Shown: positions 1 through 64,000 of the stretch, one piece after another
How positions within the stretch are numbered: position 1 is the stretch's first letter
How the letters are laid out: each line of letters starts with the position of its first letter
Source of the DNA: a bacterium
Lineage (GTDB): Bacteria > Planctomycetota > Planctomycetia > Planctomycetales > Planctomycetaceae
Direction: 5' to 3'
DNA length: 64,000 bases
NCBI GenBank assembly: GCA_016125225.1
Contig: WGME01000002.1
Span: 1-64,000, forward strand
Program-made: the position numbers and the translations under genes
Notes under the pieces: model-generated
What the model was told of the DNA's origin: nothing
The model's input: only the letters and a program-made list of their open reading frames with translations
The model's database searches: none

Positions 1-741
1 CGTGGCTTCGCGGATCGTTTCGTTGATCAGTTGCGTCGGGATTTCCGCCTCTTCCAGCAGCAGGCCCATCAGTTCGTCGCTGGCGAGCGAGAGCTGTTCC
101 AGCATGAACTGGCGGGCCTCTTCGGCCTTGGCCTGATATTCAGCAGGAATGGCTTCATAACGAACGACTTCCCCATCTTCCCCATCAAAGTACGCCGCGC
201 GCATTTCGATCAGGTCGATGACTCCCTGGAAGTCCGACTCGGCCCCCATGTTGACCTGCAAAGGGACAGGGGTGACCATCAGTTTGTCCTGAATGGCCTT
301 GATGACTTTCTGCGGATTGGCACCAGTGCGGTCCATCTTGTTGATGAACGCAATGCGAGGCACCTTGTACCGCTTCATCTGGCGGTCCACCGTCAGCGAC
401 TGGCTTTGCACGCCACCCACCGAACAGAGCACCAGAATCGCGCCGTCGAGCACGCGCAAGCTACGTTCCACTTCCACGGTGAAGTCGACGTGCCCCGGCG
501 TATCGATCACGTTGATCGTGTGGCCCTTCCACTGGACCTGGGTCGCGGCGGAGGTGATCGTGATCCCCTTCTCGCGTTCCAGTTCCATATGATCCATGAC
601 GGCACCCACGCCGTCCTTACCCTTCACTTCGTGAATGGCATGGATACGACCGGAGTAGAACAGAATACGCTCGGTGAGGGTCGTTTTCCCCGAGTCGATG
701 TGGGCGGAAATACCAATGTTGCGAACGAGATTCAGGTCCAT
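1..741 (-). CDS. fusA: Elongation factor G, N-terminal part (runs off the left edge)
   Basis: Reading the minus strand from an ATG at 741 gives 247 codons open to the window edge. The protein begins [21 protein letters not shown], followed by [18 protein letters not shown] and [12 protein letters not shown]. These are the G1 (HIDSGKTT), G2 (the GITIT region), G3 (DTPGH) and G4 (NKMD) motifs of translational GTPases in the order and spacing of EF-G. EF-G drives ribosomal translocation with GTP hydrolysis. The switch I sequence ([16 protein letters not shown]) is typical of bacterial EF-G. Only the GTPase domain and the start of the G' insertion are in view, so whether this is the main FusA or one of the EF-G paralogues frequent in planctomycetes cannot be decided. 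No str operon neighbour is visible upstream. Confidence 0.95.
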
Positions 742-1400
742 GGTTTCAGTCTTAAGGGCCTGGAGGAACGGGGAAACACTCTGATCGCACGGCCAAACAG
801 GTCGACGATTCAGAACCGAGATTGCGACCACTGAAAGAGGTCAGTGGCAAGACACCGGGAACAGAAGCACTGGCCGTGGCCAAGCACACGGCGGCAACAA
901 GCGAGGTTGCCGTCGCGGCGGCCGAATCGATTTCTGAGGATCGAAACTCGGTCCGCCACGCCTACTTCAGGGGTGGTGGTGCTTCCCAAATTAACATCAT
1001 GACATCCATTCTGGGTGGAGCAACATGCCCGACCAGAGACCACCGCGTCGGTACAACGAAACCAGCTTCGCTGTCCTAACCCGGGAGGAAACTACCGTCT
1101 GGAGTGCAGAGTTCGAACCATGAGTTCGGCAGGCAATCCGCTGGCAGGAGCATCAGCCGTGAAGCCGATGCAGAGCGCACCCCTCCTTGGGCCTTAGCAG
1201 ACCGGGAATCTTAACGAACCGTTCCCGCGCGGAAAAGGGGACTTCCGGGAAAATTTGATGAATCAGCGTCACCTGACGTTCTCGTAGGCCTGCCCGAAGT
1301 TCGATCTTGACCGAAATCCGCGTGGAATTTAGGGTTCCCCACCCGGCTGTTGGTGCCGCAATCGGGCGAACCTGATCCGTCGTTCTGGAGACGTGCCCGC
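742..1400. other. Intergenic region upstream of fusA, no gene recognised
   Basis: About 660 bases between the divergent fusA start and the DUF457 gene. Short open frames on both strands show no recognisable protein. A hairpin lies in the fusA leader at 828-847 (7-bp arms ccactga/tcagtgg, loop aagagg) and could shape the fusA 5' untranslated region. A T-loop-like string near 1108-1118 does not belong to a tRNA cloverleaf that I can fold. Nothing else is supportable. Confidence 0.4.
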
Positions 1401-2240
1401 ATGGCCGGCTTTCACACCCACATTACCGTAAGCTCCGCCGTAGGAGCAGGTTATGCGTGGTGGGTGCATACTCAGTTTGGCCTGCCGTGGTCTACTTCAG
1501 CCGTGGCAGGGGGACTCTGCTCGATCGCGGGCATCCTGCCCGATCTCGACAGCGACTCTGGAATTCCTGCCCGGGAGACCATTGGCTTTACAGCCGCGGT
1601 CGTCCCCCTGCTGCTGATGCATCGCTTTCAGAAGTACGGGCTGACATTGGAGCAAATGCTCCTGGCCGGGGTGCCCGTCTACATCTTCATTCGCTTCGGA
1701 CTGGGAACACTCCTTAAAGAGTTCACCATCCATCGGGGCATGTTCCACAGTATTCCCGCCATGCTGCTTTCGGGGATGACCACGTTTCTCATCTCCGACT
1801 CCGGGGGCCTCCAGACGAGGGCGTTGAAAGGCATCGCCGTTTCCCTGGGCTACCTGTCCCATCTGGTGCTTGATGAAATCTGGAGTGTGGAAGTCAATCT
1901 GACCGGATCGCGGCTCAAGTCCTCATCGGGAACCGCTTTGAAGTTCTTCTCTAAGAACGCGGCAGCCAACGCCATGTGCTGGGGCCTGATGATTCTCGCA
2001 GCGTTCGCGGTTTATGAGGAAAATGGATTGGCCGATCTGCAAGCGGAAGCGACTCCTACTTCGACCATCGTTCCCGCTCCGATTCCGTCTCCTCGACCGA
2101 CCATCACACAACAACCGGTGCCGACCTTCACGCCCATCGATGATCCATTCCCCGGAGCCCCTCCCGATTTTCGGGCGGTCCCACCGCTGCGTTCAGGAAC
2201 ACAGGCCCGTATCAATCGGTATGAGAACGAGCCACGTTAG
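1401..2240 (+). CDS. Membrane-bound metal-dependent hydrolase, YdjM/DUF457 family
   Basis: A 279-residue protein. The ATG at 1401 was chosen over an upstream start (1350) because the family begins with the HTHITVSS-type motif right after the initiator. Visible motifs are H5/H7 in FHTHIT, GILPDLD near residue 46, HRGMFHS (about 111-117) and SHLVLDE (about 153-159), interspersed with five to six hydrophobic segments. This is the pattern of LexA-binding inner-membrane-associated putative hydrolases (DUF457, YdjM); their histidines and aspartates are thought to bind metal, but the substrate is unknown. The C-terminal 50 residues are a Pro/Thr-rich tail, probably outside the membrane. The next gene (CvpA-like) starts 33 bases downstream, so the two may be co-transcribed. 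Confidence 0.8.
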   Translation: MAGFHTHITVSSAVGAGYAWWVHTQFGLPWSTSAVAGGLCSIAGILPDLDSDSGIPARETIGFTAAVVPLLLMHRFQKYGLTLEQMLLAGVPVYIFIRFGLGTLLKEFTIHRGMFHSIPAMLLSGMTTFLISDSGGLQTRALKGIAVSLGYLSHLVLDEIWSVEVNLTGSRLKSSSGTALKFFSKNAAANAMCWGLMILAAFAVYEENGLADLQAEATPTSTIVPAPIPSPRPTITQQPVPTFTPIDDPFPGAPPDFRAVPPLRSGTQARINRYENEPR

Positions 2241-2273
2241 TACAGCCCCTCGTGGCTGCCAAAGGATTCGAAG

Positions 2274-3131
2274 ATGATTACCGTTTACGATGGCTTGATG
2301 CTGCTAATTGTTCTCGTCGCCGTGGTCCAGGGGGCCTGGCGGGGCATGGCCTGGCAAGTTGCCCCGATTGCCTCATTGATCATCGGCTATATCATCTCTT
2401 ACCCGATGTCGCCACAACTGGCCCCCTACTTTGGTAAGCCACCCCTCAACCGACTTTGGGCGATGATTACCATCTACCTGCTGGTTTCGATGGCGGTCTA
2501 CATGGTGGCTCGCTCGATTCGCCATTCGCTGGAGAAAATGAAACTCGTCGAATTCGATCGCCACCTGGGTGCCATTCTCGGTGGCGTGAAAGGCGTGCTC
2601 TTCACCGTGGTGCTGACGTTGGGTTTGGTCACCGTTTCCGACCAGGCCCGCGAGATCATCCTGAAATCGGAGAGCAGCACGATCGCGGCGCGGTTGATGA
2701 ACACCATCTCGCCAATTCTGCCCACGCAACTCAACGATCTGGTCGCCCCCTATGTGAAGAATCTTAACGACCAGCTTCCAGAGATCGCTGACAATCCGAC
2801 CTTCACATTGCCGAGGCCACCTTCGCTGATTCCGAATCGGCTTTCGTCGCAGGACAACCTCTCGAAGCCCCAACGCTTTGATGACAACGATCCGTTTGGT
2901 GCCCCCGACATGAATCCGCTGCCGAACGATGACTTCCCGACGTTCCCGGATTCAACGAACACCAAACCGCGAACTCCAAGCCTGTTCGAAGATGAAATCG
3001 TTCCGGCGCCAATCCGTCCGAAGACACCATCGCAACGGGACCCCTTGCCTCCAACACCCCCGGATGACGACTTCTTCTTTGGGGCCGATCCCGACAAGGC
3101 TCTGGAAAATTCCAAGTCACGGATTCGTTAG
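2274..3131 (+). CDS. CvpA family membrane protein with Pro-rich tail
   Basis: A 285-residue protein. The first about 125 residues hold four hydrophobic segments, and the stretches AVVQGAWRGMAWQ, FDRHLGAILGGVKG and TVVLTLGL match the layout of the CvpA (colicin V production) family, in which the G-x-x-R-G and DR-x-x-G-x-x-x-G positions are conserved. CvpA proteins are inner-membrane proteins linked to envelope homeostasis in other bacteria; the role here is inferred only. The part after about residue 165 is a hydrophilic, Pro/Asp-rich tail (PNRLSSQDN, DDNDPFGAPD, PPDDDFFFGADPD) that is longer than in E. coli CvpA (162 residues). A strong terminator follows at 3166. Confidence 0.85.
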   Translation: MITVYDGLMLLIVLVAVVQGAWRGMAWQVAPIASLIIGYIISYPMSPQLAPYFGKPPLNRLWAMITIYLLVSMAVYMVARSIRHSLEKMKLVEFDRHLGAILGGVKGVLFTVVLTLGLVTVSDQAREIILKSESSTIAARLMNTISPILPTQLNDLVAPYVKNLNDQLPEIADNPTFTLPRPPSLIPNRLSSQDNLSKPQRFDDNDPFGAPDMNPLPNDDFPTFPDSTNTKPRTPSLFEDEIVPAPIRPKTPSQRDPLPPTPPDDDFFFGADPDKALENSKSRIR

Positions 3132-3165
3132 CCGCAACAAAACGCAGCCAGCATCAATAAAAAAG

Positions 3166-3200
3166 GCCGAGGGGTTCATCGCCCCTCGGCTGTTTTATTT
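3166..3200. terminator. Bidirectional intrinsic terminator
   Basis: Perfect 9-bp stem gccgagggg / cccctcggc (3166-3174 and 3182-3190) with a 7-base loop, followed by tgttttattt on the plus strand and preceded by aataaaaaa, which is a U tract on the minus strand. It sits between the convergent CvpA-like gene and the Cys-repeat gene and can serve both. Confidence 0.9.
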
Positions 3201-3234
3201 CAGTAGACCTGAACCAAGCGATTCATCGCATCGA

Positions 3235-3714
3235 CTACGGGTAGAACGGGCTGTTCATGCCGTTGTAGTTATGGCCATAGTTGTAATTGCTGGGAGCCCG
3301 GCTGGGCACATGCGTGGTATTGACCGGGGCCGTGTAACGGTAGTCGTTCGAGTACCGCGGAGCCGAATAGTACTGGTTGCTGTAGTTCATGGGTTGGCTA
3401 CCGTAATTGGCAGTCGGGTACGCCGGACGATAGGCCGTGTAGCCATTGCTCGGCAGCGGGCAATTCCCATTCGGGCAGTTCGCGGTGGGATAACGACTGT
3501 AGGCTGGGTTAATGCCACAGTTCCCGTTCGGGCAACTGGCGCTGCCGTACGGCCGAGAGGCCGAATTCACATTGCATTGGCCGTTCGCACAACTGCTGTT
3601 GCTGTAAGTCGGGCTGAACCAGGTGAACGGGTTGAACAGATCCTGAGCTGAGGCGGTCCCCGCTGAAGCGAACAGACACAGAGCACAGACCGAGGCGAGA
3701 GTTTTTGCAGACAT
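3235..3714 (-). CDS. Small secreted protein with three CxNGxC repeats
   Basis: A 159-residue protein from ATG 3714, preceded by a good Shine-Dalgarno (GGAAGGAA, 9 bases before the ATG); an in-frame extension to 3819 has no such site and would bury the signal peptide. Residues 1-23 (MSAKTLASVCALCLFASAGTASA) form a signal peptide with an AxA cleavage site. The mature part is rich in Tyr, Asn, Ser and Pro and contains three evenly spaced copies of C-[AP]-N-G-x-C (SSCANGQC, ASCPNGNC, ANCPNGNC), followed by a Tyr/Asn-rich tail (SNQYYSAPRYSNDYRY). I do not recognise a family. Six cysteines in pairs suggest disulfides or metal binding in the envelope; this is inference. Divergent from the csrA-like gene. 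Confidence 0.75.
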   Translation of the reverse strand: MSAKTLASVCALCLFASAGTASAQDLFNPFTWFSPTYSNSSCANGQCNVNSASRPYGSASCPNGNCGINPAYSRYPTANCPNGNCPLPSNGYTAYRPAYPTANYGSQPMNYSNQYYSAPRYSNDYRYTAPVNTTHVPSRAPSNYNYGHNYNGMNSPFYP

Positions 3715-3969
3715 GATTGAGTTCCTTCCACTGGACTGAGAGATCATTCTTGATGGCCCGCAACACTGATTGCGGCACTGAACCAGAATGATCGCACTCC
3801 GCGTGCCAAACAGAATCACTTCCGCAACACCCCGACTATCATCTTCCCCTCACACCTCATATATGGCGCGTTTTTCTCGTGCCCGCCCCCATATCCGATC
3901 AGCCAGAAGCAGGACCTGAGATCGTAACGATTACAAACAGATCTACAACGCGTCGCGACATTGAAACAA

Positions 3970-3988
3970 TGACAACCGGCATTTGTCA
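3970..3988. promoter_or_regulatory. Palindromic upstream site, possible activator binding site
   Basis: Inverted repeat tgacaa-N7-ttgtca, centred about 130 bases upstream of the -12 element of the sigma-54-type promoter. This is where enhancer-binding activators normally sit. The protein that binds is unknown; the assignment is inference from position and symmetry. Confidence 0.4.
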
Positions 3989-4104
3989 GTTGTTCTCTGC
4001 GCGACCCGCAGAATTTGCCGGTTTCTGTCAAGTGCAAAAGTTTCATCTCCGCATAGTCATTACAGATTAACAGTTACGACAATTGAAAAATCGTTCCCAG
4101 CCAT

Positions 4105-4121
4105 TTGGCACGCATCCTGCA
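4105..4121 (+). promoter_or_regulatory. Sigma-54 (-24/-12) type promoter of the csrA-like gene
   Basis: The sequence tTGGCACGcatcCTGCA fits the RpoN consensus TGGCACG-N4-TTGCW with one mismatch (C for the first T of the -12 box). GG and GC are correctly spaced. It ends 76 bases before the csrA start codon, leaving room for a short leader. Confidence 0.7.
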
Positions 4122-4197
4122 TTGGTCTTGACACGTTCGCGGAATGATCAGCGAACCCGGACAACCGGCCAAACCCACAATCGCAAGGAAGAGAACG

Positions 4198-4410
4198 ATG
4201 TTGGTCCTTACTCGGAAACGTGACGGAGTGATTCGAATCGGCAATGACATTGTCATCCGTGTGATTCGCACTGGAAAATCGAGTGTCAAAATTGGTGTCG
4301 AAGCCCCCTCTGATGTCCGCGTCGTTCGTGGGGAACTCGGTCCCCTGCCCGATCACGATGACGACATCGACCTCGATGCCGCCCTCCTGGAACTCGCCAC
4401 CAGCCACTAG
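4198..4410 (+). CDS. csrA: Carbon storage regulator CsrA-like RNA-binding protein
   Basis: A 70-residue protein from ATG 4198 with AAGGAAGAG as ribosome binding site. It starts MLVLTRKRDGVIRIG and continues VKIGVEAPSDVRVVRGEL, matching CsrA/RsmA (MLILTRR..., RIGVNAPKEVSVHREEI): the N-terminal LTR strand and the arginine of the VxRxEL region that contact GGA motifs in mRNA are kept. Homodimeric CsrA represses or stabilises target mRNAs. The last about 18 residues (HDDDIDLDAALLELATSH) form an acidic extension that varies in CsrA proteins. A frame open from 4144 was not used because family members begin at MLxL. A sigma-54-type promoter lies upstream and the S41 protease gene starts 84 bases downstream. 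Confidence 0.88.
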   Translation: MLVLTRKRDGVIRIGNDIVIRVIRTGKSSVKIGVEAPSDVRVVRGELGPLPDHDDDIDLDAALLELATSH

Positions 4411-4494
4411 TCCCTTGGGCCCACTGTCGGGCTTCACGCATCTCAATCTGTCGGGCACCTAGACGGTCGCCCTCTCTCGGAAGGAACCTGATCC

Positions 4495-6414
4495 ATGAAC
4501 CGCACTTCACACTTTACCCTGTCACGCAGCTCGCTGGTCCTCTTCGCATTATTTGGCCTGCTCAGCCTCGCCGGTACCACGGCGGAAGCTCAGTACCGTC
4601 CCACAACCAACTACGACAACTCCGACTTCGGTCCGGCTCCGATGGACGATTTCGGTTTCAGTAATCAAGGCTATCGCCCGTTTGAATCTGGTCGCACCCA
4701 GGACCGTTATGACAGCGTGGGCCGCAGCTCGAACCGGTCACGTGATCCAGCCAATTCGCGTTCATGGACACCCGATGACAGCTACTACAGTGGCTACAAC
4801 GACTTCGGCTACGACAATTATCCCATGGGACCGGATCAGTTGCCTCAACGCGGGAAATCGCGGTCGTCTTATCCCGGAGCCAATGACTGGGAATCTCGAT
4901 ATGCACCCCAACAGCGGAATCATGGTTATGAAGAACTCCCGGTGCCCAACCGTCGGAATATCCCGCAGCCGACACAGCCCGTGGCTACCAAGCCCGCGGA
5001 ACCGACGCTGAGCGAGAAGATTGCGGCCCGGTATGCCGACCCGAAAGTAGTCCGTGTCGTGCAACAGTTGAATCAGTCTTCGGGGGAATCACTGTTTGTC
5101 GAAATCTCGCAGTACATTGATCAACGGCACATTCAACCAACCACTTATCAACAACGGGTGCAGAGCAGCCTCGAACACCTGATAACGGCCGTCTCGCTGC
5201 CCAGCTATCAACAGGCGGTTGGCATGCGGGCCGATTATCAAAGTGTACAAATGATGCAGCGGAACTTGAATCGGCTGGCCATGCAGGCCCAGGCTCAGGA
5301 TTTGAACCAGGCGATTGCCATCATGCGGCAGGCTGGCCAGATTCTGGCTCAGGGAACGAATGTGAATCCTGCCGTGGCCTCACTGGAGTTTGTCTACGGT
5401 TCACTCGATACGCTCGATAAGTTCTCGATGTTTATCGCTCCCGAGAAGACCGGCGAAGCCAGTGTCGGACTGCAGGATAACATGGTGGGAATCGGCGTCG
5501 AAATTGAAGCCAATCCGCAGGGTCTGAAGATTCTGAAGGCCTTGTCGGGTGGTCCGGCCGCTCAAGCCACGCTGCAACGTGGAGACATTATCACTGCGAT
5601 CGATGGACAATCGGTGGCGGGTGCCAGCTTGAATCAGGCGGTGGACCTGATTGCTGGCCCGGCCGGTACACCAGTGAAGCTCGAACTTCGCCGAGGCAAT
5701 ATGGTGGGCGATGTTACACTGACCCGGCAGTCCTTCGAAGTCCACAGCGTGGCCGACGTCCATATGGAATCGGGTAACGTGGGGTACATCAAGCTGGACC
5801 AGTTTGCCCAGGCTTCGGCCAAGGAAATGGATGACGCGTTGTGGTCGCTGCATCAACAGGGAATGAAATCGCTGATTCTCGATCTGCGAGGTAACCCTGG
5901 CGGTCTGTTGACCACGGCGATTGAACTGTCGGACCGGTTTCTGCCCCAAGGCACGATTGTGTCGACTCGCGGCCGGACCGTGAACGACAACAGCCAGGAA
6001 GCAGCCAGCCAGGCCAATACCTGGAAAGTTCCGCTGGTTGTCATGGTGGACCATAACAGTGCCTCGGCCAGCGAAATCTTCGCCGCGGCAATTCAGGAAA
6101 ACCATCGCGGAGTGATTGTGGGTGAAAAATCGTACGGCAAAGGTACTGTGCAAACGCTCTTTCCAATGAAGAGTGTGAGCTCGGCCCTGCGATTGACCAC
6201 CGCCAAGTTCTACTCGCCCGATGGACGGGAAATGGCTGGAGCGGGAGTGACGCCTGATGTTCTGGTGACGACTATGAACAACGATCGTGATGGTGAAGAC
6301 TCGGCTCTGATGACCGCCCTCAAGGTGACGCAAGATCCGCGGCTCATCGACATGGCTGATCAAGTGGCACGGGCTGGCAAGTCCGCCATGCGGGTCTTCA
6401 AGATTGCGATCTAA
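4495..6414 (+). CDS. Exported S41 (C-terminal processing) peptidase with PDZ domain
   Basis: A 639-residue protein. The start ATG 4495 is preceded by GGAAGGAACC. Residues 1-33 form a signal peptide ending AEAQ. Residues about 34-170 are a low-complexity Tyr/Asp/Ser/Pro-rich spacer. A helical region (about 170-310) is followed by a PDZ domain (GIGVEIEANPQGLKI ... RGDIITAIDGQSV, about 330-405) and the S41 catalytic domain (DLRGNPGGLL; NSASASEIFAAAI; GEKSYGKGTVQT). The Ser-Lys dyad is S524 and K549, with the 25-residue spacing of tail-specific proteases. Such enzymes trim or degrade periplasmic proteins from the C terminus. The long disordered N-terminal spacer is unusual. Terminator at 6501. 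Confidence 0.9.
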   Translation: MNRTSHFTLSRSSLVLFALFGLLSLAGTTAEAQYRPTTNYDNSDFGPAPMDDFGFSNQGYRPFESGRTQDRYDSVGRSSNRSRDPANSRSWTPDDSYYSGYNDFGYDNYPMGPDQLPQRGKSRSSYPGANDWESRYAPQQRNHGYEELPVPNRRNIPQPTQPVATKPAEPTLSEKIAARYADPKVVRVVQQLNQSSGESLFVEISQYIDQRHIQPTTYQQRVQSSLEHLITAVSLPSYQQAVGMRADYQSVQMMQRNLNRLAMQAQAQDLNQAIAIMRQAGQILAQGTNVNPAVASLEFVYGSLDTLDKFSMFIAPEKTGEASVGLQDNMVGIGVEIEANPQGLKILKALSGGPAAQATLQRGDIITAIDGQSVAGASLNQAVDLIAGPAGTPVKLELRRGNMVGDVTLTRQSFEVHSVADVHMESGNVGYIKLDQFAQASAKEMDDALWSLHQQGMKSLILDLRGNPGGLLTTAIELSDRFLPQGTIVSTRGRTVNDNSQEAASQANTWKVPLVVMVDHNSASASEIFAAAIQENHRGVIVGEKSYGKGTVQTLFPMKSVSSALRLTTAKFYSPDGREMAGAGVTPDVLVTTMNNDRDGEDSALMTALKVTQDPRLIDMADQVARAGKSAMRVFKIAI

Positions 6415-6500
6415 GTTCGTGAGGATGAACGACTGAAGTATCGGGGAATCCCAGAGACGACAACGTGATCGGCAACTCTGGGAAAATTGGGGGGACCCCG

Positions 6501-6542
6501 CAAGGCCTCGGCAGACAACTGCCGGGGCCTTGTTCTTTTTCT
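6501..6542 (+). terminator. Intrinsic terminator after the S41 peptidase gene
   Basis: Stem caaggcc..ggca / tgcc..ggccttg (6501-6513 paired with 6520-6532, with a small internal mismatch) followed by ttctttttc. It lies about 85 bases after the stop codon of the S41 peptidase. Confidence 0.85.
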
Positions 6543-6896
6543 CAGCAGAGATTTCGGTGGGAATAAGGGGTGACGAACGGTCACTCCCTTGAAGCCTTTA
6601 GTGGCAGATCTTGCCGACCACAGCAACAACCCTCGAAATAGTGATGGTCGGGGTCAGGCAAGATTTGCTGTTCGCCCGGCTTAGATCTCGAACGGCAGAA
6701 TTCGCACATTGTGCACGACACTCATTCTCGCTGCGCTCGGCACATCCGGCAAAGTTTTCCTCATCTGACAGCGCCGTAAGAACCGAAGATTCTGAAGACA
6801 CGATGTTTTCGGCTCTGTCTGCGCACTTGGAGTCTTTCCAGGCCAGCCGTCAGAGCATGTTTATGAAACTTCGGCTTCGAGAACTGCTGGAGTGCG
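6543..6896. other. Intergenic leader region upstream of the giant protein gene
   Basis: About 350 bases. Short frames on both strands have no recognisable product. It should hold the promoter and leader of the giant protein gene, but no convincing -35/-10 or -24/-12 pair was identified. Confidence 0.35.
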
Positions 6897-9800
6897 ATGT
6901 CCATGCAACGTGTGAAGCTCAGCCTGTTGTGCCTCTTAAGTCTCTGCGGGGTCTACGGTACGGCCTCGGCGCAGGTCAACCAGATCGCGCCGGATTCCGA
7001 GATCGGGATCGCGACCCTTCAGGACTATAGTGGCGGGGTGTCGTACGGTGGCGCGTACTTCGATGTCCGTACGATGACGGGCGACGGGGTCGGTTACCGT
7101 CAGGGATACACTCAGCTTGGGGCTTCGCTGCCGATCTGGGTTACCGACGATATGTTCATCGCGCCCAATGCGCGATTGATCCTCACCGACAATTCCCAGG
7201 TGGGTTTGAATCTCTATTCGTTGGTACGTAAGTACGACGCCGACCGCGATCGCGTGTTCGGCGGTTACATGGGCTACGACTTCGACCACTCGGTCGAAGG
7301 GTTTGACTACAACCAGTTCGGCTTCGGCTTCGACACGCTCGGCGAGCGTTGGGATGCCCGCGTCAACGCCTACTTCCCGACGACCGACGATGTGAACTTC
7401 GTTCGTGAACTCAACGTCACCAATACGGCGTTGTTCCAGGGCAACCAACTCGGCTTCCTCGCCAATGCCCTGTACCAACGGGCTCTGAACGGCGTCGATT
7501 TCGAATACGGCATGCCACTGACCAAGAGCACGCCGTGGCTGCGAGGCTATGCCGGTGCCTACTTCTACGATGGTTACCAGGAAGACCCGATCGGGTTCCG
7601 CGGACGTATTGATGCCTGGATCAGCGATGACTTGCTGATCGGCATGAATGTCACCACCGACCAGGTGAACAGCACCAACGTCAACTTTGTGGCTGACTTC
7701 CGCTTCTCGGGCTGGAAGCCGACCCGCTACTTCCCGAACTGGACCACGCGGGAACGCATGACACAGTCGGTTCAACGTAACTGGCGTGTGAATACCGCCA
7801 ACACCGTGGAACAGTCGTTCCTGGCCGCGAAAAACCCAGACACCGGCAAGCCGTACTTCGTGGTGTGGGTGGACAACAGCAACAACAAGCCAGGCGATGG
7901 CTCATTCGAGAATCCGTTCAACTACCTGCCAAACTCGGCTCCGGGTGCTGACCTGATTCTGGTGCGTAAAGGTGATACCAATGTGTTAAACCCGTTGTCG
8001 GGCTCGATCACGTTGGAAGACAACCAACGCTTCCTGGGTGAAGGCAAGGTTCATCAGGCTGATGTGCTGGTCATGTTCGAAAGCATCATGTTCCAGACCA
8101 CGATTGATCTGCCCGGCTTCACCGATGACGGGACCTTCCCGTACCTCACCAGCCCCGGCGATATCGTGACCATCGCCGACAACAACGAAGTCTCCGGCTT
8201 CAACTTCATCAATGCGGGTGGCTATGCCGTCACCAACATTCCCGCCCAGGGATCGCATAACTTCAACCTGAACTGCCTGAACATCACTGGTAACGGTGGT
8301 GGTATCTTTATCAGTAACGCCACCGGGACTGGCATCATTCACGATGTCAACGCCTTCAACAATCTCGCGGGCGGGATCTCGGTCGAATCAGGAAACAGTC
8401 CCCTCGGACTGGCGATCTACGATGTGGTCAGCAGCTCTTCGCCGCCCGGAACCCAAGCCTACGGTCTGCAGTTGATTGCTGACACCGGCCGCATCACGGC
8501 TGACATCAGCGATATCCAACTCAACCGTAACACCGACGGCCTGGTGCTGATCGGAAATAACGGCGACTTCAACATCAATCTGACGGGTGCCAGTATCGAC
8601 GACAGCACGAACAATGGCATTCGGCTGACGACGACTGGTAGCGATGTGGCCTTTGCCATCTCGAATACCACGGTCAACGGCAGTGCCGCTGAAGGTTTCA
8701 TCGGCAGCATGACCGGGGGCTCGCTGGCTCTGCAGGGTCGCAACGTCACGGTGAATAACAGTTTCTTGGACAACCTGAACCTATCGCTGACCAACACCGA
8801 CATGGCGATCGACTTCCAGAATGCCACGTTCAACAACAGCGTTCAGGGTTCGGGCTTCGTGCTGTCGAACAGCGGCGGCTCGGGTGGCGGAACTTTGTTA
8901 TTGGATAACGTGACCGCGACCGGAAACTTCCTAGACGGCTTGAGCGTGACTGGCAACAACTTTACGGATATCGACGGTCTGGTTCGCGGTTCGGTCTTCT
9001 CGAACAATGGTCGCGATGCCATTGCCGTGTCAGCGACCAACAGTGCCACCGTCGATCTGGAAATTCGTGCGGTCGCCGCTCAGAACAGCGGCCGTCACGG
9101 ATTGAACTTCAACGCGACATCCGATGCTGACCTCAGCATTGTGGCTCGTAACACGAACTTCAGCTTCAGTGGTTCGAATCCCGTACTCGCGGGCAACGGC
9201 ATCAACGGCTTTGCCAATGACGCCAATGTTGACGTCACCCTGGTGAACGTGAACGCGTCGAGTGCTGGCAACAATGGCATGTTCGTGAATGCCATCAACA
9301 ATGCCAATGTGACGCTGAGCGTTGATCGCAGCAATCTGCAGAACAGTGGCCAGAACACACCGGGCGGTGATGGTGTCCACATCATTACCGATACCGGGGC
9401 GACGGTCGCCATGCAGATCAACGCCACACCCATTAACAACACGGTGCCCTTCCCGGCCGGGACGCAAGATGACGGCCTGGTGTTGGAAGCCATGGGTGCC
9501 AGTACCATCGTGGCCAACCTCTCGAATCTCAGCCTGTCGGATAACTTGAGCAATGCCATCGAAGTCACAGCTAGCGATAGCTCACAGGTCGGCCTGAGCA
9601 TCGAAAATGTCGACGGCGATCGGAGTGGTGAAGACGGCATTCTGTTTAACGTGCAAACGGGGGCACTGTTCGTCTTCGACAGCCAGTCCGCCAGCTTCGA
9701 TGACAGTGGTGCCAGCGGCATGGGCGACGGCATCGACGGCTTCATCCGCAGCGATGGCGATGTGAGCTTTAACTGGGTGGCCACGACCGTCCGTCGTTCC

Positions 9801-12800
9801 GCCGAGAATGGCTTCCTGCTCGACATTGCCGATCCGGGCAGCACCTTCACCGCGAACATCGAAACGGGTGACTTCTCGAACAGTGGCCGTTCCGCGCTCG
9901 GCGTCGGTCAGCAGGATGCGTTCCACATCACGGCCGCCAATGAGGCCACGGTGGACATCACGTTGCTGAATACACCATCACAAAATTCCGCCCTGCCGCC
10001 GCTCGGCACTCAGCAACGCGGATTGTTTGCCACCGTGAATACCGGGGCTCAGTTGTCGTTCGACAACCAAGGCGGCGATATGTCGAACAACCTGTTGAAC
10101 GCCATCAATATTTCGGTGGCGAACCCGGGATCGTTCGCCAGCCTGAACATCGATTCGACTCCCGCGAACAACAGCGGTGAAGATGGTTTCATCTTCAATG
10201 TCTCCGACTCGGGAGTTCTCACGGCCTCGTTCACCAACAGCACGCTGGATAACAGCGGCTCGATCGGTGGATTCGGCGACGACTTCGACGCCATCGATGG
10301 TCTTATCGATAGCGATGGTGTGGTCCAGCTCAACTTTGTGAACACCGCACTGACCAATGCGAACAGCGACGGTATGCAGATTGTCGCCTCCACCGGCGGG
10401 ATTCTGCTGTCGTCCTTCAACAATAGCCCCTTTGACAACGCTGGTACCAATAACTCCGGCGATGCCATCCGGCTGACGTTCTCCTCGGGTGCGTTGGGCG
10501 TGGTGACCCTGCTCAACGGTTCCACCGCGACCAATGCCGGCGATGACGCTGTGTTCGTCTCCGCGACGGGCAATGGCACCCAGGTTGCGGTGAACGCGTT
10601 CAACAGCGACTTTTCGGATAGCGGTACCACCGCGACTGTCGACGGCGGTAACGGTATTCGGGCTCTGGTCTCGAATGATGCCGCGGTCCTGCTCAACATC
10701 AACGACACCGACATCACCAATACGGTACCAACCACGCCGCAACAGCGGGGGTTGCTGTTCGACGTCGCGTCCGGTGGTCTGTTGGTCGGCAGCTTTACCA
10801 ACAGCACCATGTCCGATCATGATCTCTCGGGCATTCAGGGAACGGTGACCGGACTGGGTCTGAACGATTCCACGGCCATCCTGATTCTCGAAGATTCACC
10901 GGTGAATAACAACAACCTCTTCGGTGCGATCTTCGATGTCTCCGGCGGTGGTGATCTGCTGCTGGATGTCTCCGGGACTGACCCAGCCACCAACAGCTTC
11001 TCGAACAACGGTGCCAACGGCATCTTCGCAAATGTCGACGGGGTGAGCAGTTCGCTGTCGCTCCTGATGGACGGCACGGCGGTCGATGGCAACGGTGCAA
11101 TCTTCGGCGGCGATGGCATCACCATCAATGCGGATAATGGAGCCTTCATCACCGGTTACATGAACGAGGTTTCGATCTCGAACAACGGGGGCAGCGGCCT
11201 CGCCATGGTGCTGGACAACGGCAGTGTGGGTGACTTCGGTCTGGGCACGATTACCAATCCGGCGAACACCAACTCGCAAACTGCCGGCATCACCGACACC
11301 GTTATCGACGGCAACTCGCTCGAAGGCTTGTTCGTCCTGGTTGACAACGGCAGCACGCTCGACTTCAACATGACGGGCACGGCTGCGGGACTTAGCTCGA
11401 TCTCGAATAATGGCATCTCGGGTGTGGCAGGCGATGCCTTCAACTCGTTCGACAACGTAAACATCGAAGCCGCCAACGGCTCGGATGTCGAAGTGCAATT
11501 TGTGCAGACCTCGGCCGATGGCGCCACTCGCAGCGGCTTCAACTTCACCGCTACCGACTCGATCTTCCTGGCTCAATTGCGTGCAGGAACGACCGCCGAT
11601 GGTAATACGGGTGGCAACGGTGTCCGCTTCGTCGGTTCAGGTGCCACGACGCAAGCCGTCTTGTTCATGGATGAATCTTCCGCCGATGCCACTATCACCG
11701 GAACTAATAGTTTCAGTAACAACGGCACCGCAGTGATCACAGCCAACGGTGGTCCGGATGTCGATGTGCCGCTGACTGGGGCCGGGGTCTTCTTCCAGGC
11801 CACGAATGTCGATGTCGCTGGCGTTCGCCTCTCCGGTTCCGCGGATAACAACGGCAACATGTCCGATCCGATTGCCAACCGCGATATCGACGGCGATGGT
11901 GACGGCGATCACGACGGCTTCTACGTCAACTTCAACGGCGCCAACACGGCTGGGTTTGAACTCGTCGGTAGCAGCAGTGCCAATGGGAATGTGGACGATG
12001 GCCTCGACCTGAACATCACCGGTGTGACGGCACTCAGCCAGATCATTCAGCCATCCGACCTCACGCCTCCGAGTGTCACAATTGGCGGACCGGACAGCGG
12101 GATCACCATCACCGACTTCAGCGTCGACGGCAACGGCGGAGATGGCATCCAAGTGATTGTCACCGGCCCAACTACGCTGGGCGACATCATTGTCAACAAC
12201 GTGACATCGACCAACAACGGTGGCAACGGCTTGTTGATCAGCCTGACCGATGTGACGTTTAACTCCGAAATCTCCGTGACGGAAAGTGCCTTCTCGGGCA
12301 ACGGCCTGAATGGTGTCGCCCTGGTGATGGATACCGTCGGTGGCAATCTGTCCGACGTCACTTTTGATGAAGTGCTGGCCTCAACCAACGGTCAGGACGG
12401 CTTGTTGCTCGACTTCACCGATGTGAGCACGCTGCCGAATTTGACGATTACCAACGGACAGTACTCGGACAACACCGGTAACGGTGTCAACATCGATCTG
12501 ACGAACAGTGCCTTGGGTACCGTGCTGATCGAGGGGAATAATGCTTCGGGCGGTGCTCCGACTGGAATTGGTGCCCTGGTGCTGATTGGTTCCTCGGCGA
12601 ACCTGGAAGGCATTCAGAACACTTCAACGGGTACGATTCAGATCACCGACTTTGTGCTCGACATGACGGCTCCCGACTTCTACTTCGATACGGTTGAACC
12701 GGGTGCAGCATTTGAATTCGATCCCGATGCGTTCTCCAGCCCGTTCGGTCTGGGTCTGCAAGGCGACACCGCAACCGTGGGTCTCGTCTCCATCGATGGC

Positions 12801-15800
12801 CAGACAATCAATCCGGGCGTGGTACCGCTGGAAGACACTAACGGCAATCCGTTGCCTGGTGGTGGCGTGACCGACGATTCTCACGTGTTGACCATGTCGT
12901 TCAACGACTTCGATCCAGGCGAAATCTACGACTGGACAGTCGACACCGACGAAGTTTCACAAACTGCCGGTGGTCCGAGCGGTATCGATTTTGTCATCCA
13001 ACCGTTGGGTGATGCCACCTGGACGGGTCCGGCAACAGCTACGGTCACCTTCTCAACGGGTGATGTTGTCACCGGTGCCTTCGTGGCAGATCCGAACAAT
13101 GCGTTCGGAGCCATGTTTGTCGTGACGCCTCCGGCTGTTGGATCGGGAGCCATCTCTGGCAACGGACTCGATGGTATCCGCATCTCGCAGGTGAACTCGG
13201 ACTTCAATAGCCTGACCATCAATGATAACGAGATCAGCAACAATGGTCAGTCTGGGACCGGCAGCGGTGTGAACTTCGCGGTTCAGACCAACAGCGATAC
13301 CGGGCCGATCGTGATCACGAACAACACCATCAGCGGCAACGCCACCGACGGTGTCACGATGACCAATCTGAACCCGACCAGCGGAGCCGTCGACCTCACC
13401 GTCGACAGCAACGTGGCCATCGATAACAACGGCGGCCGCGGTATCAACATCGTGCTGCCGGATAACATCGATCTCAACCTGGTGCTGACCAACAACACAT
13501 CGATCTCGGGCAACGGCTCGGAAGGTGTCCTGGTCGACATGGGCCAGAACAGCACGCTGACCATGACCCAACTCTATGGCAATACCATCAACTCCAATGG
13601 GTTGTATGGCTTGCATGTAGAACTGCCGGACAACAGCACCGCCAGCATCAACGTGGGCGACTCGGCTCAGACGGCCAATACCTTCGATGGCAACAGTGGG
13701 GCCGGACTGTACGTCAACATGACCGGTGCGAATCCGACCGCGACGCTGAACATCCAGAATAGCACCTTCAGTAATAGCAACCAGATTTCGCCGCTGACAC
13801 CAATCGATGGTGACGGTGTGCATATTACCTTGAATGACACGGCCAGCATGAGCCTGACGGTGGGTACCGCCACCACGCCTGTCAACACCTTCTTTACCGG
13901 CAACGATGACGACGGCATTTCGATCGACGTGCTCGACAATGCCCAGCTCATTAATGCGGTGGTGCAGAATGTTTCGGCAACGGGGAACGGTACGGCCGTC
14001 ACACCACTCAGCGGGGCTGGCCTGCGAGTGTTGCGTGAAGGTCAGGGTGTGATCGACAACTTTACGATCACCGACAGCACCTTTAACAACAACGAGTATG
14101 GTCTCGATATCGATGCCCGCTTTGCTCAGCTCGATGACGAGTACCTCATCACCAACAACACCTTCAACAACAACCAGCAGAACGGTGCCTCAATCACCGC
14201 TCGGGCTGACGCTCGCGTCGGCATCATGCTGGAGAACAACACGTTCAACAACAACGGTGCCGACGGCATGAACATTCTCACCATCGCTGTCTCAGCGGGT
14301 GATGCTGCCGAAGTCTTCAGCCTGTCACCTTGGGATAACAATGACTTCAACGGCAACGGTACCACTGCCGGGGCAGCGGGAGCCGGTCTGGAACTGTCGG
14401 GCAACGGTATCTTCACCCTCGACATCGGGGTGCTCAATCCTGACCCGCAGGTCTTCAGCAACCGCTTCAACAACAACTTCGGAGACGGTATCGAAATCAA
14501 CGGGCCGGGGACGCTCAACCTGGTGGATGCTCAAATCACCGGGAACAACCGAGCGGGCTCTGCCAACGGTCTCGCTGGTATCGACATCAACTCAGTGGGT
14601 GGTAACAACATCACTGTGTCGAACTCGGACATCAGCCTGAACCTGGGTGACGGTGTGGAAATCGACAACACAGTCAACAGTGGTTCGAGCTTCACCTTCA
14701 CCGACAACCTGATCACCTTCAACGGTCGCGATGGTGTCGAGTTTGTGGACGTGGGCAGCGGCAATCTGACCATCAATGGCACGGGTGTTGGCACCAGCAT
14801 TATCATGGGTAACGGTACTTCGGGCACGGGTGGTCGCGGCGTGGACATCATCGCCGGTGGTTCTACGGTGACCAACAGCAGCGTGGTGATTGACAACGTG
14901 ATGATCCTCAGCAACGCTCAGGAAGGTGTGAACGTGATCCTGACGGCAGATGCCGCTCAGGGCAACGCCGCCAACCGCGATGCGTTGTCCTCGGCGGCTC
15001 TTGCGAGCAACGGGGGTATCACTTCGACGCCGTTCCTGGACTTCACCTTGACCAACAGCGTGATCGACAACAACGGTCAAACGACAGGCAATATCGGTGG
15101 TGCCGGCCTCGTGATGCGTGTTGGTACGACTCGCGGTGGTGATGGCCCCACGGCCGCAGGCGGTTTCGCAGGGACAGCAAACGGTGGTATCATCGCGAAC
15201 GTCACTGGCAACCAACTGTCGGGGAACTTCGGGGCCGACGTGCTGTTTGAATCGTTCGTGTCGATCAGCAACTCGGGCAACTCTGGAACGGCCTGGACCG
15301 ACCAGAACGAAGCGGTGCGAAACGGTGCCAACGACGTCTACAACCCGGCGGGTTATCAAAGCGATCCGCTCGCTCGATTGGACCTGACCTTCAGCAACAA
15401 CACGGGTGAAGAACTCGACGTGACCCGCCTCGGGGCGTTCTACAACAATGCGGATAACATCTTCAAGTCGCGTCTGGATACCGCCTTCGGTGGTCCAGAT
15501 ACCAATGTGGACGGTGGTGCCGATGACAACGGACCGTTCGGTCTTGCGAATCGTCATCGGAACGCCCAGCGTTTGGCGGCACGCAACGTCGACATTCTGG
15601 GCAATGCCGGTGGTAAGTTGCAACCAGACCTGACAATCGGTGCCTCGGACAGCTTCCTGTTCTCCGGCCTGGGTGCCAGCACCTTCCGTGTGAACGATCA
15701 GACAACCGCCAACAACGTCTTCAATATTCCGAACTTCGGATTCCTGATGGACAACCTGGCGGGCGATCCGTTCGGCAACCCGGCGATCTACGACTCGGTG

Positions 15801-15890
15801 CTTGACGCTGGTGGTGTGTTCAACGCGGCCAGCCCGTTCAACACCTTCACCTTCGACGTGATGCCGTTCGGCTGGGGACTGCTGCCGTAG
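6897..15890 (+). CDS. Giant exported protein: N-terminal beta-barrel-like region plus right-handed beta-helix (inverse-autotransporter-like)
   Basis: A 2997-residue protein. ATG 6897 or 6903 can start it; GGAG at 6889-6892 favours the second by spacing. Residues 1-26 are a signal peptide (VYGTASAQ). Residues about 45-285 are strand-rich with alternating aromatic/Gly patterns (GYRQGYTQLGASLPIWV, VGLNLYSLVRKYD, FGGYMGYDF, FGFGFDTLGERWDARVNAYF, LRGYAGAYFYDGY) and resemble the beta-domain of inverse autotransporters (intimin/invasin type). From about 320 (VWVDNSNNKPGDGSFENPF) to about 2750 there are around a hundred irregular Asn/Asp/Gly/Ser-rich repeats of the type DNSGxxG(I/L)xxN typical of right-handed parallel beta-helices. 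A calcium-loop-like DGDGDGDHDG is near residue 1665; residues about 1914-2078 are a different, non-repeat domain. The C-terminal about 230 residues are non-repetitive. Likely an outer-surface adhesin or polysaccharide-binding protein; inferred. Confidence 0.85.
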   Translation: MSMQRVKLSLLCLLSLCGVYGTASAQVNQIAPDSEIGIATLQDYSGGVSYGGAYFDVRTMTGDGVGYRQGYTQLGASLPIWVTDDMFIAPNARLILTDNSQVGLNLYSLVRKYDADRDRVFGGYMGYDFDHSVEGFDYNQFGFGFDTLGERWDARVNAYFPTTDDVNFVRELNVTNTALFQGNQLGFLANALYQRALNGVDFEYGMPLTKSTPWLRGYAGAYFYDGYQEDPIGFRGRIDAWISDDLLIGMNVTTDQVNSTNVNFVADFRFSGWKPTRYFPNWTTRERMTQSVQRNWRVNTANTVEQSFLAAKNPDTGKPYFVVWVDNSNNKPGDGSFENPFNYLPNSAPGADLILVRKGDTNVLNPLSGSITLEDNQRFLGEGKVHQADVLVMFESIMFQTTIDLPGFTDDGTFPYLTSPGDIVTIADNNEVSGFNFINAGGYAVTNIPAQGSHNFNLNCLNITGNGGGIFISNATGTGIIHDVNAFNNLAGGISVESGNSPLGLAIYDVVSSSSPPGTQAYGLQLIADTGRITADISDIQLNRNTDGLVLIGNNGDFNINLTGASIDDSTNNGIRLTTTGSDVAFAISNTTVNGSAAEGFIGSMTGGSLALQGRNVTVNNSFLDNLNLSLTNTDMAIDFQNATFNNSVQGSGFVLSNSGGSGGGTLLLDNVTATGNFLDGLSVTGNNFTDIDGLVRGSVFSNNGRDAIAVSATNSATVDLEIRAVAAQNSGRHGLNFNATSDADLSIVARNTNFSFSGSNPVLAGNGINGFANDANVDVTLVNVNASSAGNNGMFVNAINNANVTLSVDRSNLQNSGQNTPGGDGVHIITDTGATVAMQINATPINNTVPFPAGTQDDGLVLEAMGASTIVANLSNLSLSDNLSNAIEVTASDSSQVGLSIENVDGDRSGEDGILFNVQTGALFVFDSQSASFDDSGASGMGDGIDGFIRSDGDVSFNWVATTVRRSAENGFLLDIADPGSTFTANIETGDFSNSGRSALGVGQQDAFHITAANEATVDITLLNTPSQNSALPPLGTQQRGLFATVNTGAQLSFDNQGGDMSNNLLNAINISVANPGSFASLNIDSTPANNSGEDGFIFNVSDSGVLTASFTNSTLDNSGSIGGFGDDFDAIDGLIDSDGVVQLNFVNTALTNANSDGMQIVASTGGILLSSFNNSPFDNAGTNNSGDAIRLTFSSGALGVVTLLNGSTATNAGDDAVFVSATGNGTQVAVNAFNSDFSDSGTTATVDGGNGIRALVSNDAAVLLNINDTDITNTVPTTPQQRGLLFDVASGGLLVGSFTNSTMSDHDLSGIQGTVTGLGLNDSTAILILEDSPVNNNNLFGAIFDVSGGGDLLLDVSGTDPATNSFSNNGANGIFANVDGVSSSLSLLMDGTAVDGNGAIFGGDGITINADNGAFITGYMNEVSISNNGGSGLAMVLDNGSVGDFGLGTITNPANTNSQTAGITDTVIDGNSLEGLFVLVDNGSTLDFNMTGTAAGLSSISNNGISGVAGDAFNSFDNVNIEAANGSDVEVQFVQTSADGATRSGFNFTATDSIFLAQLRAGTTADGNTGGNGVRFVGSGATTQAVLFMDESSADATITGTNSFSNNGTAVITANGGPDVDVPLTGAGVFFQATNVDVAGVRLSGSADNNGNMSDPIANRDIDGDGDGDHDGFYVNFNGANTAGFELVGSSSANGNVDDGLDLNITGVTALSQIIQPSDLTPPSVTIGGPDSGITITDFSVDGNGGDGIQVIVTGPTTLGDIIVNNVTSTNNGGNGLLISLTDVTFNSEISVTESAFSGNGLNGVALVMDTVGGNLSDVTFDEVLASTNGQDGLLLDFTDVSTLPNLTITNGQYSDNTGNGVNIDLTNSALGTVLIEGNNASGGAPTGIGALVLIGSSANLEGIQNTSTGTIQITDFVLDMTAPDFYFDTVEPGAAFEFDPDAFSSPFGLGLQGDTATVGLVSIDGQTINPGVVPLEDTNGNPLPGGGVTDDSHVLTMSFNDFDPGEIYDWTVDTDEVSQTAGGPSGIDFVIQPLGDATWTGPATATVTFSTGDVVTGAFVADPNNAFGAMFVVTPPAVGSGAISGNGLDGIRISQVNSDFNSLTINDNEISNNGQSGTGSGVNFAVQTNSDTGPIVITNNTISGNATDGVTMTNLNPTSGAVDLTVDSNVAIDNNGGRGINIVLPDNIDLNLVLTNNTSISGNGSEGVLVDMGQNSTLTMTQLYGNTINSNGLYGLHVELPDNSTASINVGDSAQTANTFDGNSGAGLYVNMTGANPTATLNIQNSTFSNSNQISPLTPIDGDGVHITLNDTASMSLTVGTATTPVNTFFTGNDDDGISIDVLDNAQLINAVVQNVSATGNGTAVTPLSGAGLRVLREGQGVIDNFTITDSTFNNNEYGLDIDARFAQLDDEYLITNNTFNNNQQNGASITARADARVGIMLENNTFNNNGADGMNILTIAVSAGDAAEVFSLSPWDNNDFNGNGTTAGAAGAGLELSGNGIFTLDIGVLNPDPQVFSNRFNNNFGDGIEINGPGTLNLVDAQITGNNRAGSANGLAGIDINSVGGNNITVSNSDISLNLGDGVEIDNTVNSGSSFTFTDNLITFNGRDGVEFVDVGSGNLTINGTGVGTSIIMGNGTSGTGGRGVDIIAGGSTVTNSSVVIDNVMILSNAQEGVNVILTADAAQGNAANRDALSSAALASNGGITSTPFLDFTLTNSVIDNNGQTTGNIGGAGLVMRVGTTRGGDGPTAAGGFAGTANGGIIANVTGNQLSGNFGADVLFESFVSISNSGNSGTAWTDQNEAVRNGANDVYNPAGYQSDPLARLDLTFSNNTGEELDVTRLGAFYNNADNIFKSRLDTAFGGPDTNVDGGADDNGPFGLANRHRNAQRLAARNVDILGNAGGKLQPDLTIGASDSFLFSGLGASTFRVNDQTTANNVFNIPNFGFLMDNLAGDPFGNPAIYDSVLDAGGVFNAASPFNTFTFDVMPFGWGLLP

Positions 15891-15916
15891 TCCAGAGTTG
15901 ACACAGATGTGATGAC

Positions 15917-15950
15917 AAGAAGCCCACGGAATGCGTTCCGTGGGCTTCTT
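15917..15950. terminator. Bidirectional hairpin terminator
   Basis: Perfect 15-bp stem aagaagcccacggaa / ttccgtgggcttctt with a 4-base loop, lying between the convergent giant protein gene and cstA. The pyrimidine tract is short (cttctt), so termination strength is less certain than the fold. Confidence 0.7.
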
Positions 15951-15976
15951 CATTGAAGTCGACCACAACTATGGAA

Positions 15977-17743
15977 TTATGCTGGGACCGCAGCTGCTAC
16001 CGTTTCATTTGGTGTGCCAGGCGTTGATGGCCACAAGGCACGGATCGCTTCGATCAGCATCAGCAAGGCCAACACCACCAGCAGCGTGGTGATGCCGAAC
16101 AGCACATAGGTCACGGTTTGGACGGGTTGCCCGCCCGAGATCATGCCCCATTGTGTGAAGATCATCCGGACCAAGGCCCAGGTACTCATGCAGTACATGA
16201 AAGCGGTAGGCACACCCGCCACTGGCCAAACCCACCAAGCTCGTCGCGTCCGCCACAACCACACCGTGACACCCAGCAGCGTCAGGGCCGCGAGGAGTTG
16301 ATTGCTCGCGCCGAACAATTGCCAGAAGACGCGCCACAACGGCACGGGCTTGCCATCCGGACCAGTTAAGGTCTGCATGACGAAGAAGACCGGTGCCCCA
16401 CCAGTGATGATGGTTCCCAGCCATTTGCCCTTGGCGTCATACCAGCCCGTCAGCTCCTGAATGATGTAACGCCCCAGTCGCGTGCAGACATCCAGCGTGT
16501 CGTACACAAATGTGGTGAAAGCCATCAGGGCGAAGGCCACGCCGAGTTGCTCGTTCAACCCGAGCGTCTTCAGGAAGCTACCGATCCCTAACGCATAGAT
16601 GTAATTGGGCTGCGGGTTCTTCAGCAGCTCGGAGTCCATTGACAATCGCATCACGCAGCAGAGGGACACCACGGCCACCATCGCTTCCAGCAGCATGGCC
16701 CCGTAACCAATCACCTTGGCATCGGTCTCTACTCGCAGTTGCTTTGAAGTCGTCCCGGATGCGATCAGCGAGTGGAACCCGGAACACGCCCCGCAGGCAA
16801 TTGTGATGAACAGAATGGGAAAGAGCGTATCCCCCTTCGGCGTGGTAAACCCTCGGAAGGCTTCGTATTCAATCTTGCCGCCGCCGACAATCAAGCCGAT
16901 GGCACCGCCAAGGAGGGCGATGTAGAGGAAGTATCCGCCCAGATGACCACGGGGTTGCAGGAGCAGCCACATGGGCACGACGCTGGCGATGCAGCAGTAG
17001 GCCAGCAGCAGGATGTCCCAGGCTTTGTGCGCGAAGGCATCGTTCGCCTCGGGATAGACCGACTGCAGAATCGCCGTCAGATCGAAGGGCAGTTTCTGTC
17101 CCGCCCAGATCGCGACGCCCACTAATGGTATGAAGATCACCGTCGCCAAGTTCAGCGACAGCTTGGTATACCGCAGCAGCAGCCCCATGATAATGGGCAA
17201 AGCGAGATACATCAGCGAGGACGAGGCGATCCCAGGTCCGGTCACCACATCGCCATTCTCCAGGGTCTGATTTCCCACGAAGGATGCCGCCGTGATATCG
17301 GTGAAGGCTACGATGATATAGACCAGCGCGAACCACACGAACGACAGGAACAGCAGAAACGCCCGTTGCGACATGTGCTCGCGAACCACTTCGGCGATCG
17401 ATCGGGCCTTGTGGCGGATCGAAGCGACCAGTGCCGAGATGTCATGTACGCCGCCGATGAAAATGCTTCCGACGAGAATCCATAGCCAGGCTGGCAACCA
17501 GCCAAACATCACACCGGCGAGAATCGGCCCGACAATCGGCCCCGCGGCGGCAATCGCGGAGAAGTGCTGACTCAACAGAGCGTTGGGTTCGAGCGGCACG
17601 TAATCCACATCGTCGCGCAATTCGACGGCAGGTGTCGGCCGCTGGGCATCCAGCCGCAGTAACCGGGCCAGGATTGGGCCATACGAAACATAGGCCACCG
17701 TCAGCACAACGGCGGAAATTACAACGACGGCAAGCAACGACAT
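15977..17743 (-). CDS. cstA: Carbon starvation protein CstA family transporter
   Basis: A 588-residue polytopic membrane protein. Diagnostic stretches are DDVDYVPLEPNALLSQHFSA, AGPIVGPILAG, WLPAWLWILVGSIFIGGVHD, RHKARSIAEV, ACGACSGFHSLIASGTTSKQL and FTTFVYDTLDVCTRLGRYIIQEL, all conserved in the CstA/BtsT (YjiY) family. These proteins take up peptides or pyruvate under nutrient limitation; which substrate is used here cannot be told. It is shorter than E. coli CstA (701) but within the range of shorter CstA proteins. A single gene with no two-component system or YbdD-type small partner visible beside it. Start ATG 17743 leads straight into the first membrane segment. Confidence 0.93.
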   Translation of the reverse strand: MSLLAVVVISAVVLTVAYVSYGPILARLLRLDAQRPTPAVELRDDVDYVPLEPNALLSQHFSAIAAAGPIVGPILAGVMFGWLPAWLWILVGSIFIGGVHDISALVASIRHKARSIAEVVREHMSQRAFLLFLSFVWFALVYIIVAFTDITAASFVGNQTLENGDVVTGPGIASSSLMYLALPIIMGLLLRYTKLSLNLATVIFIPLVGVAIWAGQKLPFDLTAILQSVYPEANDAFAHKAWDILLLAYCCIASVVPMWLLLQPRGHLGGYFLYIALLGGAIGLIVGGGKIEYEAFRGFTTPKGDTLFPILFITIACGACSGFHSLIASGTTSKQLRVETDAKVIGYGAMLLEAMVAVVSLCCVMRLSMDSELLKNPQPNYIYALGIGSFLKTLGLNEQLGVAFALMAFTTFVYDTLDVCTRLGRYIIQELTGWYDAKGKWLGTIITGGAPVFFVMQTLTGPDGKPVPLWRVFWQLFGASNQLLAALTLLGVTVWLWRTRRAWWVWPVAGVPTAFMYCMSTWALVRMIFTQWGMISGGQPVQTVTYVLFGITTLLVVLALLMLIEAIRALWPSTPGTPNETVAAAVPA

Positions 17744-17873
17744 GAATGAAACCCTTCACTGGCGAGCATCGCAGCGGCAGAAAATGCTATTGTAGCGGGC
17801 ATTCGCACCTCTGAACATCATTCACCGGGCCGTTGCCCTCAAGTCCCCACATTCGTGGAACCGTGGCCACACC

Positions 17874-19700
17874 ATGTCCCTGTCGCGATTGACCACATTG
17901 CGAGTACAGCGGTTCAGCAGATACGGCTGGGGAGTGGTCTTCGCATTCACAGCCATGGCGATGACCTGGCCTCTGGTGCTGCAAATGGAAACCGCGATCC
18001 CGATGGGTTGGGAAGACGTGGCGACCGTGCCGTTGTTCAATTTGTGGACGGTGTGGTGGAATGCCGACCGGGCTGCCGCAGGCTTTTCCGGTTACTGGGA
18101 CGCACCGATCTTCCACCCAGTCACCGGGACATTTCTGTATTCCGAAGCTCAACCGACGACGCTGACAGTAGCCCCCCTGGTCTGGTGGCACGGGCATGCT
18201 GTTCTGGCTTACAACGTCTACTTGCTGGTCTCGCTCTGGTTGAACGGCGTGATGACGTTCCGCCTGCTGCGTGAGCAGAATTTCGCTCGCTGGACTGCGG
18301 GGATTTCGGCGGTGATCACGCAAACCTTGCCCTTCATTTCCTGGCAACTGGGCGTGTTGCAACTGATTCAGATCTGGCCATGCCTCTGGACCATTTCCGC
18401 TGCCCTGCGGCAGTTGCAACAGCCGCGATGGAGGACCGCTTGCGAATTGGGGGTGGCCTTCGCCGTGACCTATCTGGCCTGTAATTACTGGGGGCTGTTT
18501 CTGGCGGTCCTTCTGCCACCGGCCTTGCTCTGGTATTGGCAGCGGCACAATTTCACTGGCAGGAGTCTGGCCCAGCTCTGCCTGGCGGCAACGATCGCCG
18601 GGAGTTTGGTGGTCCCGGTGGTCTCGCGGCAATGGGTTCAGTCACGCGGACTCGATTGGCAGCGGGAAGAAATCGTGGTACGTAGTCTCTCCGCCCATCT
18701 TCGAGACTACAGCGACACGCCCGCCACACAATGGCTCGAACGCTGGGAAATCGAAACTCCGGAGCGTCATGAAATCTGGCCATTAGGCCCTGGATTATTG
18801 AAACTCTTGACGGCCGTTGTCGGAGTTGGCGTGGGACTTTGTCTGCCCGGCCACCGCCGCTGGACATTGCTGGCGCTGACGTTGGGATTGCTGGCTCTCT
18901 GGTATTCCTTTGGCCCAGACTTTGTTCTCTGGAACTTCAGTCCATTCGGTTTACTGCGAACTTATCTCCCCGGCTTTCAACAGATTCGCAGTCCGTTCCG
19001 CTTTGCCGTCTTTGTCCAATTGGCTGTGGTCTGGCTGGCGGCCGTGGTCATTGACCGCATGATTCCCCGCCGGTCTCCGTCAATTCCTCCGGTGACCACC
19101 AATGAAGCCCCGCGGAACCAAGCGGGCCACACATCGTCACCACGCAATCGTTATCAAGCTCGACTATTCGGACTGCGTTGGACCGCTGCGGTCATGATGG
19201 GGCTCATGCTGTTGGCTGAGACCCGTCCTATAGCACAGCGTTTGCATGGGATGGCCTGCCCGGAATCGCCCCCATTTTGGGTGGAATTTCTCCGCTGTGA
19301 GATCCCTCGGGACGAACCAGTGATCTGCATGCCCATGCCTCAAGGCTCCACGGTTTATGACTACATCTCGGAGATGGAATGGATGCTCTGTGGGATGGAA
19401 CATCGTCATCCTTTGCTGAATGGCTATTCCGGCTTCTTCCCGGGCGATTATGTGCGACTCAAAACGGAATTGGTCGCATTCCCTAATCGCGGTGTGCCCG
19501 AGTTGCAACGACTCGGGGCGCGTTACGCCGTCGTCCGCCGGAGTCTGGCAACAGAGGCGACCATCGCCAGTCATCCCGCAACGGCTCAGTGGGTCTGGCT
19601 TTTCGGAGACGAACAGCAGCACATTGATATCTACCGGATTCCGCCGCTCACCGACTCCGCACCCGCAGAAGCGACACAACCGTCACGGTCAGCAAAGTGA
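17874..19700 (+). CDS. Multi-pass membrane protein, GT-C-like fold suspected
   Basis: A 608-residue protein with about ten hydrophobic segments. The first (WGVVFAFTAMAMTWPLVLQM) leads into an outside loop with GWEDVATVPLFNLWTVWW and SGYWDAPIFHPVTGTFLYSE, an arrangement seen in planctomycete membrane proteins related to GT-C glycosyltransferases (YfhO/PMT-like): an acidic first loop and an FNLW...P region. Later segments alternate with Arg-rich loops (QQPRWRTACELG). The C-terminal about 150 residues (from ETRPIAQRLHG) are soluble and probably exposed on the same side as the first loop. No sugar donor motif is certain, so transferase activity is only suggested. Stands alone, divergent from cstA. 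Confidence 0.6.
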   Translation: MSLSRLTTLRVQRFSRYGWGVVFAFTAMAMTWPLVLQMETAIPMGWEDVATVPLFNLWTVWWNADRAAAGFSGYWDAPIFHPVTGTFLYSEAQPTTLTVAPLVWWHGHAVLAYNVYLLVSLWLNGVMTFRLLREQNFARWTAGISAVITQTLPFISWQLGVLQLIQIWPCLWTISAALRQLQQPRWRTACELGVAFAVTYLACNYWGLFLAVLLPPALLWYWQRHNFTGRSLAQLCLAATIAGSLVVPVVSRQWVQSRGLDWQREEIVVRSLSAHLRDYSDTPATQWLERWEIETPERHEIWPLGPGLLKLLTAVVGVGVGLCLPGHRRWTLLALTLGLLALWYSFGPDFVLWNFSPFGLLRTYLPGFQQIRSPFRFAVFVQLAVVWLAAVVIDRMIPRRSPSIPPVTTNEAPRNQAGHTSSPRNRYQARLFGLRWTAAVMMGLMLLAETRPIAQRLHGMACPESPPFWVEFLRCEIPRDEPVICMPMPQGSTVYDYISEMEWMLCGMEHRHPLLNGYSGFFPGDYVRLKTELVAFPNRGVPELQRLGARYAVVRRSLATEATIASHPATAQWVWLFGDEQQHIDIYRIPPLTDSAPAEATQPSRSAK

Positions 19701-19800
19701 AGCCCGGCGAATTGGCGATGGCTGTCCACCCCTGATGCGGTCTCTGCCGATATAACGACCAGATGTTTCCGATCTTCTAGCGGCAGTCGGCGAAGCCACG

Positions 19801-20517
19801 ATGGATGATGATGCACCACCCGGCGTGCCTGAATGGGTCGTCACCTATGGCGACATGATGTCGCTGCTGCTCACATTCTTCATCATGCTGGTGTCGCTCA
19901 GCGAGGTGAAGGCGAACAAGAAGTACCGAGCCGTGCTGGAGTCGCTGCAGAAAGGCGTCGGCTATCGCGCGGGCCCATTGGCTCCGCCGGGGGATTACTT
20001 CCCGCTGAACAGCATGGTCGATGGCAATTCGACTCTCGGTTCATTCAAGAAGGCCGGTGTCGGAAAAGGGGGTGTGAAAGCCCAGCAGACTCCCGATGGT
20101 GACGATCAGCGTGTCTACATCCCAAGGCATGGGGAACCTGTTCCAGCGGGGGATTACATTCTCTATCGCGAACATCAGATTGAGCCTGATGCAGCCGCAC
20201 TCAGCCAGATCGATACGATTTCGTTGAATCTGGCGGGTAAACCCAACAAGATTGAAATCTGTGGGCACACTTCATCGAAACCGTTGCCCTCGGACAGTTC
20301 TTACCGCAACCTGATGGAACTCTCCTATGCCCGTGCCCGATGCGTTTACAATCGCATGCTGGCCGATGGTGTGGAACCCCACCGTCTGCGGATCGTCGCC
20401 TATGCCGACCATGCCCCGTTACCAACCAGCCACGACGCCCAGGAACTCAACCAGGATCGCGTGAACGTGCTGATTCTGGATACTTATCACAACGACTATA
20501 TCGGGCCGCGTGAATAA
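19801..20517 (+). CDS. MotB/OmpA-like protein with N-terminal membrane anchor
   Basis: A 238-residue protein. PEWVVTYGDMMSLLLTFFIMLVSLSE (residues about 9-34) is the MotB-type membrane helix with the conserved Asp (D18 in YGD) that carries protons in stator complexes. The C-terminal part (IEICGHTSS..., LSYARARCVYNRMLADGVEPHRLRIVAYAD, NQDRVNVLIL) is an OmpA/MotB peptidoglycan-binding domain, with NQDRV in place of the usual NRRVE. Between them lies a Gly/Pro-rich linker. No motA or flagellar gene is adjacent, so it may be an orphan flagellar stator subunit or a stator-like protein of another system. No clear ribosome binding site before ATG 19801. Convergent with the EboE-like gene. Confidence 0.8.
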   Translation: MDDDAPPGVPEWVVTYGDMMSLLLTFFIMLVSLSEVKANKKYRAVLESLQKGVGYRAGPLAPPGDYFPLNSMVDGNSTLGSFKKAGVGKGGVKAQQTPDGDDQRVYIPRHGEPVPAGDYILYREHQIEPDAAALSQIDTISLNLAGKPNKIEICGHTSSKPLPSDSSYRNLMELSYARARCVYNRMLADGVEPHRLRIVAYADHAPLPTSHDAQELNQDRVNVLILDTYHNDYIGPRE

Positions 20518-20570
20518 CACTCCGAGAGGATTACCACAGTCTTTGCGCTGTTCGATTTGCCGACAAAAGA

Positions 20571-21752
20571 TTATCCGTGAGCTGGCTGGGCAATCTGATC
20601 CAGCAGCCGACGCGTGGCGATCAACTCCCGGGCAAAACCGGCAACCACTCCGGTCCGACCACCCTCGGGCAGGACTTCCCAGGTGTAAGTTTCGACTTCC
20701 AGATGCGGGGCATACGGGAGTGCATGGACAGCCACCAAGGCCCGTTCCAGATCCGGCCGCGTCGTACCCAGCGGGCCCAACTGAGCCGCATCAACGGGCA
20801 CATGGAAATGGACTCGCCAGAGATCGGAATCCGCGAAATCCGTGGGTGTCTGATCAAGCAGCGTAAGGTCCAGATCGACCCAGCGAGCCACCGTACCGTC
20901 AGCTTTTCGGGTCATGGTCTGATGGAGATATCGGGGCTCGATATACCGGGCGAGTGCCTCACGGATGGCGATCGACTCGATCACGCCACGGGCTTCAATC
21001 GCGCAACTGATATGCACCTTGTTCAACCGGATGCCGGCTGCATGCAAAGCCCGAATCGACTCCGCGACATCTTCAAACTCCACCGACTGATGACAAACGT
21101 CGTAACAGACGCCGAGATAGTCTTCAACCGCCTGACGATCTCTCGGAGTCGTGCAGCGCCCTCGCAGGAGATCAAAAAAGGCCAATGTTTCGGGAGTCGT
21201 TTCCAGCACACACAACGGTTCGGGTTCGATGGCCAACCGCACGATCTGGCCGCTGTCTTCATGCAACTGTCGCAGGCCCACAGCCGCGGCGATCAGTTGA
21301 TCGGCCGCACGGTTCATGAAGTCCTGCGACTTGGCTAGCGATTTGAAACCGAGCGGGACGGTGGAAATACTCCCCTCGGTCGCGGGAGGCAACAGTTCCG
21401 CCAGCAAATGGGCGCAATCCAGCGTGTACTGCAAACGGTCGACGGTGGTCCAATCGGGAAGATAGACCTGTTCTTTCACCCGTTCGCTATGGAAATCTCC
21501 ATAAGGAAAGGCATTGAGCGTGTAACAGATCAGCGAACGGGCCTGCAGTTTCGCGTGGAACTGCCGCCGCTGCTCGGGAGTTGCAAGATCATCCATCACC
21601 GATCGTGCCAGCCAGAGTCCGACGGCCAAGGGTTGCCCGGAGGCCTGACGAATCGGTAGCGTGAACTGATCAAGACCGGCGATCACCTCGGCCACGGTCC
21701 GTCCGGGATGGACGTTGGTGCAATAACTTAAAGGCAAGCCAGGAAAAGACAT
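20571..21752 (-). CDS. EboE-like metabolite traffic protein (xylose-isomerase-like TIM barrel)
   Basis: A 393-residue protein starting MSFPGLPLSYCTNVHPGRT. The LSYCTNVHPG start, then GLWLARSVMDDL, CYTLNAFPYGDFH, VYLPDW, IAIEPEP-like LAIEPEPLCVLETT, VCYDVCHQSVEFED and KVHISCAIE are the signature of EboE, a sugar-phosphate-isomerase-like TIM-barrel protein. Eb(o) genes in cyanobacteria and other bacteria are linked to export or trafficking of a secondary metabolite precursor; the reaction of EboE itself is not established. Glu, Asp and His residues in the EPEP, DVCHQ and KVHIS segments would form the metal site expected of this fold. The other ebo genes are not next to it here. Confidence 0.75.
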   Translation of the reverse strand: MSFPGLPLSYCTNVHPGRTVAEVIAGLDQFTLPIRQASGQPLAVGLWLARSVMDDLATPEQRRQFHAKLQARSLICYTLNAFPYGDFHSERVKEQVYLPDWTTVDRLQYTLDCAHLLAELLPPATEGSISTVPLGFKSLAKSQDFMNRAADQLIAAAVGLRQLHEDSGQIVRLAIEPEPLCVLETTPETLAFFDLLRGRCTTPRDRQAVEDYLGVCYDVCHQSVEFEDVAESIRALHAAGIRLNKVHISCAIEARGVIESIAIREALARYIEPRYLHQTMTRKADGTVARWVDLDLTLLDQTPTDFADSDLWRVHFHVPVDAAQLGPLGTTRPDLERALVAVHALPYAPHLEVETYTWEVLPEGGRTGVVAGFARELIATRRLLDQIAQPAHG

Positions 21753-21905
21753 GGTGATTCTAAATCCAATAGCTGCGGAGTCTGCCTCCAGAGATTATAC
21801 TCCTGTGTAGAGAAGAACACGACCAGTTCTGGCAGAACCTTGTAACTCGTCAGGGGTTTGATCCCCGTCATTGCGAACCAGCAACGACAGATGTAACGAG
21901 AACCC

Positions 21906-22544
21906 GTGTCGACAACTCAGAGCCCACCAGCGTCAGCGGAAGAAACCGGGTACCTGCACGACCCGGAAGTCCAGTTGATGCTGCGCGCCAAAGAGGGTGA
22001 CGATGACGCGTTTTCCAAACTGGTGGTGGCCTATCAGGACCGTTTGACCAACATTTTTTTTCACATCGTGGGAACACAAGAAGCTGCCGAAGATCTGGCC
22101 CAGGACGTGTTCCTGCGGATTTACCGTGCCCGCCACGGCTATGTTCCTACGGCTCGCTTTTCCACCTGGCTGTTCCGCATCGCCAATAACCTCGCCAGTA
22201 ACAAACGCAGAGATGCCGGTCGCCGCAAGGAGGTCTCTCTTGCCGGTAGTGAATCGGGACCGTTGGGTGCCCGTCCGGAAGAGCAACTTGCTGCGGAAAA
22301 ATCGGCACTCATGCCCGCACGCCAACTCGATAAACGAGAACTCCAGGGGATCGTAAGGCAGGCACTCGAATCGCTGAACGACCGCCAGCGAATGGCCCTG
22401 TTGCTGCATAAATTCGAAGAGATGAGTTACCAGGACATTGCCGATTCGATGGAGCTGACACCTGCGGCAGTGAAATCCCTGCTGTCCCGTGCCCGCGATA
22501 ATTTACGACTCGCGTTGGAACCCTACATGCAATTGGGGAAATAA
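21906..22544 (+). CDS. ECF-type sigma-70 family RNA polymerase sigma factor
   Basis: A 212-residue protein starting with GTG 21906. Region 2 is DDDAFSKLVVAYQDRLTNIFFHIVGTQEAAEDLAQDVFLRIYRARHGY (DLAQDVF is the core-binding helix) with FSTWLFRIANNLASNKRRD as the -10 recognition part. Region 4 is LNDRQRMALLLHKFEEMSYQDIADSMELTPAAVKSLLSRARDNLR, a helix-turn-helix that reads the -35 element. There is no region 3, as expected for ECF sigma factors. The downstream gene (42 bases away) encodes a membrane protein with an anti-sigma-like N terminus, so this sigma factor is probably held inactive at the membrane and released by an envelope signal. Confidence 0.92.
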   Translation: MSTTQSPPASAEETGYLHDPEVQLMLRAKEGDDDAFSKLVVAYQDRLTNIFFHIVGTQEAAEDLAQDVFLRIYRARHGYVPTARFSTWLFRIANNLASNKRRDAGRRKEVSLAGSESGPLGARPEEQLAAEKSALMPARQLDKRELQGIVRQALESLNDRQRMALLLHKFEEMSYQDIADSMELTPAAVKSLLSRARDNLRLALEPYMQLGK

Positions 22545-22586
22545 CATCTGATCGAACACCGCGTCTGTTTCGATTGACCCATAATC

Positions 22587-24245
22587 ATGAATAAAGCCCC
22601 ACGACTCTCTGCCGATCAACGTGACAATCTGGTGGCCTATCTCGATGGCGAACTCGCCGATGTCGAGACGCAACAGATTGATCAGGTGCTCGCGCGCAGT
22701 GAAGTCGCCCGGCACGAAGTCGAAGCCCTCGCGCGAACTTGGGAATTGCTCGATCTACTGCCAAAACCGAACGCGACCACAGGCTTTGCCGATCGCACTT
22801 TGACGACGCTACGTCTGGCGGAAGTCCGCACGTCTATGGTCGATCAACCCTGGTTCGCCTATGTCCGTAATAGTGTGGTCATCGTCGTGAGTCTCGTACT
22901 GCTCACCGTCTGCGGCTATGCCGGTTATCAGATCGCATTACAGGCAATCCCCAACCCCCAGGCGGAAATGCTGTCGCGGTTGCCGCTGCTCCGCAATCTC
23001 GATGTCTACCTGGAAATTCGCGACCTGAATTTCGTCAAGGAATTGCAGCGTTCGTCCTTATTCGCCATGCGAGCCTCCGGGGAGAGTGAAACCACGGTGA
23101 CACGCCGGCTCGACCCGACGGTGACCACCGAGGTCAGCCAGGTATTGCTCGAGCAGCGTTATGAAGAAGTCCACCAGATGCCTGAGATCGAACGCGATCG
23201 ACTGCAGCGCAACTGGGAAACGTTCCAGCAGTTGACGGTTGAGCAACAGCAGGCGATTCGTGAACTGCATATTGCGATTGCCAGTGAACCGGAAGCCATT
23301 CACGCTTTGCTGGAGACCTATGCCATCTGGTTGCAGACGCTGTCGCCCGGTGAGCGCGACGATTTGCGACGAGCCACATCTTCCGGGGAACGCATCGCCC
23401 TGGTCCGGCAGTTCAAATCCCGGCAGGACGAGACACGGGAGATCCAGGTTTTTGATCTCAGCCTGAATCCTCGCAAGGGTTTGAGCTTCAATCCCCCCTT
23501 TCCCCATCTGGATTCGGCGGAACTGGCGGTCGTCATGGACGCGGCCAAAAAAGAACTCGAACTGCACGAACAGCAACGCATCACACAATCCGCCAGCAAG
23601 GCAGAAGCCTATTTGTGGACGGTGGAAGCTCTCGTGGACAATGCTCGTAAAGGTCGAGTGACCGACGAAGCTCAGTCCCGCATCATTGCCGCGATTCCCG
23701 ATGAAGTGGTCCGTAAGTTTATTGAACGGCAAGCGACCCAAGAAGACCGCCGGCGCGAGTTGGTCCGGTCATTGGGGATCGCCTTGACGGGCTTCTACTT
23801 TGAAGAGATGAAACAATTCCTGCCCACGGAAGCGCAGTTGCAGGAATACTTCGTGAAACTGGATGGTGATACCCGGCTGGATCTGATGCAGCTCTCTCCC
23901 CAGGAATTAACGCGTGATCTGGTACGACGGTACATGGAGCAACTCGACGATCCCCAACTCAAGCGGTTGAACGGCTTGCGGGACCGTCTGCGAGACAAAC
24001 TCTTCAGCGCCAATATCTACTTTGGCCCTCGTCCGGGATTCTTCCGTGGCGGAGAACGGGGTGGCGAACGCGGCGGACCAGGAGGCCCGGGTCGTCCAGA
24101 CGATGGAGGGCGTCCCCCGGAAAATGGTTCACGGTATCCGTTCGGCCCCGGAAATCGGCCGCCGCGTCCGGAAGATGGACCGCCCCGTGGTCCGAAAGGC
24201 GACATGCCACCAGAGCCACCCCCTAAGCCGACGACGCAATTCTGA
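22587..24245 (+). CDS. Membrane-anchored putative anti-sigma factor with large exported domain
   Basis: A 552-residue protein. The N-terminal about 80 residues (LVAYLDGELADVETQQID ... EALARTWELLDLLPKP) match the cytoplasmic anti-sigma layout (L-x-x-Y-L-D-G-E-L) but lack the HxxxCxxC zinc motif. One membrane helix follows (about 92-117, SVVIVVSLVLLTVCGYAGYQ). The roughly 430-residue remainder is predicted outside and is helical and Glu/Gln/Arg-rich, ending in a Gly/Pro/Arg-rich tail (GGERGGERGGPGGPGRPDD). Its position 42 bases after the ECF gene supports a sigma/anti-sigma pair. The large outer part might sense envelope state; I recognise no domain in it. Confidence 0.7.
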   Translation: MNKAPRLSADQRDNLVAYLDGELADVETQQIDQVLARSEVARHEVEALARTWELLDLLPKPNATTGFADRTLTTLRLAEVRTSMVDQPWFAYVRNSVVIVVSLVLLTVCGYAGYQIALQAIPNPQAEMLSRLPLLRNLDVYLEIRDLNFVKELQRSSLFAMRASGESETTVTRRLDPTVTTEVSQVLLEQRYEEVHQMPEIERDRLQRNWETFQQLTVEQQQAIRELHIAIASEPEAIHALLETYAIWLQTLSPGERDDLRRATSSGERIALVRQFKSRQDETREIQVFDLSLNPRKGLSFNPPFPHLDSAELAVVMDAAKKELELHEQQRITQSASKAEAYLWTVEALVDNARKGRVTDEAQSRIIAAIPDEVVRKFIERQATQEDRRRELVRSLGIALTGFYFEEMKQFLPTEAQLQEYFVKLDGDTRLDLMQLSPQELTRDLVRRYMEQLDDPQLKRLNGLRDRLRDKLFSANIYFGPRPGFFRGGERGGERGGPGGPGRPDDGGRPPENGSRYPFGPGNRPPRPEDGPPRGPKGDMPPEPPPKPTTQF

Positions 24246-24262
24246 GTTATTGCCCGTTGCAG

Positions 24263-25273
24263 CTATTCTTGCCGTGGGCGTCCCAGGAATCGTGACCAGC
24301 GACGTTCCTGCAAGGTGCCCGCGGGGGCTTCCAATTGATTCAGTTCATCAACGCTGCTGAGCCCCAGCTTCTTCAGTTGTCGTTCAATCAACTCCTGTTG
24401 CTGAGATAAATGGGCTCGCTCGCGCGCCAACTTGGCCCGCTCCACCGACAATTCGACTTCAGCACAACGGGCATGTTCGAGCAGCCGTTGCTCCAAGACC
24501 TGGACTTTGCCGAGGAATTCGGTCGACTCGGGTTCCAGGGCCGACAAGGCGGCAGCCGGTTGCAGCACCTCAATCCGCCGCAGCCGCGTGAGTAACATGC
24601 GAATGTAGTCGTCCCGTTCAATGATCGCCGTATGCAGGTCTGCAGCAACCTGATGGGCCGGATCGACGGCGGCTGGCGGTTCAGGTAACGGCTGCTCCAA
24701 AGCCTCCCAGGAATTTTCCGTGGCAGCGTTCGAACTTTCTTCACCAGCCAGCAGTTGCGACTTCATCCGTTCCCACTCACTGGCGGGCTCGGACGGTTTC
24801 TGTTCTTTGACCAGATCAGCGAACGAAAGGACCGACGGGCTTTCCTGGCGATCGTCGCTATCGTGTTGGTTACGGTGATCCTGGCCCGACGACGAGCTGT
24901 AGTGGGCTGGTGCCGTCTGCTGATCCAGGATCAGATCGCGGAGTTCCGTGATCTGAAGTTCTATGCGGCCGAGCGTCAGACCGGCCTGCATGTCCTCCCA
25001 CTGCTGCACAACGCGCTGCAGATCTTCAAAAGCCTTGCGTTGCTCTTCTGGAACCGCTGCCCCCGGACGGCCGCGTGTGTTCCCCGTGCGCTGCAGACGG
25101 TCGAGTTGTTCAGCGGCTTGTTCCAGTTGCTCCGTCAATGCCTGGATCAACTCGTCTTTCTGGACGAGTTGCTGCTGCCAGGCCGCATCGGGGACGTGAG
25201 ACGCCCCGGTCTCAGGGCGAGACGAAGGCAGCTTGGCGGAACCATTCGACGACCTGGAAATCGCGTCGGGCAT
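24263..25273 (-). CDS. Coiled-coil protein of unknown function
   Basis: A 336-residue protein from ATG 25273; the frame extends upstream to 25378 without an obvious ribosome binding site, so the start is uncertain. Two long Glu/Gln/Arg/Leu-rich segments form predicted coiled coils: about 30-60 (VQKDELIQALTEQLEQAAEQLDRLQ) and about 235-300 (EFLGKVQVLEQRLLEH ... ERAHLSQQQELIERQLKKLG). The middle is acidic and low-complexity. No membrane segment or signal peptide. Convergent with the anti-sigma gene (17 bases apart). The family is not recognised; a scaffold or cell-architecture role would be a guess. Confidence 0.65.
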   Translation of the reverse strand: MPDAISRSSNGSAKLPSSRPETGASHVPDAAWQQQLVQKDELIQALTEQLEQAAEQLDRLQRTGNTRGRPGAAVPEEQRKAFEDLQRVVQQWEDMQAGLTLGRIELQITELRDLILDQQTAPAHYSSSSGQDHRNQHDSDDRQESPSVLSFADLVKEQKPSEPASEWERMKSQLLAGEESSNAATENSWEALEQPLPEPPAAVDPAHQVAADLHTAIIERDDYIRMLLTRLRRIEVLQPAAALSALEPESTEFLGKVQVLEQRLLEHARCAEVELSVERAKLARERAHLSQQQELIERQLKKLGLSSVDELNQLEAPAGTLQERRWSRFLGRPRQE

Positions 25274-25442
25274 GCGAGCGTGACCGATCGATAAAATGAC
25301 AACGACTTGATGAGAATACGGAAGTACAGTGCACGGAGGGATCAAACACCGACCGCGACGTCTGAGAAAAACTACCACCCAATTTGAAATGTTGCCGACG
25401 GGAAACGTAATCCCCCGCAGGTCAAGGCGCTGATCTTATCGA

Positions 25443-26405
25443 TCAGGCATAGACAGACGGATTGAGCACATTTTCCGGACGCTGCCCGGAGAGGACGGCA
25501 ACAATCTGCCGCATCACACGTGTTCTCAAACCCTGCAGGGATTCCACTGAGACGAATGCCGCATGCGGCGTCACAATGACTCGAGGATCACGAAACAGCG
25601 GTTTCGATAAATCGGGTGGTTCGGGATCGAAGACATCCATCGCCGCCCCGGAAAGGTGCTGGTCCTGCAGAGCTTGCCACAAGGCCGCTTCATCCACAAG
25701 CCCGCCCCGAGACGTGTTAATCAAGCAGGCACCACGGGGCAGTTTGTGGAATTCCACCGTGGAGAACCGTCGTCGCGTGTCAGGAGTCAACGGAGCATGC
25801 AGGGAGAGAATGTTGCTCCGGGTCAACAGTTCATCGAAGGAGACCATTTCGCAGCCTGTGCCATGATCTGACCCGCTGGCCGTGTGAGCAATGACCTGCA
25901 GGCCGAACGCTCGCGCCCGAGTGGCGACTTCGCGGCCGGTGCGACCCAGGCCAAACAGGCCCAATGTTTGCGTCGACAATCGCCGCATATCCTGCACGTC
26001 GGCGAGGGAATACCGGCCTTGCTTTGTCTCCGCATGCAGAAACGCGATTCGGCGGGTTAATGCCAGAATCAGTGCCAACGTATGGTCAGCGACTTCCGGA
26101 ATACAGTAGTCGGGGCAGTTGGTGACGGGAATATTTCGGGCGGTGGCCTCGGGAATCGCGATGTTATCGACACCAATGCCCAACCGCGAAATCACCTGGC
26201 ATCTGGTCGCAGCGGCCACCACAGCGGGAGTCACTTTTGCCCAGTTGGTCGCGATGGCATCGACTTGCCCCACCACTTGCACCAATGCCGCTTCCTCTTG
26301 TGATGGAGGCTCGATCAACTCGGCATCAATGGTCTGCAGAATTTGCCGTTCGATCGTGGTGTCCGGCCAGGCACGATCGGTCATCAGCACACGCCACTTG
26401 GGCAT
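25443..26405 (-). CDS. D-isomer-specific 2-hydroxyacid dehydrogenase (CtBP-like)
   Basis: A 320-residue protein. The NAD-binding site is GLFGLGRTGREVATRARAFG (GxGxxG). Catalytic residues of the family are recognisable: Arg in CLINTSRGGLVDEAAL, Glu in DVFDPEPPD and His in VTPHAAFVS. ISRLGIGVDNIAIPEAT and NCPDYCIPEVADHTLALIL are typical of the phosphoglycerate dehydrogenase/C-terminal binding protein branch. It reduces a 2-keto acid or oxidises a D-2-hydroxy acid using NAD; the substrate is not evident. It lacks the ACT domain of SerA, so a role in serine synthesis is less likely. ATG 26405 gives a normal family length. Confidence 0.88.
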   Translation of the reverse strand: MPKWRVLMTDRAWPDTTIERQILQTIDAELIEPPSQEEAALVQVVGQVDAIATNWAKVTPAVVAAATRCQVISRLGIGVDNIAIPEATARNIPVTNCPDYCIPEVADHTLALILALTRRIAFLHAETKQGRYSLADVQDMRRLSTQTLGLFGLGRTGREVATRARAFGLQVIAHTASGSDHGTGCEMVSFDELLTRSNILSLHAPLTPDTRRRFSTVEFHKLPRGACLINTSRGGLVDEAALWQALQDQHLSGAAMDVFDPEPPDLSKPLFRDPRVIVTPHAAFVSVESLQGLRTRVMRQIVAVLSGQRPENVLNPSVYA

Positions 26406-26498
26406 GGGGCTTCCTTCCTCTCCAGAAACTCGCGCCGTTTCAGCGTACCAGCCGTGACACCGTTGCGGAAAGCCTAGCAGCCGATTGCCTGTGCTGCT

Positions 26499-28127
26499 TT
26501 ATTCGCGAGAGGATGGCATGGTCTCGGGGGAAGACCGGCGTCGTTCGGCATCGCGAAATTTCTGTGCATCGCGCTGGCGATCTTTTTCAATTTCCTTGGC
26601 ATGATCGGCCGTCCAGACCACAAAGCCGACGGCGGCGGCCACCACCACCATCAAAGACAAGGCCAAGCTGATCGCCACTTTGGCATTCAAGCGGTAGCCA
26701 AAGACTTCTTCACCGAGCAGCGTATCGATTTCGCTGCCTTGCATCTTTGTGGCCCGAGTTTGACCACTTTCGTTCCGCACTGTGTCGCGAGTTGATTTCT
26801 TACTCCGGTTGGTCACTGGCGCTTCTGAGAGTTCTTCCGCCTCTTCGACTGGTGCAGGCGGACCACCGATCACTTTCAGGGATGTCAGATCGGGACTGAT
26901 GAGCAACAGATGCAGACATTGCCCGCAACGCGCTCGCTTCCCCCCAAATTGCGGTTTGAGCGGCAGTACCTTACTGCATTCCGGACAGGGAATGCGGCCT
27001 TTGGAAATTGCCCGTGAGACCTTGCCGACGGCCGACGTGGAAGACGGCTGAGCCACTCGCTGTGAACGCTGGGGAGCACGTGGTACCGCCGGTGCAGGTG
27101 GTGCCATGGCCAGCAACAAAGCGTCGGCCAGTTCTTCGCAGGTCTCAAAGCGTTTCTTCTGATTCTTGCTGAGGCCGCGGAATAAGACCTCGGTCACTGC
27201 CGCGGGAAACCCAGGCACATACTGGCTCACTGGGGGGATCTTCATCGACGTCTGGTTGACCATGGTCGCAGAGGCCGTTGGTCCTTCCACCGGCACGCAA
27301 CCCGCGACCATCTCGTAGGCGGTCATGGCCAGCGAGTACTGATCGACACGGCCATCGTGCTCGTGTCCCATCACCAGTTCAGGGGCGACGTAATTCGGCG
27401 TGCCCACCAGAAACCCGGCGGCTGTGAGCGAAGCATCGCGTGACTTGCTGGAAGACGCCGAGGAAACCACTTTCGCTAATCCAAAGTCACTCAGATAGGC
27501 GTTGCCATGCTCGTCGAACAGGATGTTAGCGGGTTTGACATCGCGGTGCAGAAAGCCCTGCTTATGAATAAAATCCAGGGCCTTCGCCATCGCAGGCACC
27601 CAGGATTTCAAGTCTTCTAGAGGTTGAGGATGCGGCTTATCCTGTGCGTCAACCAACCGATCCCGCAGGCTGCCCCCTTGCAGATACTGCATCACGACAT
27701 AAGGCGTATCATGATGCACACCGACATCGTGAATAGTCACAATGTGAGGATGTTTCAACTTCACCAGCGACCGTGTTTCTCGCTGGAACCGCTCGGCAAA
27801 TTCCGGATCGCTCAATGTCGCAGCTGTGGGAACTTTGATCACCACATCGGTTTCCAGCCGATTGTCGTAGGCCAGATAGACGACTCCCATGCTCCCTTCG
27901 CCGAGACGCGACGTCACATGGTACCGACCATCGGACAGCAACTGTCCGCAGAAGTCAGCCGGATCAGCCGTTTCCGATTGTGCTGCTCGCGGTCGACTAC
28001 TAGCCACCGGGCTTTCTCCAGACGCGGAGGACCAATCGGTCAACATCCACGATTCAGCAGGGTTGCAGGCAGGGGTTCCGTAGTCGCGTCGCCAGCAGAG
28101 CCCCAGACTCATGCCGTGACGAACCAC
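26499..28127 (-). CDS. Serine/threonine protein kinase with zinc ribbon and membrane helix
   Basis: Up to 542 residues. The start is uncertain: GTG 28127, ATG 28112 or ATG 28046 are all possible, and the kinase fold begins only at about residue 68. Kinase motifs: LGEGSMGVVYLAYD (P-loop), VVIKV (ATP lysine), FLHRDVKPANILFDEHGN (catalytic loop), DFGLAK, GTPNYVAPE and YSLAMTAYEM. After the kinase domain come a Pro/Ser linker and a CPEC...CGQC zinc ribbon (about residues 390-425) of the type that follows planctomycete kinases, then one membrane helix near the C terminus (VAISLALSLMVVVAAAVGFVVW) with a short basic/acidic outer tail. It is expected to signal from the cytoplasmic face of the membrane. 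No phosphatase or partner gene is adjacent. Confidence 0.9.
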   Translation of the reverse strand: MVRHGMSLGLCWRRDYGTPACNPAESWMLTDWSSASGESPVASSRPRAAQSETADPADFCGQLLSDGRYHVTSRLGEGSMGVVYLAYDNRLETDVVIKVPTAATLSDPEFAERFQRETRSLVKLKHPHIVTIHDVGVHHDTPYVVMQYLQGGSLRDRLVDAQDKPHPQPLEDLKSWVPAMAKALDFIHKQGFLHRDVKPANILFDEHGNAYLSDFGLAKVVSSASSSKSRDASLTAAGFLVGTPNYVAPELVMGHEHDGRVDQYSLAMTAYEMVAGCVPVEGPTASATMVNQTSMKIPPVSQYVPGFPAAVTEVLFRGLSKNQKKRFETCEELADALLLAMAPPAPAVPRAPQRSQRVAQPSSTSAVGKVSRAISKGRIPCPECSKVLPLKPQFGGKRARCGQCLHLLLISPDLTSLKVIGGPPAPVEEAEELSEAPVTNRSKKSTRDTVRNESGQTRATKMQGSEIDTLLGEEVFGYRLNAKVAISLALSLMVVVAAAVGFVVWTADHAKEIEKDRQRDAQKFRDAERRRSSPETMPSSRE

Positions 28128-28301
28128 TTCCGCCTACACCATATGATGCCCGCATTGCAAATCGCAAGGTGGGGTCGTGTGTATATTTCTTAACGAAACC
28201 GTAAATTCACAATGCCCATGTGCACGAGATCGAACCGCAGATCGGTAACAAGAACGAATGCGCAGAGCCATCAATCAGATGGTCAACTGGAACCTCGCCG
28301 G

Positions 28302-29480
28302 TCAACGAGTCGCGGCGGTCACGCGTGTCGCCGTGGAACCCGGCTTCACCATCCGAAATCCCGCATGAAAAGTGCCGGACATCGGGTCGCCCTTCATTCG
28401 CGCTGCAACACGGTAGCCAATGCAGTAGTTGTCACTGCACATGAATGATCCGCCACGCTGCACGCGTTTGGGGATCTGGGGTTCGAGCGGATCAAAGCTC
28501 TGGACCGGACCGGGCGGATTGCGCAAGGGAGACTGTTTGTAGTAGTCGGGCTGATACCAGTCGTAGCACCACTCCCAGATATTGCCCGACATGTCGTACA
28601 GGCCGTAGTCGTTCGGAGGGAACGTTTTGACTGGCGAGGTTCCGGTGAAGCCGTCAATTCCCTGATTCTCCATCGGGAACTCGCCCTGCCAGATGTTGTT
28701 GCGCCATTCTCCGTCGGGGTTCCGATCGTTGCCCCAGGGATATTCGTTGCCGTTCTGTCCGCCGCGGGCCGCGTATTCCCACTCGGCTTCCGTCGGTAAC
28801 CGCCCGCCTCGCCAGCGGCAATAGGCCATCGCATCTTCCCAGGAGACATGCACCACCGGATGGTCGTCTTTGCCTTCGAGATTCGAGTCAGGTCCGCCGG
28901 GATGTTGCCAGCTGGCCCCTTTGACGTACTGCCACACCTGATAAATCCATAGCGGATGATCTTTGGTCAACGTCTTGGGATCGAAGCCAGAATTGAAGCA
29001 GATCGAACCAGCCACGAGATTCTCTTCAGGAATCAGACTCACATCATCCACCTGTCCGACGAACTCTTCGCGCTTGGGAGCTTTCTCGGCAACCGTCACA
29101 TAGCCCGTCGCCTCGACGAACTCGCGAAACTGCTTGTTCGTGACTTCGGTCTCATCCATCCAGAAGCCGTCCACAATCACCTCGTGGACCGGAGCTTCGT
29201 CAGGAAACTTGGGGGAATTGCTTCCCATGACGAACTGCCCGCCGGGGATCCATTTCATCCCGGCAGGTGTCGTTCCCGGTTCTTCGACCAGAATGGGTGA
29301 CTCTGCGGCCACTGTTGTGGTGTCGGAAGTTGGGGCTGCATCTGGTGAGTTGGAGACTGCCACCGGGACAACCGGTTCCGTGGTCGACGCCGACTGCGAA
29401 CCACACCCGATCACCGCCATGATCAAGAGCAGTCCCAGAAGTGTCAGTTGCAGTTTGATGCTTGAAGGATTGTTACACAT
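28302..29480 (-). CDS. Lipoprotein with formylglycine-generating enzyme (SUMF1) domain
   Basis: A 392-residue protein from ATG 29480 (GGGAG 8 bases upstream); a frame open to 29579 was not used. LLLIMAVIGCGSQS is a lipobox, so the protein should be lipid-anchored outside the cytoplasmic membrane. After a Thr/Pro/Ser linker come GMKWIPGGQFVMGSNSPKFPDEAPVHEVIVDGFWMDETEVTN, VSWEDAMAYCRWRGGRLPTEAEWEYAARGG, WGND and GSFMCSDNYCIGYRVAAR, followed by GTFHAGFRMV. C348 and C353 are spaced like the two active-site cysteines of human FGE (C336 and C341), so the sulfatase-activating chemistry is possible. Many members of this fold have lost it, so the retention here is notable. A sulfatase gene lies at 54-55 kb. 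Confidence 0.88.
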   Translation of the reverse strand: MCNNPSSIKLQLTLLGLLLIMAVIGCGSQSASTTEPVVPVAVSNSPDAAPTSDTTTVAAESPILVEEPGTTPAGMKWIPGGQFVMGSNSPKFPDEAPVHEVIVDGFWMDETEVTNKQFREFVEATGYVTVAEKAPKREEFVGQVDDVSLIPEENLVAGSICFNSGFDPKTLTKDHPLWIYQVWQYVKGASWQHPGGPDSNLEGKDDHPVVHVSWEDAMAYCRWRGGRLPTEAEWEYAARGGQNGNEYPWGNDRNPDGEWRNNIWQGEFPMENQGIDGFTGTSPVKTFPPNDYGLYDMSGNIWEWCYDWYQPDYYKQSPLRNPPGPVQSFDPLEPQIPKRVQRGGSFMCSDNYCIGYRVAARMKGDPMSGTFHAGFRMVKPGSTATRVTAATR

Positions 29481-29708
29481 GTTGCTGACTCCCAGTGACT
29501 TCGATCGTAACGTCTGTGGCGGCCGGTGTGAACGGACCCGGTGACAAACCGCCGGCGTAAACGCCTCGTCGCCACACAACTGGTAGTGTTACCTATATCG
29601 TGTTGCTCGCTAAAGGTGATCATTTCTGAGAGCATATTTTCTTGTCTGCATCTCTTCCGGGCAGTTCGCTCGAATCTGCCCTGAGGCTATTTATCACGGG
29701 AATCAACC

Positions 29709-30911
29709 ATGTCTTCTTCGGTCAGATCGGTCCTTGGAGTCGCGTTGTGTGTCGTCACGCTCGCAGTAACCGCGTGGGGCGGTCAACCCAAGCAGCAGTT
29801 GCTGCAAGTCCTGCCTTCTGGCACCGGCATGCTGACTTACCAGGTGAGTAAGCCCGTGTACTATGACGAACAATTCACCTATGAAGTCAAAATACCGGTG
29901 ACAGTGACCAAGACCGTTGTGGTTGATGGGCAGGAGCAAACTGTCGCAGAGACGCAGTACAAAGCTGAAACTAAGACGGGAACACGGAAAGTCTGTAAAT
30001 TCGTTTCGGAACTTGTGTGTCGTCCCGTCGACTTGAAGACGACTAAAGCCTTTGAGACCAATGGCCAACCGATTTCCGCCGCAGCACTCGCCAACCGCTG
30101 TGAGCAACCCACGATGGTGGTGGTCTCCGACAACGACAAGATGATTCCCGAGTACTTTGCCAGTGTCTTCAAGTCCGGCACTGTGGTGCTCGCGTTGCCT
30201 CCCGAACCGATCCCTCAACGCATGATGGCACCCGGTGCGGCCCTCATGCCCGCACCGGCAGTGATGCCAGCCCCGCCGATCGCCAGCGTGACACCACCGG
30301 CCGTTCCACAACCAGCCCAGCCGGTTGCAGCACCTGTTCCGACTCCCGCACCGGATGTAACCCCGGCTCCTGCCGTTACAGCTCCCATCCCCGGAACCAC
30401 GCCCGTTGAGCCGATGACCCCGGCATTACCTTTCACCCCGACACCCGAGTTTGTCTTCCTCAGTCGAGATGGTGCCGACTTGCTCAAGATCCGACAGATG
30501 GTGGAACAGGTTCAGTCCGTGGATGTCACCATGATGATGGGTGAAGGATCACAAGCGGTGGAAAAGGTCATGAAGTCGCAGCAGACTTCGAAGAAGCACA
30601 TCAACACTTCGCTTCCCTGGAAGATCGTCAAGGTCAGTCTGCCCATTGAAGGACTGTTGCCTCAGTCCCGCGCTAAGGAAAAACTGGGACAAGGCGAGAC
30701 TGTCGGTCTGATGTCAATCGATGGCAAAACGGTCGATCCCCTGTGGCTCCAAAATATCAAGCCCGGAGTTCTCATCGTCAGTGGCGTGCGGATTTCTTCT
30801 TCGATGGACATGCCTGCTCCACCGATGATGGCCCCGACTGCGATGCCCCTTCCGATGCCGACCCCAGCGGCCGCACCAGTGGCCCCACCCGCCTTGCCGT
30901 CAACGCCGTAG
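29709..30911 (+). CDS. Exported Pro/Ala/Met-rich protein of unknown function
   Basis: A 400-residue protein with a signal peptide (SSVRSVLGVALCVVTLAVTAWGG). Residues about 30-165 form a compact region (GMLTYQVSKPVYYDEQFTYEVKIPVTVTKTVVVDGQEQTVAETQYKAET, SELVCRPVDLKTTKAFETNGQPI). Residues about 166-245 are a Pro/Ala-rich linker. A second compact region follows (TPEFVFLSRDGADLLKIRQMVEQVQSVDV ... ), ending in a Met/Pro/Ala-rich tail. VPYxEQxTYxV-like repeats occur in planctomycete exported proteins but no characterised family is recognised. It is divergent from the FGE-like lipoprotein gene. Confidence 0.7.
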   Translation: MSSSVRSVLGVALCVVTLAVTAWGGQPKQQLLQVLPSGTGMLTYQVSKPVYYDEQFTYEVKIPVTVTKTVVVDGQEQTVAETQYKAETKTGTRKVCKFVSELVCRPVDLKTTKAFETNGQPISAAALANRCEQPTMVVVSDNDKMIPEYFASVFKSGTVVLALPPEPIPQRMMAPGAALMPAPAVMPAPPIASVTPPAVPQPAQPVAAPVPTPAPDVTPAPAVTAPIPGTTPVEPMTPALPFTPTPEFVFLSRDGADLLKIRQMVEQVQSVDVTMMMGEGSQAVEKVMKSQQTSKKHINTSLPWKIVKVSLPIEGLLPQSRAKEKLGQGETVGLMSIDGKTVDPLWLQNIKPGVLIVSGVRISSSMDMPAPPMMAPTAMPLPMPTPAAAPVAPPALPSTP

Positions 30912-30927
30912 TGAACAATCGCGACCC

Positions 30928-30952
30928 GTAGCACACAGCCTGTTGTGTGCGG
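30928..30952. repeat. Short inverted repeat after the Pro-rich gene
   Basis: gcacaca-gcctgt-tgtgtgc forms a 7-bp stem. The string gtagcacac[a/g]gcctg recurs at 39639-39654, where it overlaps the stop codon of the transglutaminase gene, so it may be a dispersed element. Two copies only are visible. Confidence 0.45.
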
Positions 30953-31159
30953 ATTCGATCGCATAAATCGGGGTTGTCAGCGGCGGAATGAACCCCTACA
31001 ACTCGCGAGCGTTGACCTGCTCATCAATTGATTCCGTCGGAGGTGCCAACCCTTTTGCGAGGGCCTGGATGACCAACAGCGCCCGTCTCTGACGGGGCTG
31101 CATCTCGCCCTATTCGCCTGCGACTCCACCGTCGCAATCCGATGACAGGTCAATGCTTT

Positions 31160-31202
31160 GACCGCGCGGCCCGACCCTTCGGACCCCGCGGTCTTTTCTT
31201 TT
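31160..31202 (+). terminator. Terminator-like hairpin upstream of the TPR/peptidase gene
   Basis: Stem gaccgcg/cgcggtc (31160-31166 with 31187-31193) followed directly by ttttctttt. It lies 250 bases after the preceding gene and only 58 bases before the next start codon, so it either ends the upstream transcript or attenuates the downstream one. Confidence 0.65.
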
Positions 31203-31260
31203 GACTCGCACCCGTTGCAACTTGCCAGCCGCTCAGTTAGAAGCGATAGGAGAGAGTTGC

Positions 31261-34059
31261 ATGGAGCGTTCGATGGGCATCACCACTTTTCTGCTTTCCC
31301 TGGCCTTCTTCACGGCCGATCTCGATGCGATTCACGAGCATCTGGCTCGCGGCCGTTATGCCGAGGCTGAGGAGGCTCTGACGGCACTCACGGCCGAAGA
31401 ACGCCAGTCTCCGGAAGTGGTCGAACTACTAGTCCGTTGGCAGCGAATCACCGGAGCAGATGCCGCCGCTCAGAAAACTTTGGAGGCCGCAAGCCAATCC
31501 GATCCCAGGAATGCATTGTGGCCGACGTATCTGGCACAAATTGCTCTCGATCGGGGGGACATCGCCGCCGCAAAATCATTCCTGGACACCGCACTGAAGC
31601 TCAATTCGGATCTGCCCTTCGCGCGGATGGTGCAGGCTGATTACTGGACCGCCACCGGTGATCTCAAGCAAGCCAGTGAGGGTTACCGCTGGTTTGTGCG
31701 ATACTACAACCGAGCACAACCGACTGATGCTGAAACGTTGATGTTCGTCGCTAATGGGGCGGCTCAGTATGCCCGCTGGAAAAGCGTGTCGCAGATCTTT
31801 GATTTCATCGTGAATACGTTGTGTGTCGACGCCTTGAAAGACGACGCCGATTGCTGGCAGGCGAATGGCTTGGCCGGGGCGCTGTTGCTCGAAAAATATA
31901 ATCGAGCGGAGGGTCTGCCGGAGTTGCAGGCCGCGCTCGCGATCAATCCGCAGGCCACCGAAGTTCACGCGCTACTAGCGGCACAAGCTCTTGATCAGAT
32001 GCAATATGACGATGCGTTGGAACACATTGAACGCGTCCTGGAAATCAACCCACAGCATCAAATAGCACTCCGTCTGAAAGCGGAAACGTATCTGCTGCAG
32101 GGGGAAGCCAAGGAAGCTCAGACATGGCTCAAGCAGGCCCGTGAACGCAACCCCATCGATCAGGAAACGATCGCCCTGGCGGTCTACTTTGAGATCCTGA
32201 AAGGGGACTCGATCACGGCTGACCGTCTGAAAGAAGTGCTCGCATCGTTGGAACACATCGAAGACTGGCAGCCGTCGGAATCACCCGTTGAAAGGCTCAT
32301 TGTCGACCTGGCCAAAGTGAATCCGCACCCCGGTTATTTCCTGCACAAATTGGGCAAGTTATTCGAAGGTCAACGCCGCTTTGCTTATGCCGAAGCCTGT
32401 TATGCCCAGGCCATCGCAACGATGCCACAATTGTCGCAACCGAAGACCGAACTCGGCATGCTCTATTTCCAGGCAGGACGCATTGATGAAGCCCAGAAGC
32501 TGTTGGACGCGGCGTTCCAATCCGATCCGTATCATGTCCGCGTGAGTAACATGCGGAAGGTTCTGAAGGTGCTCGATGGTTATGCCACGATCGCTACGCC
32601 CCATTTTGTGATTCGGGCTGATTCGCAACTCGACAGCGTGCTCGCTAAATACATCGCCGTGGAACTCGAAGACGTTTATGCCGACGTCACGCAGGAATAC
32701 GGCTTCGAACCGCCGCAGCGGACCCAGATCGAGATCTATAACAAATCGAAAGGACTCGGCGGCCACCAGTGGTTCAGTGCCCGCATGGTGGGTTTGCCGT
32801 GGCTGCAGACGATCGGCGCTTCGACCGGCTTGATCATTGCCATGACCTCTCCGGCGGCGACCGAGGAACCGTTCAACTGGGCGCGCGTGGTCCGGCATGA
32901 ATTCGTGCATGTGGTGACCTTGCAGCAGACCGATTTCAACATTCCCCACTGGTTCACGGAAGCGCTCGCCACCCGGGCTGAGGGATACCCGATGCCCGAA
33001 AGTTGGAATGCCCTGCTGCAGAAGCGGGTGGCTGAGGGAAATCTCAAGAATCTCGATAACCTGCATCTCGGGTTTCAACGAGCCGAGTCGCGCGAGGACT
33101 GGGACTTTGCGTACTGTCAAAGCGTGTTGTACGCCGAGTACTTCATCGAACGATTCGGCTCCGACGCTTTGCCAAAACTGCTCAATGCCTATCGTCATAC
33201 CCGTTCGACCGATGTTGCCTTGAGAGAAGCCTACGATGTCGAGAAGGCCGATGTCGAAGCGGGTTACCTCGACTTTCTTAAGCGACGCGTCGCACATTTG
33301 AAAGCCGTGGCTGATGAGCCCGAGATTGATGATGACGAAGTGACCGAGCAATACAAGTCGATGCCCAACGATGTCGCCACGCAGGCGGAGTATGCCATGG
33401 TGTTGCTTCACCGGCGTCAACTCGATGAAGCCGAAGCCCTCGCCGAAAAAGTGCTGATGGCCGACCCGAAACAACCGACCGCCGCGTTGGTGCTGGCACA
33501 GATTCGCATCGTGCAGAAAGAGGAAGAGATCGCGATCGACATTCTCGAAAACGCCTATGACCCCGAACAACCGCACCGCAAACTCTGGATGCTGCTCGGC
33601 AAGCTGCAACTGAAGCATGACCAGGCAAAGTCCGCGTTGCAGTTGTTCCTGAAATCCGAAGAGGCTTTCCCGGACGATCCCCAATGGTTACGAGGCTTGG
33701 CTCAAGCCGCCGCAGCTCTCGATGAAACAGCGACCTTGAAAGAGACACTGGAACGCATCGCCAAAATTGATGCCGAGTCGGTCGCCGAACGATTGCAACG
33801 GGCGGAAATCGCTCTGGAAGACCACGACTATGCGAATGCCGTGAAGTATGCCCATCTGGCATTACAGGTGGATGTGCTTAATGTCGCGATCCATCGCACT
33901 TTGGCTCGGGGGTATGTGGGCCTGGAAAACTACGCCGCAGCGATCCCCGAATACGAGGTGGCATTGTCTCTCAAACCCGGCGATGAGGAACTGCAGCAGG
34001 AACTGGAGGCCATTCAGAACGAAGCCCCGTCGTCAAAAAAATCCTCTGCACAGAATTGA
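31261..34059 (+). CDS. TPR-repeat protein with gluzincin (HExxH) peptidase-like domain
   Basis: A 932-residue protein from ATG 31261, with GGAGAG 6 bases upstream; a TTG frame open to 31201 was rejected. The start is hydrophobic (MGITTFLLSLAFFTADLDA) and may be a signal sequence. TPR-like helical repeats fill residues about 25-430 (EHLARGRYAEAEEALTALT; DDALEHIERVLEINPQHQIAL; YAEACYAQAIATMPQLSQPKTELGML) and about 680-925. Between them a peptidase-like domain has HEFVH (546-550) and a glutamate at 567 in WFTEALA, the zinc ligands and catalytic Glu of gluzincins. It is probably a periplasmic zinc peptidase or a peptidase-derived scaffold; substrate unknown. The exported hydrolase gene follows 49 bases later. 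Confidence 0.82.
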   Translation: MERSMGITTFLLSLAFFTADLDAIHEHLARGRYAEAEEALTALTAEERQSPEVVELLVRWQRITGADAAAQKTLEAASQSDPRNALWPTYLAQIALDRGDIAAAKSFLDTALKLNSDLPFARMVQADYWTATGDLKQASEGYRWFVRYYNRAQPTDAETLMFVANGAAQYARWKSVSQIFDFIVNTLCVDALKDDADCWQANGLAGALLLEKYNRAEGLPELQAALAINPQATEVHALLAAQALDQMQYDDALEHIERVLEINPQHQIALRLKAETYLLQGEAKEAQTWLKQARERNPIDQETIALAVYFEILKGDSITADRLKEVLASLEHIEDWQPSESPVERLIVDLAKVNPHPGYFLHKLGKLFEGQRRFAYAEACYAQAIATMPQLSQPKTELGMLYFQAGRIDEAQKLLDAAFQSDPYHVRVSNMRKVLKVLDGYATIATPHFVIRADSQLDSVLAKYIAVELEDVYADVTQEYGFEPPQRTQIEIYNKSKGLGGHQWFSARMVGLPWLQTIGASTGLIIAMTSPAATEEPFNWARVVRHEFVHVVTLQQTDFNIPHWFTEALATRAEGYPMPESWNALLQKRVAEGNLKNLDNLHLGFQRAESREDWDFAYCQSVLYAEYFIERFGSDALPKLLNAYRHTRSTDVALREAYDVEKADVEAGYLDFLKRRVAHLKAVADEPEIDDDEVTEQYKSMPNDVATQAEYAMVLLHRRQLDEAEALAEKVLMADPKQPTAALVLAQIRIVQKEEEIAIDILENAYDPEQPHRKLWMLLGKLQLKHDQAKSALQLFLKSEEAFPDDPQWLRGLAQAAAALDETATLKETLERIAKIDAESVAERLQRAEIALEDHDYANAVKYAHLALQVDVLNVAIHRTLARGYVGLENYAAAIPEYEVALSLKPGDEELQQELEAIQNEAPSSKKSSAQN

Positions 34060-34108
34060 TCGGGCACCATAGAATAACCGCTGCTCATGTTCCGTCAGGG
34101 AGTTTGTG

Positions 34109-35143
34109 ATGCGGCGATATGGATGGGCTGTGCTCCTCAGCAGCTTTTCAGCGGTGGTGAGCTGGGCGGACGAACCGCCGGGCCGTTTCTCGTTTTCTCT
34201 ACCAGATCCCAATGCTTTACGCTCATCGCTCCACGAGCGACTCCGGGAAGACTTTGAAATGCAGACGCTCGGCGGCCGTCAATTCTGGGGCGATGTGCAG
34301 TATTTTCATGGCTACCACATTCAGCAAAACGTCTTCACCGGACATTACCGATTGCTCGATGAACACGACTGGCGGCACGCTACAGGAACACTGGAAGAAT
34401 GCCGCCAGAAGCTTGATCAACTCAGCAACGAGAAGAAACTCCCCGCGATGTCGGGACGGGTCGTGATCCTGCTGCACGGTATCATACGGTCGTCGAAGTC
34501 ATTGCATGTTATGGCCGACCAGTTGCGTGAAGAAGGATACACGGTCTTTCCGATGGAATACCCCAGCACACAGATCAGTATTCCGGACGCCGCCGATTAT
34601 TTGAACTCGATCATTGAACACACCGATGGCGTGGAGGAGTTGTACCTCGTGGGACATAGCATGGGGGGGCTGGTGATTCGTGCCTGGTTCGCCAGCTATG
34701 AAGACCCGCGAGTGAAACGGGTCGTGATGCTCGGCACTCCAAACTATGGGGCCGAGATGGCCGATCATCTGAAACGGAATCTGCTGTTCCGTACGGTCTT
34801 CGGCCCCGCCGGTCGTCAGCTAGTCACCGATGACGCCGGTCTGATTCCCACCTTGCCGATTCCGCCGTGCGAGTTCGCCGTGATCGCCGGAGCACGCGGC
34901 AAATCCGGCGGCTGGAACCCCCTCATTCCCGGAGACGACGATGGCACGGTCACGGTGGCCAGTGCGCGGTTGCTGGGGGCCAGCGATTTTGCAACCGTGA
35001 AACTGCTGCATCATGCGCTGTTGGGGAATCGGGATGTCAGCACACAGGTGGCACGGTTTCTGAAAACCGGTTGCCTGCGGGAAGACGGGGTGAAGCAACC
35101 GGTGGTCGACAAGGAGGAAGTCGGAAGTGAGAAGGCGGAGTAA
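34109..35143 (+). CDS. Exported alpha/beta hydrolase (triacylglycerol-lipase-like)
   Basis: A 344-residue protein. ATG 34109 (GGGAG 6 bases upstream) is preferred over GTG 34106. The N terminus (MRRYGWAVLLSSFSAVVSWA) is a signal peptide. VVILLHGIIRSSKSLHVMADQL carries the oxyanion region and LVGHSMGGLVIRAWF the nucleophile elbow, with S184 as nucleophile. MLGTPNYGAEMAD is typical of lipase/PGAP1-like enzymes; the histidine is expected in LLHHALLGNRDV near the end, and the acidic residue in GDDDGTV. It probably cleaves an ester in the periplasm or on the surface. It is 49 bases downstream of the TPR/peptidase gene and may be in its operon. Confidence 0.87.
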   Translation: MRRYGWAVLLSSFSAVVSWADEPPGRFSFSLPDPNALRSSLHERLREDFEMQTLGGRQFWGDVQYFHGYHIQQNVFTGHYRLLDEHDWRHATGTLEECRQKLDQLSNEKKLPAMSGRVVILLHGIIRSSKSLHVMADQLREEGYTVFPMEYPSTQISIPDAADYLNSIIEHTDGVEELYLVGHSMGGLVIRAWFASYEDPRVKRVVMLGTPNYGAEMADHLKRNLLFRTVFGPAGRQLVTDDAGLIPTLPIPPCEFAVIAGARGKSGGWNPLIPGDDDGTVTVASARLLGASDFATVKLLHHALLGNRDVSTQVARFLKTGCLREDGVKQPVVDKEEVGSEKAE

Positions 35144-35171
35144 ATACTACTCCCCCTTCCGCGTTCCCCCT

Positions 35172-36119
35172 TCATCCTTCCAGCACTCCCATCCGCTGTC
35201 CCAATTCTTTCAGGATGGCGACATCACTCTCCGGGCGACGGAAGCCGTTGGGATGCGGTTCATCGCAGGCGATCCAGTCGCGGAGTTTCAGGAACATCGC
35301 GGCGGTGTGTTTGTAGGCAGCGCCCGGTGTGCGGAAGGCGAAGTAACCCAGGTACTGTAACTGATCGTTCAATTCAAAGAACCGCGGATCGCCCGCATCC
35401 CAGAACGTATCACGCAGGGCAAACAAGTCGGGGGCGAAGGTGCTCAAGCCGAGCAGGTAATCGCTGCCGTACATAATCATATCGATGGCGAAGTCATTGC
35501 CGGTGTAGACGCGGAAGTCGGGCCGATGTTTGTCACGCAGTTGCAGGCGCTCCCATTCCGGCTGGCGATGAAATGACGAATGTTTCATGCCCACACACTG
35601 CGGCACCAGCATCATCCCTTTGAAGGTTTCCAGATCGTAGACCGCACCGAAGGGGGCCAGGTCGGTCGTCAATTCAAATCCGAGAAACTGGTCCGCGTAC
35701 CGACCCAAAGCCGTGTAACTCGCGACGATTTCCGGTCCTAGTTGCTGTGTCAGCCCGTAGGACTGGAACACGATGGGTGTGCCGCCGTGCTTTTGAATGA
35801 TATCGAACCGCTCGGCATAACACGACTCGTTGAATATCGCACCGGGTTGATCGGCGACATAAGCCCCCGCAACGAACGGACCGTTCCCGAGCACCGCTTG
35901 AGTTCGTCGCAACACTTCATCCTGCGTGGCAACATCGATCAGGTTGATGTAACCCGTATCCATGTTGACGGCGGGAATCAAACCGGCATTGGCCGTCCGT
36001 TCGACATGAGCATCAAAGGCCGGCCAGTCGACTTCGCCGTTGGACGACGTGAATGGCAACAGAATCGCCGAGATGCCGGTCACTTTCCGCCGCGGTCGCA
36101 GCATGGTGAGTGGTTGCAT
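35172..36119 (-). CDS. Dihydrodipicolinate synthase family protein (DapA-like aldolase)
   Basis: A 315-residue protein. TGISAILLPFTSSNGEVDWPAFDAHVERTANAGLIPAVNMDTGYINLI follows the start of the DapA/NAL TIM barrel, and the Schiff-base lysine is in VGMKHSSF (about residue 180). The usual GTTGE loop is replaced by NMDTGYINL, and the Tyr of the catalytic triad is less clear, so this is unlikely to be DapA itself. A pyruvate-dependent aldolase or a lyase of a sugar acid is possible. Start ATG 36119; an internal ATG at 36104 is an alternative. Located just upstream of the repeat 36144-36218 and on the same strand as cysI, with which it may share a transcript. Confidence 0.78.
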   Translation of the reverse strand: MQPLTMLRPRRKVTGISAILLPFTSSNGEVDWPAFDAHVERTANAGLIPAVNMDTGYINLIDVATQDEVLRRTQAVLGNGPFVAGAYVADQPGAIFNESCYAERFDIIQKHGGTPIVFQSYGLTQQLGPEIVASYTALGRYADQFLGFELTTDLAPFGAVYDLETFKGMMLVPQCVGMKHSSFHRQPEWERLQLRDKHRPDFRVYTGNDFAIDMIMYGSDYLLGLSTFAPDLFALRDTFWDAGDPRFFELNDQLQYLGYFAFRTPGAAYKHTAAMFLKLRDWIACDEPHPNGFRRPESDVAILKELGQRMGVLEG

Positions 36120-36143
36120 AGATGTCTACTCGTTGGGCTTAGT

Positions 36144-36218
36144 CTTAGCCACCGGTTAATAACCGGTGGTCGAATGCTTCAAGGGCTAATACCCCCGCGT
36201 CACTGACGCAGGGCTAAG
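36144..36218. repeat. Compound intergenic palindrome between dapA-like gene and cysI
   Basis: Three nested or adjacent inverted repeats: outer cttagcc/ggctaag (36144-36150, 36212-36218), a 10-bp stem ccaccggtta/taaccggtgg (36149-36158, 36160-36169) and a GC-rich stem gcgtc-act-gacgc with flanking ccc/ggg. A three-way-junction-like fold is possible. Such structures are common between planctomycete genes; function unknown. Confidence 0.6.
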
Positions 36219-36234
36219 ACGCATTCAAATTTCA

Positions 36235-37932
36235 TCATTCAGCTTTTAACGCTTCCTTGCCCAAACGCGCACAGAAATCGCCAAAGGATTCGCCGGGCTT
36301 ACGCTCCGCTTTGTATTGCAGCAGCACAGGCGACAAAGTTTTCACGAGCTCTTCCTGAGGAACCAGGTCCTGATAGATGAAGCCCAGCCGGGTTCCTTCG
36401 GCATTGCCGCCGAGGAAAATCGTGTACTTGCCCAAAGTCTTGCCGACAAAACCAATATCGGGCGTGTAAGGCCGGGCACAACCGTTCGGGCAACCGGTCA
36501 TGTGAACGGCGATCTTCTCCGCGAGCAAACCCAGCTTGCTGAGTTCGACTTCGAGTTGATCGATCACGCCCGGTAGCGCCCGTTCCGATTCCGTGATCGA
36601 CAAGCCGCAGGTCGGAAACGCAGGGCAGGCGATCGAATACCGCCGCACCAGCGTCAGTTCATGATCCTGCTTGATGCCATGCTCAGCGAGCAGCTGGTTG
36701 ATGTCCGCTTTGTCTTTCGGATCGATGTCGCACAGGATGACCGACTGCAACGCGGTCAAGCGGGTCGGCATGCCATACTTCTTCAGCAGCGTCCGCAAAC
36801 CAGTTTTGATCCGTAGCTCGCCTTCGTCTTTAATGCGGCCGGTTTCGATGTTAATGCCGAGGAACAGCTTGCCATCACCCTGCTCATGCCAGCCGATGTG
36901 GTCATCGACGCCGGTGACGTCGGCGGCATGCGGTGCGGGAAGCGATTGGCCGTAGTATTCTTCGACCTTGGCTTTGAACGCTTCGATGCCCCAGTCATGA
37001 ATCAGGTACTTCATGCGGGCGCGTTTGCGATCTTCACGGTTACCGAAGTCACGCTGCACTTTGACGATGGCTTCCGCAACGCCAACCACCTGATCGGGTT
37101 GGATGTAGGCCAGCTTTTTAGCGACGGCGGGGAACGTCTTTGCGGCACTGGGCGTGACACCCATACCACCACCAACGAGAACGTTGTAACCGACGATCTG
37201 GTTGTTCTCGACGACCGCGAGGAAGCCAAGATCCTGCGTGTAGATGTCGATGCAGTTGTCTTCCGGCAGGCAGATCCCCATCTTGAACTTCCGCGGCAGG
37301 TAGGTCTTACCGTAGATCGGTTCTTCGACCGGCTGCCACTCGGCGGCATTCTGCGTGGTGCCGCTCTCGTCGGTCAAAAAGATTTCATGATAGGCGGTCG
37401 ACTTCGCAGTGAAGTGTTCGGCAAGTTGATCCGCAGCGACCTGCATTTCATCGAAGACGGTGTTGTTCTTGATGGGTGCCGGGCAGCACATCACATTCCG
37501 GTTGTTGTCGCCGCAAGCCCCCTTGGTGGTGAGTAGTGTGCGGTTGATCCCCTGCACTGCCGCTTTCAGATTGTCTTTGATCACGCCGTGCAGCTGAAAG
37601 CCTTGACGCGTCGTGATCCGCAGCGTGTCGTTGCCATATTGCTCACAGAGATCGAGATGAGCGAGGAACTGCGCGGCCGAGGCACGTCCGCCGGGAATGC
37701 GGGTCCGCACCATCATCATGTACTGCTTGCCTTTGGCAGTCCCATCGGCGTTTTTTGCCTTGCGCTCGTCGCGGTCATCCTGCTGATACATGCCGTGCGG
37801 CTTCAGCAGTTGTTCAGAGTCGGAGCAGAAATGGTCAACGTCCGACATGATTTCGGAACCGAGGGAACCCCGCAGCTGGCGGCTCTCGATCTTGATGTGT
37901 TCGACTTTGCTGAGTTTTGCGGCGTCGGTCAT
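36235..37932 (-). CDS. cysI: Assimilatory sulfite reductase hemoprotein subunit
   Basis: A 565-residue protein, near the 570 of E. coli CysI. TRIPGGRASAAQFLAHLDLCEQYGNDTLRITTRQGFQLHGVIK and KGACGDNNRNVMCCPAP are the siroheme/substrate arms; the 4Fe-4S/siroheme cysteines are in ACPAFPTCGLSITESER (about residue 434) and MTGCPNGCARP (about residue 480). The protein reduces sulfite to sulfide in cysteine synthesis. No CysJ flavoprotein or other electron donor gene is adjacent, so it may take electrons from ferredoxin, as in plants and cyanobacteria; inferred. The N-terminal KLSKVEHIKIESRQLRGSL matches CysI rather than nitrite reductase. Confidence 0.93.
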   Translation of the reverse strand: MTDAAKLSKVEHIKIESRQLRGSLGSEIMSDVDHFCSDSEQLLKPHGMYQQDDRDERKAKNADGTAKGKQYMMMVRTRIPGGRASAAQFLAHLDLCEQYGNDTLRITTRQGFQLHGVIKDNLKAAVQGINRTLLTTKGACGDNNRNVMCCPAPIKNNTVFDEMQVAADQLAEHFTAKSTAYHEIFLTDESGTTQNAAEWQPVEEPIYGKTYLPRKFKMGICLPEDNCIDIYTQDLGFLAVVENNQIVGYNVLVGGGMGVTPSAAKTFPAVAKKLAYIQPDQVVGVAEAIVKVQRDFGNREDRKRARMKYLIHDWGIEAFKAKVEEYYGQSLPAPHAADVTGVDDHIGWHEQGDGKLFLGINIETGRIKDEGELRIKTGLRTLLKKYGMPTRLTALQSVILCDIDPKDKADINQLLAEHGIKQDHELTLVRRYSIACPAFPTCGLSITESERALPGVIDQLEVELSKLGLLAEKIAVHMTGCPNGCARPYTPDIGFVGKTLGKYTIFLGGNAEGTRLGFIYQDLVPQEELVKTLSPVLLQYKAERKPGESFGDFCARLGKEALKAE

Positions 37933-37964
37933 CGGTGTGCGCTCCAGAGATCATTTGCACTCTT

Positions 37965-38023
37965 AGCCGCGAGACGAAGTCGAGTGCGGGACTGAACCCA
38001 ACGCTCGACTTCGTCTCGCGGCT
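37965..38023 (+). repeat. Palindromic intergenic element, copy A
   Basis: Perfect 20-bp inverted repeat whose left arm begins agccgcgagacgaag, with a 19-base loop. Lies between the divergent cysI and transglutaminase genes. Copies B (42619-42678) and C (43591-43648) share both arms and part of the loop. Confidence 0.85.
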
Positions 38024-38128
38024 ATTGTCGTAAATCGTTATGATAGGCGATCCTGGAAAACCTGACGAGTCGAGCCGACCGGAAGTTCACCCCGAGGTTC
38101 GAGATTCCTGAAATTGAGGACATTTCCG

Positions 38129-39643
38129 ATGTTCAATAGGCGGAAATCGCTGCTGCCGTGGTCTTTGGGGGGCCTGGTACTGACTTGGCTGTGCGGGTTA
38201 GTTCCAGTGACCGCTGCCGAGGTTGAACTTCCGATTCCTGAAACCGAAGAGACCTGGCAGGTGCTGTATCTGGCGGGGCAACGCGTCGGGTATGCCCGCA
38301 TCCAGATGGCTCCCGTTGAAATCGACGGCCAGATCCAGGTGCGGACCGCCGCCGAAACCAAGATCACGCTGAAGCGGTTCGGCCAGGTGCTGCGGATGAG
38401 CACCACACTGGAATCGCGCGAAACACTGGCCGGCGATCTGGTGCAGTTCTCTCTGGCCATGACCAACCCCCCGGCCAGCAGTTCCTCAACCACCGGTACG
38501 ATCGCCGATGGCAAACTCACCTTGGTCAAAGAGGTAGATGGCCGCAAAAGCACGTCGTCTCAAGCATGGCAAGCGGGCATCAAATCCCCCACTTACCAAG
38601 ATCGACTCCTGCGTCTGAAGCCCATGCGACCCGGTGATACCGCCACCGTGGAAACCTTTTTCCCGGAGTTCAACAAGCCCGGGACCGTCTCCATTGAAGC
38701 GGGAGATTTTGAAGAAATCGCCTTGCTAAACGGCCAGAAAGAACGCCTGCAGAAATTCCTGGTAACCAACTCGCTTTTGCCTTCGGCGAAGACCAAATCG
38801 TGGGTGAATGCCGCGGGGCAAACGATCAAATCGGCAACCAGCATGCTCGGCACCGAGATGGTGACCTATACCGTCTCCAAAGAGGAAGCCCTGAAGTCGT
38901 TGTCGGTGGAAGAACTCGATTTGGGCATCGCGACGCTCGTGAAAGTGACCCGGATTCCCAACCCCTACAGTACAAAACAGGTCGTCTATCAGATTTCCAT
39001 CGAAGACGCCGATCCATCGAAGGAAATCCCCACGGGGGACACCCAAACGCTCAAGAAAATCTCGAACCATGTGGCCCAACTCACGGTCACGTCGATCCCA
39101 CTCCCCGCCACCGCCACATTGGGCGATGTCGATCCGGCTTTCCTTAGCAGCAACGACTACCTGCAGATCAACGACGAAAAAGTCCAGCAGCACGCGAACG
39201 CTGCAGCCGGATCTTTGACCAATCCCGCGGCGATCGCCAAAGCCATGGAAGCCTATGTGCAAAAGACGTTGTCGAAGAAAAACTTCTCGACGGCTCTCGC
39301 GTCGGCAGGGGAAGTGGCCCGGAATCTGGAGGGGGACTGCACCGAACACGCCGTGTTACTGGCAGCGATGTTACGGGCGAAAGGAATTCCCTCACGCGTT
39401 GCCGTCGGACTGGTGTACATTGACAATCCCCCCGCGTTTGGCGGCCACATGTGGACAGAGGCCCACATGAACGGGACGTGGATTCCTCTTGATGGCACCC
39501 TGGGACGCGGGGGTACCGGAGCAACACACATCAAACTTGGTGACGCCAGCTTCGATGACAAGCAGGGTGCCCCTATTGCGGCCTTTGCCTCCCTGCTCAC
39601 GATCATCGGCCAATTGCAGATTGAAGTCGTCTCGGTGCAGTAG
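38129..39643 (+). CDS. Exported transglutaminase-like protein
   Basis: A 504-residue protein. ATG 38129 follows GAGGA by 8 bases and is preferred to TTG 38114. The signal peptide is NRRKSLLPWSLGGLVLTWLCGLVPVTAA. Residues about 25-320 are a beta-rich exported region (ETWQVLYLAGQRVGYARIQM, TATVETFFPEFN). The transglutaminase-like fold has C404 in EGDCTEHAVLLAAMLRAKGIPSRVAVGLV, H440 in GGHMWTEA and D455 in WIPLDGT. The order and spacing fit the Cys-His-Asp triad. Bacterial members cleave or cross-link peptides or process sugar-linked proteins; the substrate is unknown. Preceded by repeat copy A. Confidence 0.87.
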   Translation: MFNRRKSLLPWSLGGLVLTWLCGLVPVTAAEVELPIPETEETWQVLYLAGQRVGYARIQMAPVEIDGQIQVRTAAETKITLKRFGQVLRMSTTLESRETLAGDLVQFSLAMTNPPASSSSTTGTIADGKLTLVKEVDGRKSTSSQAWQAGIKSPTYQDRLLRLKPMRPGDTATVETFFPEFNKPGTVSIEAGDFEEIALLNGQKERLQKFLVTNSLLPSAKTKSWVNAAGQTIKSATSMLGTEMVTYTVSKEEALKSLSVEELDLGIATLVKVTRIPNPYSTKQVVYQISIEDADPSKEIPTGDTQTLKKISNHVAQLTVTSIPLPATATLGDVDPAFLSSNDYLQINDEKVQQHANAAAGSLTNPAAIAKAMEAYVQKTLSKKNFSTALASAGEVARNLEGDCTEHAVLLAAMLRAKGIPSRVAVGLVYIDNPPAFGGHMWTEAHMNGTWIPLDGTLGRGGTGATHIKLGDASFDDKQGAPIAAFASLLTIIGQLQIEVVSVQ

Positions 39644-39851
39644 CACACGGCCTGCACAAGCGAGTCAGGCTGAAGAAAAAGTGAGCGTTCCGAAGTCGTC
39701 TGGCTGACCTGAATGGCTGGCAGATTTTCGCTCAAGGTTTGCTATTTCCCGGTTCGACGAAACGCGATACGCTTCCAATGAAAACTCTGGCTGGCCGATT
39801 CCGGGTGTTCACTCAGGGATGGGCTGGCCGCACCAGCGGAATGGATGCCGC

Positions 39852-40676
39852 ATGTCGATTCACCCCACCGCCGTGGTAGACGCACGCGCGGAACTTGATG
39901 CCAGCGTTGAAGTTGCACCGTACGCCATCATTGACGGGCCGGTGCGGATCGCGGCCGGTTGCCACATCGGCCCGCATTGCCATCTGCTGGGTCACACGAC
40001 GATTGGCCCTGGCTGCCGGATTCATACTGGTGCCGTGATCGGCGATTTACCCCAGGACCGCAGTTTTGCGGGGGGAGATAGTGCCGTCGCCATCGGTGCT
40101 GAAACCATCATTCGCGAATATGTCACGATTCATCGCGGGACCAAGCCGGGAACGATGACGGTGGTCGGTGACCGCTGCATGATCATGGCACATGCCCATG
40201 TGGCTCACAATTGCCAGGTCGGCAACGACGTGATTCTCGTCAATGGTTCGCTGCTCGCCGGACATGTCACCATCGGTGATCGCGTCGTGCTGTCGGGCAA
40301 CGCGGCGGTCCATCAGTTCTGCCGGGTGGGCGAATTGGCCATGATCGGCGGCCTTTCAAAAATCACGCAGGACATTCCCCCGTTCCTGATGTTTGACGGT
40401 CATGGTTTGTGCGTGGGAATGAATGTGATCGGCATGCGTCGGGCCGGACTCAATGCCGCCGAACGGGCCGAAATCAAGGTGGCCTACCGTCGGCTCTATC
40501 GCACTGCCGGCAGCATGTCGGCCGCAGTCGATGAATTAGCATCGCAACTGACGACACCGGCCGGTTTACGGCTGCTGAACTTCCTGCAAGCCCCCTCCAA
40601 GCGAGGCATTCACGGGCACTCAGAGCAGGAAGCTGCAACGATCCCTCTGCCCACGGTCATTCCGCAGGCAGCTTGA
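39852..40676 (+). CDS. lpxA: Acyl-ACP-UDP-N-acetylglucosamine O-acyltransferase
   Basis: A 274-residue protein from ATG 39852. IHPTAVVDARAELDASVEVAPYAIID starts a left-handed beta-helix of hexapeptide repeats. The pattern HTGAVIGDLPQDRSFAG, IREYVTIHRGT, AHAHVAHNCQVGNDVILVNGSLLAGHVTIGD and VHQFCRVGELAMIGGLSKITQDIPPFLMFDGHG is LpxA, which starts lipid A synthesis by transferring a 3-hydroxyacyl chain to UDP-GlcNAc. The helical C-terminal part (LNAAERAEIKVAYRRLYRT) is the family's acyl-binding helices. LpxA alone in this window shows LPS-type envelope potential, but lpxB, C and D are not here. Confidence 0.95.
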   Translation: MSIHPTAVVDARAELDASVEVAPYAIIDGPVRIAAGCHIGPHCHLLGHTTIGPGCRIHTGAVIGDLPQDRSFAGGDSAVAIGAETIIREYVTIHRGTKPGTMTVVGDRCMIMAHAHVAHNCQVGNDVILVNGSLLAGHVTIGDRVVLSGNAAVHQFCRVGELAMIGGLSKITQDIPPFLMFDGHGLCVGMNVIGMRRAGLNAAERAEIKVAYRRLYRTAGSMSAAVDELASQLTTPAGLRLLNFLQAPSKRGIHGHSEQEAATIPLPTVIPQAA

Positions 40677-40705
40677 TTTCATCGATGAGAATCTGATTTC
40701 ATCCA

Positions 40706-40735
40706 GAAGCCCGGGGATCGCGATCCCTGGGCTTC
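40706..40735. terminator. Hairpin between lpxA and the YadS-like gene
   Basis: Near-perfect palindrome gaagcccggggatcg / cgatccctgggcttc with one G-U pair. There is no clear U tract after it, so it may end transcription weakly or act as a processing or stabilising hairpin. Confidence 0.5.
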
Positions 40736-40754
40736 ATGCGTACTGTATGCACTC

Positions 40755-41375
40755 ATGACGTTGCAATACATTGTCGAGCATCTCTCGGTCGCCTTCGGTG
40801 CGGTGACAGGAGCATTGGCGGCCCGCGGAAAAAGCATTGATCTATTTGGCGTCATTGTTCTGGGCTTAGTGACCGCAGTCGGCGGAGGAACCCTGCGTGA
40901 CCTGCTGCTCGATGTCCCCGTCTTCTGGATTCAGGATTCCGCCTACGTTGTCACCGGGTTTGTAGCCGCGTTGTTGATGTTCTTTTCGGTCCGCATGCTG
41001 CAACTGCCGAATGGCATTCTGCAGGTCGCCGATGCCTTTTTTCTGGCCTTCGTGGTGATGCTGGGCACCGCGAAAACGTGGAACCTGGGCCATAGCTGGC
41101 CGGTCTGTATTGTGATGGGGGTAGCCACAGGAGTCGCTGGCGGGATTCTCCGCGATGTCCTGTGCGGCCAGATTCCCATGGTGTTCCGCTCACATATCGA
41201 TCTGTATGCGACGGCAGCCATGATCGGGACCATCGTGTATCTCATCGGATCAGCCTGGCATCCGAAGCATCCTTCAAACCTCATCGCGGGCGTCTGCACG
41301 ATTCTGATTCTGCGTCTCGCCGCCCTTCGCTGGCGCATCCGTCTCCCGGAATTTGATCCCGGTAGTGAACACTGA
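40755..41375 (+). CDS. YadS/YicG-type (TRIC-like) membrane cation channel family protein
   Basis: A 206-residue protein with seven hydrophobic segments in two related halves: FGAVTGALAARGK ... GLVTAVGGGTLRDLLLDVPVFWI and FLAFVVMLGTAKTWN ... GVATGVAGGILRDVLCGQIP. The paired GGGxLRDxLL / GGxLRDxLCGQIP motifs, with an inverted repeat topology, identify the UPF0126 (YadS, YicG) family, whose eukaryotic relatives are TRIC channels. It probably conducts ions or a small amino acid across the inner membrane; substrate not established here. The start ATG 40755 has no visible Shine-Dalgarno. Confidence 0.87.
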   Translation: MTLQYIVEHLSVAFGAVTGALAARGKSIDLFGVIVLGLVTAVGGGTLRDLLLDVPVFWIQDSAYVVTGFVAALLMFFSVRMLQLPNGILQVADAFFLAFVVMLGTAKTWNLGHSWPVCIVMGVATGVAGGILRDVLCGQIPMVFRSHIDLYATAAMIGTIVYLIGSAWHPKHPSNLIAGVCTILILRLAALRWRIRLPEFDPGSEH

Positions 41376-41430
41376 ACGGATTTTCGGACGTTGATGCGGT
41401 ATAAAAAGAAGCGGAAAGCCGAAAGCGAAA

Positions 41431-41480
41431 AGCGGAGTGCCAGACACAAAATCCCGGCACTCGGATTTCTGCATTCCGCT
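41431..41480. repeat. Inverted repeat after the YadS-like gene
   Basis: gagtgcc/ggcactc (41435-41441, 41456-41462) within an outer agcgga/tccgct pair. Preceded by a purine-rich tract (41400-41435). It is 31 bases before the Tat-type gene's ATG at 41511. May be a terminator for the channel gene or a leader structure. Confidence 0.45.
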
Positions 41481-41510
41481 CACTCACTTCTCATCGACGA
41501 AGGACCACCC

Positions 41511-42602
41511 ATGCCTGCGCCTGCTGTTGATCGTCGTCAGTTTCTGTCCGCTACGGCCGCTGCTTCCGCCGGAGTCATTCTCGGGGCTCCGTTTGTGCAC
41601 GCGACACAGAAGTCCGATGCCCCTTTGATTGTGGGTGAGGGGGACTACAAATTTCAGGTGCAACACGAATGGCCAGAGTTGCCCGACAAATACACCTGGC
41701 AGACGACGCACAACGTTGCTGTCGATAAAGCGGGCAACCTCTACGTCATTCATGAAGGCCGTGAGGAACTGAAGGATCATCCGTCGATCTTCGTCTTTGA
41801 CAGCTCGGGCAAATTCATCCGTGCCTTCGGGGAACAATTTCAGGGGGGCGGGCACGGCATCGAAATCCGTGAAGAAGAGGGGCAGGAGTATCTCTACGTC
41901 TGTGCCTATCAGATGAAGAAGACCTTCGCGAAACTCGATCTGAAAGGCGAAACGGTCTGGCAGCAGTATGCTCCCATGCAATCGGGTGTATATGCCGCCG
42001 AGGAAGACACCAAGCCAGAGAAAGTGTGGGGCCGTGATCGGTTCATGCCGACGAACTTCGCATTCCTCGATGATGGCGGGTTCCTGCTCGTCGATGGTTA
42101 TGGCGCCTTCTATGTCCACCGCTATGACAAAGAAGGCAAGTGGGTGTCCTGCTTTGGCGGTGCGGGCAAAGGCGAAGGCAAGTTTGCCACCCCGCATGGC
42201 ATCTGGGTCGATAACCGCGCCGGCCGCACACCGTCGATTGTTGTGTGTGATCGGGCCAATCACACCTTGCAGTACTTCAGCATGGACGGCGAATATCAGG
42301 AAACGATCACCGGCTTCGGTTTACCAGCCAATGCCGAGACCTGGCAGAACCTGCTCGTCATTCCCGAACTGCATGCCCGTGTGACCCTGCTGAATGAAAA
42401 GAACGAAGTGGTCGCCCAGTTGGGGGACGATGTCGCCCGCGTGACCGGCAAAGATGGCGGTAAGATTCGCGGCGACAGCCACCTCTGGCAAGCGGGCAAG
42501 TTCGTCCATCCGCACGATGCCTGCTTCGGACACGATGGCAGCATCTTTGTCGCCGAATGGGTCGGCACCGGCCGCGTGTCGAAACTGCAACGCCTCGGAT
42601 AA
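41511..42602 (+). CDS. Tat-exported beta-propeller (NHL-type) protein
   Basis: A 363-residue protein from ATG 41511 (AAGGA upstream); an in-frame extension from 41391 would hide the Tat signal. VDRRQFLSATAAASAGVILGAPFVHA is a twin-arginine signal (RRQFL). The mature part consists of six NHL-like blades (NVAVDKAGNLYVIHEG; FVFDSSGKFIRAFGEQF; FAFLDDGGFLLVDGYG; ATPHGIWVDNRAG; VVCDRANHTLQYFSMDG; HPHDACFGHDGSIFVAEWVGTGRVSKLQRL). Tat export implies it folds in the cytoplasm, perhaps with a cofactor. Family members are common in planctomycetes, often of unknown role. Repeat copy B separates it from mutM. Confidence 0.83.
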   Translation: MPAPAVDRRQFLSATAAASAGVILGAPFVHATQKSDAPLIVGEGDYKFQVQHEWPELPDKYTWQTTHNVAVDKAGNLYVIHEGREELKDHPSIFVFDSSGKFIRAFGEQFQGGGHGIEIREEEGQEYLYVCAYQMKKTFAKLDLKGETVWQQYAPMQSGVYAAEEDTKPEKVWGRDRFMPTNFAFLDDGGFLLVDGYGAFYVHRYDKEGKWVSCFGGAGKGEGKFATPHGIWVDNRAGRTPSIVVCDRANHTLQYFSMDGEYQETITGFGLPANAETWQNLLVIPELHARVTLLNEKNEVVAQLGDDVARVTGKDGGKIRGDSHLWQAGKFVHPHDACFGHDGSIFVAEWVGTGRVSKLQRLG

Positions 42603-42618
42603 TTCGATCAACAACGTT

Positions 42619-42678
42619 AACCGCGAGACAAAGTCGAGCGTTGGCTTGATGGCCGCGCTCGGCGTTGCCTCGCGGCTA
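42619..42678 (-). repeat. Palindromic intergenic element, copy B (inverted)
   Basis: Imperfect palindrome. Its loop reads in the opposite direction to those of copies A and C (its complement gives cgcggccatcaagccaacg, against tgcggccacaagaccagcg in C). It includes the stop codon of mutM (42676-42678). Confidence 0.8.
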
Positions 42679-43578
42679 AGACCATTCATCGATACTGCGT
42701 AGCCAGTCGTCTTTGAGCAACCGCGATAGCGAACGGTCGGCGAGAACCTTGCCGCCGGTTTGGCACTTCGCGCAGTAATTCGTTTCGTTGTCGGCGTACT
42801 GAATCCGCTGGACCGGTGACTGGCACACGGGGCAAGGTTTCCCAAACTTGCCATGCACCGCCATCTCCGGTCGAAAAGCCGTGACGCGTTCCGGAAACTT
42901 CTCAACCGATTCGGCTCGCAGTCGATCCGTCCACAGTTGCAGAGTCTCACGAATCGCCTGATGCAGCCGCGTGAAATCGTCGTCGGTCATTTTCTTCGTC
43001 TGTAACAACGGCGACATCCGCGCCGCATGCAGAATCTCATCGGAATAGGCATTTCCGATGCCGCTGAAAAGATGCGGGTCGGTGAGCGAACGTTTGATCG
43101 TGTGATTTTCCTGGATCAACTGTTGCCGAAACTCAGCAACGGTCATCGCGAAGACATCGAGACCGCCGGGATCATGCTCGCGGAGTGCCTTTTCCCCTCG
43201 TACCACCGATAGCGAGGCCCGGCGTTTGGAACCCGCTTCGGTGAGTGTCAACCGGCCATTCGGAAACGTGAACGCCGCGAGATCGGTCTTCGATTTCAAT
43301 TTCGACGCCCCCGGTTTCAACTGGTCAGCGGGTTTCCAATGCAAACGCCCGGCGATCATCAGGTGCAGAATCAGAAAGAAATCGTCTTCGCAACCGATGG
43401 CGATCCGCTTTCCCAGGCGAACAATCTGCCGGACGGTTTTTCCCACACACGCTTCCACCGGCGGATCGAATGTTCGCAGAAGAAATGGGCTGAAAATGTC
43501 GATGCGTTCCAACGGTTGGCCGACAATCCGCCGTTCCAGGGCTTCCTGATAGACGACAATATCGGGCAGTTCCGGCAT
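42676..43578 (-). CDS. mutM: Formamidopyrimidine-DNA glycosylase
   Basis: A 300-residue protein. ATG 43578 is certain, because Fpg starts with MPELPD: P2 is the nucleophile after Met removal and E3 the catalytic acid. [24 protein letters not shown] fits the core; [23 protein letters not shown] is the H2TH region; and [26 protein letters not shown] is the C-terminal zinc finger. It removes oxidised purines and nicks the abasic site. The stop codon lies inside repeat copy B, and copy C stands 12 bases upstream of the start. The protein ends a little beyond the zinc finger ([22 protein letters not shown]), an extension longer than in E. coli MutM. Confidence 0.94.
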
Positions 43579-43590
43579 GCGAATTCTCTG

Positions 43591-43648
43591 AGCCGCGAGA
43601 CAAAGTCGAGTGCGGCCACAAGACCAGCGCTCGACTTCATCTCGCGGC
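43591..43648 (+). repeat. Palindromic intergenic element, copy C
   Basis: Inverted repeat with the left arm agccgcgagacaaag and right arm matching with two mismatches, around a 19-base loop similar to those of A and B. In the divergent region between mutM and the phosphoglycerate mutase gene. Confidence 0.82.
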
Positions 43649-43727
43649 GAACGCGGTCGCTTTCGATAATTGTGACTCCCGATCATAATACTATTTCTGA
43701 TTCATCCCCGCAGTTTTCGAGGTCGTT

Positions 43728-44936
43728 ATGAAGTTCGCGCTGGTCATCCCGGATGGATGTGCCGATGAATTGCAGCCGTCGCTGGGTCAGAAAACTCCGT
43801 TGCAGGCGGCCCAGGTTCCGCACATGGATGAAGTGGCCAGGCTGGGCATTGTGGGCCAGGCCGACCACGTTCCCGCGTCCATGCCCTCGGGCAGTGATGT
43901 CGGCACGATGAGCCTGTTCGGTTACGACCCGCTGAAATTTCACACCGGCCGTGCCCCGATTGAAGCCGCGGCCCAGGGCATCACGCTCGGCCCCGAAGAT
44001 TGGGCGATCCGTTGCAACTTCGTCACCGTGGTTGATGACGTGATGAAGAGTTTCACGGCGAGTCAGATTCCGAATGACGTTGGGGCCGCGCTCATCGAGG
44101 AACTGCAACGCGATCAATGTGGCGATCCGCATTGGAAGTATGTGACCGGTGTGAGCTATCGCAACCTGCTGATCTACCGGGCACGCGATGGCCAACCGGG
44201 GCCGTTCAGCATGACGGAGACCACCTCGACACCGCCGCACGATATCACCGACCAACCCTTAGCCCCGCACTTACCCGGCGGCCCGGGGGGCGATGTGCTG
44301 CGGGCGTTGATGGAACGTAGTCGGCCGCTGTTCAAGAACTGCGCACTCAACACCGCGCGGGGAGCGCAAGCGGCCACACAGACCTGGCTATGGGGGCAGG
44401 GAAAGCGACCAGCATTTCCGTCCTTTCAGGAACGCTTCGGCAAACGCGGCGCAGTGATCACGGCTGTGGATCTGTTGCGGGGCATGGGACGGCTGGTCGG
44501 GTTTGAGGTCGTGGAAGTACCGGGGGCGACGGGGTATCTCGATACCGATTACGCCGCCAAGGGACGGTATGCCATCGACACCTTAAAGTCGGGCATGGAC
44601 TTCGTCGTAGTGCATGTAGAAGCGACCGATGAAGCCTCGCATGAAGGGCACGCGAACGAGAAAGTGAAGGCCCTGGAAAACATCGACCGGCACATTGTCG
44701 GCCCCTTGCATGAGTATCTGAAATCACAGGGCGAGTATCGGTTGGTGATCTGCCCCGATCATCCGACCTTCCTGCGAACCAAGACCCACAGTCACGGCTA
44801 TGTGCCCTTTACCATGTGCGGCACCGGCATCACCGCGGATGACCTCACCACATATGATGAAGTCGCGGCAGCGAAAACGTCTGTGACGCTCGATCAGGGC
44901 TGCGAACTGATGCCGCTGTTTTTCCGCGGCGCATGA
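43728..44936 (+). CDS. apgM: Cofactor-independent phosphoglycerate mutase, ApgM type
   Basis: A 402-residue protein. MKFALVIPDGCADE is the first metal-binding strand; PSGSDVGTMSLFGYDPLKFHTGRAPIEAAAQGI carries the catalytic serine that becomes phosphorylated; and HVEATDEASHEGHANEKVKALENID and VICPDHPTF provide the Asp/His metal ligands of the alkaline-phosphatase superfamily. The length and sequence fit the archaeal-type 2,3-BPG-independent mutase (ApgM) rather than the 500-residue GpmI. It interconverts 3- and 2-phosphoglycerate, but some members have been proposed to act on other phosphoesters. The stem-loop repeat at 44944 follows 7 bases after the stop. Confidence 0.9.
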   Translation: MKFALVIPDGCADELQPSLGQKTPLQAAQVPHMDEVARLGIVGQADHVPASMPSGSDVGTMSLFGYDPLKFHTGRAPIEAAAQGITLGPEDWAIRCNFVTVVDDVMKSFTASQIPNDVGAALIEELQRDQCGDPHWKYVTGVSYRNLLIYRARDGQPGPFSMTETTSTPPHDITDQPLAPHLPGGPGGDVLRALMERSRPLFKNCALNTARGAQAATQTWLWGQGKRPAFPSFQERFGKRGAVITAVDLLRGMGRLVGFEVVEVPGATGYLDTDYAAKGRYAIDTLKSGMDFVVVHVEATDEASHEGHANEKVKALENIDRHIVGPLHEYLKSQGEYRLVICPDHPTFLRTKTHSHGYVPFTMCGTGITADDLTTYDEVAAAKTSVTLDQGCELMPLFFRGA

Positions 44937-44943
44937 CAAAGGC

Positions 44944-44973
44944 AAAGCCGCCACCGCCGAGTGGCGGGTATTC
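44944..44973. repeat. Stem-loop repeat family 2, copy 1
   Basis: ccgccac-cgccga-gtggcgg (44948-44967) forms a 7-bp stem with a 6-base loop, flanked by aaag on the left and gtattc on the right. Copy 2 at 55614-55645 has the same loop and a compensated base pair in the stem. Confidence 0.7.
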
Positions 44974-45658
44974 CGCAATGCGAATGAAAAGACATTGGGC
45001 CGCAAAGAGGCACAAAAGTCGCATAGGAAAGGGATATTGCGGCCAATACTCTTCTGTGGTTTGGCGGAGTTTGCGGGCGAGAGAAACTGTTGCAGTCTTG
45101 CGTGAGATAGGGCGAGGCGGACTAGCATCCATCAAAAAATGCTGTTGTCTTGGGGGAAGGCGGCTGCACGTTCTCAGCCAGAGTGCATAGTTCTCTTGCG
45201 GCCGCCTGAAAGTTACTTCCCAGCCCCTCGGAGACTTTGCCATGTCTCACGGAAGTTTATCTGCCTGGTTCGATCGAGCGCAGTGGTGGGATTCAACGTC
45301 GCGGTGTCTGTCGTTCGCCCCGGTCAGCCGCACGAAACCCTGCCCACGCTCACGAACACGCTCGGGGATGGCCGCGGCGCCTCGCCGAAGTGGTTGTGAT
45401 CCCCATGTTCAACACCCACCGTAGCCGACGATGTGATGTGAGACAGAGTTGCCCGGACGCTGGATGCCGAATGACACGGATGGACTCAACGTGGTTGTCT
45501 CCTGCCGGCCAGGGAAGCCGTCCCGTCAGATAGACAACGAACTGCCGCAGGTTGCGGAGAGGTCTGCAAGAAGCAGGCCTGCCCGCGACAGGATGGGTGC
45601 CGAGCGGTTGAACACGCGACGCACGATTGCTCGCCACTCACTCGAACGTTCGTCAAGC

Positions 45659-45683
45659 AGCCCGGGGAACCCCTCCCTGGGCT
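45659..45683 (-). terminator. Hairpin after the ABC permease gene
   Basis: agcccgggga / tccctgggct, a 10-bp stem with one G-U pair and a 5-base loop, 7 bases beyond the stop codon. It lacks a clear U tract; possible terminator or 3' stabiliser. Confidence 0.5.
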
Positions 45684-45690
45684 CCTTGCA

Positions 45691-48600
45691 TTATTCGGCG
45701 GCAGGTTCAACAACCGGGTCCTGCGGTGGAATAGGGTAAACCTGATCCCAGCTGATGTTGGAGTCATAACCGTATTTCGGTCGAGTAAATCCCGTCGATT
45801 CCCGCCGGATTGCATTTCCCTCAGCTCTGAGCAATTCGCCATTCTGCCCTCCCGACCATAGGAACGGATGGCGATAGATGGAGTCAGGAGGAAAGTTTGG
45901 TTCATGCAACGGAAAGCCCTTTGGTTCATAGTGAAAGGGCGCGCCCGACCAGACATCCGTTAAGAGACCTGGCGCACCGCGACTCCTTCCGACGGGTTGG
46001 GGCAGATACCGTGCGACTTCGTAGATTGATCCGGGCAACTCGCCCGTCAGCCGCCGGTATCCGACGATCGCCATGACCAAGACTGTGGCTCGATAGCGAT
46101 TTTCCATTCGATGCAGGATCTCAATCGTCTGGCCATCTAAGCCATAGACCTGTGACGAAGGACTGCCGAAGGAATTGGCCATGCGATGGTTTTCTTCCAC
46201 GGGCATATACTGCCAGGCACGCACGCGTGGGTCTGAAGGATTGGTTAGTGCCATCGCCGAAACACGCAGCATCATCTCTTTCAATCCCATCTGTCCCGGC
46301 CGCTGTCCTTCCGTTTGACATTGCTCAAAGTACCACAGGCGGTTGGCAAACTTGACGCCAGCCAATCGCCGGGTGCGGACTCTTTCCCAGGGCATGTACC
46401 ATTTCACATACTGAGACAGGTCCGCATCGAGTTCCTCCTGCCACTCAATTTCTTCGGGCTGGACCTGCCAGTAAGGGAGTTCGTGTGCACAGATTTCGAG
46501 ACCGCGGCGAAGCGTGAGTTCCGTCTGCTGTGGCATCTGCGCCCAGCGGATCATCTCGTCCATCAACTCTTCCGGTCGCAATTCCCGCTGCTGAGTCAGT
46601 TGCTGTTCCAGCGGAATGAAGCGTTGCAGACAGCCACCTAATCGTATGCCCGCCTGCAAATATTGGATCGACACCTCGACATCACCTGTTCGCAGCGATT
46701 CCTGTGCGGCGTATAAGAGCAATGGCCCATACAGCGGATTCCGCCGCCCACGCGAGAGTATGACTTCCACCGACAACCGGTCGGCATTCAATAACTGGTT
46801 TCGCAACGTGACCAGTTGATCAAAATTGAGTTCAACATATTCACGACGAATGCGGGCCAGAGTGGCTGCATCATTCGGTTGGGCATCGGCCATACCCATG
46901 GTCATGCCACCCATCGCCCCCATCTCTTCCAAGCCTGCCGCATCCTGGATGGCACCTAGGGCATCTGCGGCAGGCGGTGACTCACCCGAGGGGGGCGGTT
47001 CCGCATTTGATTTCGCATCGGCCACTACAAAACTGGGGTCCACGATGGGACGTTGCATCGTGGCCATGATGTCGAGCCATTGCTGCAGAATCCGTTTCGC
47101 ATCGGAATCGTGATCTGCTTTCAACGAGGGAATGCGGGACATCTCAGCCGCAATGACTGCACCGGGAACCGTGGGAACTTCCCACACTCGGTAACCCATC
47201 GTCAGCCCGATCAGCACGAATGGAAAAACGCACTGCGTCATAATCTCTGCGAGACGCCCGCGTGAGATCCGCCAGTCGGACTGCTCAATCCACCAGACGG
47301 GTAAGGCCGACCAACTGATCCACAACAACCAAATAGGAATTGGAAGTTGGCACATCCACAGAGGAAAGTGCAGCTCGTAACAAAAGACGAACCAGATCAT
47401 GAGCACCAACCAGCCGAGCAGTGTGACACCGATGGCGATCACCGTCTTACGGCAGAGATGCGAGGCCGTAAACGCGAGACAATACAGTGACACGCCACTT
47501 AATACTCCCCAGAGCAGTTCGTGGAAGGGCAACATCAACAGACGGTCGAAGCTGTAGGCATTCCAATGGTCGAAACGTGGATCGAGAAGTACCAACTTCA
47601 GAAAAGCCGCCATCAGAAATGTGGCAGAGACCATCGTCGTGAGGCCGACCACGATCATTAAGGCCCAGGCCAGCAGTTTGTTGAGCCATAACGCAGCAGG
47701 TGACACACCCAACCGCACGAGAGCGCGAAAATTCGATTTCGCTTGCTCGCCATGCCAGCAGGAGACTCCCCCCAAGGCCACGAGCAGCCAGCCGAACCCG
47801 AAGCAGAACCCAGGTTCCGGGCGGCGGCTGAACAGCAACGAAATGGCCGAGATGAACGACATCACTCCGATGATCGCGCACCATGTGCGGAGGCTTTGCC
47901 ATTCAAGCCAACGTAACCGCAACCACGCCCGTCGCCACGGATCAGCGAGTTCATTACGCGTCACCGGCTCGGCAGCATCAACAGTGGATCGCCGCGGGAG
48001 TCGGAGTTTCAGAAACATGTCCGACAGCCATTCCCAATCCCAGGGCCGCCCATTCAACCATTGCTCGGCCAAACTCCAGTTGGCTGTGGCCACCCCGATC
48101 AGCAGCATGCATCGAAACCAACCCCAATATCCGAATAACCGCGTTGCCGGATTTTGAGCACGAATCGAAAAGGGTTGGCCAACGGCCTCCGTCAGAGCCA
48201 CCGCCCCCGCATTCACCACAACCATGGTGATGGCGGCATACAAAATGGCATTCAACGGCCGCGAAGTTTGCAGTGACCAGAACATGCCGAAGAAGACCGC
48301 TTCCACCAACACGAACGTCATGATGGTGAGATCTTCACGGAACTCCGAAGTGTAATTGGTATCAAAGCGGGACAAGATCGACGCCGCCCCGACAAACCAC
48401 ACCTGCAAGACCAATCCACTGACCAGCAGCAACAGCATGCGGCTGCCGAGTATGAGGCTCAAGCGGGGAGACAATGCCGTCAACCAGACCAGTGTGCCTT
48501 CCTCACGTTCACCGGCAAACATCGCGGCCAAGGCCGCGAGAATGTAGATCGGCGGAATCCAGATCGAGAGGAGCCAGAACGCTTCCGAGTAGCCCTGCAT

Positions 48601-48735
48601 GTACTCATTGAATTCCGCGACCGCCAGAATCAACAGCATCACGGCCATGGCCCCCACGCCACACAGCCACCACATCTGCCGTAAGACGCGATAGTCTTTC
48701 CAGAGGATGCGCTCACACACCGTCCAGGCATTCAT
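45691..48735 (-). CDS. ABC-2 type transporter permease with large C-terminal region
   Basis: A 1014-residue protein from ATG 48735; a perfect AGGAGGT Shine-Dalgarno lies inside the upstream ATPase gene, and the start overlaps its stop as ATGA, so translation is coupled. The N-terminal half has two permease-like blocks of six hydrophobic segments (ERILWKDYRVLRQMWWLCGVGAMAVMLLILAV ... GEREEGTLVWLTALSPRLSLILGSRML; second block from about 305, DPWRRAWLRLRWLEWQSLRTWCAIIG ... EQAKSNFRALVRLGVSPAALWLNKLLAW). They may be two fused permease units. Beyond about residue 560 a soluble, non-repetitive region follows (GMGGMTMGMADAQPND, GMEIC-like, YMPWERVRTRRLAG ...). I recognise no domain in it. Which substrate is exported is unknown. 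Confidence 0.82.
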   Translation of the reverse strand: MNAWTVCERILWKDYRVLRQMWWLCGVGAMAVMLLILAVAEFNEYMQGYSEAFWLLSIWIPPIYILAALAAMFAGEREEGTLVWLTALSPRLSLILGSRMLLLLVSGLVLQVWFVGAASILSRFDTNYTSEFREDLTIMTFVLVEAVFFGMFWSLQTSRPLNAILYAAITMVVVNAGAVALTEAVGQPFSIRAQNPATRLFGYWGWFRCMLLIGVATANWSLAEQWLNGRPWDWEWLSDMFLKLRLPRRSTVDAAEPVTRNELADPWRRAWLRLRWLEWQSLRTWCAIIGVMSFISAISLLFSRRPEPGFCFGFGWLLVALGGVSCWHGEQAKSNFRALVRLGVSPAALWLNKLLAWALMIVVGLTTMVSATFLMAAFLKLVLLDPRFDHWNAYSFDRLLMLPFHELLWGVLSGVSLYCLAFTASHLCRKTVIAIGVTLLGWLVLMIWFVFCYELHFPLWMCQLPIPIWLLWISWSALPVWWIEQSDWRISRGRLAEIMTQCVFPFVLIGLTMGYRVWEVPTVPGAVIAAEMSRIPSLKADHDSDAKRILQQWLDIMATMQRPIVDPSFVVADAKSNAEPPPSGESPPAADALGAIQDAAGLEEMGAMGGMTMGMADAQPNDAATLARIRREYVELNFDQLVTLRNQLLNADRLSVEVILSRGRRNPLYGPLLLYAAQESLRTGDVEVSIQYLQAGIRLGGCLQRFIPLEQQLTQQRELRPEELMDEMIRWAQMPQQTELTLRRGLEICAHELPYWQVQPEEIEWQEELDADLSQYVKWYMPWERVRTRRLAGVKFANRLWYFEQCQTEGQRPGQMGLKEMMLRVSAMALTNPSDPRVRAWQYMPVEENHRMANSFGSPSSQVYGLDGQTIEILHRMENRYRATVLVMAIVGYRRLTGELPGSIYEVARYLPQPVGRSRGAPGLLTDVWSGAPFHYEPKGFPLHEPNFPPDSIYRHPFLWSGGQNGELLRAEGNAIRRESTGFTRPKYGYDSNISWDQVYPIPPQDPVVEPAAE

Positions 48736-49685
48736 GGCAGCACCTCCTGTGGCTGCTGTTCTGCCGTCGAATCGGGAAAGCTCCAGCTGGCTTCGGAATC
48801 GGTCTGCATGCAGACGACGAAGATTTCTTCCAGTGAGGGTTGGCGAATGGTCACATCGGTGAATTCCGGATCGGAGCGCCAACTGGTAAGCCGCTCGTCT
48901 GGAAAGTCCCGCACGAGCATCTGCCATTGCCGATCGAGCCGTTTAGCCCCCAGCAATGCGGCTCCACGGGGCAAATCCGGGGGAGCTGTATCGACCGCAT
49001 GTTGGGTGACCAGAATCTCTTTTACTCGGCTCTTCAGCACTTCGAGCCGTTCGGCCAGCACGAGTTTCCCTCGGCGGAGAATCAGCACGGTATCGGCCAC
49101 GCGTTCCACTTCGGCAATCTGATGACTCGAGAGCAACACCGTGCGACCGGTTGCCGCCACATCCACCATGCTTTCCAGAAACTCGCGGCGAACTAAGGGA
49201 TCAAGTCCCGATGTTGGTTCATCCAGCACCAGCAGCGCGGGTTCATGGGCCAGGGCCACCGCCAGCGAAACTTTGGACTGCATCCCTTTGGACAGCGATT
49301 TGATCCGCCGATCGATTGGTAGATTGAACTGCCGAATCAGATCACGATAACGTTGTTCATAGCCGAGCGGATAAAAGCCGGCGGCAAACCAACCGGCCTC
49401 GGCGACCGTCATCCATTCATAGAGGGCGGGGCGATCGGGGACATAACCGACACGGCGGCGAATCTCGGCCCCATCACGGCGGCTGAGCATCTCCTGAACG
49501 GTCGCCCGCCCCATATCGGGGTTTAACAGTCCGAGCAGAATTTTGATGGTGGTCGTTTTGCCGGCACCGTTTTCCCCGAGCAGAGAAATCACCTGGCCCG
49601 GCTTGCCGACAAAACTGACATCATCCAAAGCGATAAACGATCCGAACCGTTTGGTGACGTGGCGGAATTCAAAAATGGAGGACAT
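48732..49685 (-). CDS. ABC transporter ATP-binding protein
   Basis: A 317-residue protein. ATG 49685 (GGAG 8 bases upstream) begins MSSIFEFRHVTKRFGSFIALDDVSF. Walker A is LLGENGAGKTTTIKILLGLL, the signature is LSKGMQSKVSLAVALAHEP, Walker B is LLVLDEPTSGLDP and the H-loop is LLSSHQIAEVERV. The C-terminal about 90 residues (LEVLKSRVKEILVTQH ... PSLEEIFVVCMQ) are typical of the drug- and YtrB-type ABC-2 exporters. It energises the permease encoded next, with which it overlaps by 4 bases. Confidence 0.95.
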   Translation of the reverse strand: MSSIFEFRHVTKRFGSFIALDDVSFVGKPGQVISLLGENGAGKTTTIKILLGLLNPDMGRATVQEMLSRRDGAEIRRRVGYVPDRPALYEWMTVAEAGWFAAGFYPLGYEQRYRDLIRQFNLPIDRRIKSLSKGMQSKVSLAVALAHEPALLVLDEPTSGLDPLVRREFLESMVDVAATGRTVLLSSHQIAEVERVADTVLILRRGKLVLAERLEVLKSRVKEILVTQHAVDTAPPDLPRGAALLGAKRLDRQWQMLVRDFPDERLTSWRSDPEFTDVTIRQPSLEEIFVVCMQTDSEASWSFPDSTAEQQPQEVLP

Positions 49686-49767
49686 GAGAAATCTCCGGTC
49701 CAGCAGTTGGTTCAAGAGATGTGAGAGGTGAAGTGATCCGTAAGAAACGCGAGCCTGAATTGCACGT

Positions 49768-50160
49768 TCAACTCGTGCCGTTCACGGCCGTATCCTGCAG
49801 GACGGCATCGACGAGCTCACGAATCTGCGGGGTGTCGAGTCCGCTCAGACGGCACTCTGAAATCGCACCGCGCAGGCGCTCCTTCAGCAGTGACAGCCGC
49901 TCTCGCTGGCAGACATCCACCGCATGGGCGGTCACTCGCAAGCCTTCGCCCCTTAAGGGTTCCAGGACCCCGTCGATCTGCAGATCGCGATAGGCCCGGG
50001 CGACGGTGTTCGGATTGACCGCCACTCGTTGGGCCAGCTCACGGACCGAGGGAACGAGTTCCCCGGAACGGAGGGCTCCATGAGCGATGGCAAACTTCAT
50101 CTGCCGGGAAATCTGGTCGTAGATTGGCAGGCCGTTACTGGCATCAATGCGGAAGAGCAT
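49768..50160 (-). CDS. GntR family regulator, YtrA subfamily
   Basis: A 130-residue protein from ATG 50160. MLFRIDASNGLPIYDQISRQMKFAIAHGALRSGELVPSVRELAQRVAVNPNTVARAYRDLQIDGVLEPLRGEGLRV is the GntR winged helix-turn-helix; the short C-terminal tail (about 50 residues) is that of the YtrA subfamily, which usually represses its own operon with an ABC transporter. Here the ABC ATPase gene follows 82 bases later. A perfect palindrome at 50172-50193 upstream of the start is its likely operator. Confidence 0.92.
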   Translation of the reverse strand: MLFRIDASNGLPIYDQISRQMKFAIAHGALRSGELVPSVRELAQRVAVNPNTVARAYRDLQIDGVLEPLRGEGLRVTAHAVDVCQRERLSLLKERLRGAISECRLSGLDTPQIRELVDAVLQDTAVNGTS

Positions 50161-50171
50161 GGCAGCGCCCT

Positions 50172-50193
50172 CTGTACTATGTGAATAGTACAG
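50172..50193. promoter_or_regulatory. Probable operator of the GntR regulator
   Basis: Perfect 9-bp inverted repeat ctgtactat-gtga-atagtacag, 12 bases upstream of the GntR start codon. It matches the general TGTACTA-Nx-TAGTACA shape of YtrA-type sites and overlaps the -10 element of the proposed promoter. Confidence 0.75.
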
Positions 50194-50218
50194 TAGGCAC
50201 ACTTGCGGAATCCGTCAA
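50190..50218 (-). promoter_or_regulatory. Predicted sigma-70 promoter of the GntR-ABC operon
   Basis: Minus strand TTGACG (50218-50213), 17-base spacer, TACTGT (50195-50190). The -35 box is good and the -10 box moderate. The -10 lies inside the palindrome, which would let GntR block RNA polymerase. Confidence 0.55.
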
Positions 50219-50230
50219 GAACTTTTTTCA

Positions 50231-50270
50231 AAAAAAGAGCCCGGTTCCTCTCAAACAGAGAAACCGGGCT
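50231..50270 (-). terminator. Intrinsic terminator after the BON protein gene
   Basis: On the minus strand a 14-bp stem (agcccggtttctct with its partner, one mismatch) is followed by cTTTTTT. It closes the BON gene and isolates it from the GntR promoter 15 bases further on. Confidence 0.88.
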
Positions 50271-50311
50271 GATAGATTCAACGCAACACCAATCGAAACA
50301 GAGTGTTACAA

Positions 50312-51076
50312 TCACTCTGGCTGAGGCGGCGGATACTTCAAATCATTCTGGACTTTGCGGACCCCAGGCTCCAGACGGATGACACTTTCAGCCAACTTCG
50401 CCGAGCGTTCGGAATCGACCGACCCGGTCAGCACAATGTCGCCATTATCGGCGTGGGAGACTTGTACCTGATCCATCTGAGGGAGTCGCGTGGTTAGTCG
50501 ATCGAACAGAACTTGTGATCTGGTCGTGACTTTTGCCAGATCAGCGGCCGGGAAATCAAACGCGGCCTTGAGACGTGGGCGAATGGTGGGAACACTGGAT
50601 GTTCCTGCCTGATTGCTACCGCCATTCAGGATACTCTGGTCGAGCGAGCGGTTGCCGTTGCCCCCGCGGTTGCGATTTTGCCCGCTATTTTGGCCATTTC
50701 CATTGGCTTGGCCTTGTGCAGTGCGTCCGATGAACTGATTGTTGTTGCCCGTATTCCGGCCGATAAATCCCGAATTCTGCTGGGTGATCCCCGATAAGTT
50801 ACCCAATCCTGTCAAGCCACCACCGGCCCCGTTTCCGCCGCCGAAGCCGCCCCCTTGCCCGCCTAAAGCCGAATTCAATGCGGAATTCAGGTTGGAATTT
50901 CCACCGCTGCCACTCGTCGATCCAAAACTCGACGAATTACTTCCGCTGCTACCCGAGCTGCCGAACAGGCTGGAACTGCTGCCCGAGCCGGATTGCCCAT
51001 TTTTCGACTGGGCGGCCACTGGCATCGCCAGCAAGCCGACGGCACACACCCCTAAGAACCACATGCCCCGTGTCAT
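50312..51076 (-). CDS. Exported Gly/Asn/Ser-rich protein with BON domain
   Basis: A 254-residue protein from ATG 51076 (GGGGAG upstream). The signal peptide is TRGMWFLGVCAVGLLAMPVAAQ. Residues about 24-160 are low-complexity (GSGSSSSLFGSSGSSG, GGGFGGGNGAGGG, NNNQFIGRTAQGQANGNGQN). The C-terminal about 75 residues (VLFDRLTTRLPQMDQVQVSHADNGDIVLTGSVDSERSAKLAESVIRLEPGVRKVQNDL) are a BON domain, an alpha/beta module that binds membranes or phospholipids (OsmY, DolP). It is probably a periplasmic or surface protein. Long disordered Gly/Asn spacers are unusual for BON proteins of other phyla. Confidence 0.83.
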   Translation of the reverse strand: MTRGMWFLGVCAVGLLAMPVAAQSKNGQSGSGSSSSLFGSSGSSGSNSSSFGSTSGSGGNSNLNSALNSALGGQGGGFGGGNGAGGGLTGLGNLSGITQQNSGFIGRNTGNNNQFIGRTAQGQANGNGQNSGQNRNRGGNGNRSLDQSILNGGSNQAGTSSVPTIRPRLKAAFDFPAADLAKVTTRSQVLFDRLTTRLPQMDQVQVSHADNGDIVLTGSVDSERSAKLAESVIRLEPGVRKVQNDLKYPPPQPE

Positions 51077-51266
51077 TGGACAGCACTCCCCGGCAGACTT
51101 TGCCGATGAATCGCGAAAACGGTGTCGACACCTTCCACGTCCCGGCAAAGATGGAACACCGTATCTATCCTGTCGGACCGCACTCCGGGAATCAACAGGA
51201 CTTTTTTCTGATGTCAGGAAATTCCGTCGGATGGGGCCTACGGTCGGCCAGGCTGTTCACACCGCC

Positions 51267-53939
51267 TCATTCATCCCATTGTCGGCAGATATCCGCGACG
51301 ATGGAGGCGGCCAGGGCCGTCCAACCGGTCTGATGCGAGGCCCCGAGTCCACGCCCGGTTTCCCCATGAAAGTATTCATAGAACAGAACGAGATCTTTCC
51401 AGTGCTCGTCCTCGGCGTATCGCCGTTCGGTGCCGTGGCAAGGTCGCCGCTGTTTGTCGTCCGCGAGGAAAATAGACGACAGCCGGTGTTCAATCAGCCG
51501 GGCAATTTCCAGCAGGGTGAGTTGCTGCCCGCTGCCGGTCGGGCATTCCATCGTGAACGATTCGCCATAGAAATGGTGATAGACTTCCAGGGCTTCAATC
51601 AACAGGAAATTGACGGGGAACCAGATCGGCCCGCGCCAGTTGGAGTTGCCTCCGAAGACTCCTGACTGTGATTCCCCCGGCCAGTAATCGACGCGGTAGT
51701 CTTCTTCTTTCATGCGGAAGCTGACGGGATGTCTTTGATGAACTTTGGAAAGGGAACGGATGCCATACTTGGAAAGGAACTCTTCCTCGGAAAGGATGTA
51801 TTTCAGCATCCGTTCGAGGCGCTCGCGTGAGGGAATGGCCAGCAGACGGCGTTCGGAATACTTTTTCCCATCGATCGGACAGTGATCACATAACGTGATC
51901 TGCGCGGCAAGATCCTGGCGGTTCTGCAGGAACCAGTCGAACCGCTTTTTGAAGCCGGGCAACCGCTCCAGTTTGTGCTCATCGAGCACATAAACGGCAA
52001 AGAGCGGGATGATGCCAACCATCGACCGCACGCGTAACGGCATGCTGCTGCCATTGCAGTGCAGATGGTCATAGTAGAAGCCGTCGAGTTCGTCCCAGAG
52101 CCCCTGACCATCAAGCGTGTTCATGGCATCGGCGATGGCGACGAAATGTTCGAAGAACTTGGAGGCGACGTCTTCATAAGCCGGATCGTCTTGTGCGAGT
52201 TCCAGCGAGATCGCCAGCATGGTCACACAATAGAATGCCATCCAGGCGGTGCCATCGGCCTGCTCCAAGATGGTGCCGTCCGGCAGACGTTCATTGCGAT
52301 CAAAGAGACCGATGTTGTCGAGGCCCAGAAATCCGCCCGAAAACAAGTGTTTCTGGCGGGCATCTTTGCGGTTCACCCACCAGGTAAAGTTCAGCAGCAA
52401 CTTCTGGAAGACCCGCTTCAGGAACAACCGATCGCGGCCGGTTTTCTTGCCCGCAATTTTGTAGACACGCCAGCACGCCCAGGCATGCACGGGCGGATTG
52501 GCATCACTAAAGGCGAACTCATAGGCCGGCATCTGCCCACTGGGGTGCATGTACCATTCACGCAACAGCAGCAGCAATTGCTCTTTGGCGAACTCGCCAT
52601 CCAACCGGGCAAAGGGGATCATGTGAAATGCCAGATCCCACGCGGCATACCACGGATACTCCCACTTATCTGGCATCGAAATGATGTCACGATTAAACAG
52701 ATGCTGCCATTCCGCATTGCGTTGCAGCCGACCGGCTGGCGGGGCGGGTTGACCGGGATCACCCTGCAGCCATTCCTTCACGATGTAATGATAGAACTGC
52801 TTCGACCACAGCAACCCTGCATGCGCTTGCCGCACAATCCGATTGTGATCGTCCGTCACACCGGCAGGAAACTCGTTCTTGTAAAACTCATCTGCTTCGG
52901 CAATCCGCTGGTCAAAGGTCTTGTAGAACGAGGCGTCAAAAGGTCGATCCGGCAAGGCGTCGTCACTGGCGATCCGTAATGGAATGCGGACTTCGCATCC
53001 GGGTTCAATCGTGAGGACATAATGAGCCGCCACCTTGGTGCCCACGGCTTTAGTGTTAACTGCCGTGGCTTGCTGCTGAATCACGTAATCATGGAAACCA
53101 TCTTTGAAGTACCGCCCCGGGGCCACCGACTGATACAGCCGGGGATAGTTGGTCTCATTCTCCGTAAACAACCACGGTCCGGCGGCGCCATCACTCGCGG
53201 CAGAGGCAAAGAGGCGGAAGCGGCCGAGTGTTTCATGTTCCGTGAGCAGCCCCGGTCCGCCATCGTTCCAGATGCGCGGCTTGGCCCAGCAGCCTTCGTG
53301 TTCACAGCCCCAACTCCAGGTGTTACGGAACCAGAACTGCGGGAGCACATGAATCGTGGCGGCATCAGGCCCGCGATTGGTAATGGTCAACCGGATGAGC
53401 GTGTCATTGTCGGTGGCCTTGGCGTACTCCATTTGCACATCGAAGTACCGGTTATCGTTGAAGATGCCGGTATCCGACAGTTCGAACTCGGGATGGCTAT
53501 AACCCCGTTGCCGGTTCTCTTCCAGCAGTCGGAGATACGGGAACTCCGCATGCGGATACTTGTACAAGGCTTTGGCGTAACTATGGGTCGGCGTGGAGTC
53601 GAGGTAGTAGTAGGACTCCTTCACATCTTCGCCGTGGTTGCCTTGGGGGTTCGTCAATCCGAACAACCGCTCTTTCAGAATTGGGTCGCGACCATTCCAC
53701 AACGCCACGCCGAAACACAAGCGGCATTCGCGATCGGTCCAACCGAGCAGGCCATCTTCACCCCAGCGGTAAGCCCGGCTGCGAGCGTGATCGTGCGGGA
53801 AGTAGTCCCAGCATTCGCCAGTCTGTGAGTAATCTTCGCGGACTGTGCCCCATTGCCGCTCGGAGAGATACGGACCCCAGCGTTTCCAGTTCGAGGAACG
53901 CGCCGAGTCTTCGCGTAACCGTTGGATCTCTGCATTCAT
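51267..53939 (-). CDS. Glycoside hydrolase, GH63-like (glucosidase/MGH1-like)
   Basis: An 890-residue protein from ATG 53939. NAEIQRLREDSARSSNWKRWGPYLSERQWGTVREDYS starts it, and EDGLLGWTDRECRLCFGVALWNGRDPILKERLFGLTNPQGNHGEDVKE forms an N-terminal beta-sandwich-like part. The (alpha/alpha)6 barrel holds WYAAWDLAFHMIPFARLD, WAFSDANPPVHAW-like FAFSDANPPVHAWACW, GFLGLDNIGLFDRN, ADGTAWMAFYCVTML and WRGPIWFPVNFLLIEAL. These motifs are those of the bacterial GH63-like clade, and the carboxylates in WDLAFH and in the C-terminal EDEHWKDLVLFYEYFHGE segment are likely catalytic. No signal peptide, so it probably acts in the cytoplasm on a glucosylated or trehalose-like substrate; unknown. Confidence 0.87.
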   Translation of the reverse strand: MNAEIQRLREDSARSSNWKRWGPYLSERQWGTVREDYSQTGECWDYFPHDHARSRAYRWGEDGLLGWTDRECRLCFGVALWNGRDPILKERLFGLTNPQGNHGEDVKESYYYLDSTPTHSYAKALYKYPHAEFPYLRLLEENRQRGYSHPEFELSDTGIFNDNRYFDVQMEYAKATDNDTLIRLTITNRGPDAATIHVLPQFWFRNTWSWGCEHEGCWAKPRIWNDGGPGLLTEHETLGRFRLFASAASDGAAGPWLFTENETNYPRLYQSVAPGRYFKDGFHDYVIQQQATAVNTKAVGTKVAAHYVLTIEPGCEVRIPLRIASDDALPDRPFDASFYKTFDQRIAEADEFYKNEFPAGVTDDHNRIVRQAHAGLLWSKQFYHYIVKEWLQGDPGQPAPPAGRLQRNAEWQHLFNRDIISMPDKWEYPWYAAWDLAFHMIPFARLDGEFAKEQLLLLLREWYMHPSGQMPAYEFAFSDANPPVHAWACWRVYKIAGKKTGRDRLFLKRVFQKLLLNFTWWVNRKDARQKHLFSGGFLGLDNIGLFDRNERLPDGTILEQADGTAWMAFYCVTMLAISLELAQDDPAYEDVASKFFEHFVAIADAMNTLDGQGLWDELDGFYYDHLHCNGSSMPLRVRSMVGIIPLFAVYVLDEHKLERLPGFKKRFDWFLQNRQDLAAQITLCDHCPIDGKKYSERRLLAIPSRERLERMLKYILSEEEFLSKYGIRSLSKVHQRHPVSFRMKEEDYRVDYWPGESQSGVFGGNSNWRGPIWFPVNFLLIEALEVYHHFYGESFTMECPTGSGQQLTLLEIARLIEHRLSSIFLADDKQRRPCHGTERRYAEDEHWKDLVLFYEYFHGETGRGLGASHQTGWTALAASIVADICRQWDE

Positions 53940-54034
53940 GAACAAAACTCAACCAGCGCAGGGGAATCACAGGGGTCAACGTCCCATCCTAACTCATTCC
54001 GAGTCTTCAGGACGTCGAAATCGGGGAGGTCGTC

Positions 54035-55531
54035 TTACGGATCGACGAGAAGCGGGTTCCACAGTCCACCCTGACTGAGTTCCGGCCGTTTCCCCGACGC
54101 AGGAAAGCTCTTTTGTACAGCGTCTCGCAGAATCGGTTGCAGTTTCGCGATGATCGCCGACGCTTCTGGCTTGTCGGCCAGATTGGTCAATTCACGCGGA
54201 TCGGCTTCGTGATCATAGAGTTCGCGTCCCTTGTTGCCCTCATCCCATTCGGTGTAACGCCACTGAGGAGTCCGCAGGCTGTAACCGAAGAACTGCGGGT
54301 TGTTCCGCCCGTTGCCCCGGTTCACCTGGCTGAGTGCCCAACCACGGCCGACGGTCTTCGGATCGGCCAGCATGGGAGCCAGGCTTTGGCCTTGCAGCCC
54401 CTTAGTCGGTGGTACCGAACAGAGTTCCATCAACGTGGGGGCGACATCGATCAAACCGACCGGGGTCTGCACAACACTGCCCGGCTGTTTCACGCCCGGA
54501 CCGGCGAAGATCAGTGGCACGCGGGCACTTTCCTCGAAGATGCTCATCTTCTGCCACAAACCATGCTCGCCGAGATGGTAACCATGATCGCTGGTGAACA
54601 TCACGATGGTGTTCTCCGCCAACCCTAAACGCTCCAGGGCCTCCAGCACGCGGCCGACCTGCGCATCCATGAATGTCACGCTGGCATAGTAGGCCTGGAT
54701 ACATTCCCGCCGCAGGTCGTCAGTCAGCTTGTCCTGTTCTTTTTTGTAGCTGCCAAGTGCCGCGGCGGGGAGATCCTCTTGATCTTCCTTCACACCTTGA
54801 ATCACCGGCATCTTCGCCCGGTCATACAGATCGAAATAGGCTTCCGGGGAGACATACGGCGTATGCGGCCGGAAGAACCCTACGGAGAGAAAGAACGGCC
54901 GGTCCGTCCGTTTAGCGCAGCGTTCCAGCACCCACACGGCATCGTCGGCCATCAGACCGTCGGTGTGGTAGCGGTCTCCCTTGGGACTCGCGTACCAACT
55001 GAGCGTGCCACCGAACTGGCCAGGTGTCAGCGAGAAGATCTTGTCCGGTTGCTCTTCCAACCGATCGACACCCGCCGGATTGAGTTCCAACTCCCAGGAC
55101 GCGGGGTCATCATGCCCGTTTGTTCCCACGGAATTCGGCACGCTGTAGTGGTACAATTTGCCAATGCGGCCAGCGAAGTAACCATCAATCCGGAAGGCCT
55201 GCGGCAAGCTGTGCTGCTCGGGAATGGTTTGGCGGAAGATCGTCGCGTTGGTGATGATGCCCGTGCTGTTGGGATACAACCCCGTCAACAGGCAGTTACG
55301 GCTCGGCCCGCACAGCGGGAACTGACAATAGGCTCGGTCGAACCGCACTCCTCGCGCGGCTAATTTGTCGATGTGTGGCGACTGCACCTGCGGATCACCG
55401 TAACAACCGAGCCGGTTGTTCAAATCGTCGGCCATGAGGAACAGCACGTTGGGACGATCGGCGGCCGAGGCCATGCTGAGCCAGCAGGCAGCGACCAGAC
55501 CACACACCAAGCCACGCAGGCAAGTCATCAT
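54035..55531 (-). CDS. Exported type I sulfatase (iduronate-2-sulfatase-like)
   Basis: A 498-residue protein with a signal peptide (MMTCLRGLVCGLVAACWLSMASAA). NVLFLMADDLNNRLGCYG gives D35 and D36, which bind calcium; FPLCGPSRNCLLTGLYP holds C74 of the CxPSR motif, the residue converted to formylglycine. FTSDHGYHLGEHGLWQK carries the second metal-site Asp/His. Architecture and motifs resemble iduronate-2-sulfatase/choline-sulfatase-like enzymes, which planctomycetes use against sulfated polysaccharides. The substrate is not known. Needs a formylglycine-generating enzyme; a candidate lies at 28.3-29.5 kb. Confidence 0.93.
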   Translation of the reverse strand: MMTCLRGLVCGLVAACWLSMASAADRPNVLFLMADDLNNRLGCYGDPQVQSPHIDKLAARGVRFDRAYCQFPLCGPSRNCLLTGLYPNSTGIITNATIFRQTIPEQHSLPQAFRIDGYFAGRIGKLYHYSVPNSVGTNGHDDPASWELELNPAGVDRLEEQPDKIFSLTPGQFGGTLSWYASPKGDRYHTDGLMADDAVWVLERCAKRTDRPFFLSVGFFRPHTPYVSPEAYFDLYDRAKMPVIQGVKEDQEDLPAAALGSYKKEQDKLTDDLRRECIQAYYASVTFMDAQVGRVLEALERLGLAENTIVMFTSDHGYHLGEHGLWQKMSIFEESARVPLIFAGPGVKQPGSVVQTPVGLIDVAPTLMELCSVPPTKGLQGQSLAPMLADPKTVGRGWALSQVNRGNGRNNPQFFGYSLRTPQWRYTEWDEGNKGRELYDHEADPRELTNLADKPEASAIIAKLQPILRDAVQKSFPASGKRPELSQGGLWNPLLVDP

Positions 55532-55613
55532 GGCGAGTTCTCCAGCAGGTCAATCGTAGTGGTCGACGGGATTGTGACGATCGCAAGACTGTAACCGAAT
55601 CATGATCCCGGTG

Positions 55614-55645
55614 AAAAGCCGCCCCCGCCGAGGGGCGGGTGTTTC
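55614..55645. repeat. Stem-loop repeat family 2, copy 2
   Basis: ccgcccc-cgccga-ggggcgg (55619-55638) with the same loop and the same aaag / gtgtttc flanks as copy 1 at 44944. In the divergent region between the sulfatase and the ABM monooxygenase genes. Confidence 0.7.
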
Positions 55646-55745
55646 AAGCGCCGCGTGATGGGCCTTTCGCCGCAGTACCAACCACACCGCCGCAGTGGTA
55701 AACTGCTGACTTCCCAGAGTTGCCCCCGAATTCTCAGGCCCGATC

Positions 55746-56036
55746 ATGATTTATGCGAACATCTGGCTGACCGTAAAAGACCCGGCGAACGTCGACGAAA
55801 TCCGCGAACTTCTCCGCGAGCAATGCCGTCTGTCAAAACAGGAACCGGGCTGCGAACGGTTCGAAGTCTACCACTCGAAAAACGATCCCAAGACCTTCCT
55901 GCTCGTCGAACGCTGGCAAGATCAGGCATCACTGGATGCCCACCGACTGGCAACAGCTTACACCACCGTCTACCAACCAAAGGTCCTGCCGAAAGTCGAT
56001 CGCGTGGCGCATCCGTGCGAGTTGGTCGATGGTTGA
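55746..56036 (+). CDS. Antibiotic biosynthesis monooxygenase (ABM/YgiN-like)
   Basis: A 96-residue protein. MIYANIWLTVKDPANVDEIRELLREQCRLSKQEPGCERFEVYHSKNDPKTFLLVERWQDQASLDAHRLATAYTTVYQPKV is the ferredoxin-like alpha+beta barrel of the ABM family, in which E-PGC-x-x-F-x-V and E-x-W-x-x-x-x-x-x-x-x-H are conserved. Members are heme-degrading enzymes, quinol monooxygenases or of unknown function. The last three codons and the stop lie in the upstream repeat of the four-helix-bundle cassette, so the natural C terminus may have been altered (ends ...PCELVDG). Confidence 0.85.
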   Translation: MIYANIWLTVKDPANVDEIRELLREQCRLSKQEPGCERFEVYHSKNDPKTFLLVERWQDQASLDAHRLATAYTTVYQPKVLPKVDRVAHPCELVDG

Positions 56037-56053
56037 GGGTGAATGGTCGATGG
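56024..56053 (+). repeat. Left inverted repeat of the S23 cassette
   Basis: Begins ggtcgatggttgagg. It matches the complement of 56451-56480 at 24 of 30 positions and covers the last codons of the ABM gene. Confidence 0.7.
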
Positions 56054-56084
56054 AAAAGGCGCTGGCTGGCAATTGGAACATGCG

Positions 56085-56450
56085 ATGTTCGGATTCGAGA
56101 AGCTAGAGGTTTGGCAGCTTGCGACCAATTATGCCCGCGAAATGTATATCGCGACTCGACAATTTCCACCCGATGAACGTTATGGGCTCACCAATCAACT
56201 CCGACGTGCGGCCGTTTCCATCTCTGCGAACATCGCCGAAGGAAGTAGAAAATCCTCAACCAAAGACTTTAACCGCTATGTCGAAATTACATTCGGGTCG
56301 CTCATGGAGACGATCTCCCACTTGCGGATCGCGAAGGACCAGGCTTTCATCCAAGAATCAGACTACCTGCGTCTGTACGCGATGGCCGAACAGCTCGCAA
56401 AAATGCTGAGTGGCCTGCGAAATCACCTGAAACGTGACACGAATTCTTAA
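56085..56450 (+). CDS. Four-helix-bundle protein of the S23 (23S rRNA intervening) family
   Basis: A 121-residue protein from ATG 56085; an in-frame ATG at 56043 would add a poorly conserved 14 residues. FGFEKLEVWQLATNYAREMYIATRQFPPDERYGLTNQLRRAAVSISANIAEGSRKSSTKDFNRYVEITFGSLMETISHLRIAKD is typical: F-x-x-LxVWQ-x-A, FPxxERYGLxxQxRRAAxSIxxNIAEG and S-x-x-E. First described inside 23S rRNA intervening sequences, the family is also found alone in chromosomes and as Avd in diversity-generating retroelements. Function unknown. Bracketed by inverted repeats 56024-56053 and 56451-56480, so it probably inserted here as a unit. Confidence 0.9.
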   Translation: MFGFEKLEVWQLATNYAREMYIATRQFPPDERYGLTNQLRRAAVSISANIAEGSRKSSTKDFNRYVEITFGSLMETISHLRIAKDQAFIQESDYLRLYAMAEQLAKMLSGLRNHLKRDTNS

Positions 56451-56480
56451 CCATCAACTATCAACCCTAGACCATCGACC
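56451..56480 (-). repeat. Right inverted repeat of the S23 cassette
   Basis: Begins ccatcaactatcaac, directly after the stop codon of the four-helix-bundle gene and 8 bases before the ilvD start. Complement of the left repeat with 6 mismatches in 30. Confidence 0.7.
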
Positions 56481-56488
56481 TTACACCC

Positions 56489-58162
<1,674 letters not shown>

Positions 58163-58196
58163 GGTGTGTTGATCCAAGCTCTTAAAAGCATCGCAG

Positions 58197-58232
58197 AGGC
58201 AGGATGACACCAGGCATCCTGCCTGTTTTTTT
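58197..58232 (+). terminator. Intrinsic terminator after ilvD
   Basis: Perfect 10-bp stem aggcaggatg/catcctgcct (58197-58206, 58215-58224), 8-base loop, then gTTTTTTT. Confidence 0.92.
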
Positions 58233-58379
58233 GGATTGATGGCATCCGAAGACCTCTATAACAAACCAGCACTTCACACAACAGCTTTGGGAAACGCCAA
58301 ATGCAGGTTGCGTCACTCGGACAACCGGCGTTAGTCTGGCACTAATGAAATACCATAGACTGCTGAGTACGAGGATGAG

Positions 58380-59942
58380 ATGGTCAGTAAGAACGCCACA
58401 CGGCAACGATTCAGTATCGCATTCATCCCGGCGGTTTCACTCTTAGTTTTTTGCCTCCGAGTTTCCGCACAGGAGCCTGTGGAGAACGAACTCGACCTGA
58501 TCTCCTGGTCAACAGGCATCGACTGGGAGTCGCGAGGTCCGAATTACAACTCGCGGCTCAGCCATCCCGTCAATCCGGAAGGCATCACACTCAAGCCGAT
58601 TCAATTCAACTACTACCCCATCCCCGCGATTATTCATGGGGATTACGATCTCGATGTGGAGTGGACGCGCAAGACGGGTGCCGAAGCCGTCGGCATCGCC
58701 TTTCCAGTTGGCGAGAAAACACCGATCGTGGACTTTGGATCTCACTCGGCACGTTATGCCGCCATTCATGCGATCGATGGGGCCGGAGTCGTGAATAGCC
58801 CTGCTTCAAAAACCCCCTCTGTCATCAAGAATGGCAAGCGATATCACGTACAGATCCGCGTCCGTCGTAACGGCGACACAGCTTCCATTAACATCGATTT
58901 TGATGGCATGGTGGACTACTTGACGTGGAGCGGGCCCGTCAATGCTCTCTCGGGCAGCGTCTCGATGCCAGGCCATCCCTGGCTCTATGCCTGGGATAGC
59001 GAGACGACGTTTCACAAGCTGAATTTGCGAATGCTGAATGGAATCGCCTATCGCGATGTGATCACCGATCAGGAAAAGAAAGACGATCTGGAAAATGGCT
59101 TTGTTCGTTTGGTTGGTCAAGCGGCCTATCTCCCCAAGGTCGGCCACAATGTATTCATGATCAATCAGACACCCATGGGCAAGGCCATGACTCCGGAGCA
59201 GTTTATCCCCCGAGTGAGCATCAACGGGACACACGCCACTAGCTATATCCTGGCACATGCTCCCTCGAAGATCCGATGCCCGATTCCCCGTGGCTCCAAG
59301 AGTTTTTCTGTTGTGGGCGTGAATCAAGCCAGCCGATCTACCAAATTTCAGGTGCTGGTCGATGGCGTTCAAGAGTATGACTCCGGCGTCACCGGCCTCG
59401 CCATCATAAAGATCGATCTCCCTCCGAAAGCCATAACAGTAGAGTTGGTCGTCGACGATGCCGGTGCTCTTGATTTCGACAGAAGCTTCTGGTGCTACCC
59501 ACGATTTCATCGGCAACCTAGTGACGCAATTGATGACGACAAGATGACGGCAGGCAGCGGACGAATTACCATTGAAGCCGGTACAGTCGGTGCAGGAAAA
59601 TTGGAGTACAACGGCGAAACCACGGCAGCGCCGATCGATTTTCGCGTTGCAGCCCTCTGCGACGAATATCTTTATGCCCATGCCCCTTCCACGGTGACCT
59701 ATGCGGTTCCTGAGGGCATGACCCGTTTTTCCGCGATTGGCTGGTGTACCTTGAGCGCCACAGTCCGATTTGAGCTCTGGTCAGACAGTCAAAGACTCTT
59801 CCAAAGCGTTCAGGCGGGCGTGGTACCTATCGATGTTCGCCTTCCCACAGGAACGAAATCGATCACTTTGAAAATCATTGAAGGCAAGAGTTTCGACAAC
59901 GATCAGAGTTTTTGGTGCTATCCGCGTTTACACCGTAAGTGA
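58380..59942 (+). CDS. Exported protein with two tandem NPCBM/NEW2-like domains
   Basis: A 520-residue protein with a signal peptide (ATRQRFSIAFIPAVSLLVFCLRVSAQ). Residues about 35-215 are a laminin-G/concanavalin-like module (DYDLDVEWTRKTGAEAVGIAFPVG; KRYHVQIRVRRNGDTASINIDFDG). Two copies of about 110 residues follow: YILAHAPSKIRCPIPRGSKSFSVVG ... SFWCYPRFHR (about 295-380) and YLYAHAPSTVTYAVPEGMTRFSAIG ... SFWCYPRLHRK (about 425-520). The hApS...I...G...W...V...DG...P RF-H pattern is that of NPCBM/NEW2 domains, which bind carbohydrates next to glycoside hydrolases. Here there is no catalytic domain, so the protein may be a sugar-binding surface protein. Confidence 0.8.
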   Translation: MVSKNATRQRFSIAFIPAVSLLVFCLRVSAQEPVENELDLISWSTGIDWESRGPNYNSRLSHPVNPEGITLKPIQFNYYPIPAIIHGDYDLDVEWTRKTGAEAVGIAFPVGEKTPIVDFGSHSARYAAIHAIDGAGVVNSPASKTPSVIKNGKRYHVQIRVRRNGDTASINIDFDGMVDYLTWSGPVNALSGSVSMPGHPWLYAWDSETTFHKLNLRMLNGIAYRDVITDQEKKDDLENGFVRLVGQAAYLPKVGHNVFMINQTPMGKAMTPEQFIPRVSINGTHATSYILAHAPSKIRCPIPRGSKSFSVVGVNQASRSTKFQVLVDGVQEYDSGVTGLAIIKIDLPPKAITVELVVDDAGALDFDRSFWCYPRFHRQPSDAIDDDKMTAGSGRITIEAGTVGAGKLEYNGETTAAPIDFRVAALCDEYLYAHAPSTVTYAVPEGMTRFSAIGWCTLSATVRFELWSDSQRLFQSVQAGVVPIDVRLPTGTKSITLKIIEGKSFDNDQSFWCYPRLHRK

Positions 59943-60060
59943 AGCCTGAGGTATCGCGAAGTTTGAGATCGGCAGCCCGCCGATTGCAGAGTTGCCGATG
60001 TGCCACTGGAGGAACCGACTATCATTCGGGCTGATAGCCGACTTCATTCATCTTCAGCCA

Positions 60061-60549
60061 TTACCGTCGCCCCGGGGCGGCTTCGATGGCGGCTAACTCG
60101 CCGCTGTCGAGCCAGATGATCTCGCAACGGGTGCAGCAATCAATGATCTGACAGCCTGGTCCGCCATACGGATGCCGATCCATCGGTTTCTTGCAATGAG
60201 GGCAGTTAACGCGGCCGGCTAATTGATCGGGATCCAAAGGTTGCGGCATGCGGTCCGCTCCCGAATATTCCGCCCGCCGGTGGCGGACCAGATGGGCAAA
60301 GGCCTCTGAGGCGAATAACAGGCCGTGACAGGTCGGACAAACCTGTGCCGCGATGCGGTCCACCGCCGCTGTCAGCAGTTCGGTATCACACGCCGGGCAA
60401 GGGGTTGCGGTCGGCTCTTCGAGAACCACCACGGCATCAACCCCATTCGCCAATTCTGCGAGCGCTCGATACGACCCGCAAAACTGGCATTTCAGGACAT
60501 CGGAACCCGGCGCCCATTGCAGGGGTGCGGCACAGTTCTGGCAGTTCAT
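60061..60549 (-). CDS. Zinc-ribbon protein (TFIIB-type zinc finger)
   Basis: A 162-residue protein from ATG 60549 with GGAGGTGAG upstream. Four Cys pairs: CQNC...CQFC (residues 3-29), CPAC...CPTC (about 50-80), CPHC and CCTRC (about 125-150). CPTCHGLLFASEAFAHLV and CTRCEIIWLDSGELAAIE are characteristic of the zf-TFIIB (PF13453-like) family: a Cys pair followed by an acidic W-x-D-x-G-E-L motif. These small proteins may assist in protein folding or quality control; the function is not known. Divergent from folD. Confidence 0.82.
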   Translation of the reverse strand: MNCQNCAAPLQWAPGSDVLKCQFCGSYRALAELANGVDAVVVLEEPTATPCPACDTELLTAAVDRIAAQVCPTCHGLLFASEAFAHLVRHRRAEYSGADRMPQPLDPDQLAGRVNCPHCKKPMDRHPYGGPGCQIIDCCTRCEIIWLDSGELAAIEAAPGRR

Positions 60550-60710
60550 ACACTCACCTCCGCCTGAAACATATCTCAGGTTTGGCTCTCTGGAGGCACC
60601 TCGGAAGACGAGATGCCATCCCTCGCCAGACACTCCCCGGAGGCCGACGCAGTCGGTACGATACACACCCTGAAACACGACTCCCTGACGATGAGAACCG
60701 GATCGGGTGC

Positions 60711-61586
60711 ATGACAGCGCAACGCATTGATGGTAAAGCCATCGCCCTGAAACTTCGGACCGAGCTTGCAGCGGAAGTTGCAGCTCTCAAAACCAGCACC
60801 GGCATCGTGCCCCATCTGGCGGCGGTGCTGGTCGGCGATGACCCGGCGAGCGCCGTCTACGTGCGGACCAAACATCAGGCATGCGAGAAAGCCGGGATGG
60901 TGAGCACCACGCATCGCCTTCCAGCGACAGTCTCTCAGTCAGAATTACTGGCACTGATTCAGCAACTCAATGAAGACCCAACCGTGCATGGCATTCTCGT
61001 GCAGCTGCCGTTACCGTGCGGTCTCGACACCACCACGATTCTGGATGCCGTCCATCCGCTGAAGGATGTCGATTGTTTTCATCCGGAAAACGTTGGCCGG
61101 CTAGTGCAGAACCGCCCGAGATTTCTGCCCTGCACGCCGCAGGGGATACAGTGGCTGTTGCGGGAATCCGGCATCAATCCTGCGGGAAAGCATGTGGTGG
61201 TGCTGGGCCGAAGTGAAATCGTGGGCAAACCGATCGGCATCATGCTGCTGCAAAAAGGGTTGGGGGCTGACGCCACTGTCACTATTTGCCATAGTCGCAC
61301 GCAGAATCTGGCGGAGATTACGCGGTCGGCGGACATTTTGATTGCCGCGATTGGCCGACCGGAGTTTGTCACGGCTGAGATGGTCAAGCCGGGGGCGGTA
61401 GTGATTGACGTCGGCGTGAACCGTGTCGAAGAGCGGTTGGTGGGCGATGTGGCCTTCGAGCCGGTTTCAGAAGTGGCCAGCGCCATCACGCCGGTACCGG
61501 GGGGGGTAGGCCCCATGACGATTGCCATGGTGCTCAAGAATACGCTTACTGCTGCAAAACTGTCCCAAACGACGACAAAACAATGA
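60711..61586 (+). CDS. folD: Bifunctional methylenetetrahydrofolate dehydrogenase/cyclohydrolase
   Basis: A 291-residue protein. ATG 60711 gives the normal length; an upstream frame extends into the divergent zinc ribbon gene. LAAVLVGDDPASAVYVRTKHQACEKAGM holds the catalytic Lys region (YVRTKxxxCE); LVQLPLPCGLD and PVKDVDCFH-like LKDVDCFHPENVG are next; CTPQGIQWLL, VVVLGRSEIVGKPIGIMLLQ and TPVPGGVGPMTIAMVLKNTL are the NADP-binding and folate motifs. It interconverts 5,10-methylene-THF and 10-formyl-THF through methenyl-THF. Confidence 0.96.
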   Translation: MTAQRIDGKAIALKLRTELAAEVAALKTSTGIVPHLAAVLVGDDPASAVYVRTKHQACEKAGMVSTTHRLPATVSQSELLALIQQLNEDPTVHGILVQLPLPCGLDTTTILDAVHPLKDVDCFHPENVGRLVQNRPRFLPCTPQGIQWLLRESGINPAGKHVVVLGRSEIVGKPIGIMLLQKGLGADATVTICHSRTQNLAEITRSADILIAAIGRPEFVTAEMVKPGAVVIDVGVNRVEERLVGDVAFEPVSEVASAITPVPGGVGPMTIAMVLKNTLTAAKLSQTTTKQ

Positions 61587-61934
61587 GTTACGACACAACG
61601 ACGGGAATTGAGTCCGCGATTTGCCCCACAATCACCTGCTGACATTCCATGCACATCGATGAAAAACTCAGCACCACCGCCATAAGAGATGATCGTGCTC
61701 GTCAACGTGACTTGCCAGAACAATCCACCGTATACCCTTACACAAAAATATCTTACAACGAAACACCCGAAATAGGGATGGTTTCCAGAGATGCCAATTC
61801 GCCGAATCGAGCACGGCGTTTGCTAACCAGATTCGCTACTCCGATGTGCACTCCCTGCGCGCCAAATCATCAAATGACACCGCGTTCGGTCACACCGCAT
61901 GACTGGGCCACACTTGCTGTGATTGAAAGCTGAT
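61587..61934. other. Intergenic region after folD
   Basis: About 350 bases, locally more AT-rich (61730-61800). I see no hairpin with a U tract, repeat or credible gene. It must hold the promoter of the transglutaminase/DUF2126 gene, but no clear elements were found. Confidence 0.4.
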
Positions 61935-64000
61935 ATGACGATCCGCGTCGCTCTGAATCATCGTACGGCTTACCACTACGATCAATTGGTGGGATTAGGC
62001 CCGCAGGTCATCCGCCTGCGACCGGCTCCCCATTGCCGCACCCCTGTCCGCAGTTACTCGCTGAAAGTTGAGCCAGCAGAGCACTTCTGCAACTGGCAGC
62101 AGGATCCCCACGGCAATTTTCTGGCCCGGTACGTCTTTCCCAAGCAGACGCGGAAGTTCACCATTGAAGTCGATCTGGTCGCCGACCTGACCGTGATCAA
62201 TCCCTTCGACTTCTTCATCGAGAGTTCCGCCGAAGTCTTCCCGTTCAAATATGAAGCGTGGCTGGAAAAGGAACTCAAACCCTTTCTGGAAAAGGAGTTC
62301 CCGGGTCCACGGCTGCAGGCGTATCTGAGTCAGATCGATCGAAAAGAGCGGAAAACCATCGATTTCCTCGTCGAGCTGAATCAGCGGTTGAACCAGGAAA
62401 TCAGCTATCTCATTCGGATGGAGCCCGGGGTTCAGACACCGGAGGAAACCTTGGCACTGGGGTCAGGGTCGTGTCGTGATTCGGCTTGGCTGTTGGTCCA
62501 ACTTCTCCGGCATCTCGGGTTGGCTTCCCGATTTGTATCGGGGTATCTCATCCAACTCACCCCCGACGTGAAATCACTGGATGGTCCATCGGGCACCGAG
62601 CACGACTTCACCGACCTGCATGCCTGGTGCGAGGTCTACCTTCCCGGAGCTGGCTGGATTGGCCTCGACGCGACATCGGGGTTGCTCTGTGGTGAGGGGC
62701 ATTTGCCCGTCGCCTGCACCCCTGACCCTGTCAGTGCGGCTCCGATTACAGGTTCGGTGGATGACGCCGAAGTCGACTTCAGTTTCTCGATGACTGTGAC
62801 GCGCATCCACGAAGATCCGCGTGTGACGAAGCCCTACACCGATGACCAATGGCGTGCGATCGAAAAACTGGGCCACGATGTCGACCGTCGCCTGAAAAAG
62901 GGAGACGTGCGTCTGACGATGGGGGGCGAGCCGACCTTCGTTTCCGTCGACGACATGCAGGGAGATGAATGGAATACGGCGGCGATGGGTCCCACCAAGC
63001 GCGATCGGGCCGATGTGCTGATCCGCCGTTTGCGCGAGAAGTTTGCTCCCGGCGCCGTGCTGCATTACGGACAGGGCAAGTGGTATCCGGGCGAATCTCT
63101 GCCACGCTGGGCGTTCGCCTGTTACTGGCGGAAAGACGGCGAGCCCTTATGGCAAGATCCACAATGGCTGGCGAATGAAGCGACGAAATACTCGTATACC
63201 GTGGCCGATGCCGAACTCTTCTCGGCCACCCTCGCCGATCGCCTGGAGATCGATCAACGCTGGATTGTTCCGGCTTATGAAGACGTGGCCCATTACATCC
63301 TGCAGGAACGGCGATTGCCCATCGACGTTCGTCACATCAAGAACGATCTGAAAGATCCGGAAGAACGAGAGCGGTTAGCCCGCTTGATCGAGCAAGGCTT
63401 GGGTAATCCCACGGGATGTGTCATTCCCATCCGCCGGCAGTGGTGGCAGGCTCAGCCGCGCTGGGTGAGTGGTCCGTGGCCCGTGCGTCGCGAGAAGATG
63501 TTCCTGCTACCGGGCGACTCTCCCATGGGTTTCCGGTTGCCGCTCGATTCGCTTCCCGCCACCACCAAAGTTGGACCCTACGGGGAGTTGTACGAAGCCG
63601 ACCCGTTACCAGATCGTCCGCCGCTGACGGTGCCACCGCGTCGCACCAAGCAGCAATCCATCGCGGGTGCCCCTGCCGTTGGTGGAACCGGGCCGGGCGG
63701 ACAGATTCAGCATGAACAACCGGCCCCGCAGAAGAAAGACCGCGAACGCGATCCGAATGCACCACTGGAAGGTTATATGGTGCGGACGGCGATGTGCATT
63801 GAACCCCGGAATGGCCGGTTGCACGTCTTCCTGCCGCCGCTGGAAACCGCCGACGACTTCGTGGACTTGATGGCAGCGATTGAAGATACCGCCAGCGAAC
63901 TCCAGATGCCGGTTTCGCTGGAAGGTTATACGCCGCCTTACGATCCTCGGTTGCAACAGATCAAAGTCACGCCCGACCCCGGCGTGGTGGAAGTCAATAT
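61935..64000 (+). CDS. Transglutaminase-DUF2126 protein, N-terminal part (runs off the right edge)
   Basis: At least 688 residues from ATG 61935, open to the window edge. TIRVALNHRTAYHYDQLVGLGPQVIRLRPAPHCRTPVRSYSLKV is the N-terminal transglutaminase-associated beta-sandwich. The transglutaminase domain has C180 in LGSGSCRDSAWLLVQLLRHLGLASRFVSGYL, H229 in TDLHAWCEVYLPGAGWIGLD and D245 in the same segment. From about residue 320 (RVTKPYTDDQWRAIEKLGHDVDRRLKKGDVRLTMGGEPTFVS) it is DUF2126, known from large proteins of this kind in proteobacteria and planctomycetes. No signal peptide. The function is unknown; such proteins are often encoded with an alpha-E and an ATP-grasp protein, which may lie to the right. 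Confidence 0.9.
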   Translation, partial: MTIRVALNHRTAYHYDQLVGLGPQVIRLRPAPHCRTPVRSYSLKVEPAEHFCNWQQDPHGNFLARYVFPKQTRKFTIEVDLVADLTVINPFDFFIESSAEVFPFKYEAWLEKELKPFLEKEFPGPRLQAYLSQIDRKERKTIDFLVELNQRLNQEISYLIRMEPGVQTPEETLALGSGSCRDSAWLLVQLLRHLGLASRFVSGYLIQLTPDVKSLDGPSGTEHDFTDLHAWCEVYLPGAGWIGLDATSGLLCGEGHLPVACTPDPVSAAPITGSVDDAEVDFSFSMTVTRIHEDPRVTKPYTDDQWRAIEKLGHDVDRRLKKGDVRLTMGGEPTFVSVDDMQGDEWNTAAMGPTKRDRADVLIRRLREKFAPGAVLHYGQGKWYPGESLPRWAFACYWRKDGEPLWQDPQWLANEATKYSYTVADAELFSATLADRLEIDQRWIVPAYEDVAHYILQERRLPIDVRHIKNDLKDPEERERLARLIEQGLGNPTGCVIPIRRQWWQAQPRWVSGPWPVRREKMFLLPGDSPMGFRLPLDSLPATTKVGPYGELYEADPLPDRPPLTVPPRRTKQQSIAGAPAVGGTGPGGQIQHEQPAPQKKDRERDPNAPLEGYMVRTAMCIEPRNGRLHVFLPPLETADDFVDLMAAIEDTASELQMPVSLEGYTPPYDPRLQQIKVTPDPGVVEVN

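What the first reader, a model, noticed from the sequence alone, without database searches (positions are those of the whole stretch)
56024..56480. S23 four-helix-bundle gene in an inverted-repeat cassette overlapping the preceding gene
The gene is enclosed by 30-base inverted repeats (24 of 30 identical), one covering the end of the ABM gene and the other directly before ilvD, which has no Shine-Dalgarno. The simplest reading is that a 457-base element with its own repeats entered between ABM and ilvD. S23/Avd proteins occur in rRNA intervening sequences and retroelements, but a stand-alone mobile unit of this kind is poorly described.
Basis: partly seen in the sequence, partly recalled or inferred. 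Interest (0 to 1): 0.65.

Follow-up and report, generated by a model that had tools for sequence, protein, structure and literature searches.

The report
S23 gene cassette with dispersed heptamer repeats
A small helical-protein gene (S23) sits between two inverted arrays of a 7-base repeat, and the same arrangement, each gene with its own 7-base word that is also scattered through its genome, recurs across many bacteria, which points to a hitherto unlinked kind of mobile repeat system that lacks any recognisable transposase.

Summary
In detail: an S23 gene (PF05635/TIGR02436; likely start 56085) lies between 30-nt inverted arms (24/30; 0 of 5000 shuffles). The arms are not an ordinary unique terminal repeat but degenerate heptamer arrays (TGGTYGA). 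Among 95 S23 genes in family genomes, 81 have matching inverted flanks (11.6% for mispaired flanks), with a sharp 7-base period; the heptamer differs from gene to gene. The same holds in distant phyla. The arms are also dispersed as discrete oriented modules: about 15 further sites in the window's genome; 90 and 49 matches in two S23-carrying congeners and none in a third that lacks S23. Gene-less hairpins and single modules occupy the same ABM-ilvD junction in relatives; others have neither. Arrays are enriched in S23-bearing genomes. The anatomy matches the S23-coding intervening sequence of Coxiella 23S rRNA, reported to have a 28-bp terminal stem and heptamers. Best reading: an extra-ribosomal IVS-like cassette whose heptamer modules spread as REP/RAYT repeats do, with S23 in place of a transposase. 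Dispersal is well supported by comparison; that S23 drives it is inferred. No target duplication or movement was seen. The link was not found in the library searched.

The parts
55746..56036 (+). ABM-domain monooxygenase gene, upstream neighbour; its last codons and stop lie in the left arm
   Evidence: PF03992 E 9e-15; orthologs at 80% in G001 and G002
56024..56053 (+). left arm: heptamer array TGGTCGA-TGGTTGA-GGGTGAA-TGGTCGA-TGG (first T at 56023)
   Evidence: same unit order at other sites of the genome, L002, L298, L308
56085..56450 (+). S23 / four-helix-bundle gene (ORF open from 56043; likely start 56085)
   Evidence: PF05635 E 2e-35, TIGR02436 E 4e-33; start from homolog alignment; PDB 2gsc E 3e-19
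56451..56480 (-). right arm: inverted heptamer array, 24/30 identical to the left arm
56489..58162 (+). ilvD, dihydroxy-acid dehydratase, downstream neighbour; its ATG is 8 nt after the right arm
   Evidence: PRK00911 E 5e-244

Best explanation
The feature is an IVS-like S23 cassette outside rRNA: an S23 gene between two inverted copies of an oriented module made of about four heptamers (in some genomes followed by an inner CAGA). The module is the dispersing unit. It occurs singly, as gene-less inverted pairs, and as the bracket of S23. I propose that S23, a small helical protein, recognises its own module as a hairpin or single strand in DNA or RNA and, with host enzymes, promotes copying of modules to intergenic sites, much as RAYT does for REP/REPIN repeats. 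Shown by comparison: the anatomy, its generality, the dispersal of arm-like modules, presence/absence at the same junction, the association of arrays with S23. Inferred: that S23 is the agent, that it binds nucleic acid, the intermediate, and the host enzymes used.
For: 95 S23 genes: inverted flank match (score>=20) in 81, against 11.6% for mispaired flanks; >=30 in 55, against 1.5%. Autocorrelation peaks only at lags 7 and 14 in the flanks, none in control regions. Same in Bacteroidota (often 8-mers), Acidobacteria, Chloroflexi, Lentisphaerae and others: 14/21 against 10%. Modules with arm sequence: 21 places in the own genome, reversed control 0; 90 in G067 and 49 in G089, 0 in congener G025 without S23; 14 of 22 arrays tabulated have exactly 4 units, 13 of 22 are followed by GA. 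G001/G002 modules share unit order and mostly an inner GRGYCAGA with the arms of the G002 cassette; one is a gene-less hairpin pair. ABM-ilvD junction: S23 in G000 and G002; both arms without gene in G026 and G012; single array in G003 and G001; none in G034, G005, G016. GTTGA heptamer arrays: >=5 hits in 24/76 S23+ genomes, 0/25 S23- (Fisher 7e-4), Spearman 0.51 with copy number. Own-genome arms find more dispersed matches than foreign arms (7 vs 0.7, p 8e-4). S23 under purifying selection in one close pair (dN 0.015, dS 0.188).
Against: No movement, target duplication or clean within-species empty site was seen. S23 has no known catalytic domain. About half of S23+ genomes lack the GTTGA class (they may hold other heptamers), and 14 of 95 S23 genes lack a detectable inverted match. 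The test that genomes with a GTTGA-armed S23 have more GTTGA arrays was not significant (p 0.13). Array length changes by one unit between orthologs, so slippage also acts. Genomes are not independent, so p-values are optimistic.
Confidence: 0.6

Rival explanations
1. RNA-processing cassette: the arms matter as a transcript stem cut by RNase III, as in rRNA intervening sequences, and S23 is a passenger or an RNA-binding regulator; the cassette was inserted long ago and the scattered arrays are unrelated.
For: The window RNA folds with the arms paired (z -2.35). The Coxiella IVS has a 28-bp terminal stem, heptamers and RNase III cleavage (PMC4990558). Arms stay complementary in most loci.
Against: Does not explain arm-like modules scattered singly in the genomes that carry S23 and absent from a congener without it, nor gene-less pairs at the same junction.
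Confidence: 0.2
2. Heptamer arrays arise and spread by a separate host or mobile process (polymerase slippage, another transposase, a reverse transcriptase), and S23 genes merely hitchhike between two inverted modules.
For: Heptamer arrays are known without any link to S23 (PMC4679880). Three S23-less genomes hold a few arrays. Unit number slips.
Against: The inverted arms bracket S23 genes across phyla; arrays track S23 presence; S23 genes of one genome have different heptamers (0 of 57 same-genome pairs similar); S23 is conserved by selection in a close pair. A reverse transcriptase is in 99 of 101 genomes and not found in the array-richest, G014, so it does not discriminate. How often other genes lie between such arms was not surveyed.
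Confidence: 0.17
3. No element: chance or ordinary intergenic sequence with short repeats.
For: The arms are degenerate and only 24/30 identical at this site.
Against: 0/5000 shuffles; recurrence in 81 of 95 loci with period 7.
Confidence: 0.01

Closest known systems
23S rRNA intervening sequence (IVS) with S23p, e.g. Coxiella burnetii (PMC4990558)
   Same: S23 ORF of similar size inside a roughly 430-460-nt unit with near 30-nt terminal inverted repeats and tandem heptamers before the ORF
   Different: Lies between protein genes, not in rRNA; arms also dispersed without the gene; RNase III excision not tested here
REP/REPIN repeats with RAYT
   Same: Gene bracketed by inverted copies of a short oriented repeat that is scattered singly and as hairpin pairs in the same genome
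   Different: The gene is S23, not a Y1 tyrosine transposase; repeats are heptamer arrays and vary per S23 gene
Heptamer direct repeats / STRR (TAACTGA in Beggiatoaceae, cyanobacteria, Bacteroidetes; PMC4679880)
   Same: Tandem 7-mers, intergenic, often directly before start codons, in distant phyla
   Different: That paper reports no S23 link and proposes translational regulation; here inverted pairs bracket S23
Diversity-generating retroelement accessory protein Avd
   Same: Recalled as a relative of the S23 fold (lead only)
   Different: No RT match on the window's contig; template/variable repeats not sought; the profile search found XCC0516 (2gsc) and 2rld, not Avd

Membership tests
S23 / 23S_rRNA_IVP (PF05635, TIGR02436) | profile match over curated cut-off | tested here: met
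   121.6 vs 33.8 bits and 113.8 vs 24 bits; 2gsc E 7e-38 with profile
rRNA intervening sequence (IVS) | S23 ORF within terminal inverted repeats | tested here: met
rRNA intervening sequence (IVS) | location inside a 23S or 16S rRNA gene | tested here: not met
   flanked by ABM and ilvD genes
rRNA intervening sequence (IVS) | excision from precursor RNA by RNase III | not testable with these tools
   stem predicted only
REP/REPIN-RAYT | dispersed short oriented repeats, single and as inverted pairs, matching those flanking the gene | tested here: met
REP/REPIN-RAYT | RAYT (Y1 tyrosine transposase) gene between the repeats | tested here: not met
   only PF05635 matches the gene
Insertion sequence / MITE | transposase in the full-length element | tested here: not met
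   the only gene between the arms is S23
Insertion sequence / MITE | target-site duplication at filled versus empty sites | tested here: inconclusive
   empty junctions too diverged
Diversity-generating retroelement | reverse transcriptase in the same locus | tested here: not met
   PF00078 in G000 only on contigs C27 and C31, not the window's C1
Heptamer tandem repeats (STRR-like) | tandem 7-nt units in intergenic DNA | tested here: met

The most novel reading that the evidence does not exclude
S23 proteins are the mobility proteins of a large, phylum-spanning class of mobile repeats without any known transposase: each S23 recognises its own heptamer module and spreads it, explaining both the scattered heptamer arrays of bacteria and the origin of rRNA intervening sequences.
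Probability: 0.4. Interest if true: 0.92.

Novelty: new variant of a known kind. Interest (0 to 1): 0.76.

Why it matters
It ties together two old puzzles, the S23-coding intervening sequences of rRNA and the heptamer arrays scattered through many bacterial genomes, and gives the widespread but functionless 'four helix bundle protein' family a testable role. If S23 moves modules, it would be a mobility protein with no recognisable nuclease or transposase domain.

Tried and rejected
Stop codons in all three frames as the purpose of left arms: 6 of 65, expected 2.8, not convincing. A reverse transcriptase partner: nearly universal, not found in the array-richest genome. A universal inner CAGA motif: only 2-3-fold over expectation in the whole set, though frequent in the G067 and G001/G002 modules. 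Genome-level match of GTTGA-armed S23 with GTTGA arrays: p 0.13. Protein-versus-arm similarity (Mantel rho 0.22, p 5e-4) is real but joint inheritance of gene and arms explains it as well as specificity does. Target duplications: relatives too diverged. The arm-register test is biased because the best register was chosen. No structure prediction was run; sequence profiles sufficed.

Full report
Observation. The window holds an S23 gene (PF05635, TIGR02436) between ABM and ilvD, bracketed by inverted arms 56024-56053 and 56451-56480 with 24 of 30 identities. No shuffle of 5000 and none of 1244 positions of the same geometry in the window scores as well. The ORF can open at 56043, but homologs align from MFGFEKLEVW at 56085. 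The missing Shine-Dalgarno of ilvD is also seen in a relative without the cassette.

The arms are heptamer arrays. Written in sevens the left arm is TGGTCGA TGGTTGA GGGTGAA TGGTCGA TGG. The genome has three PF05635 genes; by eye the other two also carry inverted 7-mers, TTAGCGA and GAATGTC. To test this, PF05635 was searched in 101 genomes of the family (76 positive, up to 10 copies) and 95 genes were examined with their flanks. Upstream and downstream flanks of the same gene match as inverted repeats (score 20 or more) in 81 of 95, against 11.6% when flanks of different genes are paired; at score 30, 55 of 95 against 1.5%. Autocorrelation in the flanks peaks at lags 7 and 14 and nowhere else, and not in control regions. 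Of 65 loci with clear arms, five show a higher lag-8 than lag-7 signal. Heptamers differ between genes, also within one genome (0 of 57 pairs similar).

Generality. A scan of genome contigs gave 20 loci from Bacteroidota, Acidobacteria, Chloroflexi, Lentisphaerae, a Methanomicrobiales MAG, Paceibacterota and others; 14 of 21 S23 genes there have inverted arms at score 24 or more, against 10% for mispaired flanks, with 8-mers in several Bacteroidota. MAG contigs can be misassigned, so single taxa (the archaeon above all, whose downstream flank is cut off) are weak.

Dispersal. An array search in contiguous DNA found 15 period-7 arrays in 200 kb of G003, 6 in 400 kb of G000 and about 10 (runs of N excluded) in 400 kb of G015, and 1, 0 and 0 in 200 kb each of three genomes without S23. 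The pattern GTTGANNGTTGANNGTTGA gives 934 hits in 35 of 76 S23-bearing genomes and 6 hits in 3 of 25 without (5 or more hits: 24 against 0, Fisher 7e-4); the period-8 version occurs in 9 genomes only. The sharpest case is one genus: G067 and G089 carry an S23 cassette with GTGGCCA arms and hold 90 and 49 matches to GTGGYCRGTGGYCRGTGGCCAGA (overlapping windows in long arrays count more than once); G025 has no S23 and no match. Of 22 arrays tabulated around dispersed sites, 14 have exactly four units and 13 are followed by GA, so they are discrete oriented modules. One orthologous module in G067 and G089 lies just after a stop codon and differs by exactly one heptamer. In the window's genome 21 places match the window arm, about 15 sites beyond the cassette, with none for the reversed pattern; L002, L298 and L308 keep the unit order of the left arm, which argues for copying rather than independent expansion.

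The junction through time. ABM and ilvD are neighbours in many relatives. G000 and G002 carry S23 there (G002's reading frame is interrupted by a stop); G026 and G012 have both arms and no gene; G003 and G001 have a single array, in G001 of another heptamer; G034 (62 bp), G005 (81 bp) and G016 (125 bp) have no array. So the site has held different versions of the element in different lineages.

Mechanism. S23 is conserved by selection (dN 0.015, dS 0.188 in one close pair) and related to the solved proteins 2gsc and 2rld. The arrangement of a gene bracketed by inverted copies of a dispersed short repeat, with singles and gene-less hairpins, is that of REP/REPIN-RAYT; the cassette anatomy is that of the Coxiella IVS, which has a 28-bp terminal stem and tandem GACAGAT heptamers before S23p (PMC4990558). 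The proposal that S23 binds its module and promotes its spread with host enzymes is inference. The window RNA can fold with paired arms, so an RNA-level role is open.

Prior work. MacGregor 2015 (PMC4679880) described TAACTGA heptamers in several phyla, often directly upstream of start codons, with no mechanism of transfer and no mention of S23. Eight searches of the library found no description of the link; most subscription papers and all bioRxiv preprints are outside that library.

Noticed in passing
L107 (G001 ABM-ilvD junction); L002; L003; L004: Other palindromic repeats (for example CCGGAGCGCGAGCGACGGGCG with its inverse; GCCGCGAGGC..GCCGAGCGC; TTAGCCCCCGG..CCGGGGGC) sit next to heptamer modules.
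   Followed up: no
L007 (G000 C32:116979): A divergent third S23 gene of the same genome has GAATGTC/GAATGAC-type heptamers on both sides, which run into neighbouring reading frames.
   Followed up: partly
G014: The genome richest in the GTTGA arrays (259 hits) shows no reverse transcriptase match.
   Followed up: no
G086:C3:72077-72233: A long perfect GTTGAATC octamer array in a genome in which no PF05635 gene was found.
   Followed up: no
L274, L275, L282, L292 (G067): A second heptamer family, AGTAGGC ending CAGAAA, repeatedly lies directly beside GTGGCCA modules.
   Followed up: partly
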